A stretch of DNA of 64,000 nt from Actibacterium lipolyticum (GCF_900184935.1 NZ_FXYE01000002.1:1417501-1481500); one strand, 5' to 3'; positions 1 through 64,000 are shown, counted from the first letter of the stretch. Notes: a model not told the origin generated them from the sequence alone. A program made the numbers and translations.

Positions 1-651
1 GGTCACCGCATGCATCGCGTCAAACCGAATGGCAAAGCCCGACGCAAACAGATCACGGATCGCGGCGAAGTCGAAAAGGCTTTCCATCAGCTCTTTATAG
101 TCAGCGACAGGGTCGACCACGTCGACCAGCATGTCCCCCAGTTGGGTTTCGCCAACCTTCGACAGGTCCACATCATGCGCTTCCATTATAAGGTACTCGG
201 AAATGTCCTGTGTGGAGGCGAATATCCGGGCAGTGACATCTTCGGGCGCAGGGCCGCCGTTGGCGATGTTGTACTTCACACCGAAATCTTCGTCCGGGCC
301 GCCGGGGTTGTGGCTGGCCGACATGATAAGGCCGCCATCTGCCTTACGCTTGCGGATCAGGTTAGAGGCCGCAGGCGTGGACAGCAGCGCATCTTGCCCG
401 ACGATCACCTTAGCCGCACCACTTGCCGCGGCCATTCGCAAAATCACCTGCGCGGCGCGATCATTGAAATAGCGCCCGTCCCCGCCCAGCACCAAGGTCT
501 TGCCCTGAACGCCACCGATCCCATTCCAAACAGCCTGAACGAAGTTCTCTAGGTAATGAGGTTCCATGAAGATCCGCGTCTTTTTACGCAGGCCGGATGT
601 GCCGGGCTTTTGCCCCTCAATCGGCTGGGTCTTCACGGTGGTAACGGTCAT
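1..651 (-). CDS. pgm: Phosphoglucomutase (alpha-D-glucose phosphate-specific), C-terminus cut off by window edge
   Basis: Interconverts glucose-1-phosphate and glucose-6-phosphate in the cytoplasm, linking glycolysis to polysaccharide and sugar-nucleotide synthesis. The 217 visible residues are the N-terminal part. The N-terminus carries EGQKPGTSGLRKK, typical of the PGM1-like class. The catalytic phosphoserine loop reads SASHNPGG. The start is the ATG at 651-649; the reading frame stays open to base 1, so the rest of the protein (roughly 540 residues in the family) lies outside the window. It is transcribed in the same direction as the bet genes but separated from betA by about 146 bp, so it is probably a separate unit. 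Confidence 0.93.
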   Translation of the reverse strand, partial: MTVTTVKTQPIEGQKPGTSGLRKKTRIFMEPHYLENFVQAVWNGIGGVQGKTLVLGGDGRYFNDRAAQVILRMAAASGAAKVIVGQDALLSTPAASNLIRKRKADGGLIMSASHNPGGPDEDFGVKYNIANGGPAPEDVTARIFASTQDISEYLIMEAHDVDLSKVGETQLGDMLVDVVDPVADYKELMESLFDFAAIRDLFASGFAIRFDAMHAVT

Positions 652-733
652 TCGGCTAATCCCTCGTCTCAATCACATTGGCCGCTTGGCCCCTCTGGGC
701 TTAACGGCGGTTTGTTGCAGGTTTGTATCATAG

Positions 734-756
734 CCCCGGAAGGTCAATGACCGGGG
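734..756 (-). terminator. Stem-loop after betA, possible terminator
   Basis: An inverted repeat (CCCC, then GGTC-AAT-GACC, then GGGG) lies about 40 bp past the betA stop and before pgm. There is no clear U-tract on the minus strand, so it may be a processing or weak termination hairpin rather than a classic intrinsic terminator. Confidence 0.35.
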
Positions 757-797
757 TGCAGAAAACCGCAACGATTGTGAAAGGGTTCCGGGTGGGA

Positions 798-2456
798 TCA
801 GCGTTGGCGGTTCTGCCAATCGGGGTGAATCCAAGGTTCATCATTGGCGGGTGCCAACGGCGTGCGGCCCAAGATGTGATCCGCCGCCTTTTCCCCAACC
901 ATTATAGAGGGCGCATTCAGGTTGCCGTTTGTAACGCGCGGAAAGATCGAACTGTCGGCCAACCGCAGCCCATCCACGCCAATGACGCGGGCCTCTGGAT
1001 CAACTACCGCCATCGGGTCATCCCTGCGCCCCATTCGTGCGGTGCCGCAGGGGTGATAGGCGCTTTCAGCGTGTTCGCGGATAAAGCCGTCAATCTCATC
1101 ATCGCGCTGTACATCTGCGCCGGGCTGGATTTCGTGTTTGACGAAAGGCTTGAACGCCTCTTGGCCAAACACTTCACGCGTTAGGCGGATACAGGTGCGG
1201 AAATCCTCCCAGTCTTGCGGGTCGGACATATAGTTGAAAAAGATCTTCGGCGCGTCGTTCGGGTCGGATGACCGCAAAGTCACCGCCCCCCGGCTAGCCG
1301 ACCGCATCGGGCCGACATGCGCCTGAAACCCGTGCCCTTCGGCAGCCGCCTTGCCGTCATACCGCACAGCAATCGGCAGGAAGTGATATTGGATGTCCGG
1401 GTATTCCACCCCAGCGCGCGATCGGATGAACGCCGCGCTTTCGAACTGGTTCGATGCGCCAAGCCCGGTTTTGGTGAACAACCACTGTGCCCCTATCATC
1501 GCTTTGGAGAAGATGTTCCAATGCTTGAACAGCGTGATGGGCTGACTTGCAGCCATCTGCAGATAAACCTCTAGATGGTCCTGAAGGTTCTGCCCGACAC
1601 CAGCGCGATCAGCGACGACATCAATCCCATGTTCCGCCAAATGCGCCGCCGGGCCGATACCCGACAGCATCAACAGCTTGGGCGAGTTAACCGACGATGC
1701 CGCCACGATGACCTCGTCCCGGGCGCGGATCACCTCGACCTTGTCACCGCGCGAAACCTCTACGCCCACGGCGCGGCCGTTTTCGATCACGACCTTACGG
1801 GCGAACGCGCGGACAAGATCACAGTTCGGGCGTTTTAATGCAGGCTTCAGATAGGCATTGGCGGCAGACCAGCGTCGGCCTTTCCAGACCGTTTGCTCCA
1901 TCGGGCCAAAGCCTTCTTGCTTTTGCCCATTATAATCGTCGGTGGTTTCGTACCCTGCCTGACGCCCCGCATCGACAAAAGCCTGAAACAGCGGGTTCGC
2001 ACGCGGACCGCGCGTTACATGAAGTGGGCCATCTTTGCCCCGCCAACCGGCATCGCCGCCGTGACCGCCCGAATGCCAATGCTCCATCCGTTTGAAATAC
2101 GGAAGCACATCCGCATAGGCCCAGCCATCCGCGCCGCTTTCGGCCCAATGGTCAAAGTCCCGCGCGTGACCGCGCACATAGACCATCCCGTTGATCGACG
2201 ACGATCCACCAACGACCTTGCCGCGCGGTGTGGCCAAACGGCGACCACCCAGATGCGGTTCAGGTTCTGACTGATAGCCCCAGTCATAGCGCGACATGTT
2301 CATCGGATAAGACAACGCAGCAGGCATCTGAATAAACGGGCCCGCATCCGTGCCACCGTGTTCGATGACCAAAACGGATTTCCCCGCCTCGGCCAACCGA
2401 TACGCCATGGCGCAGCCCGCGCTGCCTGCCCCGATGATTACAAAATCAGCTTCCAT
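798..2456 (-). CDS. betA: Choline dehydrogenase (GMC oxidoreductase)
   Basis: Oxidises choline to betaine aldehyde (and can act on the aldehyde), feeding glycine betaine synthesis for osmoprotection or catabolism; membrane-associated FAD enzyme. The 552-residue product has the family's usual length. It shows the N-terminal dinucleotide-binding motif GAGSAGC near residues 8-14, the GMC signature region [14 protein letters not shown] around residue 83, and the C-terminal catalytic stretch [11 protein letters not shown] with the active-site His. It is the last gene of betI-betC-betB-betA, 18 bp after betB, so cotranscription is expected. Regulation is inferred to be by the BetI encoded at the head of the operon. 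No truncation or frameshift is seen. Confidence 0.96.
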
Positions 2457-2474
2457 GCCTTGCCCCGCGCCCCC

Positions 2475-3932
2475 TTAGAAAGGAGCGTCCACTTTCCCCA
2501 TCGCCACATAGACGGATTTCAGTTGCGAATAGTGTTCGATCGCGGCCTTAGAGTTTTCGCGCCCAACGCCCGATTGCTTGACCCCACCGAACGGAGCCTC
2601 AACCGGCGCAAGGTTATAGGTGTTGATCCAACAGCTGCCGGCCTCCAACTTGCCAATCACGCGGTGGCCGCGCGTCAGATCCCGGGTGAACACACCGGCG
2701 GCCAGACCAAAGGCTGTGTCGTTGGCGCGGGTGATGACTTCATCCTCATCTTCGAAATCCAGAACGGCCATCACTGGGCCAAAGATTTCTTCGCGCGCGA
2801 TGGTCATGCCATCGGTCACATCGGCAAAGACTGTGGGTTCCAGAAAGAAGCCATCGCGCTGAACCCGGTTACCGCCTGATACCAGCCGTGCGCCTTCTTC
2901 GACGCCCTTCGCGATATAACCTTCAACGATTTCCAACTGGCGCTGGCTGACCATCGGGCCAAAACTTGTCGCCTCGTCCATCGGGTCGCCGATCACAGCG
3001 GTGGCAAGACGTTCTTTCAGGCGCGTAAGGAAGGCTTCTTTGATGCCCTTTTGCACAAACACGCGCGTGCCGTTCGAACAGACCTGCCCCGAGGAATAGA
3101 AATTCCCAAGGATTGCGCCGCCGACGGCATCTTCGATATCGGCATCATCGAATACGATTAGGGGGGATTTGCCGCCCAGTTCCATCGTGACGTGCTTCAT
3201 CTCTCCGGCGGCAGCGGCATAGACCTTGCGCCCTGTGGGAACCGAACCAGTAAGGGAAACCTTATCGACCCGCGGATCCGTCACCAGCGCAGCACCAACA
3301 TCGCCCAAGCCCTGCACCACGTTGAACAGGCCCACAGGCGCGCCTGCTTCGATCATGATCTCGGCCACTTTCAACGCGCAAAGCGGCGTGGTTTCGGATG
3401 GCTTGAACACCATCGCGTTGCCACATGCCAACGCGGGCGATGCTTTCCAACAGGCGATCTGGGTGGGGTAGTTCCACGCGCCGATCCCAACGCAAACGCC
3501 AAGCGGTTCGCGCACTGTATATATAAAGTCATCGCCAAGCTGGATGTGCTCGCCCGTCAGGCTGCCTGCCAGGCCGCCGAAATATTCCAACGCATCCGCG
3601 CCCGACGTCGCATCAGCGACCAGCGTTTCCTGCAACGGCTTGCCGGTGTCATAGGTTTCCAGAACCGACAGGTCGCGGTTGCGGTCGCGAATGATATCCG
3701 ACGCACGGCGCAAAACACGGCCCCGTTCGGTGCCTGTCCAACTGGCCCATTCGGCCTGCGCAGCCCGCGCGCTTTCCAACGCGGCATCGATCACGGCAGG
3801 CGTGGCGGAATGGACGCGCGCGACAACCTCGCCCGTGGCGGGATAGATCACGTCGATGGGCGTTCCGGCCTCATCTTCTAGATATTGACCATTCACAAAA
3901 TGGCTGGCGGTGGGTTGGCAGCGTAGGGTCAC
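2475..3932 (-). CDS. betB: Betaine aldehyde dehydrogenase
   Basis: NAD(P)-dependent aldehyde dehydrogenase that converts betaine aldehyde to glycine betaine, the second step after BetA. I place the start at the GTG at 3932: it is preceded by GGAGG with a 7-nt spacer and gives 485 residues beginning (M)[11 protein letters not shown], as in other BetB proteins. A longer reading from an ATG at 3983 would overlap betC and has no good ribosome site. The active-site Glu lies in ELGGKSP, the nucleophilic Cys in GQVCSNGTR, and a [11 protein letters not shown] cofactor-loop motif is present. It sits between betC (22-bp gap) and betA (18-bp gap) in the same operon. Confidence 0.96.
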
Positions 3933-3954
3933 GGCTGTGCCTCCGGTATTAGTG

Positions 3955-5469
3955 TCATTCGCCGCGCGGATAGCGCGCGTCATCTTCGACGTTGTTCAGA
4001 TCCATGTGGTTGCGCATGTAGCGTTCAGACGCTTTTTGCAGCGGCTGATAATCCCACGGGTAATAGCCACCTTGGCGCAGCGCCTCGTACACCACCCAAC
4101 GGCGGGCTTGGCTTTCGCGCACGGCGGCATCGAATGTTTCCAAATCCCACCGCGCTTCGGACTTGGCACGCAGGGAGTTCAGCGTGCCAGCATGATCCGG
4201 GTCATCGGCAAGGTTGGTCAGTTCATGCGGGTCGGCGTCCAGATCAAAAAGCTGATCCGGGTCCAGACTGCAGCGGTTGTATTTCCACTTACCATAGCGC
4301 AGCGAAACCAGTGGGGCGTAAGACGCCTCTGCGGCGTATTCCATTGCAACCGGGGCAGTGCGTTCCACCCCATTGGCCAATGGCACAAGCGTTTCGCCAT
4401 CCGTCCACGGCGCGACCTCTTCCATCGAGATTCCGGCCAGATCGCACAGCGTTGGCGTGACATCGATGTTGGACACCGGTGTTTCAACCAGCGAAGGTTT
4501 CAACCCCGGCGCGGCGATCATCATCGGAACGCGGGCGGACCCTTCGTAGAAGCACATTTTGAACCACAGCCCACGTTCGCCCAGCATATCGCCGTGGTCA
4601 GACACGAAATAGATGATCGTGTCTTCGGTCTGCCGCGTGCCATCCAACGCCTCCATGATCTCGCCGATCTTGTCATCGAGGTATGAGATGTTGGCGAAAT
4701 AGGCGCGGCGGGAACGGCGAATGTCTTCTTCGGTGATGTCGAAGTTGCGCCAGTCGTTGGCATCAAAGATGCGCTTGGCGTGGGGGTCGTGGTCGTCATA
4801 GTCCATCGCTGGGACTTCGGGCAGCAGATGCTCGCAATCCTCGTACAGATCCCAATACTTCTTACGCGCCACGTATGGATCATGCGGGTGGGTAAAGCTG
4901 ACGGTCAGGCACCATGGGCGGTCATCCTTGCCCCGTGCCAGATCGTAAACCTTGCGGGTCGCGTTATAGGCAACCTCGTCATCATATTCCATCTGGTTGG
5001 AAATCTCGGCCACGCCCGCGCCGGTGACGGACCCCATGTTGTGATACCACCAATCGATCCGCTCGCCCGGTTTGCGGTAATCTGGTGTCCAGCCGAAATC
5101 GGCGGGGTAGATATCCGTCGTCAGACGCTCTTCGAACCCGTGCAACTGATCCGGGCCGACGAAATGCATCTTACCCGATAGACACGTCTGATACCCAGCG
5201 CGGCGCAGGTGGTGGGCATAGGTCGGGATGTCCGACGCAAATTCAGCCGCGTTGTCGTAAACGCGCGTGCGGCTGGGAAGCTGCCCTGACATGAAACTGG
5301 CCCGCCCCGGCGCACACAGAGGGGACGCGGTATAACAGTTGCGAAACCGCACCGACCGCGCGGCCAGCTTTTTCAGGTTTGGCGCATGCAACCATTCCGC
5401 CGGACCATCCGGGAACAGCGTACCGTTCAGCTGATCAACCATCAGGATAAGAATATTCGGCTGCTTCAT
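3955..5469 (-). CDS. betC: Choline-sulfatase
   Basis: Hydrolyses choline-O-sulfate to choline and sulfate, so the cell can use this abundant marine and plant osmolyte as a source of choline for BetA/BetB. The 504-residue protein is a sulfatase: the formylglycine motif C-x-P-x-R appears as CAPGR with Cys52 as the residue expected to be converted, and the N-terminal metal-binding Asp lies in LILMVDQ. The C-terminal region, with [20 protein letters not shown], fits choline-sulfatases in particular. Its start codon overlaps the betI stop as ATGA, indicating translational coupling. The betI-betC-betB-betA order is the one known from Sinorhizobium. Confidence 0.94.
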
Positions 5470-6053
5470 TTTGCACCTTTCAGACGCAAGGACATATCAA
5501 GGTAATCAACGACCATCGCCGTGGTGCCCAAACGGCCCAAGGCTTCGTTGCGCAGGGCCTGCCGGATGTACAAACCATCGATCATCGCAGCCAACCCTTG
5601 GGCAACTTCTGGGGCCGAATTGCCAACCAAGGGGCGCAGATTGAACACCAGATTCGAATGCAGGCGGCGTTGATAGACGCGCAAAAGCCGCCCAGCTTGG
5701 CTTGAATTTTGTGCAAGCACATAGAAATTCAGCCACGCGCTGATGACTTCTGGCTGGAAATTTTCTTCGGAAAAGCTGGCACGGATGATCGCCTCGATCC
5801 GCTCATGAGGCGTTTTTGCGCCCTGCAATTCCACCTTAACCGAGGCGCCGAAAACTGCCAAAATATGACGCATCGCGGCAAGGAAGATGTTGTCTTTGCT
5901 GCCAAAATAGTGATGCGCCAGCGCACTGGACATACCCGCGCGTTTGGCGATCTGACCGACCGTCACCTCAAGCGAACCCGCCTCGCCGATTTCGGCGATC
6001 GTGGCCTGCACCAGCGCACTTCGGCGGATGGGCTCCATTCCGATCTTTGGCAT
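5466..6053 (-). CDS. betI: Transcriptional repressor BetI (TetR family)
   Basis: TetR-type, choline-responsive repressor of the bet genes. The start is the ATG at 6053, giving 195 residues and the characteristic BetI N-terminus MPKIGMEPIRR. A longer frame up to 6137 would run into the divergent choX gene and lacks homology to BetI. The DNA-binding helix-turn-helix spans roughly residues 20-55 (VGQIAKRAGMSSALAHHYFG). It heads the betICBA operon, 78 bp from the divergent choX. The intergenic region contains an imperfect palindrome that is the likely operator, implying control of both the catabolic operon and the importer. Confidence 0.94.
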   Translation of the reverse strand: MPKIGMEPIRRSALVQATIAEIGEAGSLEVTVGQIAKRAGMSSALAHHYFGSKDNIFLAAMRHILAVFGASVKVELQGAKTPHERIEAIIRASFSEENFQPEVISAWLNFYVLAQNSSQAGRLLRVYQRRLHSNLVFNLRPLVGNSAPEVAQGLAAMIDGLYIRQALRNEALGRLGTTAMVVDYLDMSLRLKGAK

Positions 6054-6093
6054 CGATCCTCTCAAAGCAGTTGTATTTCGAGGTAGGGCAGTT

Positions 6094-6113
6094 TTAATTA
6101 ACTCGTCAATCAA
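6094..6113. promoter_or_regulatory. Candidate BetI operator between betI and choX
   Basis: TTAATTAA-CTCG-TCAATCAA is an imperfect inverted repeat (6 of 8 positions symmetric) centred in the 78-bp divergent gap. Its AT-rich, TTGA-type half-sites suit a TetR-family dimer such as BetI. The function is inferred from position. Confidence 0.5.
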
Positions 6114-6131
6114 AAAAACAGGGAGCTCAAC

Positions 6132-7049
6132 ATGCATCTCAAATCCACAGTTTCAGCCGCGGCGCTGGTTCTTGTTGCCGGACAAGCCTTGGCAAATTGC
6201 GAAGAAGTCGTGTTTTCTGATGTGGGCTGGACCGACATCACAACCACCACTTCCGCCACCAAACAGGTGATCGAAGCCCTTGGTTATGACGTCGACGTCA
6301 AGGTTCTGTCTGTGCCAGTGACCTTTGCCTCGCTTGAAAGCGACGATGTAGACATCTTCCTTGGCAACTGGATGCCTGCACAAGCTGGCGCAATCGGCCC
6401 CTATCTGGATAGCGGCGAGATTGAATCGGTTGCCGTAAACCTTGAAGGCACCAAATACACGCTGGCCGTGCCCGCCTATACATACGAAGCTGGCCTGAAA
6501 ACCTATGCAGACATCGCCAAGTTCCGCGACGAGCTGGACGAAAAGATCTACGGCATTGAGCCCGGCAACGAAGGCAACGCCTATCTTGTAAGCCTGGCCG
6601 AAGCGAACACTCACGGTCTTGGTGGTTTCGAGGTGGTCGAAAGCTCCGAACAGGGGATGCTGGCACAGGTTGGCCGCGCCGTTAAGAAAGACGAACACGT
6701 CGTCTTCCTTGGCTGGGAACCGCACCCGATGAACTCCACCTACGATCTGAAATACCTGACCGGCGGCGAAGACTTCTTTGGCGGTGAAGGCGTCGTTCAC
6801 ACAGTAACGCGCAAAGGTTACGCCGAAGAGTGCCCGAATATCGGCAAACTGCTGGCCAACCTAAAATTCAGCCTGCCGATGGAAAACGAAATCATGGGCA
6901 AGATCTTGGTTGATGGCGAAGAAGCCGATGACGCGACCATGGCTTGGATGAAGGCGAACGGTTCGGTTCTGGACGCATGGCTTGACGGTGTGACCACCAA
7001 AGACGGCCAAGACGGCCTTGCCGCTGTAAAAGCCGAATTCGGCCTTTAA
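6132..7049 (+). CDS. choX: Choline ABC transporter periplasmic binding protein
   Basis: High-affinity periplasmic choline receptor of the ChoXWV importer. The 305-residue precursor has a signal peptide ending near ALANC. The ligand box described for Sinorhizobium ChoX (Trp43, Asp45, Trp90, Tyr119, Asn156, Trp205, from memory) is reproduced with a constant offset of 10: Trp33, Asp35, Trp80, Tyr109, Asn146 and Trp195 are all present. This supports choline rather than glycine betaine as ligand. It is first in choX-choW-choV, is preceded by GGGAG before the ATG, and is followed by a stem-loop that may raise its expression relative to the permease. Confidence 0.95.
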   Translation: MHLKSTVSAAALVLVAGQALANCEEVVFSDVGWTDITTTTSATKQVIEALGYDVDVKVLSVPVTFASLESDDVDIFLGNWMPAQAGAIGPYLDSGEIESVAVNLEGTKYTLAVPAYTYEAGLKTYADIAKFRDELDEKIYGIEPGNEGNAYLVSLAEANTHGLGGFEVVESSEQGMLAQVGRAVKKDEHVVFLGWEPHPMNSTYDLKYLTGGEDFFGGEGVVHTVTRKGYAEECPNIGKLLANLKFSLPMENEIMGKILVDGEEADDATMAWMKANGSVLDAWLDGVTTKDGQDGLAAVKAEFGL

Positions 7050-7061
7050 TCACAAAATCGG

Positions 7062-7091
7062 AAACGCCCGCCCCATCTGAGGCGGGCGTTT
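7062..7091 (+). terminator. Intercistronic stem-loop choX/choW (attenuator or mRNA stabiliser)
   Basis: A perfect 11-bp stem (AAACGCCCGCC / GGCGGGCGTTT) with an 8-nt loop starts 13 bp after the choX stop. Only a short T-run follows. In SBP-first ABC operons such hairpins typically protect the upstream message or partly terminate transcription. Confidence 0.7.
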
Positions 7092-7124
7092 CACCATGAC
7101 GACTAATAACAACAGGGGTGACGG

Positions 7125-7958
7125 ATGGACTGGCTGACAGACCATAAAATACCGGTCGGAAAAACGGCGAAGACCGTGTTCGACTGGCTCCAAGATCATG
7201 GCGCGGGCTTCTTTGACGGGCTTGCCGCGATGATGGAGGCGCTGATCGACGGGATTTTGTGGATAATGCAAACGCCCCATCCGCTGGTCGTGATCGGCTT
7301 CTTCGTTGCCTTGGCGTGGTATCTTCAACGCAGCTGGAAAACCGCGCTGTTCGTGGCGCTGGGGTTTCTGTTCATCCTGAACCAAGACTATTGGGAAGAA
7401 ACGACTGAAAGCCTAACGCTGGTCCTGTCTGCCTGCGTCGTCTGTATGGCTGTGGGAACACCCATCGGCATCGCCACAGCCCACCGCCCGCGGCTGTTTC
7501 AGGCGATCCGCCCGGTGCTGGACCTTATGCAAACCCTGCCTACATTTGTTTATCTGATCCCGGCGATTGTGTTCTTTGGCATCGGCATGGTGCCCGGCCT
7601 GATCGCCACGGTGATCTTCGTTCTGCCTGCCCCGATCCGGCTGACACATCTTGGCATCAGCTCTACCCCCACCGCGTTGCTAGAGGCCGCGCGGGCATTC
7701 GGCGCGACCCCGCGCCAAACGTTGTGGAAGGTCGAACTGCCCTATGCCCTGCCTCAAATCATGGCTGGTCTGAACCAAACCATCATGCTTTCGCTTTCGA
7801 TGGTGGTTGTCGCCGCGCTGGTTGGGGCCGATGGGCTTGGCGTGCCTGTGGTGCGCGCCCTGAACCAGGTGAACACCGCGCTTGGATTTGAAAGCGGTTT
7901 CATCATCGTGGTCGTCGCGATCATTCTGGACCGTATGCTGAGGATGGAACGCAAATGA
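7125..7958 (+). CDS. choW: Choline ABC transporter permease
   Basis: Inner-membrane permease of the choline importer, of the BinPDT type related to ProW/OpuAB. The 277-residue protein has several hydrophobic segments starting near residues 52, 67 and 95. It carries the EAA-loop motif EAARAFGATPRQTLWKVELP that contacts the ATPase, and ends with the pair of helices SLSMVVVAALVGADGLG and FIIVVVAIILDR. It lies 75 bp after choX beyond the stem-loop, and its stop overlaps the choV start as ATGA. The family is certain; the substrate is inferred from choX and the bet context. Confidence 0.93.
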   Translation: MDWLTDHKIPVGKTAKTVFDWLQDHGAGFFDGLAAMMEALIDGILWIMQTPHPLVVIGFFVALAWYLQRSWKTALFVALGFLFILNQDYWEETTESLTLVLSACVVCMAVGTPIGIATAHRPRLFQAIRPVLDLMQTLPTFVYLIPAIVFFGIGMVPGLIATVIFVLPAPIRLTHLGISSTPTALLEAARAFGATPRQTLWKVELPYALPQIMAGLNQTIMLSLSMVVVAALVGADGLGVPVVRALNQVNTALGFESGFIIVVVAIILDRMLRMERK

Positions 7959-8971
7959 CCAAAGCTGTTGAATTCGACAACGTCTCCATCGTGTTTGGCG
8001 ACAAGCCTGAAGCGGCCCTGCCCCTTATGGACGCCGGCCAATCCCGCGCCGAGGTGCAAGAGCAAACATCCCAAGTTCTGGGCGTTCACGACTGTTCGCT
8101 AAGCGTGGATGAAGGCGAAATCCTTGTGCTGATGGGCCTGTCCGGGTCTGGCAAATCCACCCTGCTGCGGGCCGTTAACGCATTGAACCCCGTCGTGCGC
8201 GGCGAGGTGCGGATTAACGATGGAGACCAGATGGTCAGCATCACCCACACCGCCCCCGCCGATCTGCGCCGCCTGCGCCAAACGCGGGTTGCTATGGTGT
8301 TTCAGCAATTCGGTCTGCTGCCTTGGCGCTCGGTCCGCGAAAACGCAGGGCTTGGGCTGGAACTGGCAGGCCTTAGCCGGAAAGAGGTTGCCAAACAGGT
8401 CGACAAACAGCTTGCCCTTGTGGGCTTGTCTGACTGGGCGGAACGCAAGGTCGGCGATCTGTCAGGCGGCATGCAGCAACGTGTTGGCCTTGCCCGTGCC
8501 TTTGCCACAGACGCGCCCATCCTGTTGATGGACGAACCGTTTTCCGCGCTTGATCCGCTGATCCGCACCCGGCTTCAGGATGAATTGCTGGACCTTCAGA
8601 ACGAACTAAAGCGCACGATCATCTTCGTTAGCCATGATTTGGACGAGGCGTTCAAGCTGGGCGACCGTATCGCGATTATGGAAGGCGGGCGCATCGTTCA
8701 ATGTGGCACGCCGCGTGAAATCTTCTCGGCCCCGGCGAATGAGTACGTGGCCGATTTCGTCGCCCATATGAACCCACTTGGCGTTCTGTGTGCGCGTGAC
8801 GTGCTACAACCCAGCACCGGCGCCCACACACAGACAGTGACAGCGAATGCACGAATTCAAGACGTCATGGCGCAACTGGAATCGATGGACGGTGCCGTGG
8901 GGGTAACGGAAAACGGCGCGCTGATTGGCGAGGCCACGAAAGACACCGTTCTGGCGGCGTTGATCAAGTAA
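7955..8971 (+). CDS. choV: Choline ABC transporter ATP-binding protein
   Basis: Cytoplasmic ATPase that powers ChoXW. In the 338-residue product the Walker A motif is GLSGSGKST, the signature LSGGMQQR and the Walker B LLMDEPFSALDP. A C-terminal extension of about 80 residues after the ATPase core is shorter than the tandem CBS region of ProV but resembles its remnant. Its start overlaps the choW stop by 4 bp. Its last 8 bp overlap the convergent frcK stop, so the two transcription units collide tail to tail with no spacer. Confidence 0.94.
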   Translation: MTKAVEFDNVSIVFGDKPEAALPLMDAGQSRAEVQEQTSQVLGVHDCSLSVDEGEILVLMGLSGSGKSTLLRAVNALNPVVRGEVRINDGDQMVSITHTAPADLRRLRQTRVAMVFQQFGLLPWRSVRENAGLGLELAGLSRKEVAKQVDKQLALVGLSDWAERKVGDLSGGMQQRVGLARAFATDAPILLMDEPFSALDPLIRTRLQDELLDLQNELKRTIIFVSHDLDEAFKLGDRIAIMEGGRIVQCGTPREIFSAPANEYVADFVAHMNPLGVLCARDVLQPSTGAHTQTVTANARIQDVMAQLESMDGAVGVTENGALIGEATKDTVLAALIK

Positions 8972-9575
8972 CGACAAAATCCGCGCGGCGGGAGTGTTCG
9001 ACAACCTGCCGCGCGTTTGGAATATCGTTCCCCATCGCGCGGGCCTTTGCCTGTTCGGGGGAATGGCCGTGATCCAGCCAGCGTTGGATCAACCGCCGCT
9101 CAAGCTCCTCCATCGGCACATCAAGAAACACGGTGGCATCCCAATGCTGCGCCAGATCGGCCCAGATCGGGCGATCCAACAAAAGATAGTTCCCTTCGCA
9201 CAACACGATCTTCGCCTGTGCGGGGGCAACACCTGCGCCAGCGCGGGCAAGATCAAGTTCGCGATCAAAGGTGGGATAGATGACATCGCCACCCGCCGAC
9301 AGCCGGGTAATCAAGTGGCGAAACCCCTCGGCATCGAACGTCTCGGGCGCGCCTTTGCGGGCGAATAGGCCGCGTTCTTTCAGTACCGTGTTGTCCAGAT
9401 GAAACCCATCCATCGGCACAACGCAGGCATCAGGGCCGATAGCCTTGGCCAGCGCCTCTGCGAGGGTTGATTTTCCACTGCCGGGCGCTCCGGCAATGGC
9501 AACGATTATGCGCCCCTGCCCTTGGGCAAGGGTGATCAGGCGGTCGGCCAATGCCTCGCGCCTGATCTGGTTCAT
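8964..9575 (-). CDS. frcK: Fructose-cluster nucleoside/sugar kinase-like P-loop protein FrcK
   Basis: P-loop kinase related to uridine kinase and pantothenate kinase that accompanies the FrcBCA fructose transporter in alphaproteobacteria. The true substrate is not established by the sequence. The ATG at 9575 overlaps the frcA stop (ATGA) and gives 203 residues; an upstream start at 9665 would extend far into frcA. The Walker A motif GAPGSGKST is near residue 25, followed by VVPMDGFHLDN, which is typical of the PanK/Udk-like fold, and a CEGNYLLL strand. It is the last gene of frcB-frcC-frcA-frcK, and its 3' end overlaps choV by 8 bp. Confidence 0.85.
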   Translation of the reverse strand: MNQIRREALADRLITLAQGQGRIIVAIAGAPGSGKSTLAEALAKAIGPDACVVPMDGFHLDNTVLKERGLFARKGAPETFDAEGFRHLITRLSAGGDVIYPTFDRELDLARAGAGVAPAQAKIVLCEGNYLLLDRPIWADLAQHWDATVFLDVPMEELERRLIQRWLDHGHSPEQAKARAMGNDIPNARQVVEHSRRADFVVT

Positions 9576-10360
9576 GCGGCCACCGCTTCGGCGGGCGGTT
9601 CTTGCGCGCCAGTCATAAAGGCCACCGCGTCGGACATGGTGTAATCCTTCGGGTTGATCGTACACAGACGACGACCCAGACGATGAACGTGGATACGATC
9701 GGCCACCTCAAACACATGCGGCATGTTGTGAGAGATCAGCACAATCGGCATCCCGCGCGAACGAACGTCTTGGATCAGCTCCAACACTTTGCGGGATTCC
9801 TTTACGCCAAGGGCCGCTGTCGGTTCGTCCAAGATCACAACGCGCGACCCGAACGCCGCAGCGCGGGCAACAGCAACGCCCTGTCGCTGACCACCCGAAA
9901 GGGTCTCAACCGCTTGGTTGATGTTCTGGATCGTCATCAGGCCAAGTTCATTCAGCTTTTCACGCGCGATGCGCTGCATCTCTTTGTTATCAAGCATCTT
10001 AAACATGCTGCCCATCACGCCCGAGCGGCGGATTTCGCGCCCCATGAACATGTTGTCCGCAATCGACAACGCGGGCGAAAGCGCAAGGTTCTGATACACC
10101 GTTTCGATGCCAGCCTCACGTGCTTCAAGCGGCGAGTTGAAGTGGAACGGTTTTCCGTCCAACCACATCTTGCCCTCGTCCACGTTCGTCGCGCCCGAGA
10201 TAGCCTTGATCAGCGATGACTTACCAGCGCCGTTATCACCGATGACGGCCAAGATCTCTCCGGGGTACAGATCGAAATCGGCGTTGTTCAATGCGGTTAC
10301 ACGGCCATAGCGTTTGACCAGCCCACGCGCCTTAAGAACGGGTTCCACTGCAGGGTTCAT
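9572..10360 (-). CDS. frcA: Fructose ABC transporter ATP-binding protein
   Basis: ATPase of the CUT2-type fructose importer FrcBCA. It is a single-domain ATPase of 262 residues, as usual for FrcA and unlike the duplicated RbsA type. Walker A is GDNGAGKSS, the signature LSGGQRQGV and Walker B VVILDEPTAALG. I chose the ATG at 10360 because it overlaps the frcC stop as ATGA; an ATG at 10381 is possible. Its own stop overlaps frcK in the same way, so frcC, frcA and frcK are translationally coupled. Confidence 0.93.
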   Translation of the reverse strand: MNPAVEPVLKARGLVKRYGRVTALNNADFDLYPGEILAVIGDNGAGKSSLIKAISGATNVDEGKMWLDGKPFHFNSPLEAREAGIETVYQNLALSPALSIADNMFMGREIRRSGVMGSMFKMLDNKEMQRIAREKLNELGLMTIQNINQAVETLSGGQRQGVAVARAAAFGSRVVILDEPTAALGVKESRKVLELIQDVRSRGMPIVLISHNMPHVFEVADRIHVHRLGRRLCTINPKDYTMSDAVAFMTGAQEPPAEAVAA

Positions 10361-11439
10361 GCCGAAACCTTTCTGATCCATTGGTCAATTGCGACCGCGA
10401 TAATGATAAGCCAACCGATGGCGAACACTTGCCACAGAACATCCACGCCCGCCAAACGCAGGCCCGACTGAAACACACCCACAATCAACGCGCCAAACAA
10501 CGCACCCATGATGGATCCGCGCCCGCCGAAAAGGGAAATGCCGCCAATCACAACAGCCGTGATCGACTGAAGGTTGCCTTCGTAAAACGACTGCGGAGAA
10601 ACCGAACCAACACGCCCGATGGACGCCCACGCGCCGATGGCACAGACGAACCCGGCCAGTGCGTAAACAGACACCAGCGTGCGGTCAGTCCGAATACCGG
10701 CCAGCTCTGCCGCCTCTTTATCGTCACCGATTGCGTAAACGTGGCGGCCCCACGCAGTTTTGTTCAGCATGTACCACAGGGCAACAAACACAACGACCAT
10801 CAGGATCGAACCATAGGTCAGGCGCGCACTGCCAAGAGCGATGTTGTTGCCAAAGAACTTCAGCAACGGCGCGGCACTGTCGATGTCTTGCGACCGAATG
10901 GATTGCGCACCCGACAGCCACAGGTTCAGCGCGAAAAAGATGTTCCACGTGCCCAGCGTAACGATAAACGGCGGCAGCTTAATGCGCGTCACCAACAGGC
11001 CATTCATGATCCCAGCCGCAGTACCGCCAACAAATGCGACCAAAAGGGCCAGCGGCGCCGGTACGCCCATTTCAACAGCAAGCTTGCCCGAGATAACCGA
11101 CATCAACACCATGATCGCGGCCACCGAAAGGTCGATACCTGCGGTCAGGATGATCAGGCTTTGCGCCGCAGCAAGGATGCCGATGATCGAAACCTGCTGG
11201 ATAATCAATGAAAGGTTAAATGGCGAAAAGAAACGTGATCCGGCCAACAGGCCAAACACAACGACACTTGCTAACAATACAATGACAGGAACCATCGTCG
11301 GGTTCCCGTGAAGGAAGTGCTGTATTCGATCCAGGAAGGATTTTTCTTTCGTGTCAAAGGAGGCCACGCTGGTATCGCTTTGGTCCAACGCTTTTTCAAA
11401 ATCCTGCTTTGGACTGGCCGCGCTCTCTGCACCGCTCAT
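10357..11439 (-). CDS. frcC: Fructose ABC transporter permease
   Basis: Inner-membrane permease (BPD_transp_2/CUT2 family) for fructose and related sugars. The 360-residue protein has a cytoplasmic N-terminal tail of about 45 residues, then about eight to ten hydrophobic segments. It includes the family-typical LTAGIDLSVAAIM stretch, PPFIVTLGTWNIF, and GGISLFGGRGSIMGALFGAL near the C-terminus. It is separated from frcB by 138 bp holding a strong UUCG-capped hairpin, and is fused to frcA by an ATGA overlap. Confidence 0.93.
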   Translation of the reverse strand: MSGAESAASPKQDFEKALDQSDTSVASFDTKEKSFLDRIQHFLHGNPTMVPVIVLLASVVVFGLLAGSRFFSPFNLSLIIQQVSIIGILAAAQSLIILTAGIDLSVAAIMVLMSVISGKLAVEMGVPAPLALLVAFVGGTAAGIMNGLLVTRIKLPPFIVTLGTWNIFFALNLWLSGAQSIRSQDIDSAAPLLKFFGNNIALGSARLTYGSILMVVVFVALWYMLNKTAWGRHVYAIGDDKEAAELAGIRTDRTLVSVYALAGFVCAIGAWASIGRVGSVSPQSFYEGNLQSITAVVIGGISLFGGRGSIMGALFGALIVGVFQSGLRLAGVDVLWQVFAIGWLIIIAVAIDQWIRKVSA

Positions 11440-11509
11440 AACATTCTCTCCAGACGGAAATTAGGTGTTCAGGTTACATGATTCCGCCGGCTTGCGGGGA
11501 ATCCGTGTT

Positions 11510-11533
11510 AAAACGGGCGGCCGAAGCCGCCCG
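11510..11533 (-). terminator. frcB/frcC intercistronic attenuator hairpin
   Basis: On the minus strand CGGGCGGC-TTCG-GCCGCCCG is followed directly by TTTT: a perfect 8-bp stem with a UUCG tetraloop and a short U-run. It lies between frcB and the rest of the operon, so it probably lets much of the transcription end after the binding-protein gene. Confidence 0.8.
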
Positions 11534-11577
11534 CAATGCCAAGGCTGGGAGTGTGAATTCAAACCTCGGCGGAGGGA

Positions 11578-12618
11578 TTAGCCCCAGCACATCTCCAGGC
11601 CTTCGGCCGAAGTGATCGACGGAATGCCATCAACTGGAGTGTCTGTAATCAGCTGGACCCCGGTGTTGAAGAAATCCAGACCAGGAGTGTTCTCTGGCTT
11701 CGCGCCACCGTCTGCGAAGGCTTTGATCGCTTCGATGCCTTTGGACGCCATCAACAGTGGGAACTGCATGGATGTCGCGCCAATAACGCCGTCTGCAACG
11801 TTTTGAACGCCCGGGCAGCCGCCATCAACGGAAACGATCAGCGCATCACCTTCTTTACCGAAAGCTTTCAACGCCTCGTATGCGCCAGCAGCAGCCGGTT
11901 CATTGATCGTGTAAACCACGTTCACGCCCGGATCTTTCTGAAGAAGGTTTTCCATCGCGGTGCGACCGCCCTCTTCGTTGCCGTTGGTGACGTCGTTGCC
12001 AACGATACGCGGATCATCTTCGTCGCCGATGTCTTTGGGGTCTTTCACGTCAACACCAAAGCCGGTCAGGAAGCCCTGATCGCGAAGGTAATCGACCGAG
12101 ATTTCAGAAGCGTTCAGATCAAGCAGCGCGATTTTCGCATCAGCAGACGCATCGCCCATCTTCGCCTTCGCCCATTCACCGATCAGAACGCCAGCTTTGA
12201 AGTTGTCTGTCGCGAAAGTCGCGTCTGCCACATCAGCCGGTTCAAATGGCGTATCCAGCGCGATCACCAGCAAGCCAGCTTCGCGAGCCTGTGTAACGAC
12301 TGGCGCAAGCGCGCGGCTGTCGGAAGGAGTGATCAGGATGCCTTTGGCACCCGACGCGATGCAGGTTTCAACAGCGGCGATCTGTGTTTCAACGTCGCCA
12401 TCCAGTTTGCCAGCAAAGGTTTGCAGATCGATGCCGTTTTCTTCGGCGCCTTTCTGGGCACCTTCCTTCATTTTCACGAAGAATGGATTGGTATCGGTCT
12501 TTGTGATCAGGCACGCACCAATCGAATGGCTTGCAGCTTGTGCGCTACCCGCGCTGATCATCATGCCAACAGCGGCAGCGCCAGCCAGTTTGGCCTTAAG
12601 GCTAAATTTCGTGTTCAT
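11578..12618 (-). CDS. frcB: Fructose ABC transporter substrate-binding protein
   Basis: Periplasmic sugar-binding protein (Peripla_BP_4/CUT2 type) that delivers fructose to FrcCA. I use the ATG at 12618, preceded by GGGAGGATTGCT, which yields 346 residues with a classic signal peptide ending [10 protein letters not shown]. An upstream frame to 12732 has no ribosome site and would cross the operator. Sugar-binding-fold features include the N-terminal strand [15 protein letters not shown] and the hinge segment [17 protein letters not shown]. It is the first gene of the operon, divergent from frcR, and is followed by an attenuator hairpin. Confidence 0.93.
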
Positions 12619-12732
12619 AGCAATCCTCCCGAGATTTGCATTCAACAGAGCGCTGCAGTCCCCCACGAGCGCCCAAAGAGCGCCGGTTTCCCAGTTCTCC
12701 TTGGTAGCAAAACAAACCGATTCTGCAGGCAA

Positions 12733-12770
12733 CTGTCAATAAATAAATCACTCTTATTTATTATTGACAG
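12733..12770. promoter_or_regulatory. Operator/promoter inverted repeat between frcB and frcR
   Basis: CTGTCAATA at 12733-12741 is mirrored exactly by TATTGACAG at 12762-12770, with further AT-rich near-symmetry inward. Each arm contains TTGACA reading outward (12739-12734 on minus, 12764-12769 on plus), a good -35 element for frcB and frcR respectively. A repressor bound here, probably FrcR, would block both promoters. Confidence 0.65.
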
Positions 12771-12850
12771 TGACCCCTTCCGTGCTCAAAGATCGTTGGA
12801 ATTCAATCGGTGCGGTGCGCCCAACTGACCCAGAAAAGAAACGTAAGCCA

Positions 12851-14056
12851 ATGAAAGAAGACAGCAATACTGCACCAGCGAGCGGCATTCGCGGCTCCAA
12901 CCAAAGCGGTATGCGCGCCTATAACGAACGGCTTGTACTCTCTTTGATCCGTCAGAATGGCGCGCTGCCCAAAGCGGAAATCGCGCGTATCTCTGGTCTT
13001 TCGGCGCAAACGGTCTCTGTCATCATGCGCGCGCTAGAGGCAGACGGGTTTCTGGAAAAAGGAGAGCCAATTCGCGGCAAGGTCGGGCAACCCTCCGTTC
13101 CGATGAATCTTGCAAAAGGTGGCGCATTCTTCTTCGGCCTGAAAGTCGGGCGGCGAAGCCTGGAAATGATCCTGATAAATTTTCTGGGCACGGTCATCGG
13201 CCGCGTGCACCTTACGCATCCCTACCCCACTCCCGACGGTGTCGTTCGGTTCACCAATGACTCCATCGGCCAACTGCTGGATCAGCTAACACCGGAAGAA
13301 CGCAAACGCGTGGCTGGGTTGGGCATCGCTATTCCATTCCGGCTTTGGGATTGGTCCGTCGCGCTTGGCTTGGAACAAACCGATATGGAAGCTTGGCGCG
13401 AGCGCGACATCCGTGCCGAAATCGCGCAAAATTGGAACTTTCCTATTTATCTTCAGAACGACGCCTCGGCGGCGTGCGGTGCTGAACTGGTCTTTGGCAA
13501 AGGCGAAACCCCACGCGACTTCTTGTATTTCTACATCGGGTTCTTCGTGGGTGGCGGCGTGGTCTTGAATAGAAGCCTTTTCACCGGCCGGTCGGGCAAT
13601 GCGGGCGCGTTAGGCTCTATTCCCATTGGCGTGACGGGCAAAAAGGCACGGTTGTTGGTTGATGTCGCCTCTCTCGCGACACTGGAAACGGCCATTATCG
13701 CGACCGGCGGTGATGCGAACATCCTATGGGAACCACCAAAGTCATGGTCTGTTCCGGCCGACATCCTGCGCGATTGGGTTGATGATGCGTCTTCCGGCTT
13801 GGCCTTTGCAATTGCCGCCGCAGCGTCGGTAATGGACTGTGAATACGCCATGATCGACGGCTGGCTTCCCGAAGAAGTCCGGGCAGAGCTGGTACGTCAA
13901 ACCGAACAGAAGCTCACGGATCTGGAAATCGCGGGCATTGAAAAACCCCCAGTCCTAGAGGGCACCATCGGCACCAGTGCCCGCGCGCTTGGTGCGGCCA
14001 GCCTTCCGCTTTCTGATCGCTTCTTGGTCGATCAGAACGCGTTGCTGAAGGCATAA
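12851..14056 (+). CDS. frcR: ROK-family transcriptional regulator of fructose uptake
   Basis: ROK/NagC-type regulator, predicted to repress frcBCAK and its own gene and to be released by a sugar ligand. From the ATG at 12851 the protein has 401 residues; the open frame extends to a TTG at 12764 inside the operator, which is unlikely. The N-terminal winged helix (LPKAEIARISGLSAQTVSVIMRALE, with a variable N-tail) lies around residues 40-75. The ROK domain follows with LQNDASAACGAELVFG and GGGVVLN. The usual zinc-binding Cys cluster of NagC-like ROK proteins is not evident. Its divergent placement next to frcB is the main evidence for the specific role. Confidence 0.87.
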   Translation: MKEDSNTAPASGIRGSNQSGMRAYNERLVLSLIRQNGALPKAEIARISGLSAQTVSVIMRALEADGFLEKGEPIRGKVGQPSVPMNLAKGGAFFFGLKVGRRSLEMILINFLGTVIGRVHLTHPYPTPDGVVRFTNDSIGQLLDQLTPEERKRVAGLGIAIPFRLWDWSVALGLEQTDMEAWRERDIRAEIAQNWNFPIYLQNDASAACGAELVFGKGETPRDFLYFYIGFFVGGGVVLNRSLFTGRSGNAGALGSIPIGVTGKKARLLVDVASLATLETAIIATGGDANILWEPPKSWSVPADILRDWVDDASSGLAFAIAAAASVMDCEYAMIDGWLPEEVRAELVRQTEQKLTDLEIAGIEKPPVLEGTIGTSARALGAASLPLSDRFLVDQNALLKA

Positions 14057-14085
14057 CCCAACTTGCGCCGTCGATTTGCAAGGCC

Positions 14086-15627
14086 CTAGACCTTGTGAAA
14101 CCGTATCTCGAAGACTGCGCCGGGGTCGTTCGGGCGCACGTTCAGCTCTGCGCGATAGATATCCAGTATCGCCTTGGTAATCGCCAACCCCATTCCCGTT
14201 CCGCCCATATCGCGGCGGGTCGTGAAAAACGGATCAGCCACCCGGTTGGCATCGCTTGGCGCCAACCCGTTGCCATTATCCGCAACCCTTAGCACTCCTT
14301 CGGAATAGGTGATGCGCACCTCATCCGCACCATGCTGCTGCGCATTTTGCGCCATGTGGTACAGCACCATCCGGCCATGTTCGGCCGAAATCGGAAGCGT
14401 GACGCCACTTAAACCCTCGGCCAAGACCGCAAGCCCCTGAAGGTCGGGCATCATATCCATCAATCGGCCCGGTCCGCCCGGCTGCTGCCCCCGCATTTTC
14501 GTCATCTCACGAAGCCGGCCAAGCAAGGTGTTCATACGGCTTGCTTCTGATCGGATGTTGCCCAGCAATTTTTGACGCTGTTCCGCAGGTAGGTCTTCCA
14601 GTTCCAGCAACTCCGCAGCCCCAGAAATGGCAGTGACTGGGGATTTCAGCTCGTGCGTTACATGGTCCGTGTAAATCGAAAGCTCTTGCGCATGTTGAGA
14701 AAGCGTATCCGCCATCGAAAGGACACTCTCCCCCAGTTCAGCCAGTTCTTTGGTCCCGTAATGCGCCGAAACCTGCGACGGAGATGTCTTGCCCTTGGCA
14801 ATCGCAGAGGTGTTGTTCTTAAGCGCGTGAATCGGGGCCGATAGCAGCCGCAACAGCAGAAAACCAACCAGCGCCGTGCCAGAAACAGTCGCCGCGACCA
14901 TGATCAGAAACCCAGCCCTTTCACGATACAAGAACTTGTTCAAATTGGTTGGCGTCCGCGACAAGTAGACCACGCCAATGACACGGTCGTCCGCGATGAC
15001 AGGATAGGTCACAAAGACACGGAACTTCGTATCCCTGCTTATCGAAGTCAGCGGATGGGGGTCATAATCCTGTTCTCTTGCGCGTAGAATCGAGCCGACC
15101 TGACCACCAAGCGCCGACTGCACCTCGGTTAGGGTGGCGAATGAACGTCGCTCCTCTCCGCCAATGTTGGAACCGGTGTCATCCAGAAAAACCACACCCG
15201 AAAGCGTGGTTTTTCTTGCCCCGCGCGCCAGATCGATCATCAAAGGATAGATCGCCGCATATCGCGGGTCAGCCGTGGTTTCGTCTGGTACGCCGTCCGG
15301 GCGCGGGGCATGCAATCCATCAGCCTGAAGACTTAGCCCCGGCTGCGCGGGGTGAAAATCCGCCCCCCAATGGGCCTTAAGTTCCTCATTCAGCGGCGTG
15401 CCGATCATGGGGCCGTCCAAGGCCTGAAACGCGTCGGAAAAGGCCTGTGCATAAATGGCCCCCTGTTCGATCAAGGCCGCCTCTGTCGTGCGGATAAATT
15501 GGTTCGACGTCAGGCGCATCGCCAAAAGCGTCACAACCGGAATCGCGATCAGCAACGCGCAAACCGCAAAAACAACCAAGATCAACGGAGGGCGCCATTT
15601 TTTGCGAACTTGCGTCACAGCGCGCAT
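14086..15627 (-). CDS. Sensor histidine kinase of the exosortase operon (CreC-like)
   Basis: Membrane sensor kinase, last gene of the exosortase operon. From the ATG at 15627 (13-bp overlap with the regulator) it has 513 residues; a GTG at 15618 giving a GTGA overlap is an equally good start. A first membrane helix near residues 13-38 is followed by a periplasmic domain of about 200 residues, then a second helix (FLIMVAATVSGTALVGFLLL), a HAMP-like linker, and HisKA with the phospho-accepting His in VTHELKSP (about residue 325). The ATPase boxes DNGNGL and GGTGMGLA are intact, so the kinase should be active. Architecture resembles CreC. The signal is unknown; an envelope cue is inferred. Confidence 0.85.
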   Translation of the reverse strand: MRAVTQVRKKWRPPLILVVFAVCALLIAIPVVTLLAMRLTSNQFIRTTEAALIEQGAIYAQAFSDAFQALDGPMIGTPLNEELKAHWGADFHPAQPGLSLQADGLHAPRPDGVPDETTADPRYAAIYPLMIDLARGARKTTLSGVVFLDDTGSNIGGEERRSFATLTEVQSALGGQVGSILRAREQDYDPHPLTSISRDTKFRVFVTYPVIADDRVIGVVYLSRTPTNLNKFLYRERAGFLIMVAATVSGTALVGFLLLRLLSAPIHALKNNTSAIAKGKTSPSQVSAHYGTKELAELGESVLSMADTLSQHAQELSIYTDHVTHELKSPVTAISGAAELLELEDLPAEQRQKLLGNIRSEASRMNTLLGRLREMTKMRGQQPGGPGRLMDMMPDLQGLAVLAEGLSGVTLPISAEHGRMVLYHMAQNAQQHGADEVRITYSEGVLRVADNGNGLAPSDANRVADPFFTTRRDMGGTGMGLAITKAILDIYRAELNVRPNDPGAVFEIRFHKV

Positions 15628-16295
15628 CCGCCCAACTTCACACCAACACCGTGAACCGTGACGATGACTTCGTCGCACCCCAGCTTGGCCGCCTTTGCGC
15701 GTATGTTGCGGATATGACTGTCCAAGGTACGCCCGGACATATCGGTGTTGCCGCCGTAAAGAGCATCAATCAACTGGTTGCGGCTATGGACCTGCGCAGC
15801 GTGGGTGGCAAGATAGGCCAGCAGCGCGAATTCCCGCGCCGTCAGCGCCATTTCTTCGCCGCCAAGCGTTGCAAGATGGCCTTCGCTTTCGATCTTCAGC
15901 GCACCATGTTTTAACGCCCGCGCCGGATCTGGTTTGCCCCTGCTTAGAATGGCCTTGATCCTTAGAACAAGTTCACGCGGGCTAAACGGTTTTGCCACGA
16001 AATCATCCGCGCCAAGCTGAAACCCCAACACGCGGTCAATCTCGTCATCTCGCGCTGTCAGAAACAGGATCGGCACGTTGGATTTGGCGCGAATTGCCTG
16101 ACAGCAATCAAAGCCATCCATATGCGGCATCCCGATATCAAGCACGACAAGATCAACCTCTGTGCGCCCAAGTTCCGTAAGTGCGGCTTGCCCGTTTGAA
16201 ACTTCGACCACTGTATTCCCTGCACTTTCCAGTGCGATGCGAATGATGTCACGGATATGAGGGTCGTCGTCAGCAATCAGAATACGGTGTGCCAT
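15615..16295 (-). CDS. Response regulator of the exosortase operon (OmpR/CreB-like)
   Basis: Two-component response regulator of 226 residues, partner of the downstream kinase by overlap. The receiver domain has the acidic pair DD (10-11), phospho-acceptor Asp53 in LDIGMP, Thr80 and Lys102. A C-terminal OmpR-type winged helix occupies about residues 130-226 (ALTAREFALLAYLATH through TVHGVGVKLG). It follows the VIT/VWA protein by 3 bp. The 11-bp-phased repeats upstream of the exosortase gene are the kind of site OmpR-family dimers bind, so autoregulation of the operon is a reasonable inference. Confidence 0.9.
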   Translation of the reverse strand: MAHRILIADDDPHIRDIIRIALESAGNTVVEVSNGQAALTELGRTEVDLVVLDIGMPHMDGFDCCQAIRAKSNVPILFLTARDDEIDRVLGFQLGADDFVAKPFSPRELVLRIKAILSRGKPDPARALKHGALKIESEGHLATLGGEEMALTAREFALLAYLATHAAQVHSRNQLIDALYGGNTDMSGRTLDSHIRNIRAKAAKLGCDEVIVTVHGVGVKLGGCAL

Positions 16296-16298
16296 AAG

Positions 16299-18368
16299 TT
16301 ACGTTTTAACCCGCTTGATTGGTGTGTCCAGAAACAACTCATCCGTACGCCGGCGCCGCAGGCCCAAAAGGGTCATCACCGCCGTCAGCAAAAGGCCCAA
16401 CAACGTTTCTGGTTCAGGCGAAGAAGACCCTGAGAAACCGGATGGGTAGGCCTGTTTGCTAACGCCCGACACCATGGGCAGCGGAACACCAACAGGCTCT
16501 GCCGCGGCTCCGCTGCTATTCACAACCGTTTGCGAGACTGCGACAAACGACGTGTTCTGAGTTTGCAGCGAAAACTCTAACCCCAGCTTTGTAATCTCAT
16601 CATTCGCGAGGTCGGGGTTTTCGCCCACAGCGACCTGACGTGTCAGCGAAGAGATTTTGTTGCGCGCCCAAATCAACGGCAATGCGGTGTGCTCAGGCTT
16701 GCCAGTGGTCTGGATCGTGACCGGCATCTGGGCGACCCGGCCCTGAACAACCCCTTTGACGTGAATTGTGTTCTCTCCGGCACCGTCGTGGCGGGCATAG
16801 ATGCGCAGACTGTTACCATCGAACAGATCGGGCAAGTGGCTTGGCGTCACTCCTGTTACGTTCAACTCTCCCCAATCAATCTGAATGTCCGTCAGGATGG
16901 GGGTTTTCAGGTCTGCGGCCAGATCGCGTGCAACCTCTTTCGCTTTTTCATCCACACCGACATAACGCGCGTATCCATGGCCCTCGTCCGCCATCGCGTC
17001 CAGCAGGTATCGATTGACCGAATTCCCGATCCCAAAGGCATAGATGCGCGCGCTGCCAATTCGGTTGCGGATAGTGCGCAGAACATCGGCCTCGTTCCCG
17101 ATATAACCGTCACTTAGGAACACAACGATACGCATCGTGTCACGTACCGGTCGTGTTGAAAAAGCCGTCCGGATCGCGTTGTCAATTTCTGTCCCGCCGC
17201 CGCTGCTCAGCGCGCGTACATAAGCGCGCGCCTTGCGGATGTTGGCGGCGGTTGCAGGCAGGGCGTCGTTCGAAAATCGTTGGGCCGTGTTGGCGAACGG
17301 AATGATGCGGAAATAGTCCCCCGGACGCAGCCCAACCAGCGCCGCATCCATGAACGTCTTGCTTGCCGACATAGGCTCGCCCGACATCGAACCTGACGTA
17401 TCAAGCACGAAAACCAATTCACGCGGGGCTGCGGTGTCTTCGTCAACCACCTTTGGCGGCTCGATCATAACCGAGATAAACCCGCCACGCTCATCAGTAT
17501 GGGAAAGGGTCGCGGCCTCAAGCACGTCACCACCCAGCGAATAGCGCAGCACCAAATCACGGTTGTCCATCACCTTCCCGGCTGCAAACTGTGCGCTGTA
17601 TCCGTCTTCGGTCTGGGTGATCGTCAACGGGTGCGTATCGCTGCCAAAATCTGACGCTGTTACACCGCTGGTAAAGTGCAGGTCCAAACGAACCCTGTCG
17701 GTCGCCACCTCATCAGGTACATCCAATCCGGCGACCAGTGGGTATGCTGGCACCTTGCTTACCGCCCAGGTATTCGCGGGCTGCAGCGCGTCTTCGTCCG
17801 GTAGGTCAGCGAATTCATCGGGCAAGCGTGTGCCGTCATAGCGCGGGCCAACGATCATCGGGATAACCAGTTCGTACTGATCATCAATCTTTGGCACCAT
17901 CTGAACATATCGCAGCACAACCGTCACCGGCTGGCCCGGCATAAGGTTCGCAATCCGCTGCGTGAACATATTCGGGCGGTGTTGGGTCAAAAGCGCTGCG
18001 GATTTGCCCTCGACGGCGGCTTGTTCGAATTCGGCCTGCGCCTTTGCCTTCTCACGAATTCGGGCCTGAATGATTTCGTCACCAACGCGCATCTCCATCG
18101 CGTAGATCGCGGCGTTCTGGTTCAGCGGAAACAGATACTCGGCCTCTACGGGCACAAGCGACGGGTTTTCAAACACCTGAGTAATCTCAACCGTAGACAT
18201 ATCGCCTTCGATGGTGACCTTCAGCGTGCTGTCCAACATCGGAAGGTCAAACGTGCCACCGTCCGCCTTGCCAAGAATGCGCCCGGCGACGTCCTCCATA
18301 TCGGATGCTGCACGGACGGGGTGCGCAAAGAAAACCATAACGGGCAACAAAACGAAAAACAGTCTCAT
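16299..18368 (-). CDS. VIT and von Willebrand factor A domain protein with PEP-CTERM-like sorting tail (exosortase target)
   Basis: Predicted exported surface protein of 689 residues. A signal peptide (1-20, ending PVRA) precedes a VIT domain (about 30-165) and a VWA domain (about 315-490). The VWA domain has a complete metal-ion-dependent adhesion site: Asp323-x-Ser325-x-Ser327, Thr393 and Asp420. The C-terminus is tripartite: PEPET at 651-655, a hydrophobic stretch 656-670, and RRRR at 671-674, followed by an unusually long 15-residue tail. That layout marks it as substrate of the exosortase encoded 15 bp upstream. The ATG follows GAGG with good spacing. The domain order resembles the marine proteobacterial sortase-target proteins, but the tail is of the exosortase type. 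The ligand is unknown. Confidence 0.9.
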   Translation of the reverse strand: MRLFFVLLPVMVFFAHPVRAASDMEDVAGRILGKADGGTFDLPMLDSTLKVTIEGDMSTVEITQVFENPSLVPVEAEYLFPLNQNAAIYAMEMRVGDEIIQARIREKAKAQAEFEQAAVEGKSAALLTQHRPNMFTQRIANLMPGQPVTVVLRYVQMVPKIDDQYELVIPMIVGPRYDGTRLPDEFADLPDEDALQPANTWAVSKVPAYPLVAGLDVPDEVATDRVRLDLHFTSGVTASDFGSDTHPLTITQTEDGYSAQFAAGKVMDNRDLVLRYSLGGDVLEAATLSHTDERGGFISVMIEPPKVVDEDTAAPRELVFVLDTSGSMSGEPMSASKTFMDAALVGLRPGDYFRIIPFANTAQRFSNDALPATAANIRKARAYVRALSSGGGTEIDNAIRTAFSTRPVRDTMRIVVFLSDGYIGNEADVLRTIRNRIGSARIYAFGIGNSVNRYLLDAMADEGHGYARYVGVDEKAKEVARDLAADLKTPILTDIQIDWGELNVTGVTPSHLPDLFDGNSLRIYARHDGAGENTIHVKGVVQGRVAQMPVTIQTTGKPEHTALPLIWARNKISSLTRQVAVGENPDLANDEITKLGLEFSLQTQNTSFVAVSQTVVNSSGAAAEPVGVPLPMVSGVSKQAYPSGFSGSSSPEPETLLGLLLTAVMTLLGLRRRRTDELFLDTPIKRVKT

Positions 18369-18383
18369 GGGGTCCTCACTTGG

Positions 18384-19805
18384 TTAAATATCAAGGGCGG
18401 CAAGTACCGCGGTTTCAAAATCACCCTGCGCATCCGCAGGAAGGTTTTTCGGGGTGATACGTTGAATGGATTGCCAGTTGCGCGATGACCCGTTCAGCCA
18501 GCTCCACACGGCTTCGCCGACGCTGGCGGTTTTGTGGCCATTCTCTGAAACGAAGCTAACGGCGACCGTCCATACGCGGCCATCGGGGCCGGTTGCCTCG
18601 TAGACAGAGGTTGGAATTGGGTCGAACCGTGTCCCTAGGAAACGCACATCGAATCCCATGCCAAGCAGGCAGGTCGCCGGAGAATGCAGATGGCGAAGCG
18701 GCGAACCCGTGCGCACGACGTTCACGCCAAGGGGGCCGAATTGTACCTTTTGTGCCGTGCCGCCATAGGTCGTGAAATAGGTCCGTTCGGTATCGCTCAA
18801 CGCCACAGACTGCCCACGATACCCAAGCAACTGAACAGGCATTTCGATATTCGCAACCGGCTTTGAACGATCAACAGGTTTGCGCGGGGCGTTCAGGATC
18901 ATCATCGCAGCACACAGCGCCGCCAAAACGACCGGCACGTGAAACCTGCGCGGGATGGGCGCGCAATTTGTCCGCCGAAGGCTGATCGGGGCTGGCTTTG
19001 GGCGATAGGTCAACATCACCGGCAACACCGACAGGGCCAGCGACAGCAACCCGATGCCTTCGTGCAGCACCGGCTCCATCGTATCGACGCCCAAGGCCAA
19101 TCCCGATGCAAGCAACGAAATACGCAGGCCATTCCCAAGGATGCTGACGGCCACAATGGCCACCCCACCCGTAATCGCCGCGATTAGCCGTGGGCGGTAA
19201 AGAACGTTCAGAAAGGCCCAAAGGCTGACCATCAGCAAAAGCCCGGACGCGCCAGAACAAGGCAGATCGACCAGAACGTCATGCCCGCTGATCTGCAGGC
19301 GAACACCTTCACACAGCAGGTCAGGGAAAAATGGCGAAAGCATTCCACAGGCCAGCTCGGCCGAGATTATCTGCATGGGAAAGCCCGCGACCCTTTGCAG
19401 GATCGGCCCAAGCGGCAGCGCGAACAGAAAGAAGACCGCCAACCAAAGTGGGGAAAGCGCGAACTTGCGCTGATCAAGCCGAAAGAAGGTTGCCAATGCA
19501 AAGACATCAATCGCCAACGCCAAGGCGCTAAGGATGTTGATTGCCAACATCTGACCGCCAAGACGGCAAGCCGCCGCGACCAGAAAAAACGCAAACGCGC
19601 GCCGGGCTGGCGGGGCACCCGCCGCCGGTTTATGTGCCAAAGACAGCCCAATCAGGCCTGCAATCACCACACAATAGAACGCCCCATAGGATTGATACGA
19701 AGGGTCGCGCCAGCTGGTCATCAGCCACTTGATGGGTTCGATGGCCAACATAGCCGACGCAAGGGTCAGGCCGATCCAAAGCGGGGTGTCGTGTTTTTGT
19801 TCCAT
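18384..19805 (-). CDS. xrtT: Exosortase with C-terminal EpsI-like domain (probable exosortase T)
   Basis: Membrane transpeptidase-like enzyme expected to cleave the PEP-CTERM-type tail of the neighbouring VIT/VWA protein at the inner membrane. The 473-residue product has about eight hydrophobic helices in residues 10-265. It carries the full exosortase catalytic set: Cys183 in LPCSGASG, Arg228 in NGLRIS and His248 in LHEGIG. After another helix (about 288-303), residues 320-473 resemble EpsI, including H-x-P-x-x-C at 374-379. It is the first gene of a four-gene operon with its single apparent target and a two-component system. The name exosortase T is my best recollection of the Rhodobacterales family with this partner; the exosortase call itself is firm. 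Confidence 0.88.
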   Translation of the reverse strand: MEQKHDTPLWIGLTLASAMLAIEPIKWLMTSWRDPSYQSYGAFYCVVIAGLIGLSLAHKPAAGAPPARRAFAFFLVAAACRLGGQMLAINILSALALAIDVFALATFFRLDQRKFALSPLWLAVFFLFALPLGPILQRVAGFPMQIISAELACGMLSPFFPDLLCEGVRLQISGHDVLVDLPCSGASGLLLMVSLWAFLNVLYRPRLIAAITGGVAIVAVSILGNGLRISLLASGLALGVDTMEPVLHEGIGLLSLALSVLPVMLTYRPKPAPISLRRTNCAPIPRRFHVPVVLAALCAAMMILNAPRKPVDRSKPVANIEMPVQLLGYRGQSVALSDTERTYFTTYGGTAQKVQFGPLGVNVVRTGSPLRHLHSPATCLLGMGFDVRFLGTRFDPIPTSVYEATGPDGRVWTVAVSFVSENGHKTASVGEAVWSWLNGSSRNWQSIQRITPKNLPADAQGDFETAVLAALDI

Positions 19806-19821
19806 GCCCTGTTTTCACAAG

Positions 19822-19865
19822 GCTACGTGCAAACCCGGTTGGGATGTCGTGCAGGATTTGTGCAG
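19822..19865 (-). promoter_or_regulatory. 11-bp-phased direct repeats upstream of the exosortase operon
   Basis: Read on the minus strand, CTGCAC occurs at 19865-19860 and 19854-19849 and TTGCAC at 19832-19827, with a degenerate CCCAAC at 19843-19838. All four are exactly 11 bp apart. Tandem 11-bp spacing is characteristic of OmpR/PhoB-family regulator sites. The last repeat ends about 17 bp before the exosortase start codon. Confidence 0.6.
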
Positions 19866-19904
19866 AACCCGCTCTACACGTGTCTCCGCAAGTTGCCGTA
19901 AGGC

Positions 19905-20861
19905 TTAGTCGCGGCTTTGCCCGCGGCGCATTAAGGCCCCAATACGCAAGGTAGTTCCCGTTTCAGGGCGCGACCGGGTGCGTAGAACCGGCCGGTTTTC
20001 AGAAACGCTACCACTGCCTTCGCGGAACAGAATGTACAAACCACTTGCGATAATGATCGCCGCGCCAACCGCGGTTGGCAGGTCCAGTGTTTCGTCGAAG
20101 AACAGATACCCAAACAGCGTCGCCCACAGAATCTGCGAATACTGCATGGGGGCCACTACGACGGCCTCGCCCTTCTTATACGCTCCGATGATGCAGAGGG
20201 TGGCCAACACGGCGAACCCCGCAATCAAAGCCAATCCGCCAAGATGTTCGATCGGCATCGGGCGATAAACAAGCGGCAGGGCCGCGCCCATCACCACGAC
20301 GTTTCCGATCATCGGATAAAGCAAAAGCACAAGACTGCGTTCTTCGTGCCCGATTTTGCGCACGATGATCGACGCAAACGCCGAACCGACTGCCGCCGCT
20401 AGTGCCGCCAGATGCCCTGTGCCCAGCTCGGACTGGCCGGGGCGAAGAACCACCATGACGCCGATCAAACCCGCGATAACAGCCAACCAACGGCGCAATC
20501 GCACAGTTTCACCCAGCAACGGAATCGAAAGGATGGTGATCAACAACGGCGTCGCAAAAAGGATGGCATATGTCTGCGCCAGCGGCAGAACCGAAAACGC
20601 ATAAAACGCGGAAAAGCCCGTGATGATAACCGCCACAGTGCGAAACGCCGACCACCAAGGATGGCGCGCGCGCAGACTTCCGCCCGAAGAATCACGGATC
20701 AGCATCAGCAAAACCAGCGGAAAGCCCAGCAACACGCTAAAGAACACGATCTGGATCGGGGAATAGTGCGCGCCAAGCACCTTTACGATCACGTCATGCG
20801 TCGCGAAAATGGCAAAGCCAGCCAGCGCTAGAAGCGCACCTTTTGCATTCGCGCCAAGCAT
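19905..20861 (-). CDS. EamA/DMT-family permease
   Basis: Inner-membrane drug/metabolite-type transporter with ten predicted helices in two EamA repeats, 318 residues from the chosen start. The ATG at 20861 is preferred over the in-frame ATG at 20867 because AGGAG lies 6 nt before it. Motifs include FAIFATHDVIVKVLGAHY at the N-terminus and APMQYSQILWATLFGYLFF in the second repeat, typical of the S-adenosylmethionine/RhaT-like branch found in Rhodobacterales. The substrate cannot be told from sequence. It lies 99 bp upstream of the exosortase gene on the same strand, but the repeats between them suggest a separate promoter for the latter. Confidence 0.88.
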   Translation of the reverse strand: MLGANAKGALLALAGFAIFATHDVIVKVLGAHYSPIQIVFFSVLLGFPLVLLMLIRDSSGGSLRARHPWWSAFRTVAVIITGFSAFYAFSVLPLAQTYAILFATPLLITILSIPLLGETVRLRRWLAVIAGLIGVMVVLRPGQSELGTGHLAALAAAVGSAFASIIVRKIGHEERSLVLLLYPMIGNVVVMGAALPLVYRPMPIEHLGGLALIAGFAVLATLCIIGAYKKGEAVVVAPMQYSQILWATLFGYLFFDETLDLPTAVGAAIIIASGLYILFREGSGSVSENRPVLRTRSRPETGTTLRIGALMRRGQSRD

Positions 20862-20956
20862 GCGCATCTCCTGATCATGGGTGTTAACGCAAACACTCTT
20901 TCCGAAACTTTTCCCCTGTTCAAGAGGAAGCCAGCAAGAGAATTGATGCGCGGAAA

Positions 20957-20992
20957 TTAAAAAAGCCCGGGCGCGATTGCGACCCGGGCTTT
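20957..20992 (-). terminator. Intrinsic terminator of leuB
   Basis: AAAGCCCGGG (20962-20971) pairs with CCCGGGCTTT (20983-20992). On the minus strand the stem is followed by a run of T residues and sits 20 bp after the leuB stop. Confidence 0.9.
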
Positions 20993-21012
20993 CAAGTCTT
21001 TGTCGCCAGTGT

Positions 21013-22119
21013 TTACAGGCTTGCGTCCAGCTTTGCGATAACGGCATCGCCCATCTGCGAAGTCGTCGCAGGATCAACACCATCTGCCTGCATCAGATCC
21101 GCCGTGCGGACACCGTCGGCCAAAACAGCTTCGACAGCTTTTTCAAGACGAGTTGCCTCTTCGCCCTGATCGAACGAATACCGCAGCGCCATGGCGAAGC
21201 TAAGGATACATGCGCAAGGGTTCGCCTTGGCTTGGCCAGCGATGTCGGGCGCGGAACCGTGTACGGGTTCGTACAACGCTTTTGGGCGACCATTGGCCAT
21301 CGGCGCACCAAGCGAAGCAGACGGAAGCATACCCAGCGAACCGGTCAGCATCGCGGCGGCATCGGACAGCAGATCACCAAACAGGTTGTCCGTTACGATA
21401 ACGTCAAACTGCTTTGGCGCGCGAACAAGCTGCATCGCGCCCGCGTCTGCGTACATGTGGCTAAGTTCAACGTCGGGGTATTCGGCGTCGTGCACTTCCT
21501 GCACCACATCGCGCCACAGGATGCCCGATTCCATCACGTTGGCCTTCTCCATGGAGCAGACCTTGTTGCCGCGCTTGCGCGCCAGCTCAAACGCAGAGCG
21601 TGCAACCCGCGCAATTTCACTTTCGGTATAGCGCTGGGTGTTGATGCCCACACGCTCGTTGCCTTCTTTGATGATGCCGCGCGGCTCACCAAAGTAGATA
21701 CCCGAAGTCAGCTCGCGGATGATCATGATGTCCAGCCCGGCAACGATATCCTTCTTCAAAGAAGAGAAATCTGCCAACGCGTCAAAACACTGCGCAGGGC
21801 GCAGGTTGGAATAAAGATCCATCTCTTTGCGCAGACGCAGCAGGCCGCGTTCAGGCTTAACGCTGAAATCAAGGTTGTCGTATTTAGGGCCGCCAACGGC
21901 GCCCAGAAGAACTGCGTCAACCTCTTGCGCCTTCTCCATCGTCTCGTCTGTCAGCGGGGTGCCGTGCGCATCATATGCCGCGCCACCAACCAGATCTTCG
22001 CTTACATCGAATTCAAGGCCGCGCTTGTCACCGAACCACGAAATAATCTTGCGAACCTCGGCCATAACTTCGGGGCCGATACCATCGCCTGGCAGGATGA
22101 GAAGGGAAGGGTTGCTCAT
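21013..22119 (-). CDS. leuB: 3-isopropylmalate dehydrogenase
   Basis: NAD-dependent oxidative decarboxylation of 3-isopropylmalate in leucine biosynthesis, cytoplasmic. The ATG at 22119 gives 368 residues starting [19 protein letters not shown], the family's standard N-terminus. The substrate-binding Arg cluster (RPAQCF), the Tyr-containing segment [10 protein letters not shown] and the metal-binding Asp region [11 protein letters not shown] are present, as is the NAD-specific loop [12 protein letters not shown]. It is separated from leuCD by about 4 kb of unrelated genes. A perfect intrinsic terminator follows. Confidence 0.96.
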
Positions 22120-22178
22120 CGTCTTATAATCCTTGTGCAAAAGGGGTCGCCTTCGCCTATCGGGTTGGGGAAAGAGGG

Positions 22179-23075
22179 TCAAGCCAGATGGGGTTTCAAC
22201 CCCTCGGCCAACATGTCCCAAACGCGACGCAATCGGGGTGTCTGACGCATTGCTTCGTGGGCCGTCAGCCAGATCGGCAAAGGCGGCACGGGAAGTTCGG
22301 GCAAGACGCGTTCGACCAGTGGATCATAGTCGCCGATCGGCACCTGACCAAAGCCCAGCCCACAACCCGCACGCACCATTTCCCAGTAAACCGCATGATT
22401 ATCGCATCGCGTTGTGAAGGCATGGCGATCAGCTTCCAGCCCGCGTTCCCGCATTCCGCATATGATCAGCTCTGATCGGTCATACCCCACCAGCGCATGA
22501 TCAAAGAGGTCTGGAATACCTTTGGGCACCCCCGCCTTTTCCAGATACGTCTTTGCGCCATACACCCCCAATGGGATGTCCCCCAAATGCTGGGTCACCA
22601 CATTCAACTGTTTCGGGCGATACATTCGAAGTGCGATGTCAGCCTCGCGGAACAGCAGGTTTTCCGACGTGTCGCTGGACACCAGCTCCAACTCTATCTC
22701 TGGGTGGCGGTTTCTGATTTCAGCCAGGATTGGCGGCAACAAATAGTGTGAAACCGCAACGCTTGCCGTAACGCGCACGACCCCGGAAATCCCTTGGGAA
22801 TGGCCAGCGGCCGTAAGGGCCATAGCCCCGGCCGCGTCACGCATCGCGCGTGCGGGTCCCATCAGGGCGGCTCCGGTTTCGCTTAGTGCAAAGCCGCGTG
22901 GCTGTCGCAAAAACAGCTGCACGCCCAGCGCGTCCTCCATCAATCGAATCTGGCGACCTATCGTCGGCTGACTTACCCCAATCGCCCGCGCCGCAGCCGA
23001 AAGAGAGCCGCTTTCAGCAACGGCAAGGAACGCTTGAATAAGCGACCAGTCTAGCGATGTAAGCTGTCTATCCAT
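22179..23075 (-). CDS. LysR-family transcriptional regulator
   Basis: LTTR of 298 residues. The N-terminal helix-turn-helix ([23 protein letters not shown]) lies near residues 25-47, and the periplasmic-binding-protein-like effector domain spans about 95-295. It is divergent from an NAD-dependent epimerase gene 93 bp away, which it probably controls. The ATTCA-AAAA-TGAAT inverted repeat overlaps its own start codon, consistent with autoregulation. The family is clear; effector and target are unknown. Confidence 0.9.
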
Positions 23076-23132
23076 TCAAAAATGAATACCAAACCTCAAC
23101 ATTTTGGCAATTCCCCAATTCTGGTGAATACC
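23074..23132. promoter_or_regulatory. Candidate LysR-type binding region
   Basis: ATTCA-AAAA-TGAAT (23074-23087) is a T-N11-A-like inverted repeat at the LysR start. TGAATACC occurs at 23083-23090 and again at 23125-23132, 42 bp apart (four helical turns), which fits recognition- and activation-site spacing for an LTTR tetramer. Confidence 0.4.
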
Positions 23133-23168
23133 GCATCTTACCCGCAGAATTCAGAACGGAGCACATTG

Positions 23169-24053
23169 ATGAAACCCATTGTTCTTATTCTTGGCGGATC
23201 GGGCCGGTTTGGCCGCCATATGACCAACGTCTTTTCCAAAGCAGGCTGGGATGTACGCCAGTTCAACCGCAAAACTGACAACATGTGGGATGCCGCATGG
23301 GGTGCCCAAGTGATCGTCCACGGCTGGAACCCGCCATACCCCCAATGGGCAGCCGAGGTTCCCGACATGACCAGCCAGATCATCGAGGTCGCCTCTGCCT
23401 CGGGTGCGACCGTCCTTATTCCCGGCAACGTCTATGTGTTTGGGCAGGACGCCCCTGACCAGTTTGACGAACACACGCCGCACTTAGCGACAAATCCACT
23501 GGGTCAGGTTCGCCGTGATATGGAGGACGCCTTTCGCGCATCCGGTGTGCGCTGCATCCTGCTGCGCGCAGGGGATTTCATCGATGACAGGCCGTCGGGG
23601 AACTGGTTCGACATGATCATCACCAAATCCCTGCAAAAGGGGCGGTTTGTGTATCCCGGCCCGACGGATATGCCCCATGCTTGGGCGTATCTTCCCGACT
23701 TTGCCCGCGCGGCCTTCGCGCTGATCGAAAAGCGCGAAACACTGGCAACGTTCGAAGATGTCCCATTTCCGGGCTACACCCTTACTGGCGCACAGCTGGC
23801 AAAAGGCGCGCAGCAGGCCGTCGGCCATCCGGTTCGTACATGTTGTATGAAATGGCTGCCCATCTCTGTGATCAAGCCGTTTTGGCCAATGGCGAAATAC
23901 ATTCTGGAAATGCGTTATCTATGGAGCAAACCGCACTATCTGGACGGCACCCGGTTTGCGCAGTTGTTGCCAGAATTTCAGCACACACCGCTGGACACGG
24001 CGCTTACCTCAGCGCTCCAGCATCACGTCCAGCCAGACCAAGCGGTGGCGTGA
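23169..24053 (+). CDS. NAD(P)-binding epimerase/reductase-like protein
   Basis: Short-chain-dehydrogenase/epimerase-fold protein of 294 residues; reaction unknown. The N-terminal Rossmann motif is GGSGRFGRH (residues 8-16). There is no obvious YxxxK catalytic pair in the usual place, which suggests an atypical member. The ATG at 23169 is preceded by GGAG (8-nt spacer); the open frame upstream to 23082 overlaps the LysR regulatory region. It is divergently paired with the LysR gene. Its 3' end overlaps the convergent endonuclease/phosphatase-like gene by 45 bp. Confidence 0.8.
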   Translation: MKPIVLILGGSGRFGRHMTNVFSKAGWDVRQFNRKTDNMWDAAWGAQVIVHGWNPPYPQWAAEVPDMTSQIIEVASASGATVLIPGNVYVFGQDAPDQFDEHTPHLATNPLGQVRRDMEDAFRASGVRCILLRAGDFIDDRPSGNWFDMIITKSLQKGRFVYPGPTDMPHAWAYLPDFARAAFALIEKRETLATFEDVPFPGYTLTGAQLAKGAQQAVGHPVRTCCMKWLPISVIKPFWPMAKYILEMRYLWSKPHYLDGTRFAQLLPEFQHTPLDTALTSALQHHVQPDQAVA

Positions 24054-25211
24054 CGCTGCCGCAGCAACCTCTGCGCCGGGATCACCCGGCGCGGGCCAGT
24101 ATACGCCCGTACCTGTCACCGTCAGCTCAACCGACGGCAGCGCATAATCCACCCGCATGTTCCCCGGCCCGTTATCAGCCCAAGCCACCGTATCCTGCGC
24201 GGGGTCCCCATTGTGACCTGCATTCGCGCCAGACTGGGGTGCAAGCCGCCCACCGTCACTTTCAGGATAAAGGGCGCGCAACCTTGGGTCGGCCATAAAC
24301 TCCTGCATCGCGGTGCCCAGACCATCCCCGTCAAAAGGATCAAGGTTAGCATCGCCAAGCACCACAAACGGGCCATCCGGCGCTGGTTCGCCCAACGCAC
24401 CATCAAGATAGCGCATCCAAAGGCGCAGCTCGTCCCGGTTGCGCAGGCCGTTCATATCTTCGGGGCCATCGAACACTGGCGGCGTCGCGTGGAACGCCAA
24501 AATATGAATCGGCCTTCCAGCAACCAAAACCGGAACGTCCCAATGCGCGACCGATGACAACCGCTGTGTCGTATAAAGCTCTGCGGATGGGAAAGGCGCG
24601 CCGTCTTTCACGGGCAGTTCGCCACCGGGCAGATCGGCCCAAAGCAGCGCCGAAAAATCCTTAACCCCCGCCGTATCAATCGGAAACCGCGAAAGAAGGG
24701 CCATACCCCCCTCGCCCGGGAAACGGCCAAACCCTTGGGCATCCCGCGCGGAATCGGTGGTGCCGTCGCCGTCATGGTCCAAGCCCGTCCGCACCCCTGA
24801 ATTCGGTCGCCCCGCGTGGATAAAGTCAAAGCTTTGCCCAGCATCGTCCAGCGCATCGATAAGGGCAGAAACCGTGGCACCGTTCAGATCATAATCGATA
24901 CCCTGCAACAACAGCACGTCCGGCTGAACTTCGGTGATGACGGAAATGACGGCACTTACCTGCGGATCATCACCCGATAGGATATCGCGCAACAGTAAGC
25001 CCGGCCCGCGCCGGGACAGTTCGGTGTTGAACGTCGCAATTCGAAGTGTGTCAGCGGCCAGCGGGCTGGCCAGAAGCAGCGCGGTTAGACCGGCTGCCAG
25101 ACCTGCTCTTCTTTTGGAGGAGCGGCACGGCGGCGCTGTTCGTTGATTAGGTTCGCAATTCGCTGAATCGCTATCCCGCGCATAAAGAGACTGGCAGGAA
25201 GAAGGGCCCAT
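24009..25211 (-). CDS. Secreted endonuclease/exonuclease/phosphatase-family protein (start uncertain)
   Basis: Exported hydrolase of the DNase-I-like EEP fold; the substrate (DNA, phospholipid or phosphoester) cannot be told. After a hydrophobic segment (AAGLTALLLASPLAA) comes the first EEP strand RIATFNTELS, then FVVLGDANLDPFDGD and a C-terminal SRHRLVWLDV with the catalytic His. The start is a problem: the first hydrophobic residues lie inside the end of the upstream membrane-protein gene, and no ATG, GTG or TTG is close. Options are the ATG at 25211 (given here; about 38 extra polar residues) or a rare CTG at 25100, which would give a normal signal peptide of 363 residues overall. It is probably cotranscribed with that upstream gene. 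Confidence 0.78.
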   Translation of the reverse strand: MGPSSCQSLYARDSDSANCEPNQRTAPPCRSSKRRAGLAAGLTALLLASPLAADTLRIATFNTELSRRGPGLLLRDILSGDDPQVSAVISVITEVQPDVLLLQGIDYDLNGATVSALIDALDDAGQSFDFIHAGRPNSGVRTGLDHDGDGTTDSARDAQGFGRFPGEGGMALLSRFPIDTAGVKDFSALLWADLPGGELPVKDGAPFPSAELYTTQRLSSVAHWDVPVLVAGRPIHILAFHATPPVFDGPEDMNGLRNRDELRLWMRYLDGALGEPAPDGPFVVLGDANLDPFDGDGLGTAMQEFMADPRLRALYPESDGGRLAPQSGANAGHNGDPAQDTVAWADNGPGNMRVDYALPSVELTVTGTGVYWPAPGDPGAEVAAAASRHRLVWLDVMLER

Positions 25212-25924
25212 GCGGAAATCGTCCAAATCAAGGTCTGTGGGTTTTCAAGCGTGACAGGCTCAAAGAACAACGTCGAAAGCTTCATCACCGCCGGGAACAA
25301 GAATGGCAGCAGGAAACCAGCGGCAACGTTGAACCGGGCATCCCGCGTCAGGCGCGCAACGACATCGCCGCCCGCAGTCGGGTCAAACGTAGGAAGGTTC
25401 ACCCAAACGTTGAACGCGCCATTGCCCATCGGCCAGCGCTTTACGCGGATGACGCTTGCCAGAACGACCAGCGACAGGATCGAGATGAAATAGGTCAGAC
25501 CAGCCGCATTGCGCACAAGTTCCACCTGCGCCGGCGCAGCGGTGTCTGGCAGCATAAGCACAATCAGATGAACCGGGCTGTAAGGGAAATCCAACACTTG
25601 GCCAAGCAAGGCTGCGATCGCGACAACAAACTCTGTCATAGGAGAGGTTTCAATCTCTCCGCGGCAGATGACTGTCAGCAGGAACACCGCGATGAACATC
25701 GCGCCAAAGCGAACCCGGTTGAACGGCGGCGCATCGCGAAACTCGACAATCCCTGGATAGGTTGCCGAATATTCAAACAGCGTCATGGCACCGGCGAAGA
25801 TCGCGACAAGCGCACCGATTTGAGTCGCGTCTGACGTGGCAGACGGCAACAACATTGCTGGCGTGGCGATCATCAACACCACTAGAAGTGCGCGCGCGAT
25901 GGCGCCTATTACCTGAGCGATCAA
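25085..25924 (-). CDS. Hypothetical multi-pass membrane protein
   Basis: I do not recognise this 279-residue protein. It has about six hydrophobic segments (for example ALLVVLMIATPAMLL, IGALVAIFAGAMTLF, FGAMFIAVFLLTVI, FISILSLVVLASVI) and a charged C-terminal tail (NEQRRRAAPPKEE). The frame opens at a TTG (25924); an in-frame ATG lies at 25873. It is the upstream partner of the secreted EEP-family gene, whose coding start is inside its last 130 bp or so, so the two are likely coupled. The conserved pairing may hint at a shared envelope function, but this is inference only. Confidence 0.75.
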   Translation of the reverse strand: MIAQVIGAIARALLVVLMIATPAMLLPSATSDATQIGALVAIFAGAMTLFEYSATYPGIVEFRDAPPFNRVRFGAMFIAVFLLTVICRGEIETSPMTEFVVAIAALLGQVLDFPYSPVHLIVLMLPDTAAPAQVELVRNAAGLTYFISILSLVVLASVIRVKRWPMGNGAFNVWVNLPTFDPTAGGDVVARLTRDARFNVAAGFLLPFLFPAVMKLSTLFFEPVTLENPQTLIWTISAWALLPASLFMRGIAIQRIANLINEQRRRAAPPKEEQVWQPV

Positions 25925-26127
25925 TGCACCCGTTCCCCAAAACTGGCCCGTTTGTTCGACATGATGGAATCGGTTCCATCTTACCGCAGCATCGTTTTGT
26001 GCTGGTTTTTCTTGGGCCTATGTTCCCAAGTTTTGTCTCACGTACACGGCGGACGGTTAAGAGGTACGAAAAAATTGAGACAATTTCGTGGGGAAACTGT
26101 CGCGAGTTTGCATCAAAAAAGAAATGG

Positions 26128-26154
26128 AAAAGGGCCGCCCGATGCGGGCGACCC
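26128..26154 (-). terminator. Intrinsic terminator of leuCD
   Basis: A GC-rich hairpin (GGG-x-CGCCCG / CGGGCG-x-CCC) lies 23 bp after the leuD stop. On the minus strand it is followed by TTTT and a further T-rich stretch. Confidence 0.8.
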
Positions 26155-26177
26155 AATATATTGTAGCCAGACCTAGG

Positions 26178-26783
26178 TTAAACCCAAGGCCGCGCAACCT
26201 GCGCTGCCGACTCGAATCGGTCAATTGAGGCAGACTTTTCCATCGTCAGGCCGATATCGTCCAACCCGTTAATCAGGCAATGCTTGCGGAACGCGTCCAC
26301 TTCGAACGGGAAAACCTGCCCGTCCGAGGTGGTGATCTCTTGCGATTCCAGATCGACGGTCATGCGTGCGTTGGCACCCTTTTCCGCGTCTTGCATCAGC
26401 ACGTCTACCTGCTCTTGCGGCAGGACGATCGGCAAGATGCCGTTCTTGAAGCAGTTGTTGTAAAAGATGTCGGCGAAGCTGGTCGAGATGACACAGCGGA
26501 TGCCGAAATCTTTGATCGCCCAAGGCGCATGTTCGCGCGACGAGCCACAACCAAAGTTATCGCCTGCGACCAGAACCTCTGCGTCGCGGTACTGCGGCTT
26601 GTTCAGCACGAAATCAGGAATTTCGTTGCCTTCGCGATCAAAGCGCATCTCATCAAACAGGTTCACGCCAAGGCCGGACCGTTTGATCGTCTTCAGAAAG
26701 ACTTTGGGGATGATCATATCGGTGTCGATATTCACAAGCGGCATAGGGGCCGCGATACCGGTGATTTTTTCGAACTTATCCAT
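26178..26783 (-). CDS. leuD: 3-isopropylmalate dehydratase small subunit
   Basis: Small (swivel-domain) subunit of isopropylmalate isomerase, which with LeuC converts 2- to 3-isopropylmalate in leucine synthesis. The 201 residues are normal for the proteobacterial form. Conserved segments are [16 protein letters not shown] at the N-terminus and the [14 protein letters not shown] signature around residue 75. Its start overlaps the leuC stop by one base (TAATG), so translation is coupled. It is followed by an intrinsic terminator. Confidence 0.96.
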
Positions 26784-28189
26784 TACATCATCTCCCGCAC
26801 GTCGGTCAGGTGACCGGTGATAGCAGCAGCGGCAGCCATAGCTGGGGAAACAAGGTGCGTACGCCCTTTATAACCCTGGCGCCCCTCAAAGTTACGGTTC
26901 GAGGTGGAGGCACAACGCTCGCCCTCGGCCAACTGATCTGGGTTCATAGCAAGGCACATGGAGCACCCAGCCAGACGCCATTCGAAACCAGCGTCCTTAA
27001 AGATTTCGGCCAGACCTTCTTCTTCCGCCTGTGCCCGCACAAGGCCAGAACCAGGAACGACCATGGCGCGCATGCCGTCTTTGACCTTCTTGCCCTTCAG
27101 AATGGCAGCAGCGGCACGCAGATCTTCGATCCGCCCGTTGGTGCATGACCCGATGAACACGGTGTCGATCTGGATGTCTTCCAGTTTCATACCCGGGGTC
27201 AGGCCCATGTATTCCAGCGAACGCTTGGCTGCTTCGACCTTGCCGCCTTGGAAATCGTCGGGCGACGGAACAACATCGGTGATCGGCAGCACATCTTCGG
27301 GCGAGGTGCCCCAAGTCACAACCGGCGCGATGTCTTCGCCTTTGATGGTGATGACCTTGTCAAAATGCGCGCCTTCGTCGGTGTAAAGTGTCTTCCACCA
27401 TTCCAGCGCGGCCTCCCATGCGGCACCTTTAGGGGCGTGCGGGCGGCCTTTGACGTATTCAAAGGTCTTTTCGTCCGGCGCGATCAAGCCAGCGCGCGCG
27501 CCGCCTTCGATTGCCATGTTACAAACGGTCATCCGGCCTTCCATCGAAAGATCGCGGATCGCTTCGCCGCAATATTCGATGACATAGCCTGTGCCGCCAG
27601 CCGTACCGGTTTCACCGATCACCGACAGCGTGATGTCTTTGGCCGTAACACCGGGGCGCAATTTGCCGGTGATTTCGACCTTCATGTTCTTCGACTTCTT
27701 CTGGATCAACGTCTGAGTTGCCAGAACATGCTCAACCTCGGACGTGCCGATGCCGTGGGCAAGTGAACCGAACGCGCCGTGGGTGGCGGTGTGGCTGTCG
27801 CCGCACACAACAGTCATGCCCGGCAGAGTCCAACCCTGTTCTGGGCCAACGATGTGCACGATACCCTGACGAACGTCGGACACAGGATAATAGTGAATGC
27901 CAAAATCCTTGGCGTTCTTATCCAGCGCATCAACCTGAATGCGGGATTCTTCGTTGGTGATGCCGCCGGCACGGTCCAACGTGGTTGGAACGTTGTGATC
28001 TGGCACAGCGATGGTTTTTTCCGGCGCGCGCACTTTGCGGCCCGCCATACGCAGACCTTCGAACGCCTGCGGGCTGGTCACTTCGTGAACCAGATGGCGG
28101 TCAATATACAGCAAACAGGTCCCATCGTCGGCTTCGTCAGCAACGTGGGCATCCCAGATTTTATCATAGAGTGTCTTCGGGGCGGTCAT
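26783..28189 (-). CDS. leuC: 3-isopropylmalate dehydratase large subunit
   Basis: Large subunit of isopropylmalate isomerase, an aconitase-family enzyme with a [4Fe-4S] cluster. The ATG at 28189 gives 468 residues starting [15 protein letters not shown]; a longer frame to 28294 has no family support. Cluster ligands are in FIGSCTNGR and in the C-x-x-C of GCSMCLAMN, and [20 protein letters not shown] is the usual active-site loop. The gene heads the leuC-leuD unit. A possible 28-codon ORF lies just upstream on the same strand. Confidence 0.96.
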
Positions 28190-28248
28190 TTTGGTCCTCT
28201 CCCGTGGATATTTTCTGAATTTTGTGAAGGCAGGGATATGGGCACGCC

Positions 28249-28335
28249 TTATAGGCGGGCGAGCACCGTCAGCGTCGCGCCGAAAAAGCGCCAAGGCAGC
28301 CGGGCGCGATCGTCCATGTCGAAAACCTGTTTCAT
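28249..28335 (-). CDS. Possible small ORF (28 aa) upstream of leuC
   Basis: An ATG-to-TAA frame encoding [19 protein letters not shown] and then a short hydrophobic end. It sits 59 bp before leuC in the same orientation. AAGGAG is present but 13 nt from the ATG, within a small CTCAG/CTGAG hairpin that could shorten the distance. It is too short to judge by composition and not rich in leucine codons, so a leucine leader peptide is unlikely. Confidence 0.35.
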
Positions 28336-28429
28336 GGGTGCTCAGATACTCCTTCAGACTGAGTCTATCAAGGGTATGCGCTTGTCCGCATTGAAAGAGC
28401 TGTGCAAAGTGACCCCTACCGGAGGACCA

Positions 28430-29758
28430 ATGGAAACAGACGCCGCACCCTTAATAGAGCAGTTGCAGGGCCTGCTGACCCAAGCAACGAACTTTGCCCT
28501 AACGCTGACAACGCCGGGCTGGCGCCTATACCAAATCTGCATCATCGCGGGCCTGATCCTTGCGGCCCAGCTGTTTACGTGGCTTTTGGCCCCCCGGCTT
28601 CGCGAAAAGATGAGAGAGCTGGAAGGTTGGCCAAAGTGGCGGCTAAGGGCGCTTTTGGTGCTGCACAAACGCATCCGCTTGATCGCCTTTGTGGTGCTGG
28701 CATGGGCGGTCGTGTGGTTCCTGCGCGAAACAACATGGCCCTCGCGCAGCTATTTGGTGTCCATCGCCGCGACATTGGCCACCGCGTGGCTTTGCGTCGG
28801 GCTGGCCGCGCGATTTGTCCGAAACCAGTTCTTACGCCGCATCGTGACCTGGGGTCTGTGGATATATGTAACCTTCTACTATCTGGGTCTGATCGAAGAG
28901 GCCCGCATATTCCTGGATGGAATCGCTGTGTCGTTTGGCGACTTCCGACTCAGTGCGCTTTCCATCTTAAAAGCTCTTGTTGTAACCGGCATCTTGTTCA
29001 CGATTGCGCGGATGGTGGCCCAAACCACCTCGAAACGAATCCAGACGAACGAAGATATTTCACCCTCGATGCGGGTGCTTGCGGTAAAGATGCTACAGGT
29101 CACCCTGTACGGCGCTGCGTTCTTCATCGGGCTAAAAGCTGTTGGGTTCGATCTGACCGGGCTTGCCGTGCTGTCAGGTGCCATCGGTGTTGGCCTTGGC
29201 TTTGGCCTGCAAAAGGTGGTTTCGAACCTTGTTTCAGGCGTCATCATCCTGCTGGATAAGTCGATCAAACCGGGGGACGTTATTTCCCTTGGCGAAACCT
29301 TTGGCTGGATCAATTCGCTGGGCGCGCGATACGTTTCCGTCGTTACGCGAGACGGCAAAGAATACCTGATCCCGAACGAAGATCTGATTACAAGTCAGGT
29401 GGTTAACTGGTCCCACACCAATGACTTCGTGCGTTTGGATATCTTCTTTGGCACCGCTTATGGCGATGACCCGCATCATGTGCGCGCCTTGGCGATTGAG
29501 GCCGCGAAAAGCGTGAAACGCGTGCTAAGTTCGCGCCCGCCCGTGTGCCACATCGTCGGCTTTGGTGACAGTTCCGTAGATTACATTTTACGGTTCTGGA
29601 TCACCGACCCAACAGGCGGCCTGACGAACGTTCGCGGCGACGTGTTCTTGGCCCTGTGGGATACGTTTAAGGAACACGATATTTCCATCCCGTTCCCGCA
29701 ACGCGAAGTCACCTTGTTAGATAGCGGCGAGACCACTACAAGCACCGCGAAAGAGTGA
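28430..29758 (+). CDS. MscS-family mechanosensitive ion channel
   Basis: Small-conductance mechanosensitive channel that releases solutes on hypo-osmotic shock, located in the inner membrane. The ATG at 28430 follows GGAGG and gives 442 residues. Five to six helices precede the pore helix segment [22 protein letters not shown], whose Gly/Ala packing pattern is the MscS hallmark. Next comes the beta domain with [29 protein letters not shown] and the alpha-beta C-terminal domain. Several helices more than E. coli MscS make this a medium-size paralogue. A role opposite to the betaine uptake genes is inferred only. Confidence 0.92.
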
Positions 29759-29794
29759 ACTTGCAACACGCCCAGCGCCGAATGTCGCAGCGAG

Positions 29795-29823
29795 TTGAGA
29801 TTTTGCTTTTCAAATGCTACTTT
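29795..29823 (+). promoter_or_regulatory. Predicted sigma70-type promoter of rsfS-rlmH
   Basis: TTGAGA (29795-29800) and TACTTT (29818-29823) are separated by exactly 17 nt. Transcription would begin near 29830, giving a leader of about 100 nt before rsfS. Confidence 0.5.
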
Positions 29824-29872
29824 AAATCATGCCCAGCACCGGGGCCTTGTCGGTGTGTCGGTAAGGAGGACA

Positions 29873-29932
29873 ATGTCCTGTCTCATCATGCAGATGCGGT
29901 GCATTCAAATCCCGCAACGGGCCTGCCCATGA
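29873..29932 (+). CDS. Possible 19-aa upstream ORF coupled to rsfS
   Basis: An ATG preceded by AAGGAGG (spacer 3 nt, short) opens a 19-codon frame translating to MSCLIMQMRCIQIPQRACP. Its TGA overlaps the rsfS ATG as ATGA. rsfS itself has no recognisable ribosome site, so translation could depend on readthrough of ribosomes from this ORF. The peptide has three Cys and three Met. Its reality is unproven; the SD plus exact overlap is the evidence. Confidence 0.4.
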   Translation: MSCLIMQMRCIQIPQRACP

Positions 29933-30294
29933 CGCAGACCCCGGTAAATGTATCAAGCGAAGAACTGCTTGAACTCATTCTCGACTCCCTGAATGACGAT
30001 AAAGCCGAAGATATCGTGACAATCGACCTGCGCGGCAAAACCGCAATGGCTGATTACATGGTTATCTGCTCTGGCCGTTCGACACGTCAGGTTGCCTCGA
30101 TTTCCGAAAAGCTGGCCGATCGCCTTAAGCAAGAGCTTGGGCGCATCTCTAAGCTGGAAGGAAAAGGGCAAGGCGACTGGGTTCTTGTGGATACGGGCGA
30201 CATCATCGTGCATGTCTTCCGCCCTGAAGTGCGCGAGTTCTATCAGCTTGAAAAAATGTGGATGCCGACCGGCGCTGCTGAAGCCAAGGTCTGA
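29929..30294 (+). CDS. rsfS: Ribosome silencing factor RsfS (YbeB/Iojap)
   Basis: Binds ribosomal protein L14 on the 50S subunit and blocks subunit joining when nutrients are scarce. The ATG at 29929 gives 121 residues; the frame is open upstream but homology starts here. Family features are the opening helix (LLELILDSLNDDKAEDI), DLRGKTAMADYMVICSGRSTRQ, and the C-terminal GDWVLVDTGDIIVHVFRPEVREFYQLEKMW. It is followed without a gap by rlmH (TGA-ATG), so the two ribosome-related genes form one unit. Confidence 0.95.
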   Translation: MTQTPVNVSSEELLELILDSLNDDKAEDIVTIDLRGKTAMADYMVICSGRSTRQVASISEKLADRLKQELGRISKLEGKGQGDWVLVDTGDIIVHVFRPEVREFYQLEKMWMPTGAAEAKV

Positions 30295-30765
30295 ATGCGG
30301 GTCCATATCTGTGCAGTTGGGCGCCTGAGGGCGGGTGCCGAATGCACGCTCATAGATGACTACACAACCAGATTTGACAGAACGGGAAGGGCGCTTAGCC
30401 TTGGCCCGCTTTCTGTGCATGAGGTTGAGGATAAGAAAAAGGGCGGGATGGCTGCCGAAGCCACCCTGCTGGAACGCGCCATTCCCAATGGTGCACTTAT
30501 CTGCACGCTGGATGAACGCGGTAAACAGATGTCGTCGCCCGATTTCGCAAACCTTCTGGCGCGCTGGCGCGACGAAGGGCGTGGCGACGCGGCATTCGTT
30601 ATCGGCGGGGCGGATGGGATTGACCCATCGCTACGCGCCAAGGCGGATGCCAGCATTTCACTGGGCAAGATGGTGTGGCCACATATGCTGGCCCGCGCGA
30701 TGTTGACGGAACAACTGTACCGCGCGGCCTCTATTCTGGCTGGATCGCCCTATCACCGGGTCTAG
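30295..30765 (+). CDS. rlmH: 23S rRNA (pseudouridine1915-N3)-methyltransferase
   Basis: SPOUT-class methyltransferase that uses SAM to methylate pseudouridine 1915 of 23S rRNA in helix 69, acting on assembled ribosomes. The 156-residue protein has the trefoil-knot motifs FVIGGADGID (about residues 101-110) and the C-terminal LGKMVWPHMLARAMLTEQLYRA. It starts directly after the rsfS stop. Its 3' end overlaps the convergent hypothetical gene by 4 bp. Confidence 0.95.
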   Translation: MRVHICAVGRLRAGAECTLIDDYTTRFDRTGRALSLGPLSVHEVEDKKKGGMAAEATLLERAIPNGALICTLDERGKQMSSPDFANLLARWRDEGRGDAAFVIGGADGIDPSLRAKADASISLGKMVWPHMLARAMLTEQLYRAASILAGSPYHRV

Positions 30766-31187
30766 TTGCGCAACGATACGCCGCGCCCATCGATCATGCC
30801 AAGCTGCGTACATACGCGCAAAACTGATCTGTACCCCTGCTCAATCGCGTCCTGCGTAAAGGCAGGCATCGCGCAGAACGGCAGGAAGAATGTCTTGTCG
30901 AAATGCAGCCCCTCCAGCTCTTTCAACGGGTTGCTATTGAGCTGTTCATCCAACGTATCCAACTGCACCAAGAATAACTTTCCCCGCATCCAAGACAGCG
31001 TTGGAATTGCCAACAGTCGTTCATAGACGCTGTCGGAAATTGTGGAATGCCCTGAAACCAATACGTATGGGCCCGGACGTGTGCCACCAATACAGTACCC
31101 AAGCGGCGCGGCCGTGTTTCCGGCCGACAGAGTTTTAACAAACTTCCCCGATGGATGGTTTTCGCAAGCGGTTGCAAGCAGGTTCAT
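30762..31187 (-). CDS. Hypothetical protein, distant resemblance to deacylase-fold proteins
   Basis: A 141-residue protein I cannot assign. The segment GPYVLVSGHSTISDSVYERLL followed by SWMRGKLFLVQLD has the rhythm of the zinc-deacylase (succinylglutamate desuccinylase) core, but the HGxE zinc motif is absent and the protein is less than half as long. It could be a catalytically dead remnant or an unrelated small cytoplasmic protein. There is no signal peptide or membrane segment. It is monocistronic, between the convergent rlmH and the DUF481 gene. Confidence 0.7.
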   Translation of the reverse strand: MNLLATACENHPSGKFVKTLSAGNTAAPLGYCIGGTRPGPYVLVSGHSTISDSVYERLLAIPTLSWMRGKLFLVQLDTLDEQLNSNPLKELEGLHFDKTFFLPFCAMPAFTQDAIEQGYRSVLRVCTQLGMIDGRGVSLRN

Positions 31188-31221
31188 CCCAACCTCCCTT
31201 TTTTATTGTGTCGTCACCTTG

Positions 31222-31248
31222 AAAAAAAGGGGCGGATTGCTCCGCCCC
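31222..31248 (-). terminator. Intrinsic terminator of the DUF481 gene
   Basis: A perfect 8-bp stem (GGGGCGGA / TCCGCCCC, loop TTGC) is followed on the minus strand by seven T residues, about 30 bp after the stop at 31279. Textbook form. Confidence 0.92.
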
Positions 31249-31278
31249 AAGTTTGAATGAGGGTAGTGAGTGGTGGTC

Positions 31279-32106
31279 TTAGAAACCAACGACCAGAGAC
31301 AGGCCGATGGTGTTGTCTGCGTGCTGAAGGCCCGGCAGAGGATCCGAGTTGTACTCGGTCCGGTAGCTTACGCGGGTCGACAGTGTGTCGGTCACTTTGA
31401 AGTTCACGCCAAAGTCGTTGGTCGCGAATGTGTTTGCCTCGGACCCCAAGATATCGGTGTCGTTGGTCAGCGAGACTGTGTCTGTCAGGCTGTAGTAAAA
31501 GCGCGACGATGCGATGAAGCCGGTTTCTGTGTCGGAATCACCTGCTTGGTATTTGATGTAACGAACGCCAGGGCCCGCCTGCAGACGCCATGTCATGTCA
31601 GGCTGGTTGATGACGCGGTAACCAGGACCAAAGCCCAAGAATGCGTCACGCTCGTTCGAAGCAAAGCCATCGTATTCAAAACGGCCCAAGCCAAAGGCAT
31701 AGAATTCAGGCGTGAAGTAACGGTTAGCTTCGTATGTCGCATAGAACTTTTCTTCGTTCTTTACGTCATTTGCTTCGCCGTATTCACCAGCAAAACCAAC
31801 ACTGTGGTTCCACGCACCAACGCCATAGCTTAGACGACCAGCCATCGAAAGTTCGCCGCTGTCGGTGTTACCCGATGCCGCCGAAGCGGACAGTGCGACA
31901 GAGCCTTTCCAGCCCTGCTGAACGCCCAATGGGCCGTAACGCTCGCTGTCGTTACCTTTTGCCAGCTCGTCTTCTACGTCGGACGTAATGTCGTCGATAC
32001 GGTCATCAAGATCGTCAATTCCAACCAGCGCGCCTTGCGCAAATACTGGGGAGGCCAAGAGCATCGCAATCGCGGATGCTGTGGCGAATTTTTTAGTGAT
32101 CTGCAT
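31279..32106 (-). CDS. DUF481-family outer-membrane protein
   Basis: Exported beta-barrel-like protein (YdiY/DUF481 type) of 275 residues, probably in the outer membrane. The ATG at 32106 is preceded by GGAAAG and opens a signal peptide ending SPVFAQG. The body has alternating hydrophobic strands with many aromatic residues (LSYGVGAWNHSVGFAGEYG, FYAYEANRY-type segments) and ends in GLSLVVGF, a C-terminal Phe as outer-membrane proteins use for assembly. A short Asp/Glu-rich coil (residues 27-50) precedes the barrel. Monocistronic with its own terminator. Function unknown. Confidence 0.87.
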   Translation of the reverse strand: MQITKKFATASAIAMLLASPVFAQGALVGIDDLDDRIDDITSDVEDELAKGNDSERYGPLGVQQGWKGSVALSASAASGNTDSGELSMAGRLSYGVGAWNHSVGFAGEYGEANDVKNEEKFYATYEANRYFTPEFYAFGLGRFEYDGFASNERDAFLGFGPGYRVINQPDMTWRLQAGPGVRYIKYQAGDSDTETGFIASSRFYYSLTDTVSLTNDTDILGSEANTFATNDFGVNFKVTDTLSTRVSYRTEYNSDPLPGLQHADNTIGLSLVVGF

Positions 32107-32251
32107 GGGTCTTTCCTTTCCCAACAAGGTGACCCGTCCTGCAAAGGATCGGGAGCATTTCTGCTACCCCGTGGTATATGACCCACCTATACAAAAGGAA
32201 AATTCAAAATATTTAGGCTTAGGATGAGTATCGCTTATGGATAGGGAATCT

Positions 32252-33202
32252 TTATTCCTCATCGAATGGCGGGGCGTCAGATAGGTCATCCCCAAGGACG
32301 CTGATGTCTTCCTCACTTAGGTCACGCAGCATTTCCATCACCTCGTCCTGCATGACGTCGATCTGCGTAACCACTTGGCGGAACGAGGTTTTTGCGGCCT
32401 CGGCGACTTCTTCGTCCAGATCTTCGCGCCAAACCATCCAGACCGGATACGGGAACCGCGGCGCGTCAGGCACCAAATGTAATCGCCCAGCATCGATGTA
32501 ACGCTTGACGTATCGCGCAGGCAAATATGCGGCAAACTGTCGGTTTACGATGAACTCAGCGGTCAACGCGCCCAGTGAAAGCGTAAGTCCGGGGTTGGTA
32601 AGGTCGGGCAGATACAGCGCGTGTGCCTGCACAAACTCTGGCCCCCAATCCACAAACACATAGCGCCCGGCGATATCAAGGGTGGGGTTCGGCCACGACG
32701 CGACAAGAACCAGCTCTTCGTCGATCACCCGTTCAACGGCCAAACCGGGCCGCAGCTGGGGCGTATATAAAAGCCCCGCCTGAACGACACCTTCCAACAA
32801 AAAGCGGGTCAGGCGGTCGGGCATGCCAAGTTCCGCGCGGATGTTCAGGTCTGGCATCTGCTCGCGGAGCGCATCAATCCAGCGAAAGCCCAACCGTGGC
32901 CACAGCGAATATTGCGCGCCAATGGTCAGGCTTTTGCGAAACCCTTCGGGAATCGCCACCTGCTGGCGCGCTTCTTCCCAGATTTTGATCATGCTCAGGG
33001 CATAGCGCTCGAATTCTTGACCAGCCGCCGTCAGTTCAGCTCCAGCCTTTGATCGCGTGAAAAGCGGTCGGCCAAGTGATGCTTCCAAACGCTGCACGCG
33101 CAGGGAAACAGCAGATTGCGTGACCAACAGGCGTTCTGATGCCGAGACAAACGACCCAGTCGCCGCAACTTCGAGGAAGGTTTTGATAAGTGCGATATCC
33201 AT
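32252..33202 (-). CDS. LysR-family transcriptional regulator
   Basis: LTTR of 316 residues. The helix-turn-helix lies at about 15-40 (GSFVSASERLLVTQSAVSLRVQRLEAS) and the effector-binding domain at about 90-295. An acidic C-terminal tail (EEDISVLGDDLSDAPPFDEE) is unusual for the family. The target is unclear: it is divergent from gpmI but 240 bp away, and lies 145 bp from the DUF481 gene on the same strand. No clear T-N11-A palindrome was found near it. Confidence 0.9.
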   Translation of the reverse strand: MDIALIKTFLEVAATGSFVSASERLLVTQSAVSLRVQRLEASLGRPLFTRSKAGAELTAAGQEFERYALSMIKIWEEARQQVAIPEGFRKSLTIGAQYSLWPRLGFRWIDALREQMPDLNIRAELGMPDRLTRFLLEGVVQAGLLYTPQLRPGLAVERVIDEELVLVASWPNPTLDIAGRYVFVDWGPEFVQAHALYLPDLTNPGLTLSLGALTAEFIVNRQFAAYLPARYVKRYIDAGRLHLVPDAPRFPYPVWMVWREDLDEEVAEAAKTSFRQVVTQIDVMQDEVMEMLRDLSEEDISVLGDDLSDAPPFDEE

Positions 33203-33443
33203 GGCACCTATCTATAAGAATTACTCATCTCAAATCAAAACCAAATTCGTTATGCGCATTCCATTGCCTGCCGTATAGCAAAGACTGCGAAGGCGGGATG
33301 GCGGGTTTTGTGAAACCCACAGGCCGGGGAAGGGCATGATGTCCCAACACCTCATGCCCACATTCCGCCTCCGCACCGTCTGCCTGTTGTTCTTCCTTCG
33401 TCCGAGCCGTAGAAATGGCCCAACCGAAAGAGGGGCGCCTTCC

Positions 33444-34964
33444 ATGACCATTCCGAAACCTGTCGTGCTATGTATTCTTGATGGCTGGGGAAAACGCGAA
33501 GAGCAGGAGGCAAACGCCCCCGCCCTTGCCAATACGCCCAACTTTGACCGGATCATGGGCACCTGCCCCAACGCTACGCTGATCACGCACGGGCCGGATG
33601 TAGGATTGCCAACCGGGCAAATGGGCAATTCAGAAGTCGGTCACACCAACATCGGCGCGGGCCGGATTGTGGCGATGGATCTGGGCCAGATCGATTTGGC
33701 GATTGAGGATGGCTCGTTCTTCAAAAACGACTCGTTGAATGACTTCATCGCGAAAGTGAAAGCTGCCGGTGGCACTGCGCATCTGATGGGCCTGATCTCG
33801 GACGGTGGCGTACATGGGCATATCACCCACGTTCTTGCCGCCGCCAAAGCAATCACCGAGGCCGGTCTGCCCGTCGTGATTCACGCCATTACCGACGGCC
33901 GCGATGTTGCACCGAATTCAGCCGACAAGTTCATACCCGAACTGGTCGAAAAACTGCCATCCGGTGCGCGCGTCGGGACGGTGATCGGGCGTTATTACGC
34001 AATGGACCGCGATAATCGGTGGGAACGCGTGCAAACCGCTTATGACGCGATGATCAACGCCAAGGGCGGCACCGCGCCAGATGCCGTTGCGGCCGTCGCG
34101 CAAAGCTATGCCAAAGACACCTTCGACGAATTCATCCCCGCAACCGTGATCGGGGACTATGCTGGCGTCAAAGACGGCGACGGGATCTTCTGCCTGAACT
34201 TCCGCGCCGACCGTGCGCGCGAAATCCTGCGCGCCATCGCAGAGCCCGACTTTGCCGATTTCGAAACCGGACCACGCCCGGCGCTGTCCGCGCTTTTGGG
34301 CATGGTGGAATACTCAGACGGCCACAACGCCTATATGACCACCGCCTATCCCAAGCGGAAAATCGTCAATACCTTGGGCGAATGGGTCGCCAAACAGGGC
34401 CTGACCCAGTTCCGCCTCGCCGAGACGGAAAAGTACCCGCATGTCACGTTCTTCCTGAACGGCGGCAAAGAGGTGCCAGAGGTCGGCGAAGATCGCTTTA
34501 TGCCGAAATCGCCCAAAGTCGCGACCTATGACATGCAGCCCGAAATGTCCGCACCCGAGGTTTCGGACAAATTCGTGGAAGCAATCGAAAAGGGATACGA
34601 CCTGATCGTCGTGAACTTCGCAAACCCCGATATGGTTGGACACACCGGCGACCTTCAGGCAGCCATGAAAGCGTGTGAAGCGGTGGATCAGGGCCTAGGC
34701 CGCGCGCTGGATGCCTTGGAAAAGGCAGGCGGCGCGATGATCGTTACTGCGGACCACGGCAACTGTGAATTGATGGTCGATCCAGTCACGGGCGGGCCAC
34801 ATACGGCACACACGTTGAACCCTGTTCCGGTGATCCTTGTTGGCGGGCCGACAGGGGCAACCCTGCACAAGGGTCGGCTTTCAGACCTCGCGCCAACGTT
34901 GCTGGCGCTGATGGGGCTGGAAAAGCCGGAAGAGATGACCGGTGAAAGCCTGATCAGCAGATGA
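33444..34964 (+). CDS. gpmI: 2,3-bisphosphoglycerate-independent phosphoglycerate mutase
   Basis: Manganese-dependent interconversion of 3- and 2-phosphoglycerate in glycolysis and gluconeogenesis. The ATG at 33444 gives 506 residues with the opening LCILDGWG (metal-binding Asp13) and the catalytic Ser63 in GNSEVGHTNIGAG. The C-terminal metal site is in TADHGNCE, with GGPHTAHTLNPVP nearby. It begins the gpmI-envC-ctpA-rppH run, and its stop overlaps the next start as ATGA. An upstream in-frame extension to 33336 is open but not family-like. Confidence 0.96.
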   Translation: MTIPKPVVLCILDGWGKREEQEANAPALANTPNFDRIMGTCPNATLITHGPDVGLPTGQMGNSEVGHTNIGAGRIVAMDLGQIDLAIEDGSFFKNDSLNDFIAKVKAAGGTAHLMGLISDGGVHGHITHVLAAAKAITEAGLPVVIHAITDGRDVAPNSADKFIPELVEKLPSGARVGTVIGRYYAMDRDNRWERVQTAYDAMINAKGGTAPDAVAAVAQSYAKDTFDEFIPATVIGDYAGVKDGDGIFCLNFRADRAREILRAIAEPDFADFETGPRPALSALLGMVEYSDGHNAYMTTAYPKRKIVNTLGEWVAKQGLTQFRLAETEKYPHVTFFLNGGKEVPEVGEDRFMPKSPKVATYDMQPEMSAPEVSDKFVEAIEKGYDLIVVNFANPDMVGHTGDLQAAMKACEAVDQGLGRALDALEKAGGAMIVTADHGNCELMVDPVTGGPHTAHTLNPVPVILVGGPTGATLHKGRLSDLAPTLLALMGLEKPEEMTGESLISR

Positions 34965-36100
34965 CACTTCGCGCCGGCCTTCTGCTTTGTGTGTTGCTGG
35001 CGCTGGGTGTCACGCCGCTTAGCGCCGAAACCGACCCCGAGCGTACCGCCCGCCGCGCGGCCCAGATGTTGGATCAAGCCGCGCTGGCCTTGAAAGATGC
35101 TGATGGCGCGCGCGACAGGGTCAGCGCCCTGACGCAAACCATCAAAGCCTATGAAGAAGGGCTGGTCGCCCTGCGCGAAGGCATGCGGCGCGCGGCCATC
35201 CGCGAACAATCTATCCGGCTGGTATTTGACGCCCAGCAAGACGAAATCTCGCGCTTGCTGGGGGTTCTTCAAACGATGCAGCGCGCGCCGGAAACGATGT
35301 TGTTGCTGCACCCGTCTGGCCCCTTGGGCACGGCACGCTCTGGGATGATTATCAGCGAAGTCACCCCCGCGCTTCAGGCGGACGCAGAACGGCTGCGCGA
35401 CCAATTGGAAGAGGTCGCCCTGTTGCGCGCTCTTCAGGAAAGCGCCGAAGACACCTTGGCCAACGGGCTGAGTGGCGTTCAGGATGCGCGAACCGCCCTT
35501 TCCAAAGCCATATCCGACAGAACCGACCTGCCGCCCCGCTTCGCCGCGGATTCCGAAAAACTGCGCGCGCTGCTGGAAAGCACCGACACGCTGGAAGGGT
35601 TCGCAAGTGGCCTGACCAGCCTTAGCGAAGGGCGCGACTTGCCCCCGTTGGAACAGTTCACGGCCAACAAGGGCACCTTGCCCCTGCCCGTTCGTGGAAC
35701 CATCCTGCGGCGTTTCGACGAAGCAGACGCCGCCGGCATTCGCCGCCCCGGCCTGTTGATTGCAACGCGGCCGCTGGCGCTGGTCACAACCCCTGTCCCT
35801 GCGACGATCCGTTATCGCGGACCATTGCTGGACTACGGAAATGTGATGATCCTTGAACCGGCTGGCGACACATTACTGGTTCTGGCTGGCCTTTCTGATG
35901 TCTATGGTGAGGTTGGCGAAGTTCTTTCCGCAGGCGCCCCCGTGGGCCTTATGGGCGGAACAAACCCAAAAGTAGGTGTGTTTCTTGGCAATTCTGCAAA
36001 AGGCGGTGGTAGCGACCACACAGAAACGCTTTATATTGAGCTGAGACAGGGCAACGCGCCCGTGGACCCCGCTGAGTGGTTCGGAGTGATAAAGGATTAA
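34961..36100 (+). CDS. EnvC-like murein hydrolase activator (coiled coil plus degenerate LytM)
   Basis: Periplasmic protein of 379 residues that by analogy with EnvC activates an amidase for septal peptidoglycan splitting. A signal peptide (ending PLSAET) is followed by a helical, Arg/Glu/Ala-rich coiled-coil region (about 25-220) and a C-terminal LytM/M23-like domain (about 235-375). The M23 zinc ligands (HxxxD and HxH) are not evident, as expected for an activator rather than a protease. It overlaps gpmI by 4 bp and is followed 6 bp later by the S41 protease gene, the common envC-ctpA order. Confidence 0.9.
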   Translation: MTLRAGLLLCVLLALGVTPLSAETDPERTARRAAQMLDQAALALKDADGARDRVSALTQTIKAYEEGLVALREGMRRAAIREQSIRLVFDAQQDEISRLLGVLQTMQRAPETMLLLHPSGPLGTARSGMIISEVTPALQADAERLRDQLEEVALLRALQESAEDTLANGLSGVQDARTALSKAISDRTDLPPRFAADSEKLRALLESTDTLEGFASGLTSLSEGRDLPPLEQFTANKGTLPLPVRGTILRRFDEADAAGIRRPGLLIATRPLALVTTPVPATIRYRGPLLDYGNVMILEPAGDTLLVLAGLSDVYGEVGEVLSAGAPVGLMGGTNPKVGVFLGNSAKGGGSDHTETLYIELRQGNAPVDPAEWFGVIKD

Positions 36101-36106
36101 AACGCC

Positions 36107-37444
36107 ATGAAGAAATTCGTGATGGCCGCGCTGGGTGGCACCCTTGCAGGCGCAGTGCTGACTACCCAAGTGGCTGGCCCTCTGATTGCGCAGCAGGCAG
36201 ATAAGCAAAGCTCGGTCTATGAACAGCTTGACCTTTTTGGCGACATCTTTGAACGGATACGCGCCCAATACGTGGAAGAGGTCGAAAGCGCAGAACTGAT
36301 CGAGGCCGCGATCAACGGCATGCTGACGTCGCTTGATCCGCACTCCAGCTATCTGCCGCCCAAAGACTTTGACGATATGCAGGTACAAACCCGCGGTGAA
36401 TTCGGCGGTCTTGGCATTGAGGTCACGCAAGAGGAAGGCTTTGTCAAAGTCGTCTCGCCGATTGATGACACACCTGCAGACGAAGCTGGCATCGAAGCGG
36501 GCGACTTTATCACCCATGTCGATGGCGAAAGTGTTCTTGGCCTAACGCTGGACGGCGCTGTTGAGTTGATGCGCGGGCCGGTTGGTTCTGAAATTGTCAT
36601 TACGGTGGTGCGTTCCGGCATCGACGAACCGTTTGACGTAACCATCACACGTGACACCATCAAACTGACCGCCGTGCGTTCGCGCGTAGAAGGCGAAACA
36701 GTCGTTCTTCGGGTCACGACCTTCAACGACCAGACTTACCCGAACCTTAAGCAAAAGCTTGAAGAGTCGATCGAAGAACTGGGCGGCATGGACAACGTAA
36801 ACGGCATCGTTCTTGACCTGCGCAACAACCCCGGTGGGTTGCTGACACAGGCGATCAAGGTATCCGATGCGTTCCTGAACGCGGGCGAAATCGTTTCAAC
36901 GCGGGGCCGTAACCCACAAGACAGTGATCGTTACAACGCCGTTGATGGTGACCTTTCCGATGGTAAACCGATGGTCGTACTCATCAACGGCGGCTCTGCC
37001 TCGGCGTCGGAAATCGTTGCGGGCGCGTTGCAAGACCACCGTCGCGCGATTGTTGTGGGCACGAAAAGCTTCGGTAAAGGTTCGGTTCAGACAGTTATGC
37101 CGCTGCGTGGCAACGGCGCGATGCGCCTGACGACCGCGCGGTATTACACGCCATCAGGTCGTTCGATCCAAGCGCTTGGCGTATCGCCCGACATCGTCGT
37201 GCCACAACCGCCACGCGTGCCCGTGACCGAGGAAGAGACTGACGCAGACACGCCCCGCACCCGGTCCGAGGCGGACCTTCGTGGCAGCCTGTCCAATGAC
37301 TCGATGACCGACGATGAGCGCAAGCAGGCTGAGGAAGAACAAGCCAAAGCCGCCGAGGCCGCCAAGCTGCGCGAAGAGGATTATCAGCTCGCTTATGCGG
37401 TTGATCTTCTCAAAGGTCTGTCTGCTCTCGAAACCTCTGACTAA
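36107..37444 (+). CDS. S41-family carboxyl-terminal processing peptidase
   Basis: Periplasmic PDZ-containing serine protease of the CtpA/CtpB type, 445 residues, likely trimming peptidoglycan-hydrolase factors or other envelope proteins. An N-terminal hydrophobic anchor (residues 4-30) precedes an S41 N-domain, a PDZ domain (about 95-175; [20 protein letters not shown]) and the catalytic core. The core has Ser in [10 protein letters not shown] (about residue 299) and Lys324 in SFGKGSVQ. A charged Glu/Lys/Ala-rich tail (about 385-435) follows. It is adjacent to the EnvC-like gene, supporting a shared role in cell-wall turnover. Confidence 0.94.
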
Positions 37445-37451
37445 AAGGAAG

Positions 37452-37475
37452 GGGCCGGCCACGCGCCGGCCCTTT
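37452..37475 (+). terminator. Hairpin between ctpA-type gene and rppH
   Basis: GGGCCGGC-CACGC-GCCGGCCC followed by TTT lies 7 bp after the upstream stop and ends 9 bp before the rppH ATG. The U-run is short, so partial termination or control of rppH translation is as likely as full termination. Confidence 0.6.
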
Positions 37476-37481
37476 GCCCAC

Positions 37482-37967
37482 ATGACCCCAGAACAAATCT
37501 CTGAACTGCCGTACCGCCCTTGCGTTGGCGTCATGCTGATGAACGCCGATGGCGACATTTTCGTCGGCCAACGTTTCGATTCCGAAGTGGCGGCATGGCA
37601 AATGCCCCAAGGCGGCATCGACAAAGGCGAAGACCCCGAAACCGCCGCCCTGCGCGAACTGTGGGAAGAAACCGGCGTGACGGCTGACTTGGTTGAAATC
37701 GTCGGCCGCACTGGTGACTGGGTGACCTATGACCTGCCACCAGAACTTGTCGGCAAGGTCTGGAAAGGCAAGTACCGGGGGCAGAAACAGATTTGGTATC
37801 TGTTCCGCTTCCTTGGCACAGATAATCAAGTGAACATCGCCACCGAACACCCCGAGTTTTCCGAATGGGCATGGTTGCCTGCCGATCAACTGGTCGCCAA
37901 CATCGTTCCATTCAAACGCGATGTTTACGCCAGCGTCGTGGGTGAATTTGCGGGGCTTATCAAATGA
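37482..37967 (+). CDS. rppH: RNA pyrophosphohydrolase
   Basis: Nudix hydrolase that removes pyrophosphate from 5' ends of mRNA, triggering RNase E-dependent decay. The 161-residue protein starts [19 protein letters not shown] and has a complete Nudix box at residues 44-66 ([20 protein letters not shown]). The RppH-specific region [13 protein letters not shown] is present. The ATG at 37482 lacks a visible Shine-Dalgarno and is only 9 bp from a strong hairpin. Its stop overlaps the following gene as ATGA. Confidence 0.95.
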
Positions 37968-38452
37968 TCCGCTTGGCTTTGACACTGTCACTTTGTCTGG
38001 CGGGTCAGGCCAATGCGCTAAGCTGTATGCGACCCGACGTGGCGCGCAGCTTTCAGTTCGCCAACGAAAGCGACAAGCTCTTTGTGCTGGCCCATGGAAA
38101 ACTCATCGCCCCTGATCCTGGCCCGCGTCAACGCCCGGAAAAGAACGGACAGCATGGCGCATCCCGCAGCTATGATGCCACGTTCGAAGGTAAAGGCATC
38201 AGCCCCCGCGGCTTTGACGCGCCATTTACCGCTCCGGTCACAATTACAGAGACGTGCCTTTCGGTTTGGTGCGGAAAGGCCCCGCTGAACCAAGATGTCG
38301 TCGTATTTATTGAAAAGTCCGAAACCGGCTATTTGGTGGAGGAAGGGCCCTGTGGCGGCATGATCTTTGCCGCACCCAGCCCCACCGATCTAAAGCGTTT
38401 GACCAACTGCATGCGCGGCAAAAAATGCGAACCCATGGAGCCACAGCGTTAG
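37964..38452 (+). CDS. Secreted Cys-rich hypothetical protein
   Basis: A 162-residue exported protein I do not recognise. The N-terminus [18 protein letters not shown] is a signal peptide. The mature part begins with Cys and contains six or seven cysteines, including C-x4-C in TCLSVWCGK and a C-terminal pair [10 protein letters not shown], so disulfide bonds in the periplasm are likely. It overlaps rppH by 4 bp and is therefore translated with it, though the two functions seem unrelated. A stem-loop follows. Confidence 0.8.
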
Positions 38453-38471
38453 CTTTTCAATGTGGAAGGCA

Positions 38472-38492
38472 CCCTACCTGTTGAAGGTAGGG
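38472..38492. terminator. Stem-loop between convergent genes
   Basis: CCCTACCT-GTTGA-AGGTAGGG, a perfect 8-bp stem, lies in the 50-bp gap between the secreted protein and the lytic transglycosylase gene. There is no T-run on either side. Possible bidirectional terminator. Confidence 0.45.
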
Positions 38493-38502
38493 CGCGATCA
38501 GA

Positions 38503-39819
38503 TCAGCGACCTTTAAGCAGCTTCAACAACTCTTCGGATGGATAGCCATCTGGCGTTACGCCCTTCTTTGCCTGAAAGGCGCGTATGGCGTTGATCGTGT
38601 TTGGCCCGATGATGCCGTCCACCTTGTCATCCAGAAACCCCAGCCGTGTCAGGCGGCGCTGCATCTCTTTCTTTTCGTTGAAAGACAGCGGCTTGTATCC
38701 CCGTGGCCAGTTGGCCTGAATCGCGGGCCTACCCTTTAGCCTGTCGGACAGATGCCCAACGCCAATGACATAGGCGTCAGCGACGTTGTAACGCTCGATC
38801 ACGCTGAAGTTCTTGAAGATCATGAACGCCGCGCCACTGGAACCAGCGGGCAGCAAGATCGACGCAGAACCATAGTTTGGCACGGCGCTTCCGCTGACAT
38901 CGCGCACGCCCAAGGATGCCCAGTCAGATGGCATTTTCTTGATCTTGCGGTTCGCCAAACCATAGTTGAAGCCACGCGGCAGACGTACTTCGACGCCCCA
39001 TGGCTGGCCTTTGACCCAACCGAACCGCGCCAAATATGCCGCGGTCGAGGCAAGCGCGTCAGCCGGGTTTTTGGACCAGATATCGCGCTTTCCGTCACCC
39101 GTGAAATCCACCGCATAGGCAAGGTAGCTGGACGGGATGAACTGCGTATGCCCCATCGCGCCAGCCCAAGATCCGGTCATACCCTTGGCGGATACGTCCC
39201 CGGCTTGCAGGATTCTAAGGGCATCGACCAACTGACCTTCAAAGAATTTGCCCCGCCGCCCGTCATAGGCAAGGGTGGCCAAGGCTTCGATGGTTGGGAT
39301 GTCGCCTTTGAACTCACCATAAGCACTTTCAAGGCCCCAAACGGCGGCGACGACTTCTTTATCGACGCCGTACTTGGCCTCAATCGCGTTCAGCACGCGG
39401 CTGTGTTCGCGCAATGCGGATTTGCCGTTCTTGATCCGCGTGGGCGATGCCGCGCTATCAAGATAATCCCAAATCTGTTTGGTGTATTCCGACTGGTTCC
39501 GGTCTTTCTTGATCACATCGGTGTTGTAATCCACGCCCCGAAACGCACGATCAAACACCTGCCCAGAAATGCCTTGCGCAACGGCCCGCCCGCGAAACCC
39601 ATCGACCCAGCGCTGAAACGCACTGTTGGATGCTGCGACCTGCACCAGTGTTTCCGCCACGACCCGGTCAGGGCGCGCAAGCGGCTTGATTGAACTTACC
39701 TGCGAAAGCTCCGCGCGATAAACCGGAAAACGGGAGCTGCTGGCCTGCACAAGGCCAGCGCTGGACAATAGCGGTACGATCGTACCGATCAGAGCGATTG
39801 CTCTTACCCAAGACACCAT
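38503..39819 (-). CDS. Lytic murein transglycosylase (MltB type) with peptidoglycan-binding domain
   Basis: Periplasmic enzyme that cleaves the MurNAc-GlcNAc bond forming 1,6-anhydro ends. The 438 residues comprise a signal peptide, an SLT_2/MltB-like catalytic domain (about 60-350) with the catalytic Glu in WGLESAYGEFKGD, AGAMGHTQFIPSSY and FTGDGKRDIW, and a C-terminal PG_binding_1 domain (about 375-436; LGFLDDKVDGIIGPNTINAIRAFQ). There is no lipobox, so it should be soluble. A perfect 12-bp palindrome lies 26 bp upstream of the start. It is transcribed alone after rnr on the same strand. Confidence 0.93.
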   Translation of the reverse strand: MVSWVRAIALIGTIVPLLSSAGLVQASSSRFPVYRAELSQVSSIKPLARPDRVVAETLVQVAASNSAFQRWVDGFRGRAVAQGISGQVFDRAFRGVDYNTDVIKKDRNQSEYTKQIWDYLDSAASPTRIKNGKSALREHSRVLNAIEAKYGVDKEVVAAVWGLESAYGEFKGDIPTIEALATLAYDGRRGKFFEGQLVDALRILQAGDVSAKGMTGSWAGAMGHTQFIPSSYLAYAVDFTGDGKRDIWSKNPADALASTAAYLARFGWVKGQPWGVEVRLPRGFNYGLANRKIKKMPSDWASLGVRDVSGSAVPNYGSASILLPAGSSGAAFMIFKNFSVIERYNVADAYVIGVGHLSDRLKGRPAIQANWPRGYKPLSFNEKKEMQRRLTRLGFLDDKVDGIIGPNTINAIRAFQAKKGVTPDGYPSEELLKLLKGR

Positions 39820-39844
39820 GAAAAGAACCTGCTTGCTCGTTGTT

Positions 39845-39856
39845 TGTTTGCAAACA
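39845..39856. promoter_or_regulatory. 12-bp palindrome upstream of the lytic transglycosylase gene
   Basis: TGTTTGCAAACA is perfectly self-complementary and lies between the rnr stop and the start of the transglycosylase gene, where a promoter for the latter is expected. It could be an operator; the binding protein is unknown. Confidence 0.3.
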
Positions 39857-39908
39857 TCCTAGCGCGAAGAACGAAACCTTCAAAGCAAGCATTCACAAAA
39901 AAGGCGGA

Positions 39909-42164
39909 TCAACGCCGTTTTCGAGCGACCTTTCGCTTTACCTTGGCTGCTTTCTTTTTGGCTTTGCTGGGCAACCGGCGTGCTGATTTACGCCCGCCAC
40001 GCGATGATCCACGCGGAAGCGTTTTGTCATCGATCGACAACAGCTCTAGCATCAGACCGCCCGTAACAGGCACTGCCTCGGCCAATCGCACGGTAACGCG
40101 CTGCCCGATCCCAATCACAAGGCCACTGTCCGCCCCCATCAGGGTTTGCGCATCCCGATCATGGTGGAAGTATTCGTTCCCCAACTCGCGGATCGGGACC
40201 AAGCCATCTGCGCCGGTTTCGTCCAGTTTTACGAACACGCCAAACCGCGCAATGCCGGAAATGCGCCCGGTGAATTCGTTACCCACGCGTTCGGACAAAT
40301 AGGCCGCCAGATAGCGATCCGTCGTATCCCGCTCTGCCGCCATGGAGCGCCGCTCGGTATCGGAAATATGCGTGGCGGTGTCTTCCAGCCGCTCGATATC
40401 TTCGGGGCTTAGCCCATCTTTGCCCCAGCCATGCGCAAGGATCAGCGCGCGGTGGACGATCAAGTCGGAATACCGCCGGATCGGAGAGGTGAAATGCGCA
40501 TAGCTGCGCAATGCCAAACCAAAGTGTCCGAAGTTTTCCGGGTTATAATAGGCTTGGGTCATCGACCGCAGCGTGGACAGGTTTATCAGCTCGGAAAACT
40601 CGGTGCCCATTGCCGCGTCCAGCAGCCGGTTCAGGTGTTGCGTGTGCAGGACCTGCCCCTTGGCAAGTGAAAACCCAGAGGCCGCCGCAACATCGCGCAG
40701 CGAATCCAGCTTTTCCGGCGAGGGTTCTTCGTGCACACGGAACAACAGCGGGCGGCGCATCCGCGTCAGTTCTTCGGCGGCGGCGACGTTGGCAAGGATC
40801 ATGAACTCTTCGATCAGGCGATGCACATCGTACCGGTCGCGGAACTGAACCGAGGTGACCTTGCCATCCTCACCCAGTTCGATCCGCCGTTCGGGCAGAT
40901 CAAGGTCAAGCGGTTGCCGCGCGGCGCGGGCTTTTTTAGTCACCTCATAGGCGGCAAAAAGTGGCTTGATGATATCATCCATCAGGGGCGCGGTTTTTTC
41001 GTTTGGCGTGCCGTCCATGGCCGCCTGCACCTCTTCATAGGCAAGGCCCGCGACCGAACGCATAAGACCACGGGTAAACCGGTGCGCGATCTTGTTGCCC
41101 GCCGAATCCAGCGTCATGCGCACGGCCATACAGGCGCGCGGCACCCCTTCGTGAAGCGAACACAGGTCGCCGGACAGACGATCAGGCAGCATCGGCACCA
41201 CGCGATCGGGGAAGTAGGTAGAATTGCCGCGCTTGCGCGCCTCCCGGTCCAGCGCAGAGCCGGGGGTGACGTAATGGGCCACATCGGCAATTGCGACCCA
41301 GACGATAAAGCCGCCATCGTTCTTTGGGTCATCGTCGGGTTGGGCATAAACCGCATCATCGCGATCCCGCGCATCGGGCGGGTCAATCGTGATAAGCGGC
41401 ATATCCCGCAGGTCTTCGCGGTTGCCAAGTCCGGCGGGTTTGGCTTTGTCCGCCTCTGCGATCACGTCATCGGGGAAATCATCCGGGATTCCGTGCTGAT
41501 GGATCGCGATAAGTGAAACAGCCTTTGGCGCGCTTGGGTCTCCCAAACGCTCAACGATCCGCGCGCGGGGCAGCCCCATACGGGAACGGGGGCCGGATTG
41601 CTCTGCCTCGACCAACTCACCGTCTTTGGCACCATGGGTCGCGCCATCAGGCACCTGCCATTCTTTGTCGGCACCTTTGTCGATAGGTTTGATCCGCCCG
41701 CCTTCGGCGCCTTTACGGAAGATGCCCAAAATCCGATGGGGGTTTGTTCCGATACGGCGGATAAGCCGTGCTTCGTACTGATGATCGTCTTCGTTTACCT
41801 CTGTAAGACGGCCAAGAATACGGTCCCCTTCGCCCAGCGCCGGATCAGATGCGCGCGGCAAAAACAGGATACGCGGCGCGGCCCCTTCGCCATGCCATTC
41901 AAGCGGCTTGGCGTATAGATCGCCATCCGGGGTCGGCTCCAATATCTGCAACACCGATACCGGCGGCAGTTTATCTGGGTCGCGATAAGTCTTGCGCCGC
42001 TTTTCTAGATGCCCTTCGGCCTCTAGCTCTTTCAGAACGCGCTTAAGGTCGATCCGGTCGGAACCTTTGATGCCAAATGCTTTGGCAATATCGCGTTTTG
42101 AGGTTTGTGTTGGATTATCTGAAATCCACGCAAGAATTTCGTCTTTGGATGGGATACGTGTCAT
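39909..42164 (-). CDS. rnr: Ribonuclease R
   Basis: Processive 3'-to-5' exoribonuclease that degrades structured RNA and helps rRNA quality control. The ATG at 42164 gives 751 residues starting MTRIPSKDEILAWI; a longer frame to 42254 would enter the GNAT gene. An N-terminal winged helix (to about residue 65) is followed by cold-shock domains, the RNB catalytic core with DPPDARDRDDAVYA (metal-binding Asp cluster) and YSDLIVHRALI, an S1 domain, and a Lys/Arg-rich tail (SKAKKKAAKVKRKVARKRR). All regions expected for RNase R are present. Confidence 0.95.
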   Translation of the reverse strand: MTRIPSKDEILAWISDNPTQTSKRDIAKAFGIKGSDRIDLKRVLKELEAEGHLEKRRKTYRDPDKLPPVSVLQILEPTPDGDLYAKPLEWHGEGAAPRILFLPRASDPALGEGDRILGRLTEVNEDDHQYEARLIRRIGTNPHRILGIFRKGAEGGRIKPIDKGADKEWQVPDGATHGAKDGELVEAEQSGPRSRMGLPRARIVERLGDPSAPKAVSLIAIHQHGIPDDFPDDVIAEADKAKPAGLGNREDLRDMPLITIDPPDARDRDDAVYAQPDDDPKNDGGFIVWVAIADVAHYVTPGSALDREARKRGNSTYFPDRVVPMLPDRLSGDLCSLHEGVPRACMAVRMTLDSAGNKIAHRFTRGLMRSVAGLAYEEVQAAMDGTPNEKTAPLMDDIIKPLFAAYEVTKKARAARQPLDLDLPERRIELGEDGKVTSVQFRDRYDVHRLIEEFMILANVAAAEELTRMRRPLLFRVHEEPSPEKLDSLRDVAAASGFSLAKGQVLHTQHLNRLLDAAMGTEFSELINLSTLRSMTQAYYNPENFGHFGLALRSYAHFTSPIRRYSDLIVHRALILAHGWGKDGLSPEDIERLEDTATHISDTERRSMAAERDTTDRYLAAYLSERVGNEFTGRISGIARFGVFVKLDETGADGLVPIRELGNEYFHHDRDAQTLMGADSGLVIGIGQRVTVRLAEAVPVTGGLMLELLSIDDKTLPRGSSRGGRKSARRLPSKAKKKAAKVKRKVARKRR

Positions 42165-42213
42165 GCCCAATTTGGTATCACGCGCTGAACGGTCACACCA
42201 TTGCAAACAGCGC

Positions 42214-42636
42214 TTAAAGCCGAAGTTCCATCTTACAATGCGGAATGCCGCCATCGTCGTAATCTGGCCCGATCACTTCGAAGCCGAACCGTTGATAAAA
42301 GCCAGTGGCATAGCTTTGCGCCGCAAGCTGAATAGAGGTCAGCCCGCCACGCGCCCGCAGGGCATCTATGGCATATGTCATCAGCTGCGCGCCCAGTCCC
42401 GTGCCCCGATGGTCGGCCAAGATGCACACACGTCCGATGCGCCCCGCCGCACCTTCCTGCAGCAACCGCGCGGTCCCTACGGGTTTTCCGTCATGGGTCG
42501 CCAGAATGTGGACAGCTTCACCGTCTAGGGTGTCAATCTCATCCTCCATCGGAACCTTTTGTTCATCGACAAACACCGCGATACGCAGGGCCACGCAGGC
42601 CTGCACGTCGTCCGTGATGGCGATGGAATAGGTCAC
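42214..42636 (-). CDS. GNAT-family N-acetyltransferase
   Basis: A 140-residue acetyl-CoA-dependent acyltransferase, substrate unknown. The frame starts with GTG at 42636, which overlaps the dapE stop as GTGA, so translation is coupled to dapE. The acetyl-CoA loop is visible as [15 protein letters not shown] (about residues 73-87), and [16 protein letters not shown] is the typical C-terminal strand-helix. Linkage to dapE is common in related genomes as far as I recall, but no role in lysine synthesis is implied by the sequence. Confidence 0.88.
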
Positions 42637-43772
42637 GCGAAATAATCCGAAAGGATGCGGCTATAGATCTGTTTCAGCTGAGTGATCTGAGCAACCTCTA
42701 CGCGCTCGTCCACCTGATGCATGGTCTTTCCGACCAAACCGAATTCGACGACCGGGCAGTGGTCTTTGACAAAACGCGCATCAGACGTCCCGCCCGACGT
42801 GGACAAGGCAGGCGTCACGCCGGTTTCCGCAACCACAGCTTTTGACACAAGGTCAGACAGCGCGCCGGGTGGCGTTACAAAGCTTTCGCCCGAAACCTGC
42901 ACCCGCATTTCAACAGTCGCACCGGTTTCTTCGGCAATTTTATCCGCCTCACCCCTAAGCCATTCGGTAATCGACCCCGAACTGTGCGCGTCATTGAAAC
43001 GGATGTTCACAGTCGCCCGGCATTCTGCGGGGATCACGTTGTTGGCTGGGTTGCCCGTATCAATCGTTGTGACAGCAAGGGTAGAGGCATCAAAATGCGC
43101 CGTTCCTTCATCAAGAGTATGGCTGGCCAGCCGGTCGATTAACTTGGCCATCGCAGGCAGCGGGTTAAGCGCGCGATGCGGATATGCCGCGTGGCCCTGA
43201 ACACCTTTTACCGTGAAATACGCTGTCATCGAACCGCGCCGACCGATTTTCATCATCTCGCCCATCACATCTGGGCAGGTCGGTTCGCCAACCAAACAGG
43301 CGGTCATCTGTTCGTCATGCGCAGCCATCCAGTCAAGCAAAGCAGTGCTGCCATCAACGGCATCCCCTTCCTCGTCACCCGTGATCGCCATAATCACCGC
43401 GCCGTCCGGCGGTGTGGTTGTCACGAAATCAATCGCAGCCGCGGCAAAGGCTGCCACGCCGGATTTCATGTCCGTGGCCCCGCGCCCCCACATCCATCCG
43501 TCTTTTTGCGTCGCGCCAAAGGGGTCGACTGTCCATGCTGCCGCATCCCCGACAGGCACCACATCCGTGTGGCCGTTAAAGCCAAAGCTGCGCGCATGCC
43601 CCTTTTTACCCCAACGCGCATAAAGGTTCGCAATCCCCCCACGATCAACGCGCGTGCATTCAAAACCAGCTGCGCTTAGCTTTCCCTCAAGCAAGGTCAA
43701 AGCACCGCCCTCAGCAGGTGTGACAGACGGACAGCGGATCAGCTCGGCGGTAAGGGCGACGGGGTCGGTCAA
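42633..43772 (-). CDS. dapE: Succinyl-diaminopimelate desuccinylase
   Basis: Di-zinc M20-type amidohydrolase that removes succinate from N-succinyl-LL-diaminopimelate on the way to lysine and peptidoglycan. The start is a TTG at 43772 supported by AGGAG six bases upstream, giving 379 residues beginning (M)[18 protein letters not shown] as in other DapE proteins. Metal ligands lie in [12 protein letters not shown] and [12 protein letters not shown], and [10 protein letters not shown] is the C-terminal His/Asp region. The other succinylase-pathway gene here, dapD, is about 1.8 kb upstream, separated by a channel gene in opposite orientation. Confidence 0.95.
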
Positions 43773-44189
43773 GGCGGGCTCCTGTATTGGTTACCACAGC
43801 GATACCTGCCCTCTATAACTGGTGCAATGTTGCATTGGCGGAACATTTCACGGTCACGAACAATTCCTGCAAACTGCAACTTAACAAGCCCACGGTAATG
43901 CCTCACATTTGAATATTAGAAGCAACGTCAAGGTAAGGAGTGGCCGCACCGGCCATGTGACCAGATCAGAATGCGCGTTTCAAAACCCTTCAGCGGATCA
44001 CAGTTGCAACGAAAAGCTCGATACTTTCCTGTTGGTCATGTTAACAAATACAGATGCACCGCTCGTCCTTTTCCCGAAACCAACTAGCGCAAAAGAACTG
44101 ATCCAGCTAAGAGACGACGTCGCCACTTGTCAGATGCGAAACAGACAGCCAACCCTCCACGCAACTACCCAAGAACCGGATACCTCAGA
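43773..44189. other. Intergenic region dapE / receptor-channel gene, no gene identified
   Basis: 417 bp between divergent genes. It holds a TGCAA-TG-TTGCA inverted repeat (43823-43834), a candidate operator close to the dapE start. It also holds AAGGAG followed by a small TGGCCG-CAC-CGGCCA hairpin near 43935-43955 that leads only to an immediate stop. A 95-codon open frame from 43909 overlaps the channel gene and does not look like a protein. Base composition is more AT-rich than the flanking genes. Confidence 0.5.
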
Positions 44190-45245
44190 ATGCTAAGATA
44201 CCTAGCCGCGTTGGTCCTGCTTTTCGTGTCAAACCTGCCGCTTACCGCAAAAGCACAAGACTTAACGGTGGTTACCGTCGAACGCCCCCCGTTTTCCACG
44301 TTGGTGGATGGTGAACAAACCGGCTTTAGCATTGAGCTGTGGAACGCAGTTGCAAAAGACATCGGCATTACATCGACCGTTTCGCTGGAAGATGGGTTCA
44401 GCACCATGCTGGGTAAGGTCGAAAATGGCGAAGCCGATGTGGCGGTTGCCAATATTTCGATTACCGCCGAACGTGAACAGATTTTCGACTTCAGCCACTC
44501 CATCTTCGAAAGCGGGCTTCAAATCATGGTCCCTGCGAATGGGGATGGCGTGTCGATATGGTCCGCGATCCTGTCGCGTGATCTGTTGATCGCGATTGTT
44601 CTGGCGTTCCTGCTTCTGTTCGGGGGCGGCATGGCGATGTGGCATTTCGAACGAGACGCACAGCCCTATTTTGACCGCAGCGCCAAAGAGGCGATGTTCC
44701 CATCGTTTTGGTGGGCGCTGAACCTTGTGGTGAACGGCGGCTTTGAAGAACGTGTGCCGCGCACGTTCTTTGGCCGGATATTCGGGACCTTCCTTGTCGT
44801 TTCCAGCCTGTTCATCGTGTCGCTATTCGTCGCGAAAATCACCGCCGTGATCACCGTAGACGCCATTCAAGGCTCTGTGAATTCGGTGAATGATCTTTAC
44901 GGAAAACGCGTCGCGACCATTGAAAACTCGACCGCTGCCAGGTTCATGGAAGGGCGTGACCTGGACTATGACGGGTACCCTGATCTGGATGCTATGATCG
45001 CAGAATTTGAAAGCGGGAAAATTGATGCCGTCGTCTTTGACGCGCCGGTTCTGGCTTACTATGCCGCGCACAGTGGACGTGAAAAGGCCCAGATGGTGGG
45101 TGCGCCGTTCCGGTTGGAAAGCTATGGCTTTGCCCTGCAAGGCGGCAACGATCTGCTTGAACCGATCGACCGCAGCCTGCTGAAAATGCGTGAAAACGGC
45201 ACCTATGACCGTATCTATCGCAAATACTTCGGCGCGCGGGATTAA
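44190..45245 (+). CDS. Ionotropic-glutamate-receptor-like channel (SBP_bac_3 split by a pore domain)
   Basis: Predicted ligand-gated ion channel of 351 residues. A signal peptide (to about residue 22) is followed by binding lobe S1 (24-118), with Arg94 in ITAERE matching the ligand-carboxylate Arg of amino-acid-binding proteins. Then come helix TM1 (131-151), a re-entrant pore segment (168-190), TM2 (195-222) and lobe S2 (228-351), with Asp284 in VVFDAP matching the amino-group acid. This is the S1-TM1-P-TM2-S2 order of GluR0. The filter reads NGGFEERVP where GluR0 has TVGYGDRTP, so K+ selectivity is doubtful. I chose the ATG at 44190 because it opens directly on the signal peptide. Confidence 0.85.
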   Translation: MLRYLAALVLLFVSNLPLTAKAQDLTVVTVERPPFSTLVDGEQTGFSIELWNAVAKDIGITSTVSLEDGFSTMLGKVENGEADVAVANISITAEREQIFDFSHSIFESGLQIMVPANGDGVSIWSAILSRDLLIAIVLAFLLLFGGGMAMWHFERDAQPYFDRSAKEAMFPSFWWALNLVVNGGFEERVPRTFFGRIFGTFLVVSSLFIVSLFVAKITAVITVDAIQGSVNSVNDLYGKRVATIENSTAARFMEGRDLDYDGYPDLDAMIAEFESGKIDAVVFDAPVLAYYAAHSGREKAQMVGAPFRLESYGFALQGGNDLLEPIDRSLLKMRENGTYDRIYRKYFGARD

Positions 45246-45257
45246 CCCGCGCCGAAG
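45227..45257 (+). terminator. Hairpin spanning the stop codon of the channel gene
   Basis: CTTCGGCG(CG)CGGG pairs with CCCGCGCCGAAG around the loop ATTAA, which contains the TAA stop. On the plus strand CTTACTTTTTATC follows, so it can end transcription of the channel gene; it also separates it from the convergent small gene. Confidence 0.7.
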
Positions 45258-45258
45258 C

Positions 45259-45603
45259 TTACTTTTTATCGTCGAAGAAGGGCGTCATCTGCGCCACGAT
45301 CACTGCGTTTTCTTCCAAGGCGCGGGCCATCAGCTCTTTTTCCTCGTCGGAAATTTCGTGGCCCTGCTCAACGCGATCTTCAAGCGTGCCGTAACCGGTG
45401 ACATCCAGCGGGGCCACATCGGCCTGCTTTAGCACAGCAACGGTTTCGCGCACGGCCTCTGCTTCGTCCACGCCGCTGGCGAAACACATCAGGGCCGCGC
45501 CCGTCGCGCCCTTGGGAAGGCCGTCATCGGCCTTCCGCCCCACCTGCACAACAAGCGTGTACACAAAGTGGGGCTTCTTGGGCTTTTTCGGTTTATCAGT
45601 CAC
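45259..45603 (-). CDS. Hypothetical small protein downstream of dapD
   Basis: A 114-residue cytoplasmic protein without a recognisable domain; similar small proteins follow dapD in related genomes as far as I recall. The start is taken as the GTG at 45603, overlapping the dapD stop by 8 bp and giving (M)[23 protein letters not shown]. The N-terminus is Lys/Pro-rich, the middle predicts an alpha-beta fold, and the C-terminal half is acidic. An upstream start at 45648 would add residues encoded inside dapD. Likely translationally coupled to dapD. Confidence 0.78.
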
Positions 45604-46423
45604 GCAGCAGCTCGTTGATACCGGTTTTCGAACGGGTCCGTTCGTCAACGCGCTTTACGATGACTGCGCAGTACAGGTTCACGCCGTTTTTGGATGGCAT
45701 AGAACCCGCAACAACAACCGAATATGGCGGCACTTCGCCGTACATCACTTCGCCGGTTTCGCGATCAACGATCTTGGTCGACTGGCCGATGAACACGCCC
45801 ATGCCCAGAACCGAACCTTCGCGCACGATGCAGCCTTCGACCACTTCGGAACGCGCACCGATAAAGCAGTTGTCTTCGATGATGGTTGGGCCAGCCTGCA
45901 TTGGTTCAAGCACGCCACCGATGCCAACGCCGCCCGACAGGTGAACGTTCTTGCCGATCTGCGCGCAGGAACCCACGGTGGCCCATGTGTCAACCATCGT
46001 ACCTTCGTCAACGAACGCGCCAAGGTTCACGAAGGATGGCATAAGAACCACGCCCGGCGCGATGAAGGCGGATTTGCGAACAACCGCGTTTGGCACGGCG
46101 CGGAAACCCGCAGCCTTCCATTCGGCTTCGCCCCAGCCTTTGAACTTGCTATCGACCTTGTCCCACCAGCCGCTGCCTTGCGGGCCGCCGGATTGTTCTT
46201 CCATGTCTTTGATGCGGAAGCCCAGCAGCACGGCTTTTTTCGCCCACTGGTTCACATGCCAATCGCCGTTGTCCTGACGTTCCGCGACGCGCAATGTGCC
46301 GCTGTCCAACGCGTTCAGCGTATCTTCGATCGCTTCGCGTTGTTCGCCTGTGGTGGCGGGGGTGATAGTATCGCGCGCGTCCCACGCGGCTTCGATTGCG
46401 GCTTCAAGCTGGGCGTTGGACAT
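45596..46423 (-). CDS. dapD: 2,3,4,5-tetrahydropyridine-2,6-dicarboxylate N-succinyltransferase
   Basis: Succinylates tetrahydrodipicolinate with succinyl-CoA in the lysine/diaminopimelate pathway. The 275-residue protein begins [18 protein letters not shown]. It has the left-handed beta-helix hexapeptide repeats in the centre (from [33 protein letters not shown] through [11 protein letters not shown]). The ATG is preceded by GGAGG. It is divergent from the LOG-family gene (89-bp gap) and is followed by a small coupled gene. Confidence 0.96.
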
Positions 46424-46512
46424 TGCTGTTCCTCCAAAACGTGACTGGTCTCGTTGGGGCTGAGGCTATAGACGCTGAAGGACGGGGGCGCAATTGCAAC
46501 AAGAGGATCACC

Positions 46513-47331
46513 ATGAAGGTTAAGAAGGAACGAGTATTTCCTGACGCGCATCAGGATGTTGAAGCCGTACGTGAAATTCCGGACACACCACAGACGCGGG
46601 CACCTGCGTATAAGCTGGCGTTTAACGACGATGACTTCCTGTGCCGCGATGACCTTCGCCCTGTCCGGTTGCAACTGGAACTGCTGAAGCCCGAACTTCT
46701 GATGCAGGAACACGGCATCGAAAGCACAATCGTGCTGTTCGGCGGCGCGCGTATTCCTGAGCCTTCGAAAAAGCATACCGCCCGCACCGACACGCTGGCC
46801 AATCTGTCACATTATTACGATGTCGCCCGCGAATTCGCGCGGCTGATGACCGTTGAAAGCAAGAAGAACGGCGGCAAGGAAAACGTCATCGTCACCGGCG
46901 GTGGCCCCGGCGTGATGGAGGCAGGCAACCGCGGCGCAGCCGATGCTGGCGGCGAATCCATCGGGTTGAACATTGTGCTTCCGCATGAACAGGCACCGAA
47001 CGAATACGTGACACCTGACCTGTGCTTCAACTTCCACTATTTCGGTATCCGCAAGATGCATTTCCTGATGCGCGCGAACGCCGTTGCCATGTTCCCCGGC
47101 GGTTTTGGCACCTTGGACGAGATGTTCGAGGCACTGACCCTGATCCAGACCAACCGGATGAAGCCCGTTCCCTTCCTGCTGTTCGGGAAAGAGTTCTGGC
47201 AGCGGATCATCAACTGGGATGCGCTGGCCGACGCGGGCACAATTTCAGAAGAAGACCTAAACCTGTTCCACTTCGTCGAAACGGCGGAAGAGGCTTTGGA
47301 ATATATCGCGAATTGGGAAGAGCCAGCTTAA
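46513..47331 (+). CDS. LOG-family protein (nucleotide 5'-monophosphate nucleosidase-like)
   Basis: Rossmann-fold protein of 272 residues, related to LOG cytokinin riboside 5'-monophosphate phosphoribohydrolases and bacterial nucleotide nucleosidases. The two family motifs are TGGGPGVMEAGNRGA and PGGFGTLDEMFE, with the catalytic Arg/Glu in the usual places. The ATG at 46513 is preceded by AGGAT; a longer frame back to 46396 would cross the dapD start. An N-terminal extension of about 70 residues puts it in the longer class. Whether it makes cytokinin-like compounds or simply recycles nucleotides cannot be decided here. Confidence 0.88.
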   Translation: MKVKKERVFPDAHQDVEAVREIPDTPQTRAPAYKLAFNDDDFLCRDDLRPVRLQLELLKPELLMQEHGIESTIVLFGGARIPEPSKKHTARTDTLANLSHYYDVAREFARLMTVESKKNGGKENVIVTGGGPGVMEAGNRGAADAGGESIGLNIVLPHEQAPNEYVTPDLCFNFHYFGIRKMHFLMRANAVAMFPGGFGTLDEMFEALTLIQTNRMKPVPFLLFGKEFWQRIINWDALADAGTISEEDLNLFHFVETAEEALEYIANWEEPA

Positions 47332-47339
47332 CGCTGGCT
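47321..47339. terminator. Hairpin over the stop codons of a convergent pair
   Basis: AGCCAGC-TTAAC-GCTGGCT, a perfect 7-bp stem, carries the LOG-gene stop in its loop, and its last base is the first base of the rlmN stop. It probably acts as a compact bidirectional terminator. Confidence 0.5.
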
Positions 47340-48508
47340 TACATCCCAGCTTCGCTTTCAATCTGCTTGCGGCTTTTGCGTTCCCGTTCGGTCGCGGATT
47401 TCAACTGACCGCAAGCAGCCATGATATCTTCGCCGCGCGGTTTGCGAACCGGCGAGGCATATCCCGCATTGAACACAATGTCGGAAAACGCCCGAATACG
47501 GTTGCCGCTGGACCGTTCATAAGGCGCGCCGGGCCATTCATTAAACGGGATCAGGTTGATCTTGGCCGGGATGCCCTTGATCAGCTCCACCAGACGATGC
47601 GCGTCTTCGTCACTGTCGTTCACACCCTTCAGCATCACATATTCAAACGTGATCCGTTCCGAATTCGACGCCTTCGGATAAGCGCGCAGCGCGTCCAGCA
47701 GTTCTGCGATGTTCCACTTTTTGTTGATCGGAACCAACTTGTCGCGGACCTCATCCGTGGTCGCGTGGAAGCTGACGGCCAGCATACAGCCGATTTCGTC
47801 AGCGGTGCGGGCAATTTCAGGAACAACGCCAGACGTAGACAGCGTGATACGACGGCGCGACAGGGAAATCCCCTCGGGGTCCATCGCGATCTTCATCGCG
47901 TCGCGCACGTTTTCAAAGTTGTACAGCGGCTCGCCCATGCCCATCAGAACGATGTTGGACAACAGCCGCGCCTCGGGAGGGTTCGGGACGCCCGGCTCGG
48001 GCCATTCGTCCAGATCATCGCGCGCCAACATCACCTGACCGACGATTTCACCAGCCGTCAGGTTACGCACCAAACGCTGCGTCCCCGTGTGGCAGAACGA
48101 ACAGGTCAGCGTGCAACCAACCTGGGACGAGATGCACAGCGTACCGCGCCCTTCTTCCGGGATGTAAACGGTTTCGACTTCGTGACCGCCCGCGATCCGC
48201 ACAAGATACTTGCGCGTGCCGTCCGTCGACACGTGCTTGGAGACAACCTCGGGCACCTCAACCACAAAGTTTTCGTCCAGCGTGGCACGAAAATCCTTTG
48301 CAAGGTTGGTCATAGACTCAAAGTCGCGCACGCCCTTTTGATAGATCCACTGCCAGATCTGGCTTGCGCGCATCTTCGCCTTTTTCTCAGGCGTCCCAAC
48401 CCCAATCAGCGCATCGCGCAACTGTACGCGGGTAAGCCCAACTAGGTTCACCTTATCGCCTTCCGGCTGCTTGCGGGGGATGGTTACAACATCCTGCGTG
48501 ATGGTCAT
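47339..48508 (-). CDS. rlmN: Dual-specificity 23S rRNA / tRNA adenine-C2 methyltransferase
   Basis: Radical-SAM enzyme that methylates C2 of A2503 in 23S rRNA and of A37 in some tRNAs. The 389 residues include the cluster motif C-x3-C-x2-C as [12 protein letters not shown] (about residue 130), the [12 protein letters not shown] segment, and the conserved C-terminal Cys in MAACGQL that forms the methyl-carrying adduct. The N-terminal helix bundle ([11 protein letters not shown]) is standard. The ATG at 48508 fits the family length. It is convergent with the LOG gene at the 3' side. Confidence 0.95.
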
Positions 48509-48582
48509 GAGGCGCGTCTCCGTCGATCAAGTCGCGCTTCATATAGGATTCGGTCGCTCAGATAAACAGACCTTTACGGGGT

Positions 48583-49119
48583 TTAGCCGCCGCAAAATTG
48601 GTCAGCTGATTCCGTTGCCGCCGTGAAACCCGAAAGCGAGAAGGTGTCGCGCGTCACCGTTCCGCGTGCCGAACGACCCGTCAACACAGCAGTCGCACCG
48701 CGTTTCATCGCAGTCAAAATCTTGGCGTCATCGCCCTTGGACGCAGGCCAAGCCCATTCGCCATCGGTGAACAACTCGAACGAGCTATCGCCGATTTCCA
48801 TCTTCACAAACGAATCCGGAGCAAACGGATAACCACCCGTGAACGACACTTCGCCATTCACACCCGATTTCGGGCGATAGGTGACGAAAAGCAAAATCTC
48901 ACCACGGCGCACAGCTTTGATGCGACCGCTTGAATCCTTGTTCACTGTCTCTTTTGGAACAGCGACGCCCCAGCATTCTGTCGGCGCTGCTGGCGGCTCT
49001 GCAAACACGTTCCAATCCGTTTTCACGGCCACACGGTTGGTGGATTCTTGGGCGTTCGCCCCGAACGCAACCAGCGCCATCAACCCGGCACAAATGCCAC
49101 TCTTCACCAAAGATGTCAT
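48583..49119 (-). CDS. Invasion-associated locus B (IalB) family protein
   Basis: Periplasmic protein of 178 residues with a signal peptide (MTSLVKSGICAGLMALVAF, cleavage near ANAQES). The body fits the IalB family common in alphaproteobacteria, with the conserved pair of Cys (ECWG and the C-terminal FCGG). The ATG at 49119 is preferred, 11 nt after GGAGG; the GTG at 49128 sits only 2 nt from it. The biochemical role of the family is not settled. Single gene, divergent from the asparaginase gene. Confidence 0.85.
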   Translation of the reverse strand: MTSLVKSGICAGLMALVAFGANAQESTNRVAVKTDWNVFAEPPAAPTECWGVAVPKETVNKDSSGRIKAVRRGEILLFVTYRPKSGVNGEVSFTGGYPFAPDSFVKMEIGDSSFELFTDGEWAWPASKGDDAKILTAMKRGATAVLTGRSARGTVTRDTFSLSGFTAATESADQFCGG

Positions 49120-49295
49120 ATCGTTCACAGCCTCCAGCTGTATTATGCCTCATTCGCCCGCCTGACTGGCCGTTGTTCCCGACCTTTTCGAGTGGCGCGG
49201 CTTGTTTCAACTCGATATGCACAGACTAACGTAAAACAGGCGTTTTTTAAAAGCCCTGTTGGCAGAAAATCGCGCATCTGTGAGGCACAATTCCC

Positions 49296-50294
49296 ATGAG
49301 TCATGCAATTCCGATGGTCGATGTATGGCGCGGCCCGTTCCTTGAGTCGACCCACGTGGGCCATGCTGTCGTCTGTGACGCGTCTGGGCACATTGTTCAG
49401 GCGTGGGGCGATGCCGATGCGGTGATCCTTCCACGGTCTTCGACCAAGATGATTCAGGCCCTGCCCTTGGTCGAAAGCGGCGCGGCGGATGCCTTTGGGC
49501 TAACGGACGCGCAATTGGCATTGGGCTGCGCATCCCATGAAGGCGCGCCTATCCACACCGATATGGTCAGCAAATGGTTGGCCGAACTGGGCCTCAGCGA
49601 CAGTGACCTGCGCTGCGGCGCCGAAGCCCCCCGCGACAGGAAAGCCAAACACGCGATGATCCGGGCGGGCGGTTCGCCCAGTCAGATGCACAACAACTGC
49701 TCGGGCAAACACTCTGGCTTTCTGACGCTGACGAAACATTTGGGCGCGGGCACGGAATACGTTGACCCGGCCCACCCCGTTCAACTGGCCGTCAAAGATG
49801 CATTTGAAGATGTCACCGGCATGGATAGCCCCGGCTTTGGCATCGACGGATGCTCGGCCCCGAATTTCGGAACCACCGTGCACGGGCTTGCCCGCGCGAT
49901 GGCGTTTTTTGCCGCCGCAAACGAGGGTGCAGCAGACGGGCGCGAACGCGCGGCGGCGAAATTGACCCGCGCCATGGCCACCTATCCCGAACTGGTGGCG
50001 GGCCAAGGGCGTGCCTGTACCGAACTGATGAACGCGATGGGTGGCAACGTGGCGGTTAAAACCGGCGCCGAGGCCGTTTTCATCGCGATCTTGCCGGAAC
50101 AAAAGCTAGGCGTCGCATTGAAGATCGTCGATGGCGCGACCCGCGCATCGGAATGCGCCATCGCGGCGATTCTGGTGAAATTGGGCGTGTTAGAGCCGAA
50201 ACACCCCGCCACGCTGAAGCGGATGAATGCGCCAATCAAGAACTGGCGCGGCATCGAAACGGGGATTATTCGCGTCGCAGACGGGTTCGCTTAA
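49296..50294 (+). CDS. L-asparaginase, Rhizobium etli type II (thermolabile, inducible class)
   Basis: Hydrolyses L-asparagine to aspartate and ammonia. The 332-residue protein belongs to the ReAV-like class, structurally related to serine beta-lactamases rather than E. coli asparaginases. From memory, the ReAV active site includes Ser48, Lys51, Ser80, Cys135 and Lys138. The same residues occur at the same numbers here (PRSSTKM, GCASHEG, NNCSGKHS), with Cys186 close to the zinc-site Cys189. It is a single gene whose end overlaps the convergent serB by 4 bp. Confidence 0.9.
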   Translation: MSHAIPMVDVWRGPFLESTHVGHAVVCDASGHIVQAWGDADAVILPRSSTKMIQALPLVESGAADAFGLTDAQLALGCASHEGAPIHTDMVSKWLAELGLSDSDLRCGAEAPRDRKAKHAMIRAGGSPSQMHNNCSGKHSGFLTLTKHLGAGTEYVDPAHPVQLAVKDAFEDVTGMDSPGFGIDGCSAPNFGTTVHGLARAMAFFAAANEGAADGRERAAAKLTRAMATYPELVAGQGRACTELMNAMGGNVAVKTGAEAVFIAILPEQKLGVALKIVDGATRASECAIAAILVKLGVLEPKHPATLKRMNAPIKNWRGIETGIIRVADGFA

Positions 50295-50298
50295 CCCG
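50282..50298. terminator. Hairpin at the overlapping ends of the asparaginase gene and serB
   Basis: CGGGTT-CGCTT-AACCCG encloses the overlapping stop codons of the two convergent genes. The short stem (6 bp) has no U-run, so at most a weak bidirectional terminator. Confidence 0.4.
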
Positions 50299-51166
50299 CG
50301 AAATCCGTTTCGGCGTATCCTTGGATAAACAGCAGCGCCGTCAGATCGCCGTGGTTGATACGAATATCACACTCTGCCGCAACGGTTGGCTTCGCATGAA
50401 GCGCAACGCCCGCCCCGGCAAGCCCCAGCATCCCAAGATCGTTCGCACCGTCACCAACGGCCATTACGTCATCTGCACTGATGCCAAGGCGCGCGCTGAT
50501 TTCTTTCAGAGCCGAAACCTTCGCCTCGCGCCCTAGAATCGGCATCGCGACCTTGCCGGTCAGCTTGCCATCTTCGATCAACAGGGTGTTCGCACGGTTT
50601 TCATCGAACCCAAGCTCGCCCGCCACTTTTGCGGTAAATGCGGTGAACCCGCCTGACACCAATGCCGCATAAGCGCCGTTCGCCTTCATCGTCGCCAACA
50701 AAACCGCGCCGCCGGGCATAAAGCTGATCCGGGTGGCCAGAACCTTTTCGATCACCGATGCGTCCAAGCCCGCCAACAGGCCGACGCGTTCGTTCAATGC
50801 GCCTTCGAAGTCCAACTCTCCGTTCATTGCACGGGCGGTGATTTCGGCCACGCGTTCACCGATTCCCGCTTCGGCGGCCAGCTCATCGATGCATTCCTGT
50901 TGGATCATCGTGCTGTCCATATCGGCCAACAGCATCTTTTTGCGCCGCCCCTCGGCCGGCAGAATCACCAGATCGACGCCCAGCTTTTGCAGGTCTTCCC
51001 AAACGTCCCACTGGTTGCTTGGCATAGATTCCAACGGAAATTCAGCCGCAACATCGGGCGCAAGCCACTGCACTTCGCCACCACCCCAAGCGTTGCGAAC
51101 AGCATCAACTGTCGCGGGCGTAAGCCCTTTTGCGGAAGGGTTGGTCAGCAAAGTCGCAATAAACAT
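50291..51166 (-). CDS. serB: Phosphoserine phosphatase
   Basis: HAD-family phosphatase for the last step of serine synthesis. The 291 residues comprise an N-terminal ACT-like region (about 1-75) and the HAD domain: motif I DMDSTMI (nucleophile Asp), motif II SGGFTAF, and motif [15 protein letters not shown]. It is divergent from serC-serA, so all three serine genes share one regulatory gap of about 160 bp. Its 3' end overlaps the asparaginase gene. Confidence 0.95.
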
Positions 51167-51194
51167 GGGGCAGTTTCCGATAGTGAACAGACGT

Positions 51195-51323
51195 GTCGCT
51201 TTTCAGCATTCAAACGGCGCAATAGCGCAGGTTTCCCTCTTGCGCCAGTGCGCGATGCCCCGTATCTGCAGCGGCGGGACACCCTTCCCCAACGAAGGGC
51301 GATTATCTGTAAGGATACCATCA
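51195..51323 (+). ncRNA. Candidate serC leader RNA
   Basis: The region between serB and serC has several inverted repeats: GGCGCAA/TTGCGCC (51216-51222 with 51240-51246), CCCG/CGGG around 51258-51278, and CCCTTC-CCCAAC-GAAGGG (51282-51299). The last stem ends about 12 nt before the Shine-Dalgarno AAGGA. Alphaproteobacteria carry a conserved serC RNA motif in exactly this position, before serC-serA. Assignment is by context and stem layout, not by covariance-model search. Confidence 0.55.
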
Positions 51324-52478
51324 ATGGTTACCAATACCCCGGCCACGCGTCCGGCCAACCCGCGTTTTTCTTCTGGCCCATGTGCCAAGAACCCTGAATT
51401 CTCCCTCGACAAGCTTGCTGATGCGCCTTTGGGCCGCTCGCACCGCGCTGCTGTTGGCAAGGCCAAGCTTTTGGCTGCCATCGAAACAACGCGCGAAGTG
51501 CTTGGCATTCCGGCCGATTATAAAATCGGCATCGTGCCCGCATCTGACACTGGCGCTGTCGAGATGGCCCTGTGGTCCCTGCTGGGCGAACGCCCTGCCG
51601 AAATGGTCGCATGGGAATCTTTCGGCGCTGGCTGGGTCACCGATGTGGTCAAGCAGCTGAAGATCGAAGCAAACGTTCACACCGCCGAATACGGTGAAAT
51701 CGTTGATATGGCCAAAGTGAACTATGACAACGATGTCGTGTTCACATGGAACGGCACCACCTCGGGCGTGCGTATGGCCAATGGCGATGCGATCCCGGCT
51801 GACCGTGCTGGCCTGACGATCTGCGATGCGACCTCGGCCGCGTTCGCGATGGACCTGCCTTGGGACAAGCTGGATGTAACCACCTTCTCTTGGCAGAAGG
51901 TTCTGGGCGGCGAAGCGGCCCACGGCATGCTGATCCTCAGCCCCCGCGCCGTAGAGCGTCTGGAAAACTACACCCCTGCATGGCCTCTGCCGAAAATCTT
52001 CCGCCTGACCAAAGGTGGCAAGCTGATCGACGGTATCTTTACCGGTGCGACGATCAACACGCCTTCCATGCTGGCGGTCGAAGATTATCTGGTTGCGCTG
52101 GACTGGGCGAAATCTGTTGGTGGGCTGAAGGGCCTGATCGCACGTGCGGATGCAAACGCCGCTGCCATCGCCAAGTTCGTCGAGACGCATGACTGGATCG
52201 CAAACCTTGCCGTTGATCCGGCAACTGCCTCCACGACCAGCGTTTGCCTGAAGTTCACCGATGACCGCATCACCGATGGCGCGACCTTTGCCAAAGCCGT
52301 TGCAAAACGTCTGGAAGCCGAAGGCGTGGCGCTGGATATCGGCGCATACCGCGATGCCCCGGCTGGCCTGCGCATCTGGTGCGGTGGCACGGTTGAAACG
52401 TCGGATGTTGAGGCGCTGATGCCTTGGCTTGATTGGGCGTTCAACGCCGAAATCGAGGCACTGCAAGCAGCTGCCTAA
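51324..52478 (+). CDS. serC: Phosphoserine aminotransferase
   Basis: PLP-dependent transamination of 3-phosphohydroxypyruvate to phosphoserine. The ATG at 51324 follows AAGGA and gives 384 residues; the open frame upstream to 50733 is antisense to serB and not real. The PLP-lysine is in [16 protein letters not shown]. The sequence is of the variant SerC class found in alphaproteobacteria and Methanosarcina (residues [13 protein letters not shown] at the N-terminus). It is followed 80 bp later by serA and preceded by the candidate serC leader. Confidence 0.95.
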
Positions 52479-52558
52479 GCGGGCTGTTTCCTGATCAATT
52501 CCGGGTGCGCGACCCCGCGCGCCCTCTCCCCCAGAATTTCACTAAAGGAGCGCCTGAC

Positions 52559-54154
52559 ATGGCCCCCAAAGTACTCGTATCCGACAAACTGTCTGAAACC
52601 GCTGTTCAGATTTTCCGTGACCGCGGCATCGACGTAGATTTCGAACCGAACCTCGGCAAAGACAAAGACGCGCTGATCGCCAAGATCGGCGAATATGATG
52701 GCCTTGCCATCCGTTCGGCCACCAAGGTGACCGAAAAGGTTCTGGAAGCCGCGACCAACCTGAAAGTCGTTGCCCGCGCCGGTATCGGTGTTGATAACGT
52801 CGACATCCCCGAAGCGTCCAAAAAGGGCGTGATCGTCATGAACACGCCGTTCGGCAACATGATCACCACGGCCGAACACGCCATCGCGATGATGTTCGCA
52901 GTTGCACGTCAGATCCCAGAAGCCTCTGCTTCGACCCACGCCGGGAAATGGGAAAAGTCCAAGTTCATGGGCGTTGAACTGACCAACAAAACGCTGGGCG
53001 TTATCGGTGCTGGTAACATCGGTGGCATCGTTTGCGACCGCGCACTAGGCCTGAAGATGAAGGTCATCGCCTATGACCCCTTCCTGTCCGAAGAGCGCGC
53101 CGACAAAATGGGCGTCACCAAGGTAGAGCTGGACGAACTGCTGACCCGCGCTGATTTCATCACGCTGCACGTGCCGTTCACCGACCAGACGAAAAACATC
53201 CTAAGCCGTGAAAACCTTTCGAAAACCAAGAAAGGCGTTCGCATCATCAACTGTGCCCGTGGCGGTCTGGTAGATGAAGAGGCGCTGGCCGATCTGATCA
53301 AAGAAGGCCACGTTGCTGGCGCGGCGTTCGACGTGTTCGCGAAAGAGCCTGCAACGGAAAACCCACTGTTCGGTCTGCCAAACGTTGTTTGCACACCGCA
53401 CCTTGGCGCATCGACCACCGAAGCACAGGAAAACGTGGCCCTGCAGGTTGCAGAGCAGATGTCTGATTACCTGCTGACAGGTGCTGTGACCAACTCGCTT
53501 AACATGCCATCCGTTACGGCAGAAGAAGCCAAGGTCATGGGCCCATGGATCAAACTGGCCGAGCATCTGGGTGCCTTCGTTGGCCAGATGACGGACGAGC
53601 CGATCGAAGCCATCAACATCCTGTACGATGGTTCCGCCGCTGAACTGAACCTAGAGGCGCTGAACTGCGCTGGTGTTGCTGGTATCATGCAAGCGTCGAA
53701 CCCTGACGTGAACATGGTGTCCGCACCTGTGATCGCCGAAGAGCGTGGCATCAAGATCAGCCGCACAACTCAGCACAAGCAGGGCGTATTTGATGGCTAT
53801 ATCAAGCTGACCGTGAAAACCCCAAGCCGCGAACGTTCCATCGCGGGCACAGTGTTCAGCGACGGCAAGCCACGGTTCATCCAGATCAAAGGCATCACCA
53901 TCGATGCAGAGATCGGCCAGCACATGCTGTACACAACCAACAAAGACGTGCCGGGCATCATCGGTACGCTGGGCCAGACACTGGGCGAAAACGGCGTGAA
54001 CATCGCGAACTTCACCTTGGGCCGTGCGTCCGCAGGCGGCGATGCGATTGCGTTGCTGTATGTGGATGGCGTTGTGGCACCGGAAGTGCTGCAAAAGCTG
54101 GAAGCAACCGGCCTGTTCCAATCGGTTAAGCCGCTGGAATTCGAAGTGGCCTAA
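52559..54154 (+). CDS. serA: D-3-phosphoglycerate dehydrogenase
   Basis: First enzyme of serine synthesis from 3-phosphoglycerate. The 531 residues form the long type: catalytic and NAD-binding domains ([47 protein letters not shown]), an intervening ASB domain (about 320-450) and a C-terminal ACT domain ([17 protein letters not shown]) that normally mediates serine feedback. The ATG at 52559 is preceded by AAAGGAG. It is cotranscribed with serC and ends in a good intrinsic terminator. With serB the pathway is complete here. Confidence 0.97.
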
Positions 54155-54179
54155 GGCCCCTTTCGGGTTGAAACATCTT

Positions 54180-54212
54180 GGGCCTGCCGCAACAAATGCG
54201 GCGGGCCCTTTT
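54180..54212 (+). terminator. Intrinsic terminator of serC-serA
   Basis: GGGCC-T-GCCGCA pairs with TGCGGC-G-GGCCC around a short A-rich loop and is followed by TTTT, 25 bp after the serA stop. Confidence 0.88.
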
Positions 54213-54230
54213 CATTTCCGGGATTTGAAC

Positions 54231-54956
54231 ATGACGCTTTACGCAATCGGCGATATTCACGGCCAGATCGGCATGCTGGAATACGCCTTGGAAAAGATCG
54301 AACGCGATGGCGGGCCAGATGCGCGGATCGTTTTTCTGGGTGATCTGGTTGATCGCGGGCCTGATTGCCGGGGTGTGATCGAACTGCTGTCCTCGGGCCT
54401 GCGCGACGGCAAACCGTGGACCGTTCTGCGCGGCAATCACGACCGCATGTTCACCCGTTTCCTTAGCCCCACCCCGATTGTCGAAACTCGCCTGCCCATC
54501 GGGTTGGATTGGTTTCACGAACGCGTTGGCGGGGCCGAAACCCTGCGGTCCTACGGTGTTGAGGTGAACGAGGATCGCCGCATCTGGCAAGTCCACCAAG
54601 ACGCAGCCGAGGCTGTGCCGCAATCCCACCGCGACTTTTTGCATGGTGCGGTGAATATGTTGCAACAGGATGGCTATCTGTTCGTCCACGCAGGCATTCG
54701 CCCCGGCGTCGGCCTTGACGACCAAGAAGAAGAGGATCTTGTCTGGATCCGCGAACCCTTCTTAAGCAGTGACGCCGACCACGGCGCGGTTGTGGTCCAC
54801 GGCCACACGATGACGGACACGCCCGAACACCACGGCAACCGCATCGGGTTGGATACCGGCGCAGGGCGCGGTGACAGGCTGACCGCAGCGGTCTTCGAAG
54901 ACGGCAAGGTCTTCGTACTAGGCCACGATGGCCGCACACCGCTGACGCCTCGCTAA
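54231..54956 (+). CDS. Metallophosphoesterase (bacterial Ser/Thr protein phosphatase-like)
   Basis: A 241-residue calcineurin-like phosphoesterase of the PrpA/lambda-phosphatase group. All metal-site blocks are visible: GDIHGQ (residues 7-12), GDLVDRGPD (about 41-49), RGNHD (about 69-73) and VVHGHT (about 189-194). The order GDxHG-GDxVDRG-GNHD defines the family. The protein or nucleotide substrate is unknown. It sits behind the serA terminator and 51 bp before a MarR gene on the same strand. Confidence 0.92.
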   Translation: MTLYAIGDIHGQIGMLEYALEKIERDGGPDARIVFLGDLVDRGPDCRGVIELLSSGLRDGKPWTVLRGNHDRMFTRFLSPTPIVETRLPIGLDWFHERVGGAETLRSYGVEVNEDRRIWQVHQDAAEAVPQSHRDFLHGAVNMLQQDGYLFVHAGIRPGVGLDDQEEEDLVWIREPFLSSDADHGAVVVHGHTMTDTPEHHGNRIGLDTGAGRGDRLTAAVFEDGKVFVLGHDGRTPLTPR

Positions 54957-55007
54957 AGCAGTCTCTCGCAAGCTTGACGATTGCCACCTTCCTGCAATGA
55001 TCGCCAG

Positions 55008-55430
55008 ATGAACGAATTCGACCTTTCAGCCTTTCTTCCCTACCAACTGGCCGTTGCTTCGGCCCGTGTCAGCCGGGACTTCGCCGAACGATACCGCGCG
55101 GAATTTGGCCTGACCTTGCCGGAATGGCGCGTGTTGGCACACCTTTCCCAAACCGATGCCGTGTCTGTGCGTGAAATCCATGCGCAGGTGGAAATGGATA
55201 AATCCAAAATCTCGCGCGCGGCGACGCGGCTGGAAACAGCCGGGTATGTGTTGAAGGTCGAAGATAAAACCGACAGGCGCTTGGTTCAGATCAGCCTGAC
55301 CCCAAAGGGCAAAGTGCTTATGGACAAGCTTTTGCCCTTGGCAAATCAGTTCCAAGAAGAGCTTTTGGCCAATCTTGGCCCGCAAGCCGATGATCTTCGG
55401 GCTGCCCTGTCGCGTCTGACGGCGGATTAA
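55008..55430 (+). CDS. MarR-family transcriptional regulator
   Basis: A winged-helix repressor of 140 residues. The helix-turn-helix lies at about 48-72 (DAVSVREIHAQVEMDKSKISRAATRLETAG), and the wing with DKTDRRLVQISLTPKG matches the MarR signature. It is 87 bp upstream of the acetyl-CoA acyltransferase gene on the same strand. A role in controlling fatty- or aromatic-acid metabolism is plausible but only inferred from position. Confidence 0.92.
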   Translation: MNEFDLSAFLPYQLAVASARVSRDFAERYRAEFGLTLPEWRVLAHLSQTDAVSVREIHAQVEMDKSKISRAATRLETAGYVLKVEDKTDRRLVQISLTPKGKVLMDKLLPLANQFQEELLANLGPQADDLRAALSRLTAD

Positions 55431-55517
55431 CCGCCGGGACGCCACGTTACGTTTACGGCTTTTCTGGCGACGCGGTATGACGGGGCAACTGACACATCTG
55501 GAAGCGGGAGGTCCAGC

Positions 55518-56693
55518 ATGACCGGGATCGTAATACTTAGCGGCGCACGTACAGCTATTGGCACATTCGGCGGGGCCTTGGCGGGCACACCAACCGTTGA
55601 ACTGGGTTCCACAGTTGCCAAAGCCGCGCTGGAACGCGCCGGCGTCGAAGGCGGCCAAATTGGCCACGTCGTTTTCGGCAACGTCATCAACACCGAACCG
55701 CGCGATATGTATCTTGGCCGCATGGCCGCGATGGGCGCCGGGGTTCCCGAAACCACGCCAGCGATGAACGTGAACCGCCTGTGTGGTTCAGGGGCGCAGG
55801 CGATCGTTTCGGTCGTACAGTCTCTAATGCTGGGCGATGCCGACTTTGGCCTTGCCGGTGGCGCCGAAAACATGAGCCGCTCTCCTTACATCCTGCCCGC
55901 TGCTCGCTGGGGGCAAAAGATGGGCGATGTTGGCGCGCAGGACATGATGCTTGGCACGCTTCAGTGCCCGTTTGGCAGCGGCCACATGGGTGTCACTGCT
56001 GAAAACGTAGCCGCCGCACATGGCATCAGCCGCGCCGATCAAGACGCTTTTGCACTGGAGAGCCAGAACCGCGCCGCCAACGCCATCGAAGCAGGGCTGT
56101 TCAAAGAACAAATCGTCCCGGTCGAGGTGCGCGTAAAGCGCGACATGGTCGCCTTTGATACGGACGAACATCCCAAGACAACCTCGGCCGAAGCGTTGGC
56201 CGGGCTGCGTCCTGCGTTCCAGAAAGACGGCACCGTGACCGCAGGCAACGCTTCGGGCATCAACGACGGGGCCGCCGCCCTTGTGCTGGCCCGCGAAGAC
56301 GCCGCCGAAGCCGCCGGCCTAACAGCGCGCGCCCGCGTGATTGGCTATGCCCACGCCGGGGTTGGCCCAGAGGTGATGGGCATTGGCCCCGTGCCAGCCG
56401 TGCGCAACCTGCTTGCCCGTACCGGCCTGTCGGCAAGCGACTTTGATGTGATCGAATCCAACGAAGCCTTCGCGGCACAAGCCCTTGCCGTCAGCAAAGA
56501 GCTTGGCCTTGATCCGGCAAAGGTGAACCCCAACGGCGGCGCAATCGCGCTGGGTCATCCGGTTGGCGCGACCGGAGCCCTGATCACCGTCAAAGCCCTG
56601 CACGAGCTTGAACGTATCGGCGGAAAGCGCGCGTTGATCACCATGTGCATTGGTGGCGGCCAAGGTATCGCATTGGCGATCGAACGGGTCTAA
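55518..56693 (+). CDS. Acetyl-CoA C-acyltransferase (thiolase)
   Basis: Thiolase of 391 residues catalysing reversible acyl-CoA + acetyl-CoA condensation/cleavage, for beta-oxidation or polyhydroxyalkanoate precursors. The nucleophilic Cys89 lies in [10 protein letters not shown], the catalytic His in GHPVGATGA and the second Cys in [20 protein letters not shown] is also standard. It resembles BktB/PhaA-type enzymes, but chain-length preference is not readable. The downstream hairpin suggests it ends the transcript begun at the MarR gene. Confidence 0.93.
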
Positions 56694-56701
56694 ACGCCCA
56701 A

Positions 56702-56727
56702 AACGCCGCCGGTTTCACGGCGGCGTT
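56702..56727 (+). terminator. Hairpin after the thiolase gene
   Basis: AACGCCGCC-GGTTTCAC-GGCGGCGTT is a perfect 9-bp stem 8 bp after the stop. The U-run is weak (AACCCTGTTTT), so the terminator call is moderate. Confidence 0.65.
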
Positions 56728-56787
56728 AACCCTGTTTTCACCCTGTTGCTTTTGACTGACCTCTACACCCCGGTGGCAGAGGTCCGC

Positions 56788-59367
56788 ATGATTCTTGAGA
56801 AAAAACTGGCAGAAGAGCGACGCGCAAGGTTGGCCGCTGAACGCCTGCTGGAGCAAAAAAGCCGGGAACTTTTCGATGCAAATCGCAAACTGTCGGTCCA
56901 CGCGCGGCATCTAAGTGATGAAATCGTCGAGACAAAGCAACAGGCCGAAGCCCTGCGAGGGATGAACAATCAGGTTCAGGCCGAACTAGAGGTCGTAACC
57001 CACGCTGTCGCCATCGCGGAACGGCGGCTGTGGGATTCGCTTGAAACCATCCGTGACGGGTTCGCGGTGTTCGATTCCGACGGGCGCATGGCCGCCGCCA
57101 ACCGCGCCTATCTGTCAATTTTTGACGGCCTCGAAGATGTCACTCTTGGTGTGCGATACGATGACGTCGCCCGGCTAATCGCCGAAGAAGGCATCGTCGA
57201 TACCGAAGGGGAAAGCCTTTCATCCTGGATCGAAGGGATGCGCGCCCGCTGGCAGCTGGACCCCATTCCTGATCGCGTTATCCGGCTGTGGAACGGCCAA
57301 TATGTGAAACTGATCGACAGGCGCACCCCCGGTGGGGACATCGTGTCGCTAAACTTGAACATCACCGAAATGATGCGGATGTGGGCCGCGGTTGAGGCGA
57401 TCCCCGACGGGTTCGTTCTTTATGACCGCGAGGACCGGATGGTGATGTGCAACGAACATTACCGCGAAATCTACAGCCAAAGTGCGCCCGCAATGAAACC
57501 CGGCGCAACCTTCGAAGAAATCCTGCGGTATGGTCTCGATCGCGGCCAATATGTCGATGCAATCGGTCGCGAGGAAGACTGGCTGTCAGAACGGCTGACC
57601 CGCCACCAAAAAGCCAACGGAGTGATTGAACAAGAGCTTGGCGATGGCCGTTGGCTGCGCATTCTTGAACAGCGCACCCCCGATGGTGGCTTGGTCGGCC
57701 TGCGCGTGGACATCACCGAACAAAAACGACAGCAGCAGGCGCTGGAAGAAGCCCGCATCGCAGCCGAGGCCGCCAACCGCGCGAAATCAGCGTTCCTTGC
57801 GAATATGAGCCACGAACTGCGCACGCCAATGAATGGCGTCGTTGGGATGGCCGACCTTCTTTGTGACACCACGCTAAGTGACGAACAGCGCCTCTATGCC
57901 GAAACGATCCGAAATTCGGGCGAGGCCCTTCTGACCCTGCTGAATGACGTCTTGGACTATTCCAAGATCGAGGCTGAAAAGCTTCGCCTGCATCCCGAAC
58001 CCTTTGATTTGGAACGCGCGATTCACGAGGTGGTGATGCTGCTGCAAGCCACAGCGCAAGACAAATCCCTAGAGCTGTTCATCGACTATGACATGTTTCA
58101 GCCCACGCGCTTTACCGGTGATCGTGGCCGCATCCGCCAAATACTTACCAACCTTGTCGGCAACGCCGTCAAATTCACCGAACACGGGCACGTCCTTGTG
58201 CGCGTCGTTGGGTTGGAATCAGATCAGCCCGGGCATCAGCAAATTCACATCACTGTCGAAGACACCGGCATTGGCATCGCGCAGGAAATGCAAGCGCATA
58301 TCTTTGGCGAATTCAACCAAGTCGAAGACCAGCAAAACCGCAAGTTCGAAGGAACCGGCCTTGGCCTTGCCATCTCGCGCCAGCTGGTGGAGCTGATGGG
58401 TGGGGAAATCTGGTTGGAATCCGAAAAGGGGAAAGGCGCGTGTTTTGGCATACGCCTGACGCTGCCGATCGCCGAAGACAGCGACGAAGGGCCCGTTACC
58501 CTAACACCTAAACTAAAGCGCGTGCTGGTCGTCGATGACCAAGAAATTAACCGCACCGTTCTGGACCGGCAGTTGGGCCAAATGGGGTTGGAGGTTATCT
58601 TGCACCGTTCCGCCGAACTGGCCCTAAGCGCGTGGGATGAAATCGGCCCCGTTGGTCTGGTGATCACCGACCAAAACATGCCCGGCCTCAACGGCGACGA
58701 ATTTGCCCAAGCGCTGCGTGCCAGGGGATGTTCGGTTCCGATCCTTGTTCTAAGCTCTAACCCAGCCACGATGCGCAACGCCGCCGCGCAAGAGGCCGTT
58801 GATCTGGTGATGAGCAAACCGGTCCTGCGGCGTGGTTTGTACGAAGCCATCAACGGGTTGATCGACGCCCAGCCAGAAAAAGCACCGCCAACCCAGCTTC
58901 CGCCCCCGGCGCCAACGACGAACCGAAAGATGCGAATACTCGCCGCTGAAGACAATAAAACCAACCGGTTGGTATTCTCAAAAATGGTTAAGTCGCTGGA
59001 AATTGACCTGACTTTTGCCAACAACGGGTTGCTTGCTGTCGAAGCGTTTCGCGCACAACGGCCTGACTTGATCTTTATGGATATTTCGATGCCAGAAATG
59101 GACGGAAAGGACGCGACCCGCGCCATCCGCGCCTTAGAGGCAAAAGCCGGCACCGCCCCAGTGCCCATCGTTGCCCTTACCGCGCACGCCCTAGAAGGGG
59201 ACGCGGAAGAAATACTGGCCGCCGGCCTTGATCACTATTTGACAAAACCACTTCGAAAAGACGCGATCGTGAAGCTCGTTCGTGACCTCTGCCCGGCGGG
59301 ATGCGTTCCCCCTGTTGCCGAAACGCCGCCGCAACCGGTTGAGGCCGGCGCGCTTCACGGATCGTGA
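56788..59367 (+). CDS. Hybrid sensor histidine kinase with two PAS-like and two receiver domains
   Basis: Soluble hybrid kinase of 859 residues. The ATG at 56788 follows AGAGG. An N-terminal coiled coil (1-80) leads to two PAS-like domains (about 82-195 and 200-310), HisKA with His342 in NMSHELRTPMNG, HATPase (about 440-562; N-box NLVGNAVKF, G-boxes DTGIGIA and GTGLGLA), and two receivers with Asp628 (ITDQNMPG) and Asp765 (FMDISMPE), joined by a Pro-rich linker. There are no membrane helices, so the signal is cytosolic. No cognate response regulator or Hpt is adjacent. Stands alone, convergent with yaaA. Confidence 0.93.
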   Translation: MILEKKLAEERRARLAAERLLEQKSRELFDANRKLSVHARHLSDEIVETKQQAEALRGMNNQVQAELEVVTHAVAIAERRLWDSLETIRDGFAVFDSDGRMAAANRAYLSIFDGLEDVTLGVRYDDVARLIAEEGIVDTEGESLSSWIEGMRARWQLDPIPDRVIRLWNGQYVKLIDRRTPGGDIVSLNLNITEMMRMWAAVEAIPDGFVLYDREDRMVMCNEHYREIYSQSAPAMKPGATFEEILRYGLDRGQYVDAIGREEDWLSERLTRHQKANGVIEQELGDGRWLRILEQRTPDGGLVGLRVDITEQKRQQQALEEARIAAEAANRAKSAFLANMSHELRTPMNGVVGMADLLCDTTLSDEQRLYAETIRNSGEALLTLLNDVLDYSKIEAEKLRLHPEPFDLERAIHEVVMLLQATAQDKSLELFIDYDMFQPTRFTGDRGRIRQILTNLVGNAVKFTEHGHVLVRVVGLESDQPGHQQIHITVEDTGIGIAQEMQAHIFGEFNQVEDQQNRKFEGTGLGLAISRQLVELMGGEIWLESEKGKGACFGIRLTLPIAEDSDEGPVTLTPKLKRVLVVDDQEINRTVLDRQLGQMGLEVILHRSAELALSAWDEIGPVGLVITDQNMPGLNGDEFAQALRARGCSVPILVLSSNPATMRNAAAQEAVDLVMSKPVLRRGLYEAINGLIDAQPEKAPPTQLPPPAPTTNRKMRILAAEDNKTNRLVFSKMVKSLEIDLTFANNGLLAVEAFRAQRPDLIFMDISMPEMDGKDATRAIRALEAKAGTAPVPIVALTAHALEGDAEEILAAGLDHYLTKPLRKDAIVKLVRDLCPAGCVPPVAETPPQPVEAGALHGS

Positions 59368-59397
59368 CAGGCACGGCGCCAAATCGAACCTTGTTGA

Positions 59398-60174
59398 TCA
59401 GGTTTCCGGGTAATCGCGCAAAAAGACCCACCGGTCCCCTTCGGACATGCCCGCGTTAAACCGATAGCCACCGGTATCAAATTCCTTGATGCTTTCGGCA
59501 TCTGTCAGGCGGCGTTCGATGATGAACCGCGCCATCGCACCGCGCGCCTTTTTCGCAAAGAAGCTGACGATTTTCGCCTGACCGTTCCGTTCTTCCATAA
59601 AGACCGGCGTGATCGTGCGCAGGTTCAGCGCATCCAAAGCGACCGCGCCAAAATATTCCTGGCTGGCGCAATTGATCAAAACATCGCTTTGCGCCTCCGC
59701 CGCCGCCTTGTTCAGCGCCAGTGAAATCTGATCGCCCCAGTATTCGTACAGGGATTTGCCGCGATCCGTTTTCAGACGACTGCCCATTTCCAACCGGTAA
59801 GGCTGAATCGCATCCAACGGGCGCAACAATCCGTAAAGGCCAGACAGAATGCGCAGATGATCCTGTGCCCAACGCAAATCGTCATCGCCAAGCGTGCCCG
59901 CCTCTAGGCCGGTATACGTGTCACCGGCAAAGGTAAGCGCCGCGGCTTTTGCGTTTTCAGGGGTCGAGGATGGCGCGAAATCGGCGAAGCGTTCGGCGTT
60001 CAGCTTGGCCAGATTTTCACTGATGCTCATCAGCTTTTGCAGCTCTGGCACCGTCAGATCGCGGGCAAATTTTGCAAGGTGGTTCGCATCTTCCTGAAAT
60101 GCGGGCAGCGTCGGCGACACCCCTTCGACCGCATTCATATCCAGTTTCTTCGCAGGAGAGATTACGACCAGCAT
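59398..60174 (-). CDS. yaaA: Peroxide stress protein YaaA
   Basis: YaaA/DUF328 protein of 258 residues; in E. coli it lowers free intracellular iron and limits Fenton damage during peroxide stress. Diagnostic segments are MLVVISPAKKLD at the N-terminus, the YTGLEAGTL-type block, YGLLRPLDAIQPYRLEMG, and the C-terminal ARGAMARFIIERRL. Length matches the family. It is on the same strand as recQ, 62 bp downstream of it, possibly as part of the same transcript. Confidence 0.95.
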   Translation of the reverse strand: MLVVISPAKKLDMNAVEGVSPTLPAFQEDANHLAKFARDLTVPELQKLMSISENLAKLNAERFADFAPSSTPENAKAAALTFAGDTYTGLEAGTLGDDDLRWAQDHLRILSGLYGLLRPLDAIQPYRLEMGSRLKTDRGKSLYEYWGDQISLALNKAAAEAQSDVLINCASQEYFGAVALDALNLRTITPVFMEERNGQAKIVSFFAKKARGAMARFIIERRLTDAESIKEFDTGGYRFNAGMSEGDRWVFLRDYPET

Positions 60175-60236
60175 GTGCCATCCTTCTTGTTCTTCAGCTG
60201 CGCAACCTAGCAGAGGGCATCGTGACGTCCAGCCCG

Positions 60237-62279
60237 TTAAGCCTCTTGCAGAACCTGTAAAAACGCCGCGCCAAAACGTTCAGCGCGCCGGTCGCCCAAC
60301 AAACGTTCAAGCGCGGGCAGGTCACGCGGGCGCATCTCGGCCACCTTTGCCAAAAGCGAGGCCGAACAACTCAGCGGTTTATCAATGCCATCTGGCCCGC
60401 GCGACAGGTCAGATTGCACGGCCAGAAGTTGGTCAAACAACGCACCCTTTTCCTGCCCGGCCAACTTGCGCCGCGATGGGTGAACCCGCGCCGCTGTTTC
60501 GCCGGTTATAACGGCCAGAAAATCCGCGCCGTAACGTTCCAACTTTTTCGCGCCGACGCCGCTGATACGGGCCATATCGTCCAGTGTCTGAGGGCGGGTT
60601 TCGGCCATTTCGATCAATGTGCGATCATTGAAAATGACATAGGCGGGAACCTTCGCCGTTTCGGCAAAGGCGCGGCGTTTGGCCTTTAGGGCCGACAACA
60701 GCGGCGCATCCTCGTCAGAGACAAGCGCCTTCACGGCCGGGCGACTGCCACGCGCTTTTTGGATGGTGTCGTTGCGCAGCTCAATCCGCGCCTCGTCCCG
60801 CAGGATGGGGCGGGCCGCTTCGGTCATGCGCAACGCGCCGTGGCGTTCGGGGTCGGGGCGCACAAGGTCGTGGCCCATCATTTGCCGGAAAATCGCCTGC
60901 CATTGGCGGCGGTCATATTCACGGCCAACGTTAAAGGTTGGCAGTTCGTCGTGCCTGCGGGCTTTGACCTTGTCGGTTTCGTTACCAATCAGGATATCGA
61001 TCAGGTGTCCCGACCCGAAATATTCGCCCGTGCGCAAAATCGCCGACAGTGCCTTGCGAACAGCCACGGTACCATCAAACACCTCGGCGGGGCGGTCGCA
61101 CAGATCACATTTGCCGCAAGGTTCCGCCTGTTCACCAAAATAGGCCAACAGGGTTTGACGGCGGCATTTCAACGCCTCGGCCAGCCCAAGCAGCGCATTC
61201 AGGCGGGCGTGATCAGCGGCACGGCGTTCAGGTGGGGCAAGGCTTTCGTCGATCTGCGAACGGCGCAGGCGGATATCATCGGGGCCATATAGGGTCAGCG
61301 TTTCAGCCGGGGCACCGTCACGGCCCGCGCGACCGATTTCCTGATAATACCCTTCGATCGACTTGGGCAGATCGGCATGGGCGACCCAGCGAATGTCGGG
61401 CTTGTCCACACCCATCCCAAAGGCGACCGTGGCAACGACAATCAGGCCGTCTTCTTGTTGGAAACGCGTTTCCACCTCGCGGCGCGGTCCGGCCTCCATC
61501 CCGCCGTGATAGTGACAGGCGGAATGCCCAGCCTCGCGCAGGGCACCGGCCAAGCCTTCGGTTTTCGCTCGGGTGCCGCAATAGACGATCCCCGATTGCC
61601 CGTTGCGCGCGGCGGCGAAGTCCAAGATTTGACGGCGGGGGCTGTTCTTAACCTCGAACGCCAGATGGATGTTGGGCCGGTCAAAGCCCCGCAGGAATGT
61701 TGACGGGGTGACGCCATCAAACAGGCGGTTAACGATTTCAACTTGGGTTTCGGCATCCGCCGTGGCGGTGAAAGCGGCCAGTGGCACATCCAACGCGCGG
61801 CGCAGATCACCGATGCGCAAGTAATCAGGGCGGAAATCGTGGCCCCATTGGCTGACGCAATGGGCTTCGTCCACTGCGATGAAACTGACCCCGACCCGCC
61901 GCAACAAGTTGAGTGTCCCGCCCGAGGCAAGCCGTTCAGGCGCCATATACAGCAGCTTCAACTCTCCGGCGTCGAGAGCGCGAAACACTTCATCGGTTTC
62001 TTCTTCGGTATTGCCAGATGTCAGCGCGCCCGCCGCAACGCCCGCCTCGCGCAAGCCGCGCACTTGGTCCCGCATCAGGGCAATCAGCGGTGAAATCACC
62101 ACCGTCACCCCATCGCGGCACAGCGCGGGCAATTGAAAGCAAAGGGATTTACCGCCGCCCGTTGGCATAATCGCCAGCGTGTTTTCACCCGCCGTTACGG
62201 CATCGACAATTTCAGCCTGCCCGGGGCGAAAGCCCGAGAATCCGAAAATAGCGGCAAGAAGTTCTTCTGCGCGGTTCAT
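60237..62279 (-). CDS. recQ: ATP-dependent DNA helicase RecQ
   Basis: 3'-to-5' helicase of recombination and fork repair. The 680-residue protein has Walker A MPTGGGKSLCFQ, DEAH in VDEAHCVSQWGHDFRPDY, motif VI QEIGRAGRDG, the RQC zinc region with four Cys (KCRRQ then GKCDLCDR) and a C-terminal HRDC domain (LSALKAKRRAFAETAKVPAYVIFNDRTLIEMA). The ATG at 62279 is separated by only 4 bp from a long hairpin whose stem covers its upstream region. All helicase motifs look intact. Confidence 0.95.
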   Translation of the reverse strand: MNRAEELLAAIFGFSGFRPGQAEIVDAVTAGENTLAIMPTGGGKSLCFQLPALCRDGVTVVISPLIALMRDQVRGLREAGVAAGALTSGNTEEETDEVFRALDAGELKLLYMAPERLASGGTLNLLRRVGVSFIAVDEAHCVSQWGHDFRPDYLRIGDLRRALDVPLAAFTATADAETQVEIVNRLFDGVTPSTFLRGFDRPNIHLAFEVKNSPRRQILDFAAARNGQSGIVYCGTRAKTEGLAGALREAGHSACHYHGGMEAGPRREVETRFQQEDGLIVVATVAFGMGVDKPDIRWVAHADLPKSIEGYYQEIGRAGRDGAPAETLTLYGPDDIRLRRSQIDESLAPPERRAADHARLNALLGLAEALKCRRQTLLAYFGEQAEPCGKCDLCDRPAEVFDGTVAVRKALSAILRTGEYFGSGHLIDILIGNETDKVKARRHDELPTFNVGREYDRRQWQAIFRQMMGHDLVRPDPERHGALRMTEAARPILRDEARIELRNDTIQKARGSRPAVKALVSDEDAPLLSALKAKRRAFAETAKVPAYVIFNDRTLIEMAETRPQTLDDMARISGVGAKKLERYGADFLAVITGETAARVHPSRRKLAGQEKGALFDQLLAVQSDLSRGPDGIDKPLSCSASLLAKVAEMRPRDLPALERLLGDRRAERFGAAFLQVLQEA

Positions 62280-62283
62280 TGGG

Positions 62284-62328
62284 CCTGTGGGATTATTGCT
62301 GCTCGATTTTTTCGAACAATCCCACAGG
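62284..62328 (-). repeat. 11-bp perfect inverted repeat at the recQ translation start
   Basis: CCTGTGGGATT (62284-62294) is mirrored by AATCCCACAGG (62318-62328) across a 23-nt loop with a T6 run and a TTCGAA core. It lies between the YggT-family stop and the recQ ATG, both on the minus strand. It may end transcription of the former, bury the recQ ribosome site, or be an operator. Confidence 0.6.
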
Positions 62329-62349
62329 AGGATTCAGGCGGCAAGCCCC

Positions 62350-62637
62350 TCAGGCAAAGGCGTAGAGGTTATTTCCGATGATAATCCGCAATGCATAGAT
62401 CGCGACCAGCACAATCAGCGGCGCCAGATCAAGCCCGCCGGTGTTCGGCAACGCGTTTCGAATTGGGCCATAGATGGGTTCTAAAATGCGGTTCAACCCA
62501 TCCCACAGCTGCGCGACCAGCGGCTGACGCAGGTTCAGAACCTGAAAACTGATAAGCCAGCTCATGATGATATGGGCGATGATGATGAACCAGACGATAT
62601 CAAGGATCAGAAGCAGGATCTGCATAAGCGATTGCAT
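62350..62637 (-). CDS. YggT-family membrane protein
   Basis: A small two-helix inner-membrane protein of 95 residues from the ATG at 62637; an extended frame to 62706 is not family-like. The first hydrophobic stretch (LMQILLLILDIVWFIIIAHIIMSWL) and the second (LAPLIVLVAIYALRIII) flank the conserved loop RILEPIYGPIRNALP, the YggT signature. Homologues have been linked to osmotic tolerance and, near cell-division genes, to septum function; no role can be assigned here. It precedes recQ on the same strand. Confidence 0.88.
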   Translation of the reverse strand: MQSLMQILLLILDIVWFIIIAHIIMSWLISFQVLNLRQPLVAQLWDGLNRILEPIYGPIRNALPNTGGLDLAPLIVLVAIYALRIIIGNNLYAFA

Positions 62638-62772
62638 GGGCGCGGGTCTTTCATTGCCAACAGTTGCGGAACACAGGTAAGGGCACATGCCCCGTGTGGC
62701 AACCACCTAACGCAGCGTTCATATTGACGCCGCGCCGCACTGCGGCACGTTGGCCGATAAAGGAGCCGCCCG

Positions 62773-63300
62773 ATGTATCCGTTTATCCGCCTATTCAAAG
62801 AAATGATCATTCACCGCAACGCCCCGGCGATGCCTTTGGATGGAACGCATGTATCCCACCACATCTGCTGGCCTTGGGATTTGGACCTGTGGAACGAATT
62901 GAACAACGGGCGCACACTGACGCTGTATGATCTGGGACGGATGCCCGCAGCCCGGCGCGTTGGGTTGTTAAAGACCCTAATGCAGCAGAAATGGGGGATG
63001 ACGATGGCCGGCGTGACTGTTCGGTATCGTCGCCGCGTGCGGATGTTCGACCGGTTGGAAATGCGCACGCGCTTCGTCGGCGCGGACAAAAGGTTTATCT
63101 ATATCGACCAAACGATGTGGAAAAAGGGCGAATGCTCCAGCCAAGCCGTTTATCGCGTCGCCGTGACGGGGCCGGACGGAATCGTGCCAACAGAAAAGTT
63201 GATCGAGGCGATGGGCGCAGAAAAGCTGCCCGATTTGCCCGGCTGGATCCAAACCTGGATAGAAGCAGAAGCGCAACGCCCCTGGCCACCCGCGCGATAA
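62773..63300 (+). CDS. Acyl-CoA thioesterase-like hotdog-fold protein
   Basis: A 175-residue protein of the thioesterase (THEM6-like/4HBT-related) type. The ATG follows AGGAG. Visible are the central-helix segment NNGRTLTLYDLGR, characteristic of this subgroup, and the strand pairs VTVRYRRRVRMFDRLEMRTRFVGADKRFIYIDQTMW. A catalytic Asp in WDLDLWNELNNG is the usual position. The acyl substrate is unknown. Divergent from the YggT-family gene, followed by a permease on the same strand. Confidence 0.85.
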   Translation: MYPFIRLFKEMIIHRNAPAMPLDGTHVSHHICWPWDLDLWNELNNGRTLTLYDLGRMPAARRVGLLKTLMQQKWGMTMAGVTVRYRRRVRMFDRLEMRTRFVGADKRFIYIDQTMWKKGECSSQAVYRVAVTGPDGIVPTEKLIEAMGAEKLPDLPGWIQTWIEAEAQRPWPPAR

Positions 63301-63369
63301 GCCCCCACAAAGCTTGCGCGCCCCTGAATTAACGGGTCATATCGGCCATAACAAAACAGGGGCAAAAGC

Positions 63370-64000
63370 ATGGAACACGTGTCGGCGAAACGGCGCATTT
63401 GGGGCTGGTTTTTCTTTGATTGGGCCAGTCAGCCTTATAACACCCTGCTTTTGACTTTCATCTTTGCGCCCTACGTCAAGGAAATGGTCGGTGATGGCTC
63501 CCAAGCGCAGGCCGCTTGGGGGTATGGCGTTGGTGCGGCCGGGCTTATCATTGCGTTTCTCGCGCCGGTGCTGGGCGCAATCGCCGACCGGTCAGGTGGC
63601 CGGATGCGGTTTATCTGGATCTTCTCTCTTCTTTATGTGGTCGGGTCGGGCGCTTTGTGGCTGGCAACACCGAATGATTTCAACATCACGCTGGTTCTGA
63701 TCTTTTTCGGGATCGGCCTGATCGGGATGGAATTTGCCACGATCTTTACCAATGCGATGCTGCCGGGCCTTGGCACGAAAAAGGAAATCGGCGGGATTTC
63801 CGGCACCGGCTGGGCGCTGGGGTATGTTGGTGGCGTTTTCGCACTGATCCTGATGCTGGCGCTGTTCGCCGAAAGCTCTTCCACCGGGAAAACCCTGATC
63901 GGGATCGACCCTATCTTTGGTCTGGATGCATCGCAGCGCGAAGGCACGCGTGCGGTTGGCCCGTTCACCGCTATCTGGTTTGCCATCTTTATGATCCCGT
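63370..64000 (+). CDS. MFS/UMF1-type permease, C-terminus beyond window edge
   Basis: N-terminal 210 residues of a major-facilitator-type transporter resembling the UMF1/Atg22-like family of bacterial permeases. The opening WGWFFFDWASQPYNTLLLTFIFAPY is the family signature. Helices continue with AAGLIIAFLAPVLGAIADRSGGR and IWIFSLLYVVGSGALWLAT. The ATG at 63370 is preceded by AGGGG. The frame is open to the end of the window; the family usually has about 450-500 residues. The substrate is unknown. Confidence 0.88.
   Translation, partial: MEHVSAKRRIWGWFFFDWASQPYNTLLLTFIFAPYVKEMVGDGSQAQAAWGYGVGAAGLIIAFLAPVLGAIADRSGGRMRFIWIFSLLYVVGSGALWLATPNDFNITLVLIFFGIGLIGMEFATIFTNAMLPGLGTKKEIGGISGTGWALGYVGGVFALILMLALFAESSSTGKTLIGIDPIFGLDASQREGTRAVGPFTAIWFAIFMIP

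Follow-up and report, generated by a model that had tools for sequence, protein, structure and literature searches.

The classical PEP-CTERM/EpsH systems, such as those of XrtA and XrtD, have numerous, scattered substrates alongside exopolysaccharide genes, and the usual exosortase systems handle dozens of substrates; the acceptors of exosortases are, to our knowledge, poorly worked out. The regulator of the classical systems is of the sigma-54-interacting kind, and two-component control with PrsK/PrsR is known there (PMC1569441). Another described way of anchoring is the class GN ('marine proteobacterial') sortase system, made up of a TIGR03784 sortase, a TIGR03788 target with an LPXTG-like tail, and a TIGR03785 kinase. 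As for the anchored proteins, alternative tails of Vault/ITIH-type VIT-VWA proteins, and thus tail-swapping in this family, are already known: three kinds of sorting tail (GlyGly-CTERM, LPXTG and PEP-CTERM) appear in the 2011 rhombosortase paper, whose PEP-CTERM example comes from Verrucomicrobium (PMC3237569). On the side of regulation, the closest relative is CreBC(D)/BlrAB of gammaproteobacteria, in which the CreB/BlrA tag before creD reads TTCAC-N6-TTCAC (PMC4689548).

How does the locus described here compare with these systems? The window, that is, the whole stretch of 64,000 nucleotides of Actibacterium lipolyticum that was analysed, has its positions 14086-19805 filled by four minus-strand genes, and the features to be discussed are the following.

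18384-19805, minus strand: xrtT, exosortase T (NF033770, 676.5 bits; all residues of the candidate triad, and likewise H374, P376 and C379, identical across 10 loci)
16299-18368, minus strand: target protein with a signal-peptide-like N-terminus, a VIT domain, a VWA domain with MIDAS residues and a PEP-CTERM tail (PF08487, PF13768, TIGR03788)
16344-16451, minus strand: PEP-CTERM sorting signal of the target, AYPSGFSGSSSPEPETLLGLLLTAVMTLLGLRRRRT (TIGR02595, 24.2 bits; tail alignment; sole strong tail match in the genome)
15615-16295, minus strand: OmpR-family, CreB-like response regulator with phospho-acceptor D53 (CreB, 208 bits; D53 invariant)
14086-15627, minus strand: sensor histidine kinase with a PAS/Cache-like periplasmic sensor, HAMP, HisKA and HATPase_c (CreC, 138.6 bits; sensor model)
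19827-19864, minus strand: proposed operator TGCAC-N6-TGCAC-N17-TGCAC (pattern scan; kept in other XrtT promoters; array also before creD in genome G064)

The gap between xrtT and the target gene is 15 bp, that between the target and regulator genes is 3 bp, and the kinase gene starts from an ATG at 15627, so that it overlaps the end of the regulator gene by 13 bp. Both coordinates and gene families of the four-gene operon given in a preliminary description of this DNA are therefore borne out, and so is its remark that exopolysaccharide genes are missing from the neighbourhood: none adjoins the operon in the flanks inspected at the source locus, where the operon is bordered by an EamA transporter and, at its opposite end, by a ROK regulator with sugar ABC transporter genes. 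The enzyme family name XrtT is already known, and a search of the open-licence literature gave no paper that applies it to an enzyme, nor was any publication on the operon found in the literature searched. The present analysis adds the CreBC-like pair, the array in the promoter and the test for a single substrate.

We are fairly confident in reading the operon, from its sequence, as a dedicated and autoregulated protein-anchoring system. A signal, perhaps related to the envelope, would reach the PAS/Cache-like periplasmic domain of the kinase, and the phosphorylated regulator would then act on TGCAC boxes upstream of xrtT to drive enzyme, substrate and regulator together. The target is probably exported by Sec, judging from its N-terminus, and its PEP-CTERM helix would retain it in the inner membrane. 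As expected from the exosortase family, the Cys-Arg-His triad of XrtT would cleave it near the PEP motif and pass the VIT/VWA ectodomain to an acceptor, and the ectodomain freed from the inner membrane might be displayed on the surface or released. Protein anchoring by this chemistry is poorly understood, and the operon would represent it in a minimal, self-contained form; a genome that has one exosortase and one substrate, encoded together in one operon with a predictable switch, offers nearly the simplest setting for testing the reaction.

XrtT and its recognisable substrate

XrtT matches the NCBIfam exosortase T model over its full length (profile positions 1-472 of 472; cut-off 250 bits), and the enzyme itself does not differ from this family. 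It consists of a membrane transpeptidase-like part, in which the candidate triad C183/R228/H248 is invariant among 10 XrtT sequences, and a C-terminal domain, in which an EpsI-like HSP..CL motif includes the invariant H374, P376 and C379. It shares superfamily, PEP-CTERM logic and the Cys-Arg-His residues with XrtA and XrtD. In a profile comparison with XrtD, the membrane half alone was aligned (236 columns), which leaves the short motif as the basis for relating the C-terminal domain to EpsI. The preliminary description had suggested XrtT as a possible name for a Rhodobacterales exosortase family; the name is right, and the enzyme is not confined to one family, since it was found in three other families of the class as well.

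The target looks like a human ITIH-like surface protein. Its VIT domain scores 111 bits (PF08487) and its VWA domain 70 bits (PF13768), and it matches TIGR03788 over nearly the full length at 461.6 bits, below the curated cut-off of 551.65 for this LPXTG-tailed form. The tail, composed of the motif, a hydrophobic helix and a basic cluster, exceeds the PEP-CTERM cut-off of 16 bits, and the N-terminus, MRLFFVLLPVMVFFAHPVRAAS, is hydrophobic as read by eye. Because the structure model is moderate (pLDDT 72), only its VIT-VWA part was used, and this part matches the fold of inter-alpha-inhibitor heavy chain 1 (ITIH1, 6fpy) with E 1.8e-34 over 622 columns. The MIDAS residues D323, S325, S327, T393 and D420 are invariant, and metal binding and adhesion by the target, as supposed in the preliminary description, would be a reasonable guess from these residues and the ITIH-like fold.

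Does XrtT have any other substrate? When a profile of ten target tails (39 positions) was searched against ten whole genomes, each genome gave exactly one strong match, the target of its own operon (E 1.5e-23 to 6e-18), and the next-best match over all ten had E 0.059. Substrates whose tails are very different would escape a profile of 39 positions. Of the weak matches in the source genome, that at C2:1335771 is internal to a reading frame, that at C10:95477 belongs to a VPGPAALPLLG-type tail resembling the XrtD class, and three more coincide with VPLPA-CTERM matches; the two remaining have E 2.5 and 4.2. It is to be noted that the source genome also encodes XrtD, about 58 kb from the operon and outside the window, which scores 688 bits with the VPLPA-specific model, and that it has six VPLPA-CTERM proteins over the model cut-off and about three weaker ones. 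From sequence comparison, the VPLPA-CTERM signal of XrtD is distinct from the tail of the XrtT target. The preliminary description held that many other PEP-CTERM proteins in the genome would speak against a dedicated pair; such proteins do occur, and the objection applies in letter alone, because they carry the signal of XrtD.

On another reading, XrtT would have a general role and act on VPLPA-CTERM proteins too, the protein encoded beside it being just one substrate among many. The generic PEP-CTERM model does match both tail types, and genome G229 gives this idea its best case: XrtT is its only exosortase, about 19 VPLPA-CTERM proteins are encoded, and XrtD was not found in an assembly given as 99% complete, so that XrtT may serve other substrates there. 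However, the XrtT tail profile leaves VPLPA tails at noise level, and in five genomes (G000, G064, G289, G395 and G400) a second exosortase is present beside XrtT that would serve the VPLPA set. XrtT is also the only exosortase in G254, where no second one was found in an assembly 64% complete, and in G303, G357 and G452. The last three keep XrtT and its target, and searches of them with the PEP-CTERM and VPLPA-CTERM models gave no further credible protein of either class, which supports a dedicated pair directly; in G452, the generic PEP-CTERM model misses even the operon's own target. A general role of XrtT is thus very improbable, and 'one enzyme, one substrate', as the preliminary description proposed, holds at the level of recognisable tails, with a reservation for G229.

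Distribution of the unit and the sortase counterpart

Genomes were drawn from the bacterial family of the source (395) and from its class (385), G000 being counted in both. XrtT is rare and patchy: it was found in 9 of the 395 and in 4 of the 385, three of these four belonging to other families. A contig scan with single-sequence XrtT patterns had matched Ruegeria lacuscaerulensis alone, probably owing to too strict patterns, and it was replaced by whole-genome searches. The resulting set of 13 loci comprises nine from the family draw, that of R. lacuscaerulensis and three from other families of the class. Conservation of the neighbourhood across relatives, named as a check in the preliminary description, is complete for the central pair: xrtT and the target gene are adjacent in all 13 loci. 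Two-component genes adjoin them in 12, and loci without these genes, which were to weaken the claim if they were the rule, turned out to be the exception (1 of 13). The four-gene order is kept in all ten Rhodobacteraceae-type loci, with the contig of L047 ending inside the kinase gene and an extra DUF4153 membrane gene standing between target and regulator genes in G289. As for the other families, L123 has the order of the window, L124 has the order regulator-kinase-xrtT-target, and L125 has xrtT and the target gene alone. Genes outside the unit differ among the loci, only generic families being common. This lack of conserved surroundings, together with the patchy distribution, suggests that the unit may be a cassette moved between genomes.

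A TIGR03788 search (E 1e-60) detected the VIT/VWA target in 15 of the 395 family genomes: the nine with XrtT, where it scores 443-466 bits, and six others, where five scores are 641-746 bits and one match is split over two contigs. In all six, the target gene is followed by that of a protein with a sortase domain (PF04203), and the best NCBIfam model of these sortases is class GN, with two over the cut-off, one just under it and three somewhat below. Thus, in this family the target accompanies XrtT in nine genomes, a class GN sortase in six, and both in none. The two systems are alike in that a homologous VIT/VWA target lies beside one enzyme, and they differ in the enzyme, which is unrelated, and in the LPXTG-like tail. 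The pairing of the target with XrtT and its exclusivity against the sortase form are what was tested here in addition to the known alternative tails. The kinases are also different: that of the XrtT operon matches only a part of TIGR03785, at 47.4 bits against a cut-off of 612.2. No regulator or kinase like those of the XrtT operon was found beside the six sortase loci, the flanks of which are short in some contigs. The sortase parallel drawn in the preliminary description therefore concerns anchoring alone; there it is confirmed, within the same bacterial family and in disjoint genomes, and it does not extend to the two-component pair. That one kind of target is paired with an exosortase in some genomes and with a sortase in others amounts to a natural experiment on the purpose of the anchor.

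The TGCAC array and the two-component pair

Upstream of xrtT, the sequence CTGCACAAATCCTGCAC at 19849-19865 (minus strand) is the single match in the window, with 0.01 expected. Relative to the start codon of xrtT, the window, L005, L047 and L049 share TGCAC boxes at -59, -48 and -26, and L045 and L046 have them at nearly these positions; for L045, L047, L048, L050 and L124 the start codon was fitted to the protein alignment and is not that of the longest frame. Thirteen xrtT promoters of 120 bp contain 31 TGCAC boxes on the coding strand and not a single one on the opposite strand, as against a mean of 1.5 and a maximum of 7 in 2000 single-base shuffles, and pairs with an 11-bp period number 8 against 0.0005 expected. 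Spacings are 11, 22, 44 or 55 bp, except that an extra box in L045 splits 22 bp into 9 and 13. The distance between boxes is 22 or 55 bp in L044 and L123, and in L048 and L050 a single clear box is left.

Each genome has only one or two copies of the exact pair CTGCAC-N5-CTGCAC. The second one in the source genome is inside a SecD-like reading frame and was set aside as chance, and extra matches in other genomes are also mostly inside reading frames. In G064, the sole exact pair is about 90 bp before creD, and with a third box 22 bp further it forms the same three-box array, while the xrtT promoter of that genome has boxes 22 bp apart and no exact pair. Among the ten XrtT genomes, creD is present in G064 and was not found in the other nine, so the creD argument rests on this single genome; over about 9 kb to each side of its creD there is no two-component pair like that of the XrtT operon. 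The boxes before xrtT and before creD of G064, TGCAC-N6-TGCAC, have the same 11-bp repeat as the CreB/BlrA tag with one base different.

The regulator consists of Response_reg and Trans_reg_C domains and the kinase has HAMP, HisKA and HATPase_c domains. Their best NCBIfam matches are CreB (NF008296) and CreC (NF008312), with scores below the curated cut-offs of 273 and 356 bits, respectively. The model of the periplasmic sensor (pLDDT 81) resembles those of WalK, DcuS and CitA, which are PAS/Cache-like, with Z about 11 over 112-133 aligned residues; this informs on the fold class and not on the ligand. The likeness to CreBC(D)/BlrAB extends over both proteins, the 11-bp period of the direct-repeat tag and, in G064, the associated creD; the differences are the box, TGCAC instead of TTCAC, and the main output, which is here an exosortase with its substrate. 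An OmpR/CreB-type regulator beside one adjacent substrate also distinguishes the operon from classical exosortase systems. From the CreB-like 11-bp repeat and the creD array of G064, we conclude that the operon regulator is very probably a CreB-type protein which binds the TGCAC array and controls its own operon.

Might the two-component pair merely sit beside xrtT and the target gene, and another regulator bind the array? Binding by the operon regulator is predicted from sequence, its score is under the CreB cut-off, and L125 has xrtT and the target gene without the pair. But L125 is also the locus from which the array is missing, and in L124 the array stays directly before xrtT despite the different gene order; together with the CreB-like period of the repeat and its copy before creD, these observations make another regulator improbable. 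What the kinase senses is a separate matter. It might monitor the target itself, as feedback on surface display or misprocessing, instead of a general envelope signal, and co-inheritance of kinase and target in one unit and the periplasmic position of the PAS/Cache-like sensor would fit this. PAS/Cache sensors, however, usually bind small molecules, and the creD link suggests a broader envelope role, so that we consider this version unlikely; it would in any case refine a self-controlled anchoring operon and is compatible with it. A signal that is perhaps envelope-related, as the preliminary description supposed and as judged indirectly from the CreBC-like pair and the PAS-like sensor, is preferred here.

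For the operon as a dedicated anchoring system under its own CreB-type regulator, the promoter array provides a testable regulatory link from CreBC-like signalling to protein anchoring, of which no description was found in the literature searched. As a tentative extension, which we regard as somewhat less probable than its opposite, a CreBC-type envelope-stress circuit may have been rewired so that its main output is not CreD but a private exosortase and one ITIH-like substrate; the outcome might be an envelope-repair or surface-remodelling response, in which the place of the anchoring enzyme is filled independently by an exosortase or a class GN sortase according to lineage. Finally, a further array of three boxes occurs in L045, about 440 bp upstream of the first one and ahead of a frame of 30 codons.

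A second exosortase and its substrates

The A. lipolyticum genome carries a second exosortase, XrtD, outside the window and about 58 kb from the xrtT operon:

L043:11984-13582, XrtD (locus L043 is G000:C10:1365000-1384900)

Its neighbours there, as identified by eye from sequence, appear to be genes for polysaccharide export and nucleotide-sugar synthesis. A rhomboid protein of the same locus matches rhombosortase weakly (25.7 bits against a cut-off of 84). In G229, another XrtT-bearing genome, about 19 VPLPA-CTERM matches are found, and a search of the assembly for XrtD did not find it; either the assembly has a gap, or XrtD has been lost, or XrtT replaces it.

Variant operons

Two other XrtT-bearing genomes, G289 (locus L051) and G357 (locus L045), have the following features:

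L051:5234-6739, DUF4153 membrane protein gene between target and regulator (PF13687, 191.5 bits)
L045:10626-11342, response regulator
L045:6650-6688, second array of three TGCAC boxes, located about 440 bp farther upstream than the array at xrtT

The DNA-binding domain of the G357 regulator is about five residues shorter than in regulators of the other loci, and the second array precedes a 30-codon frame.
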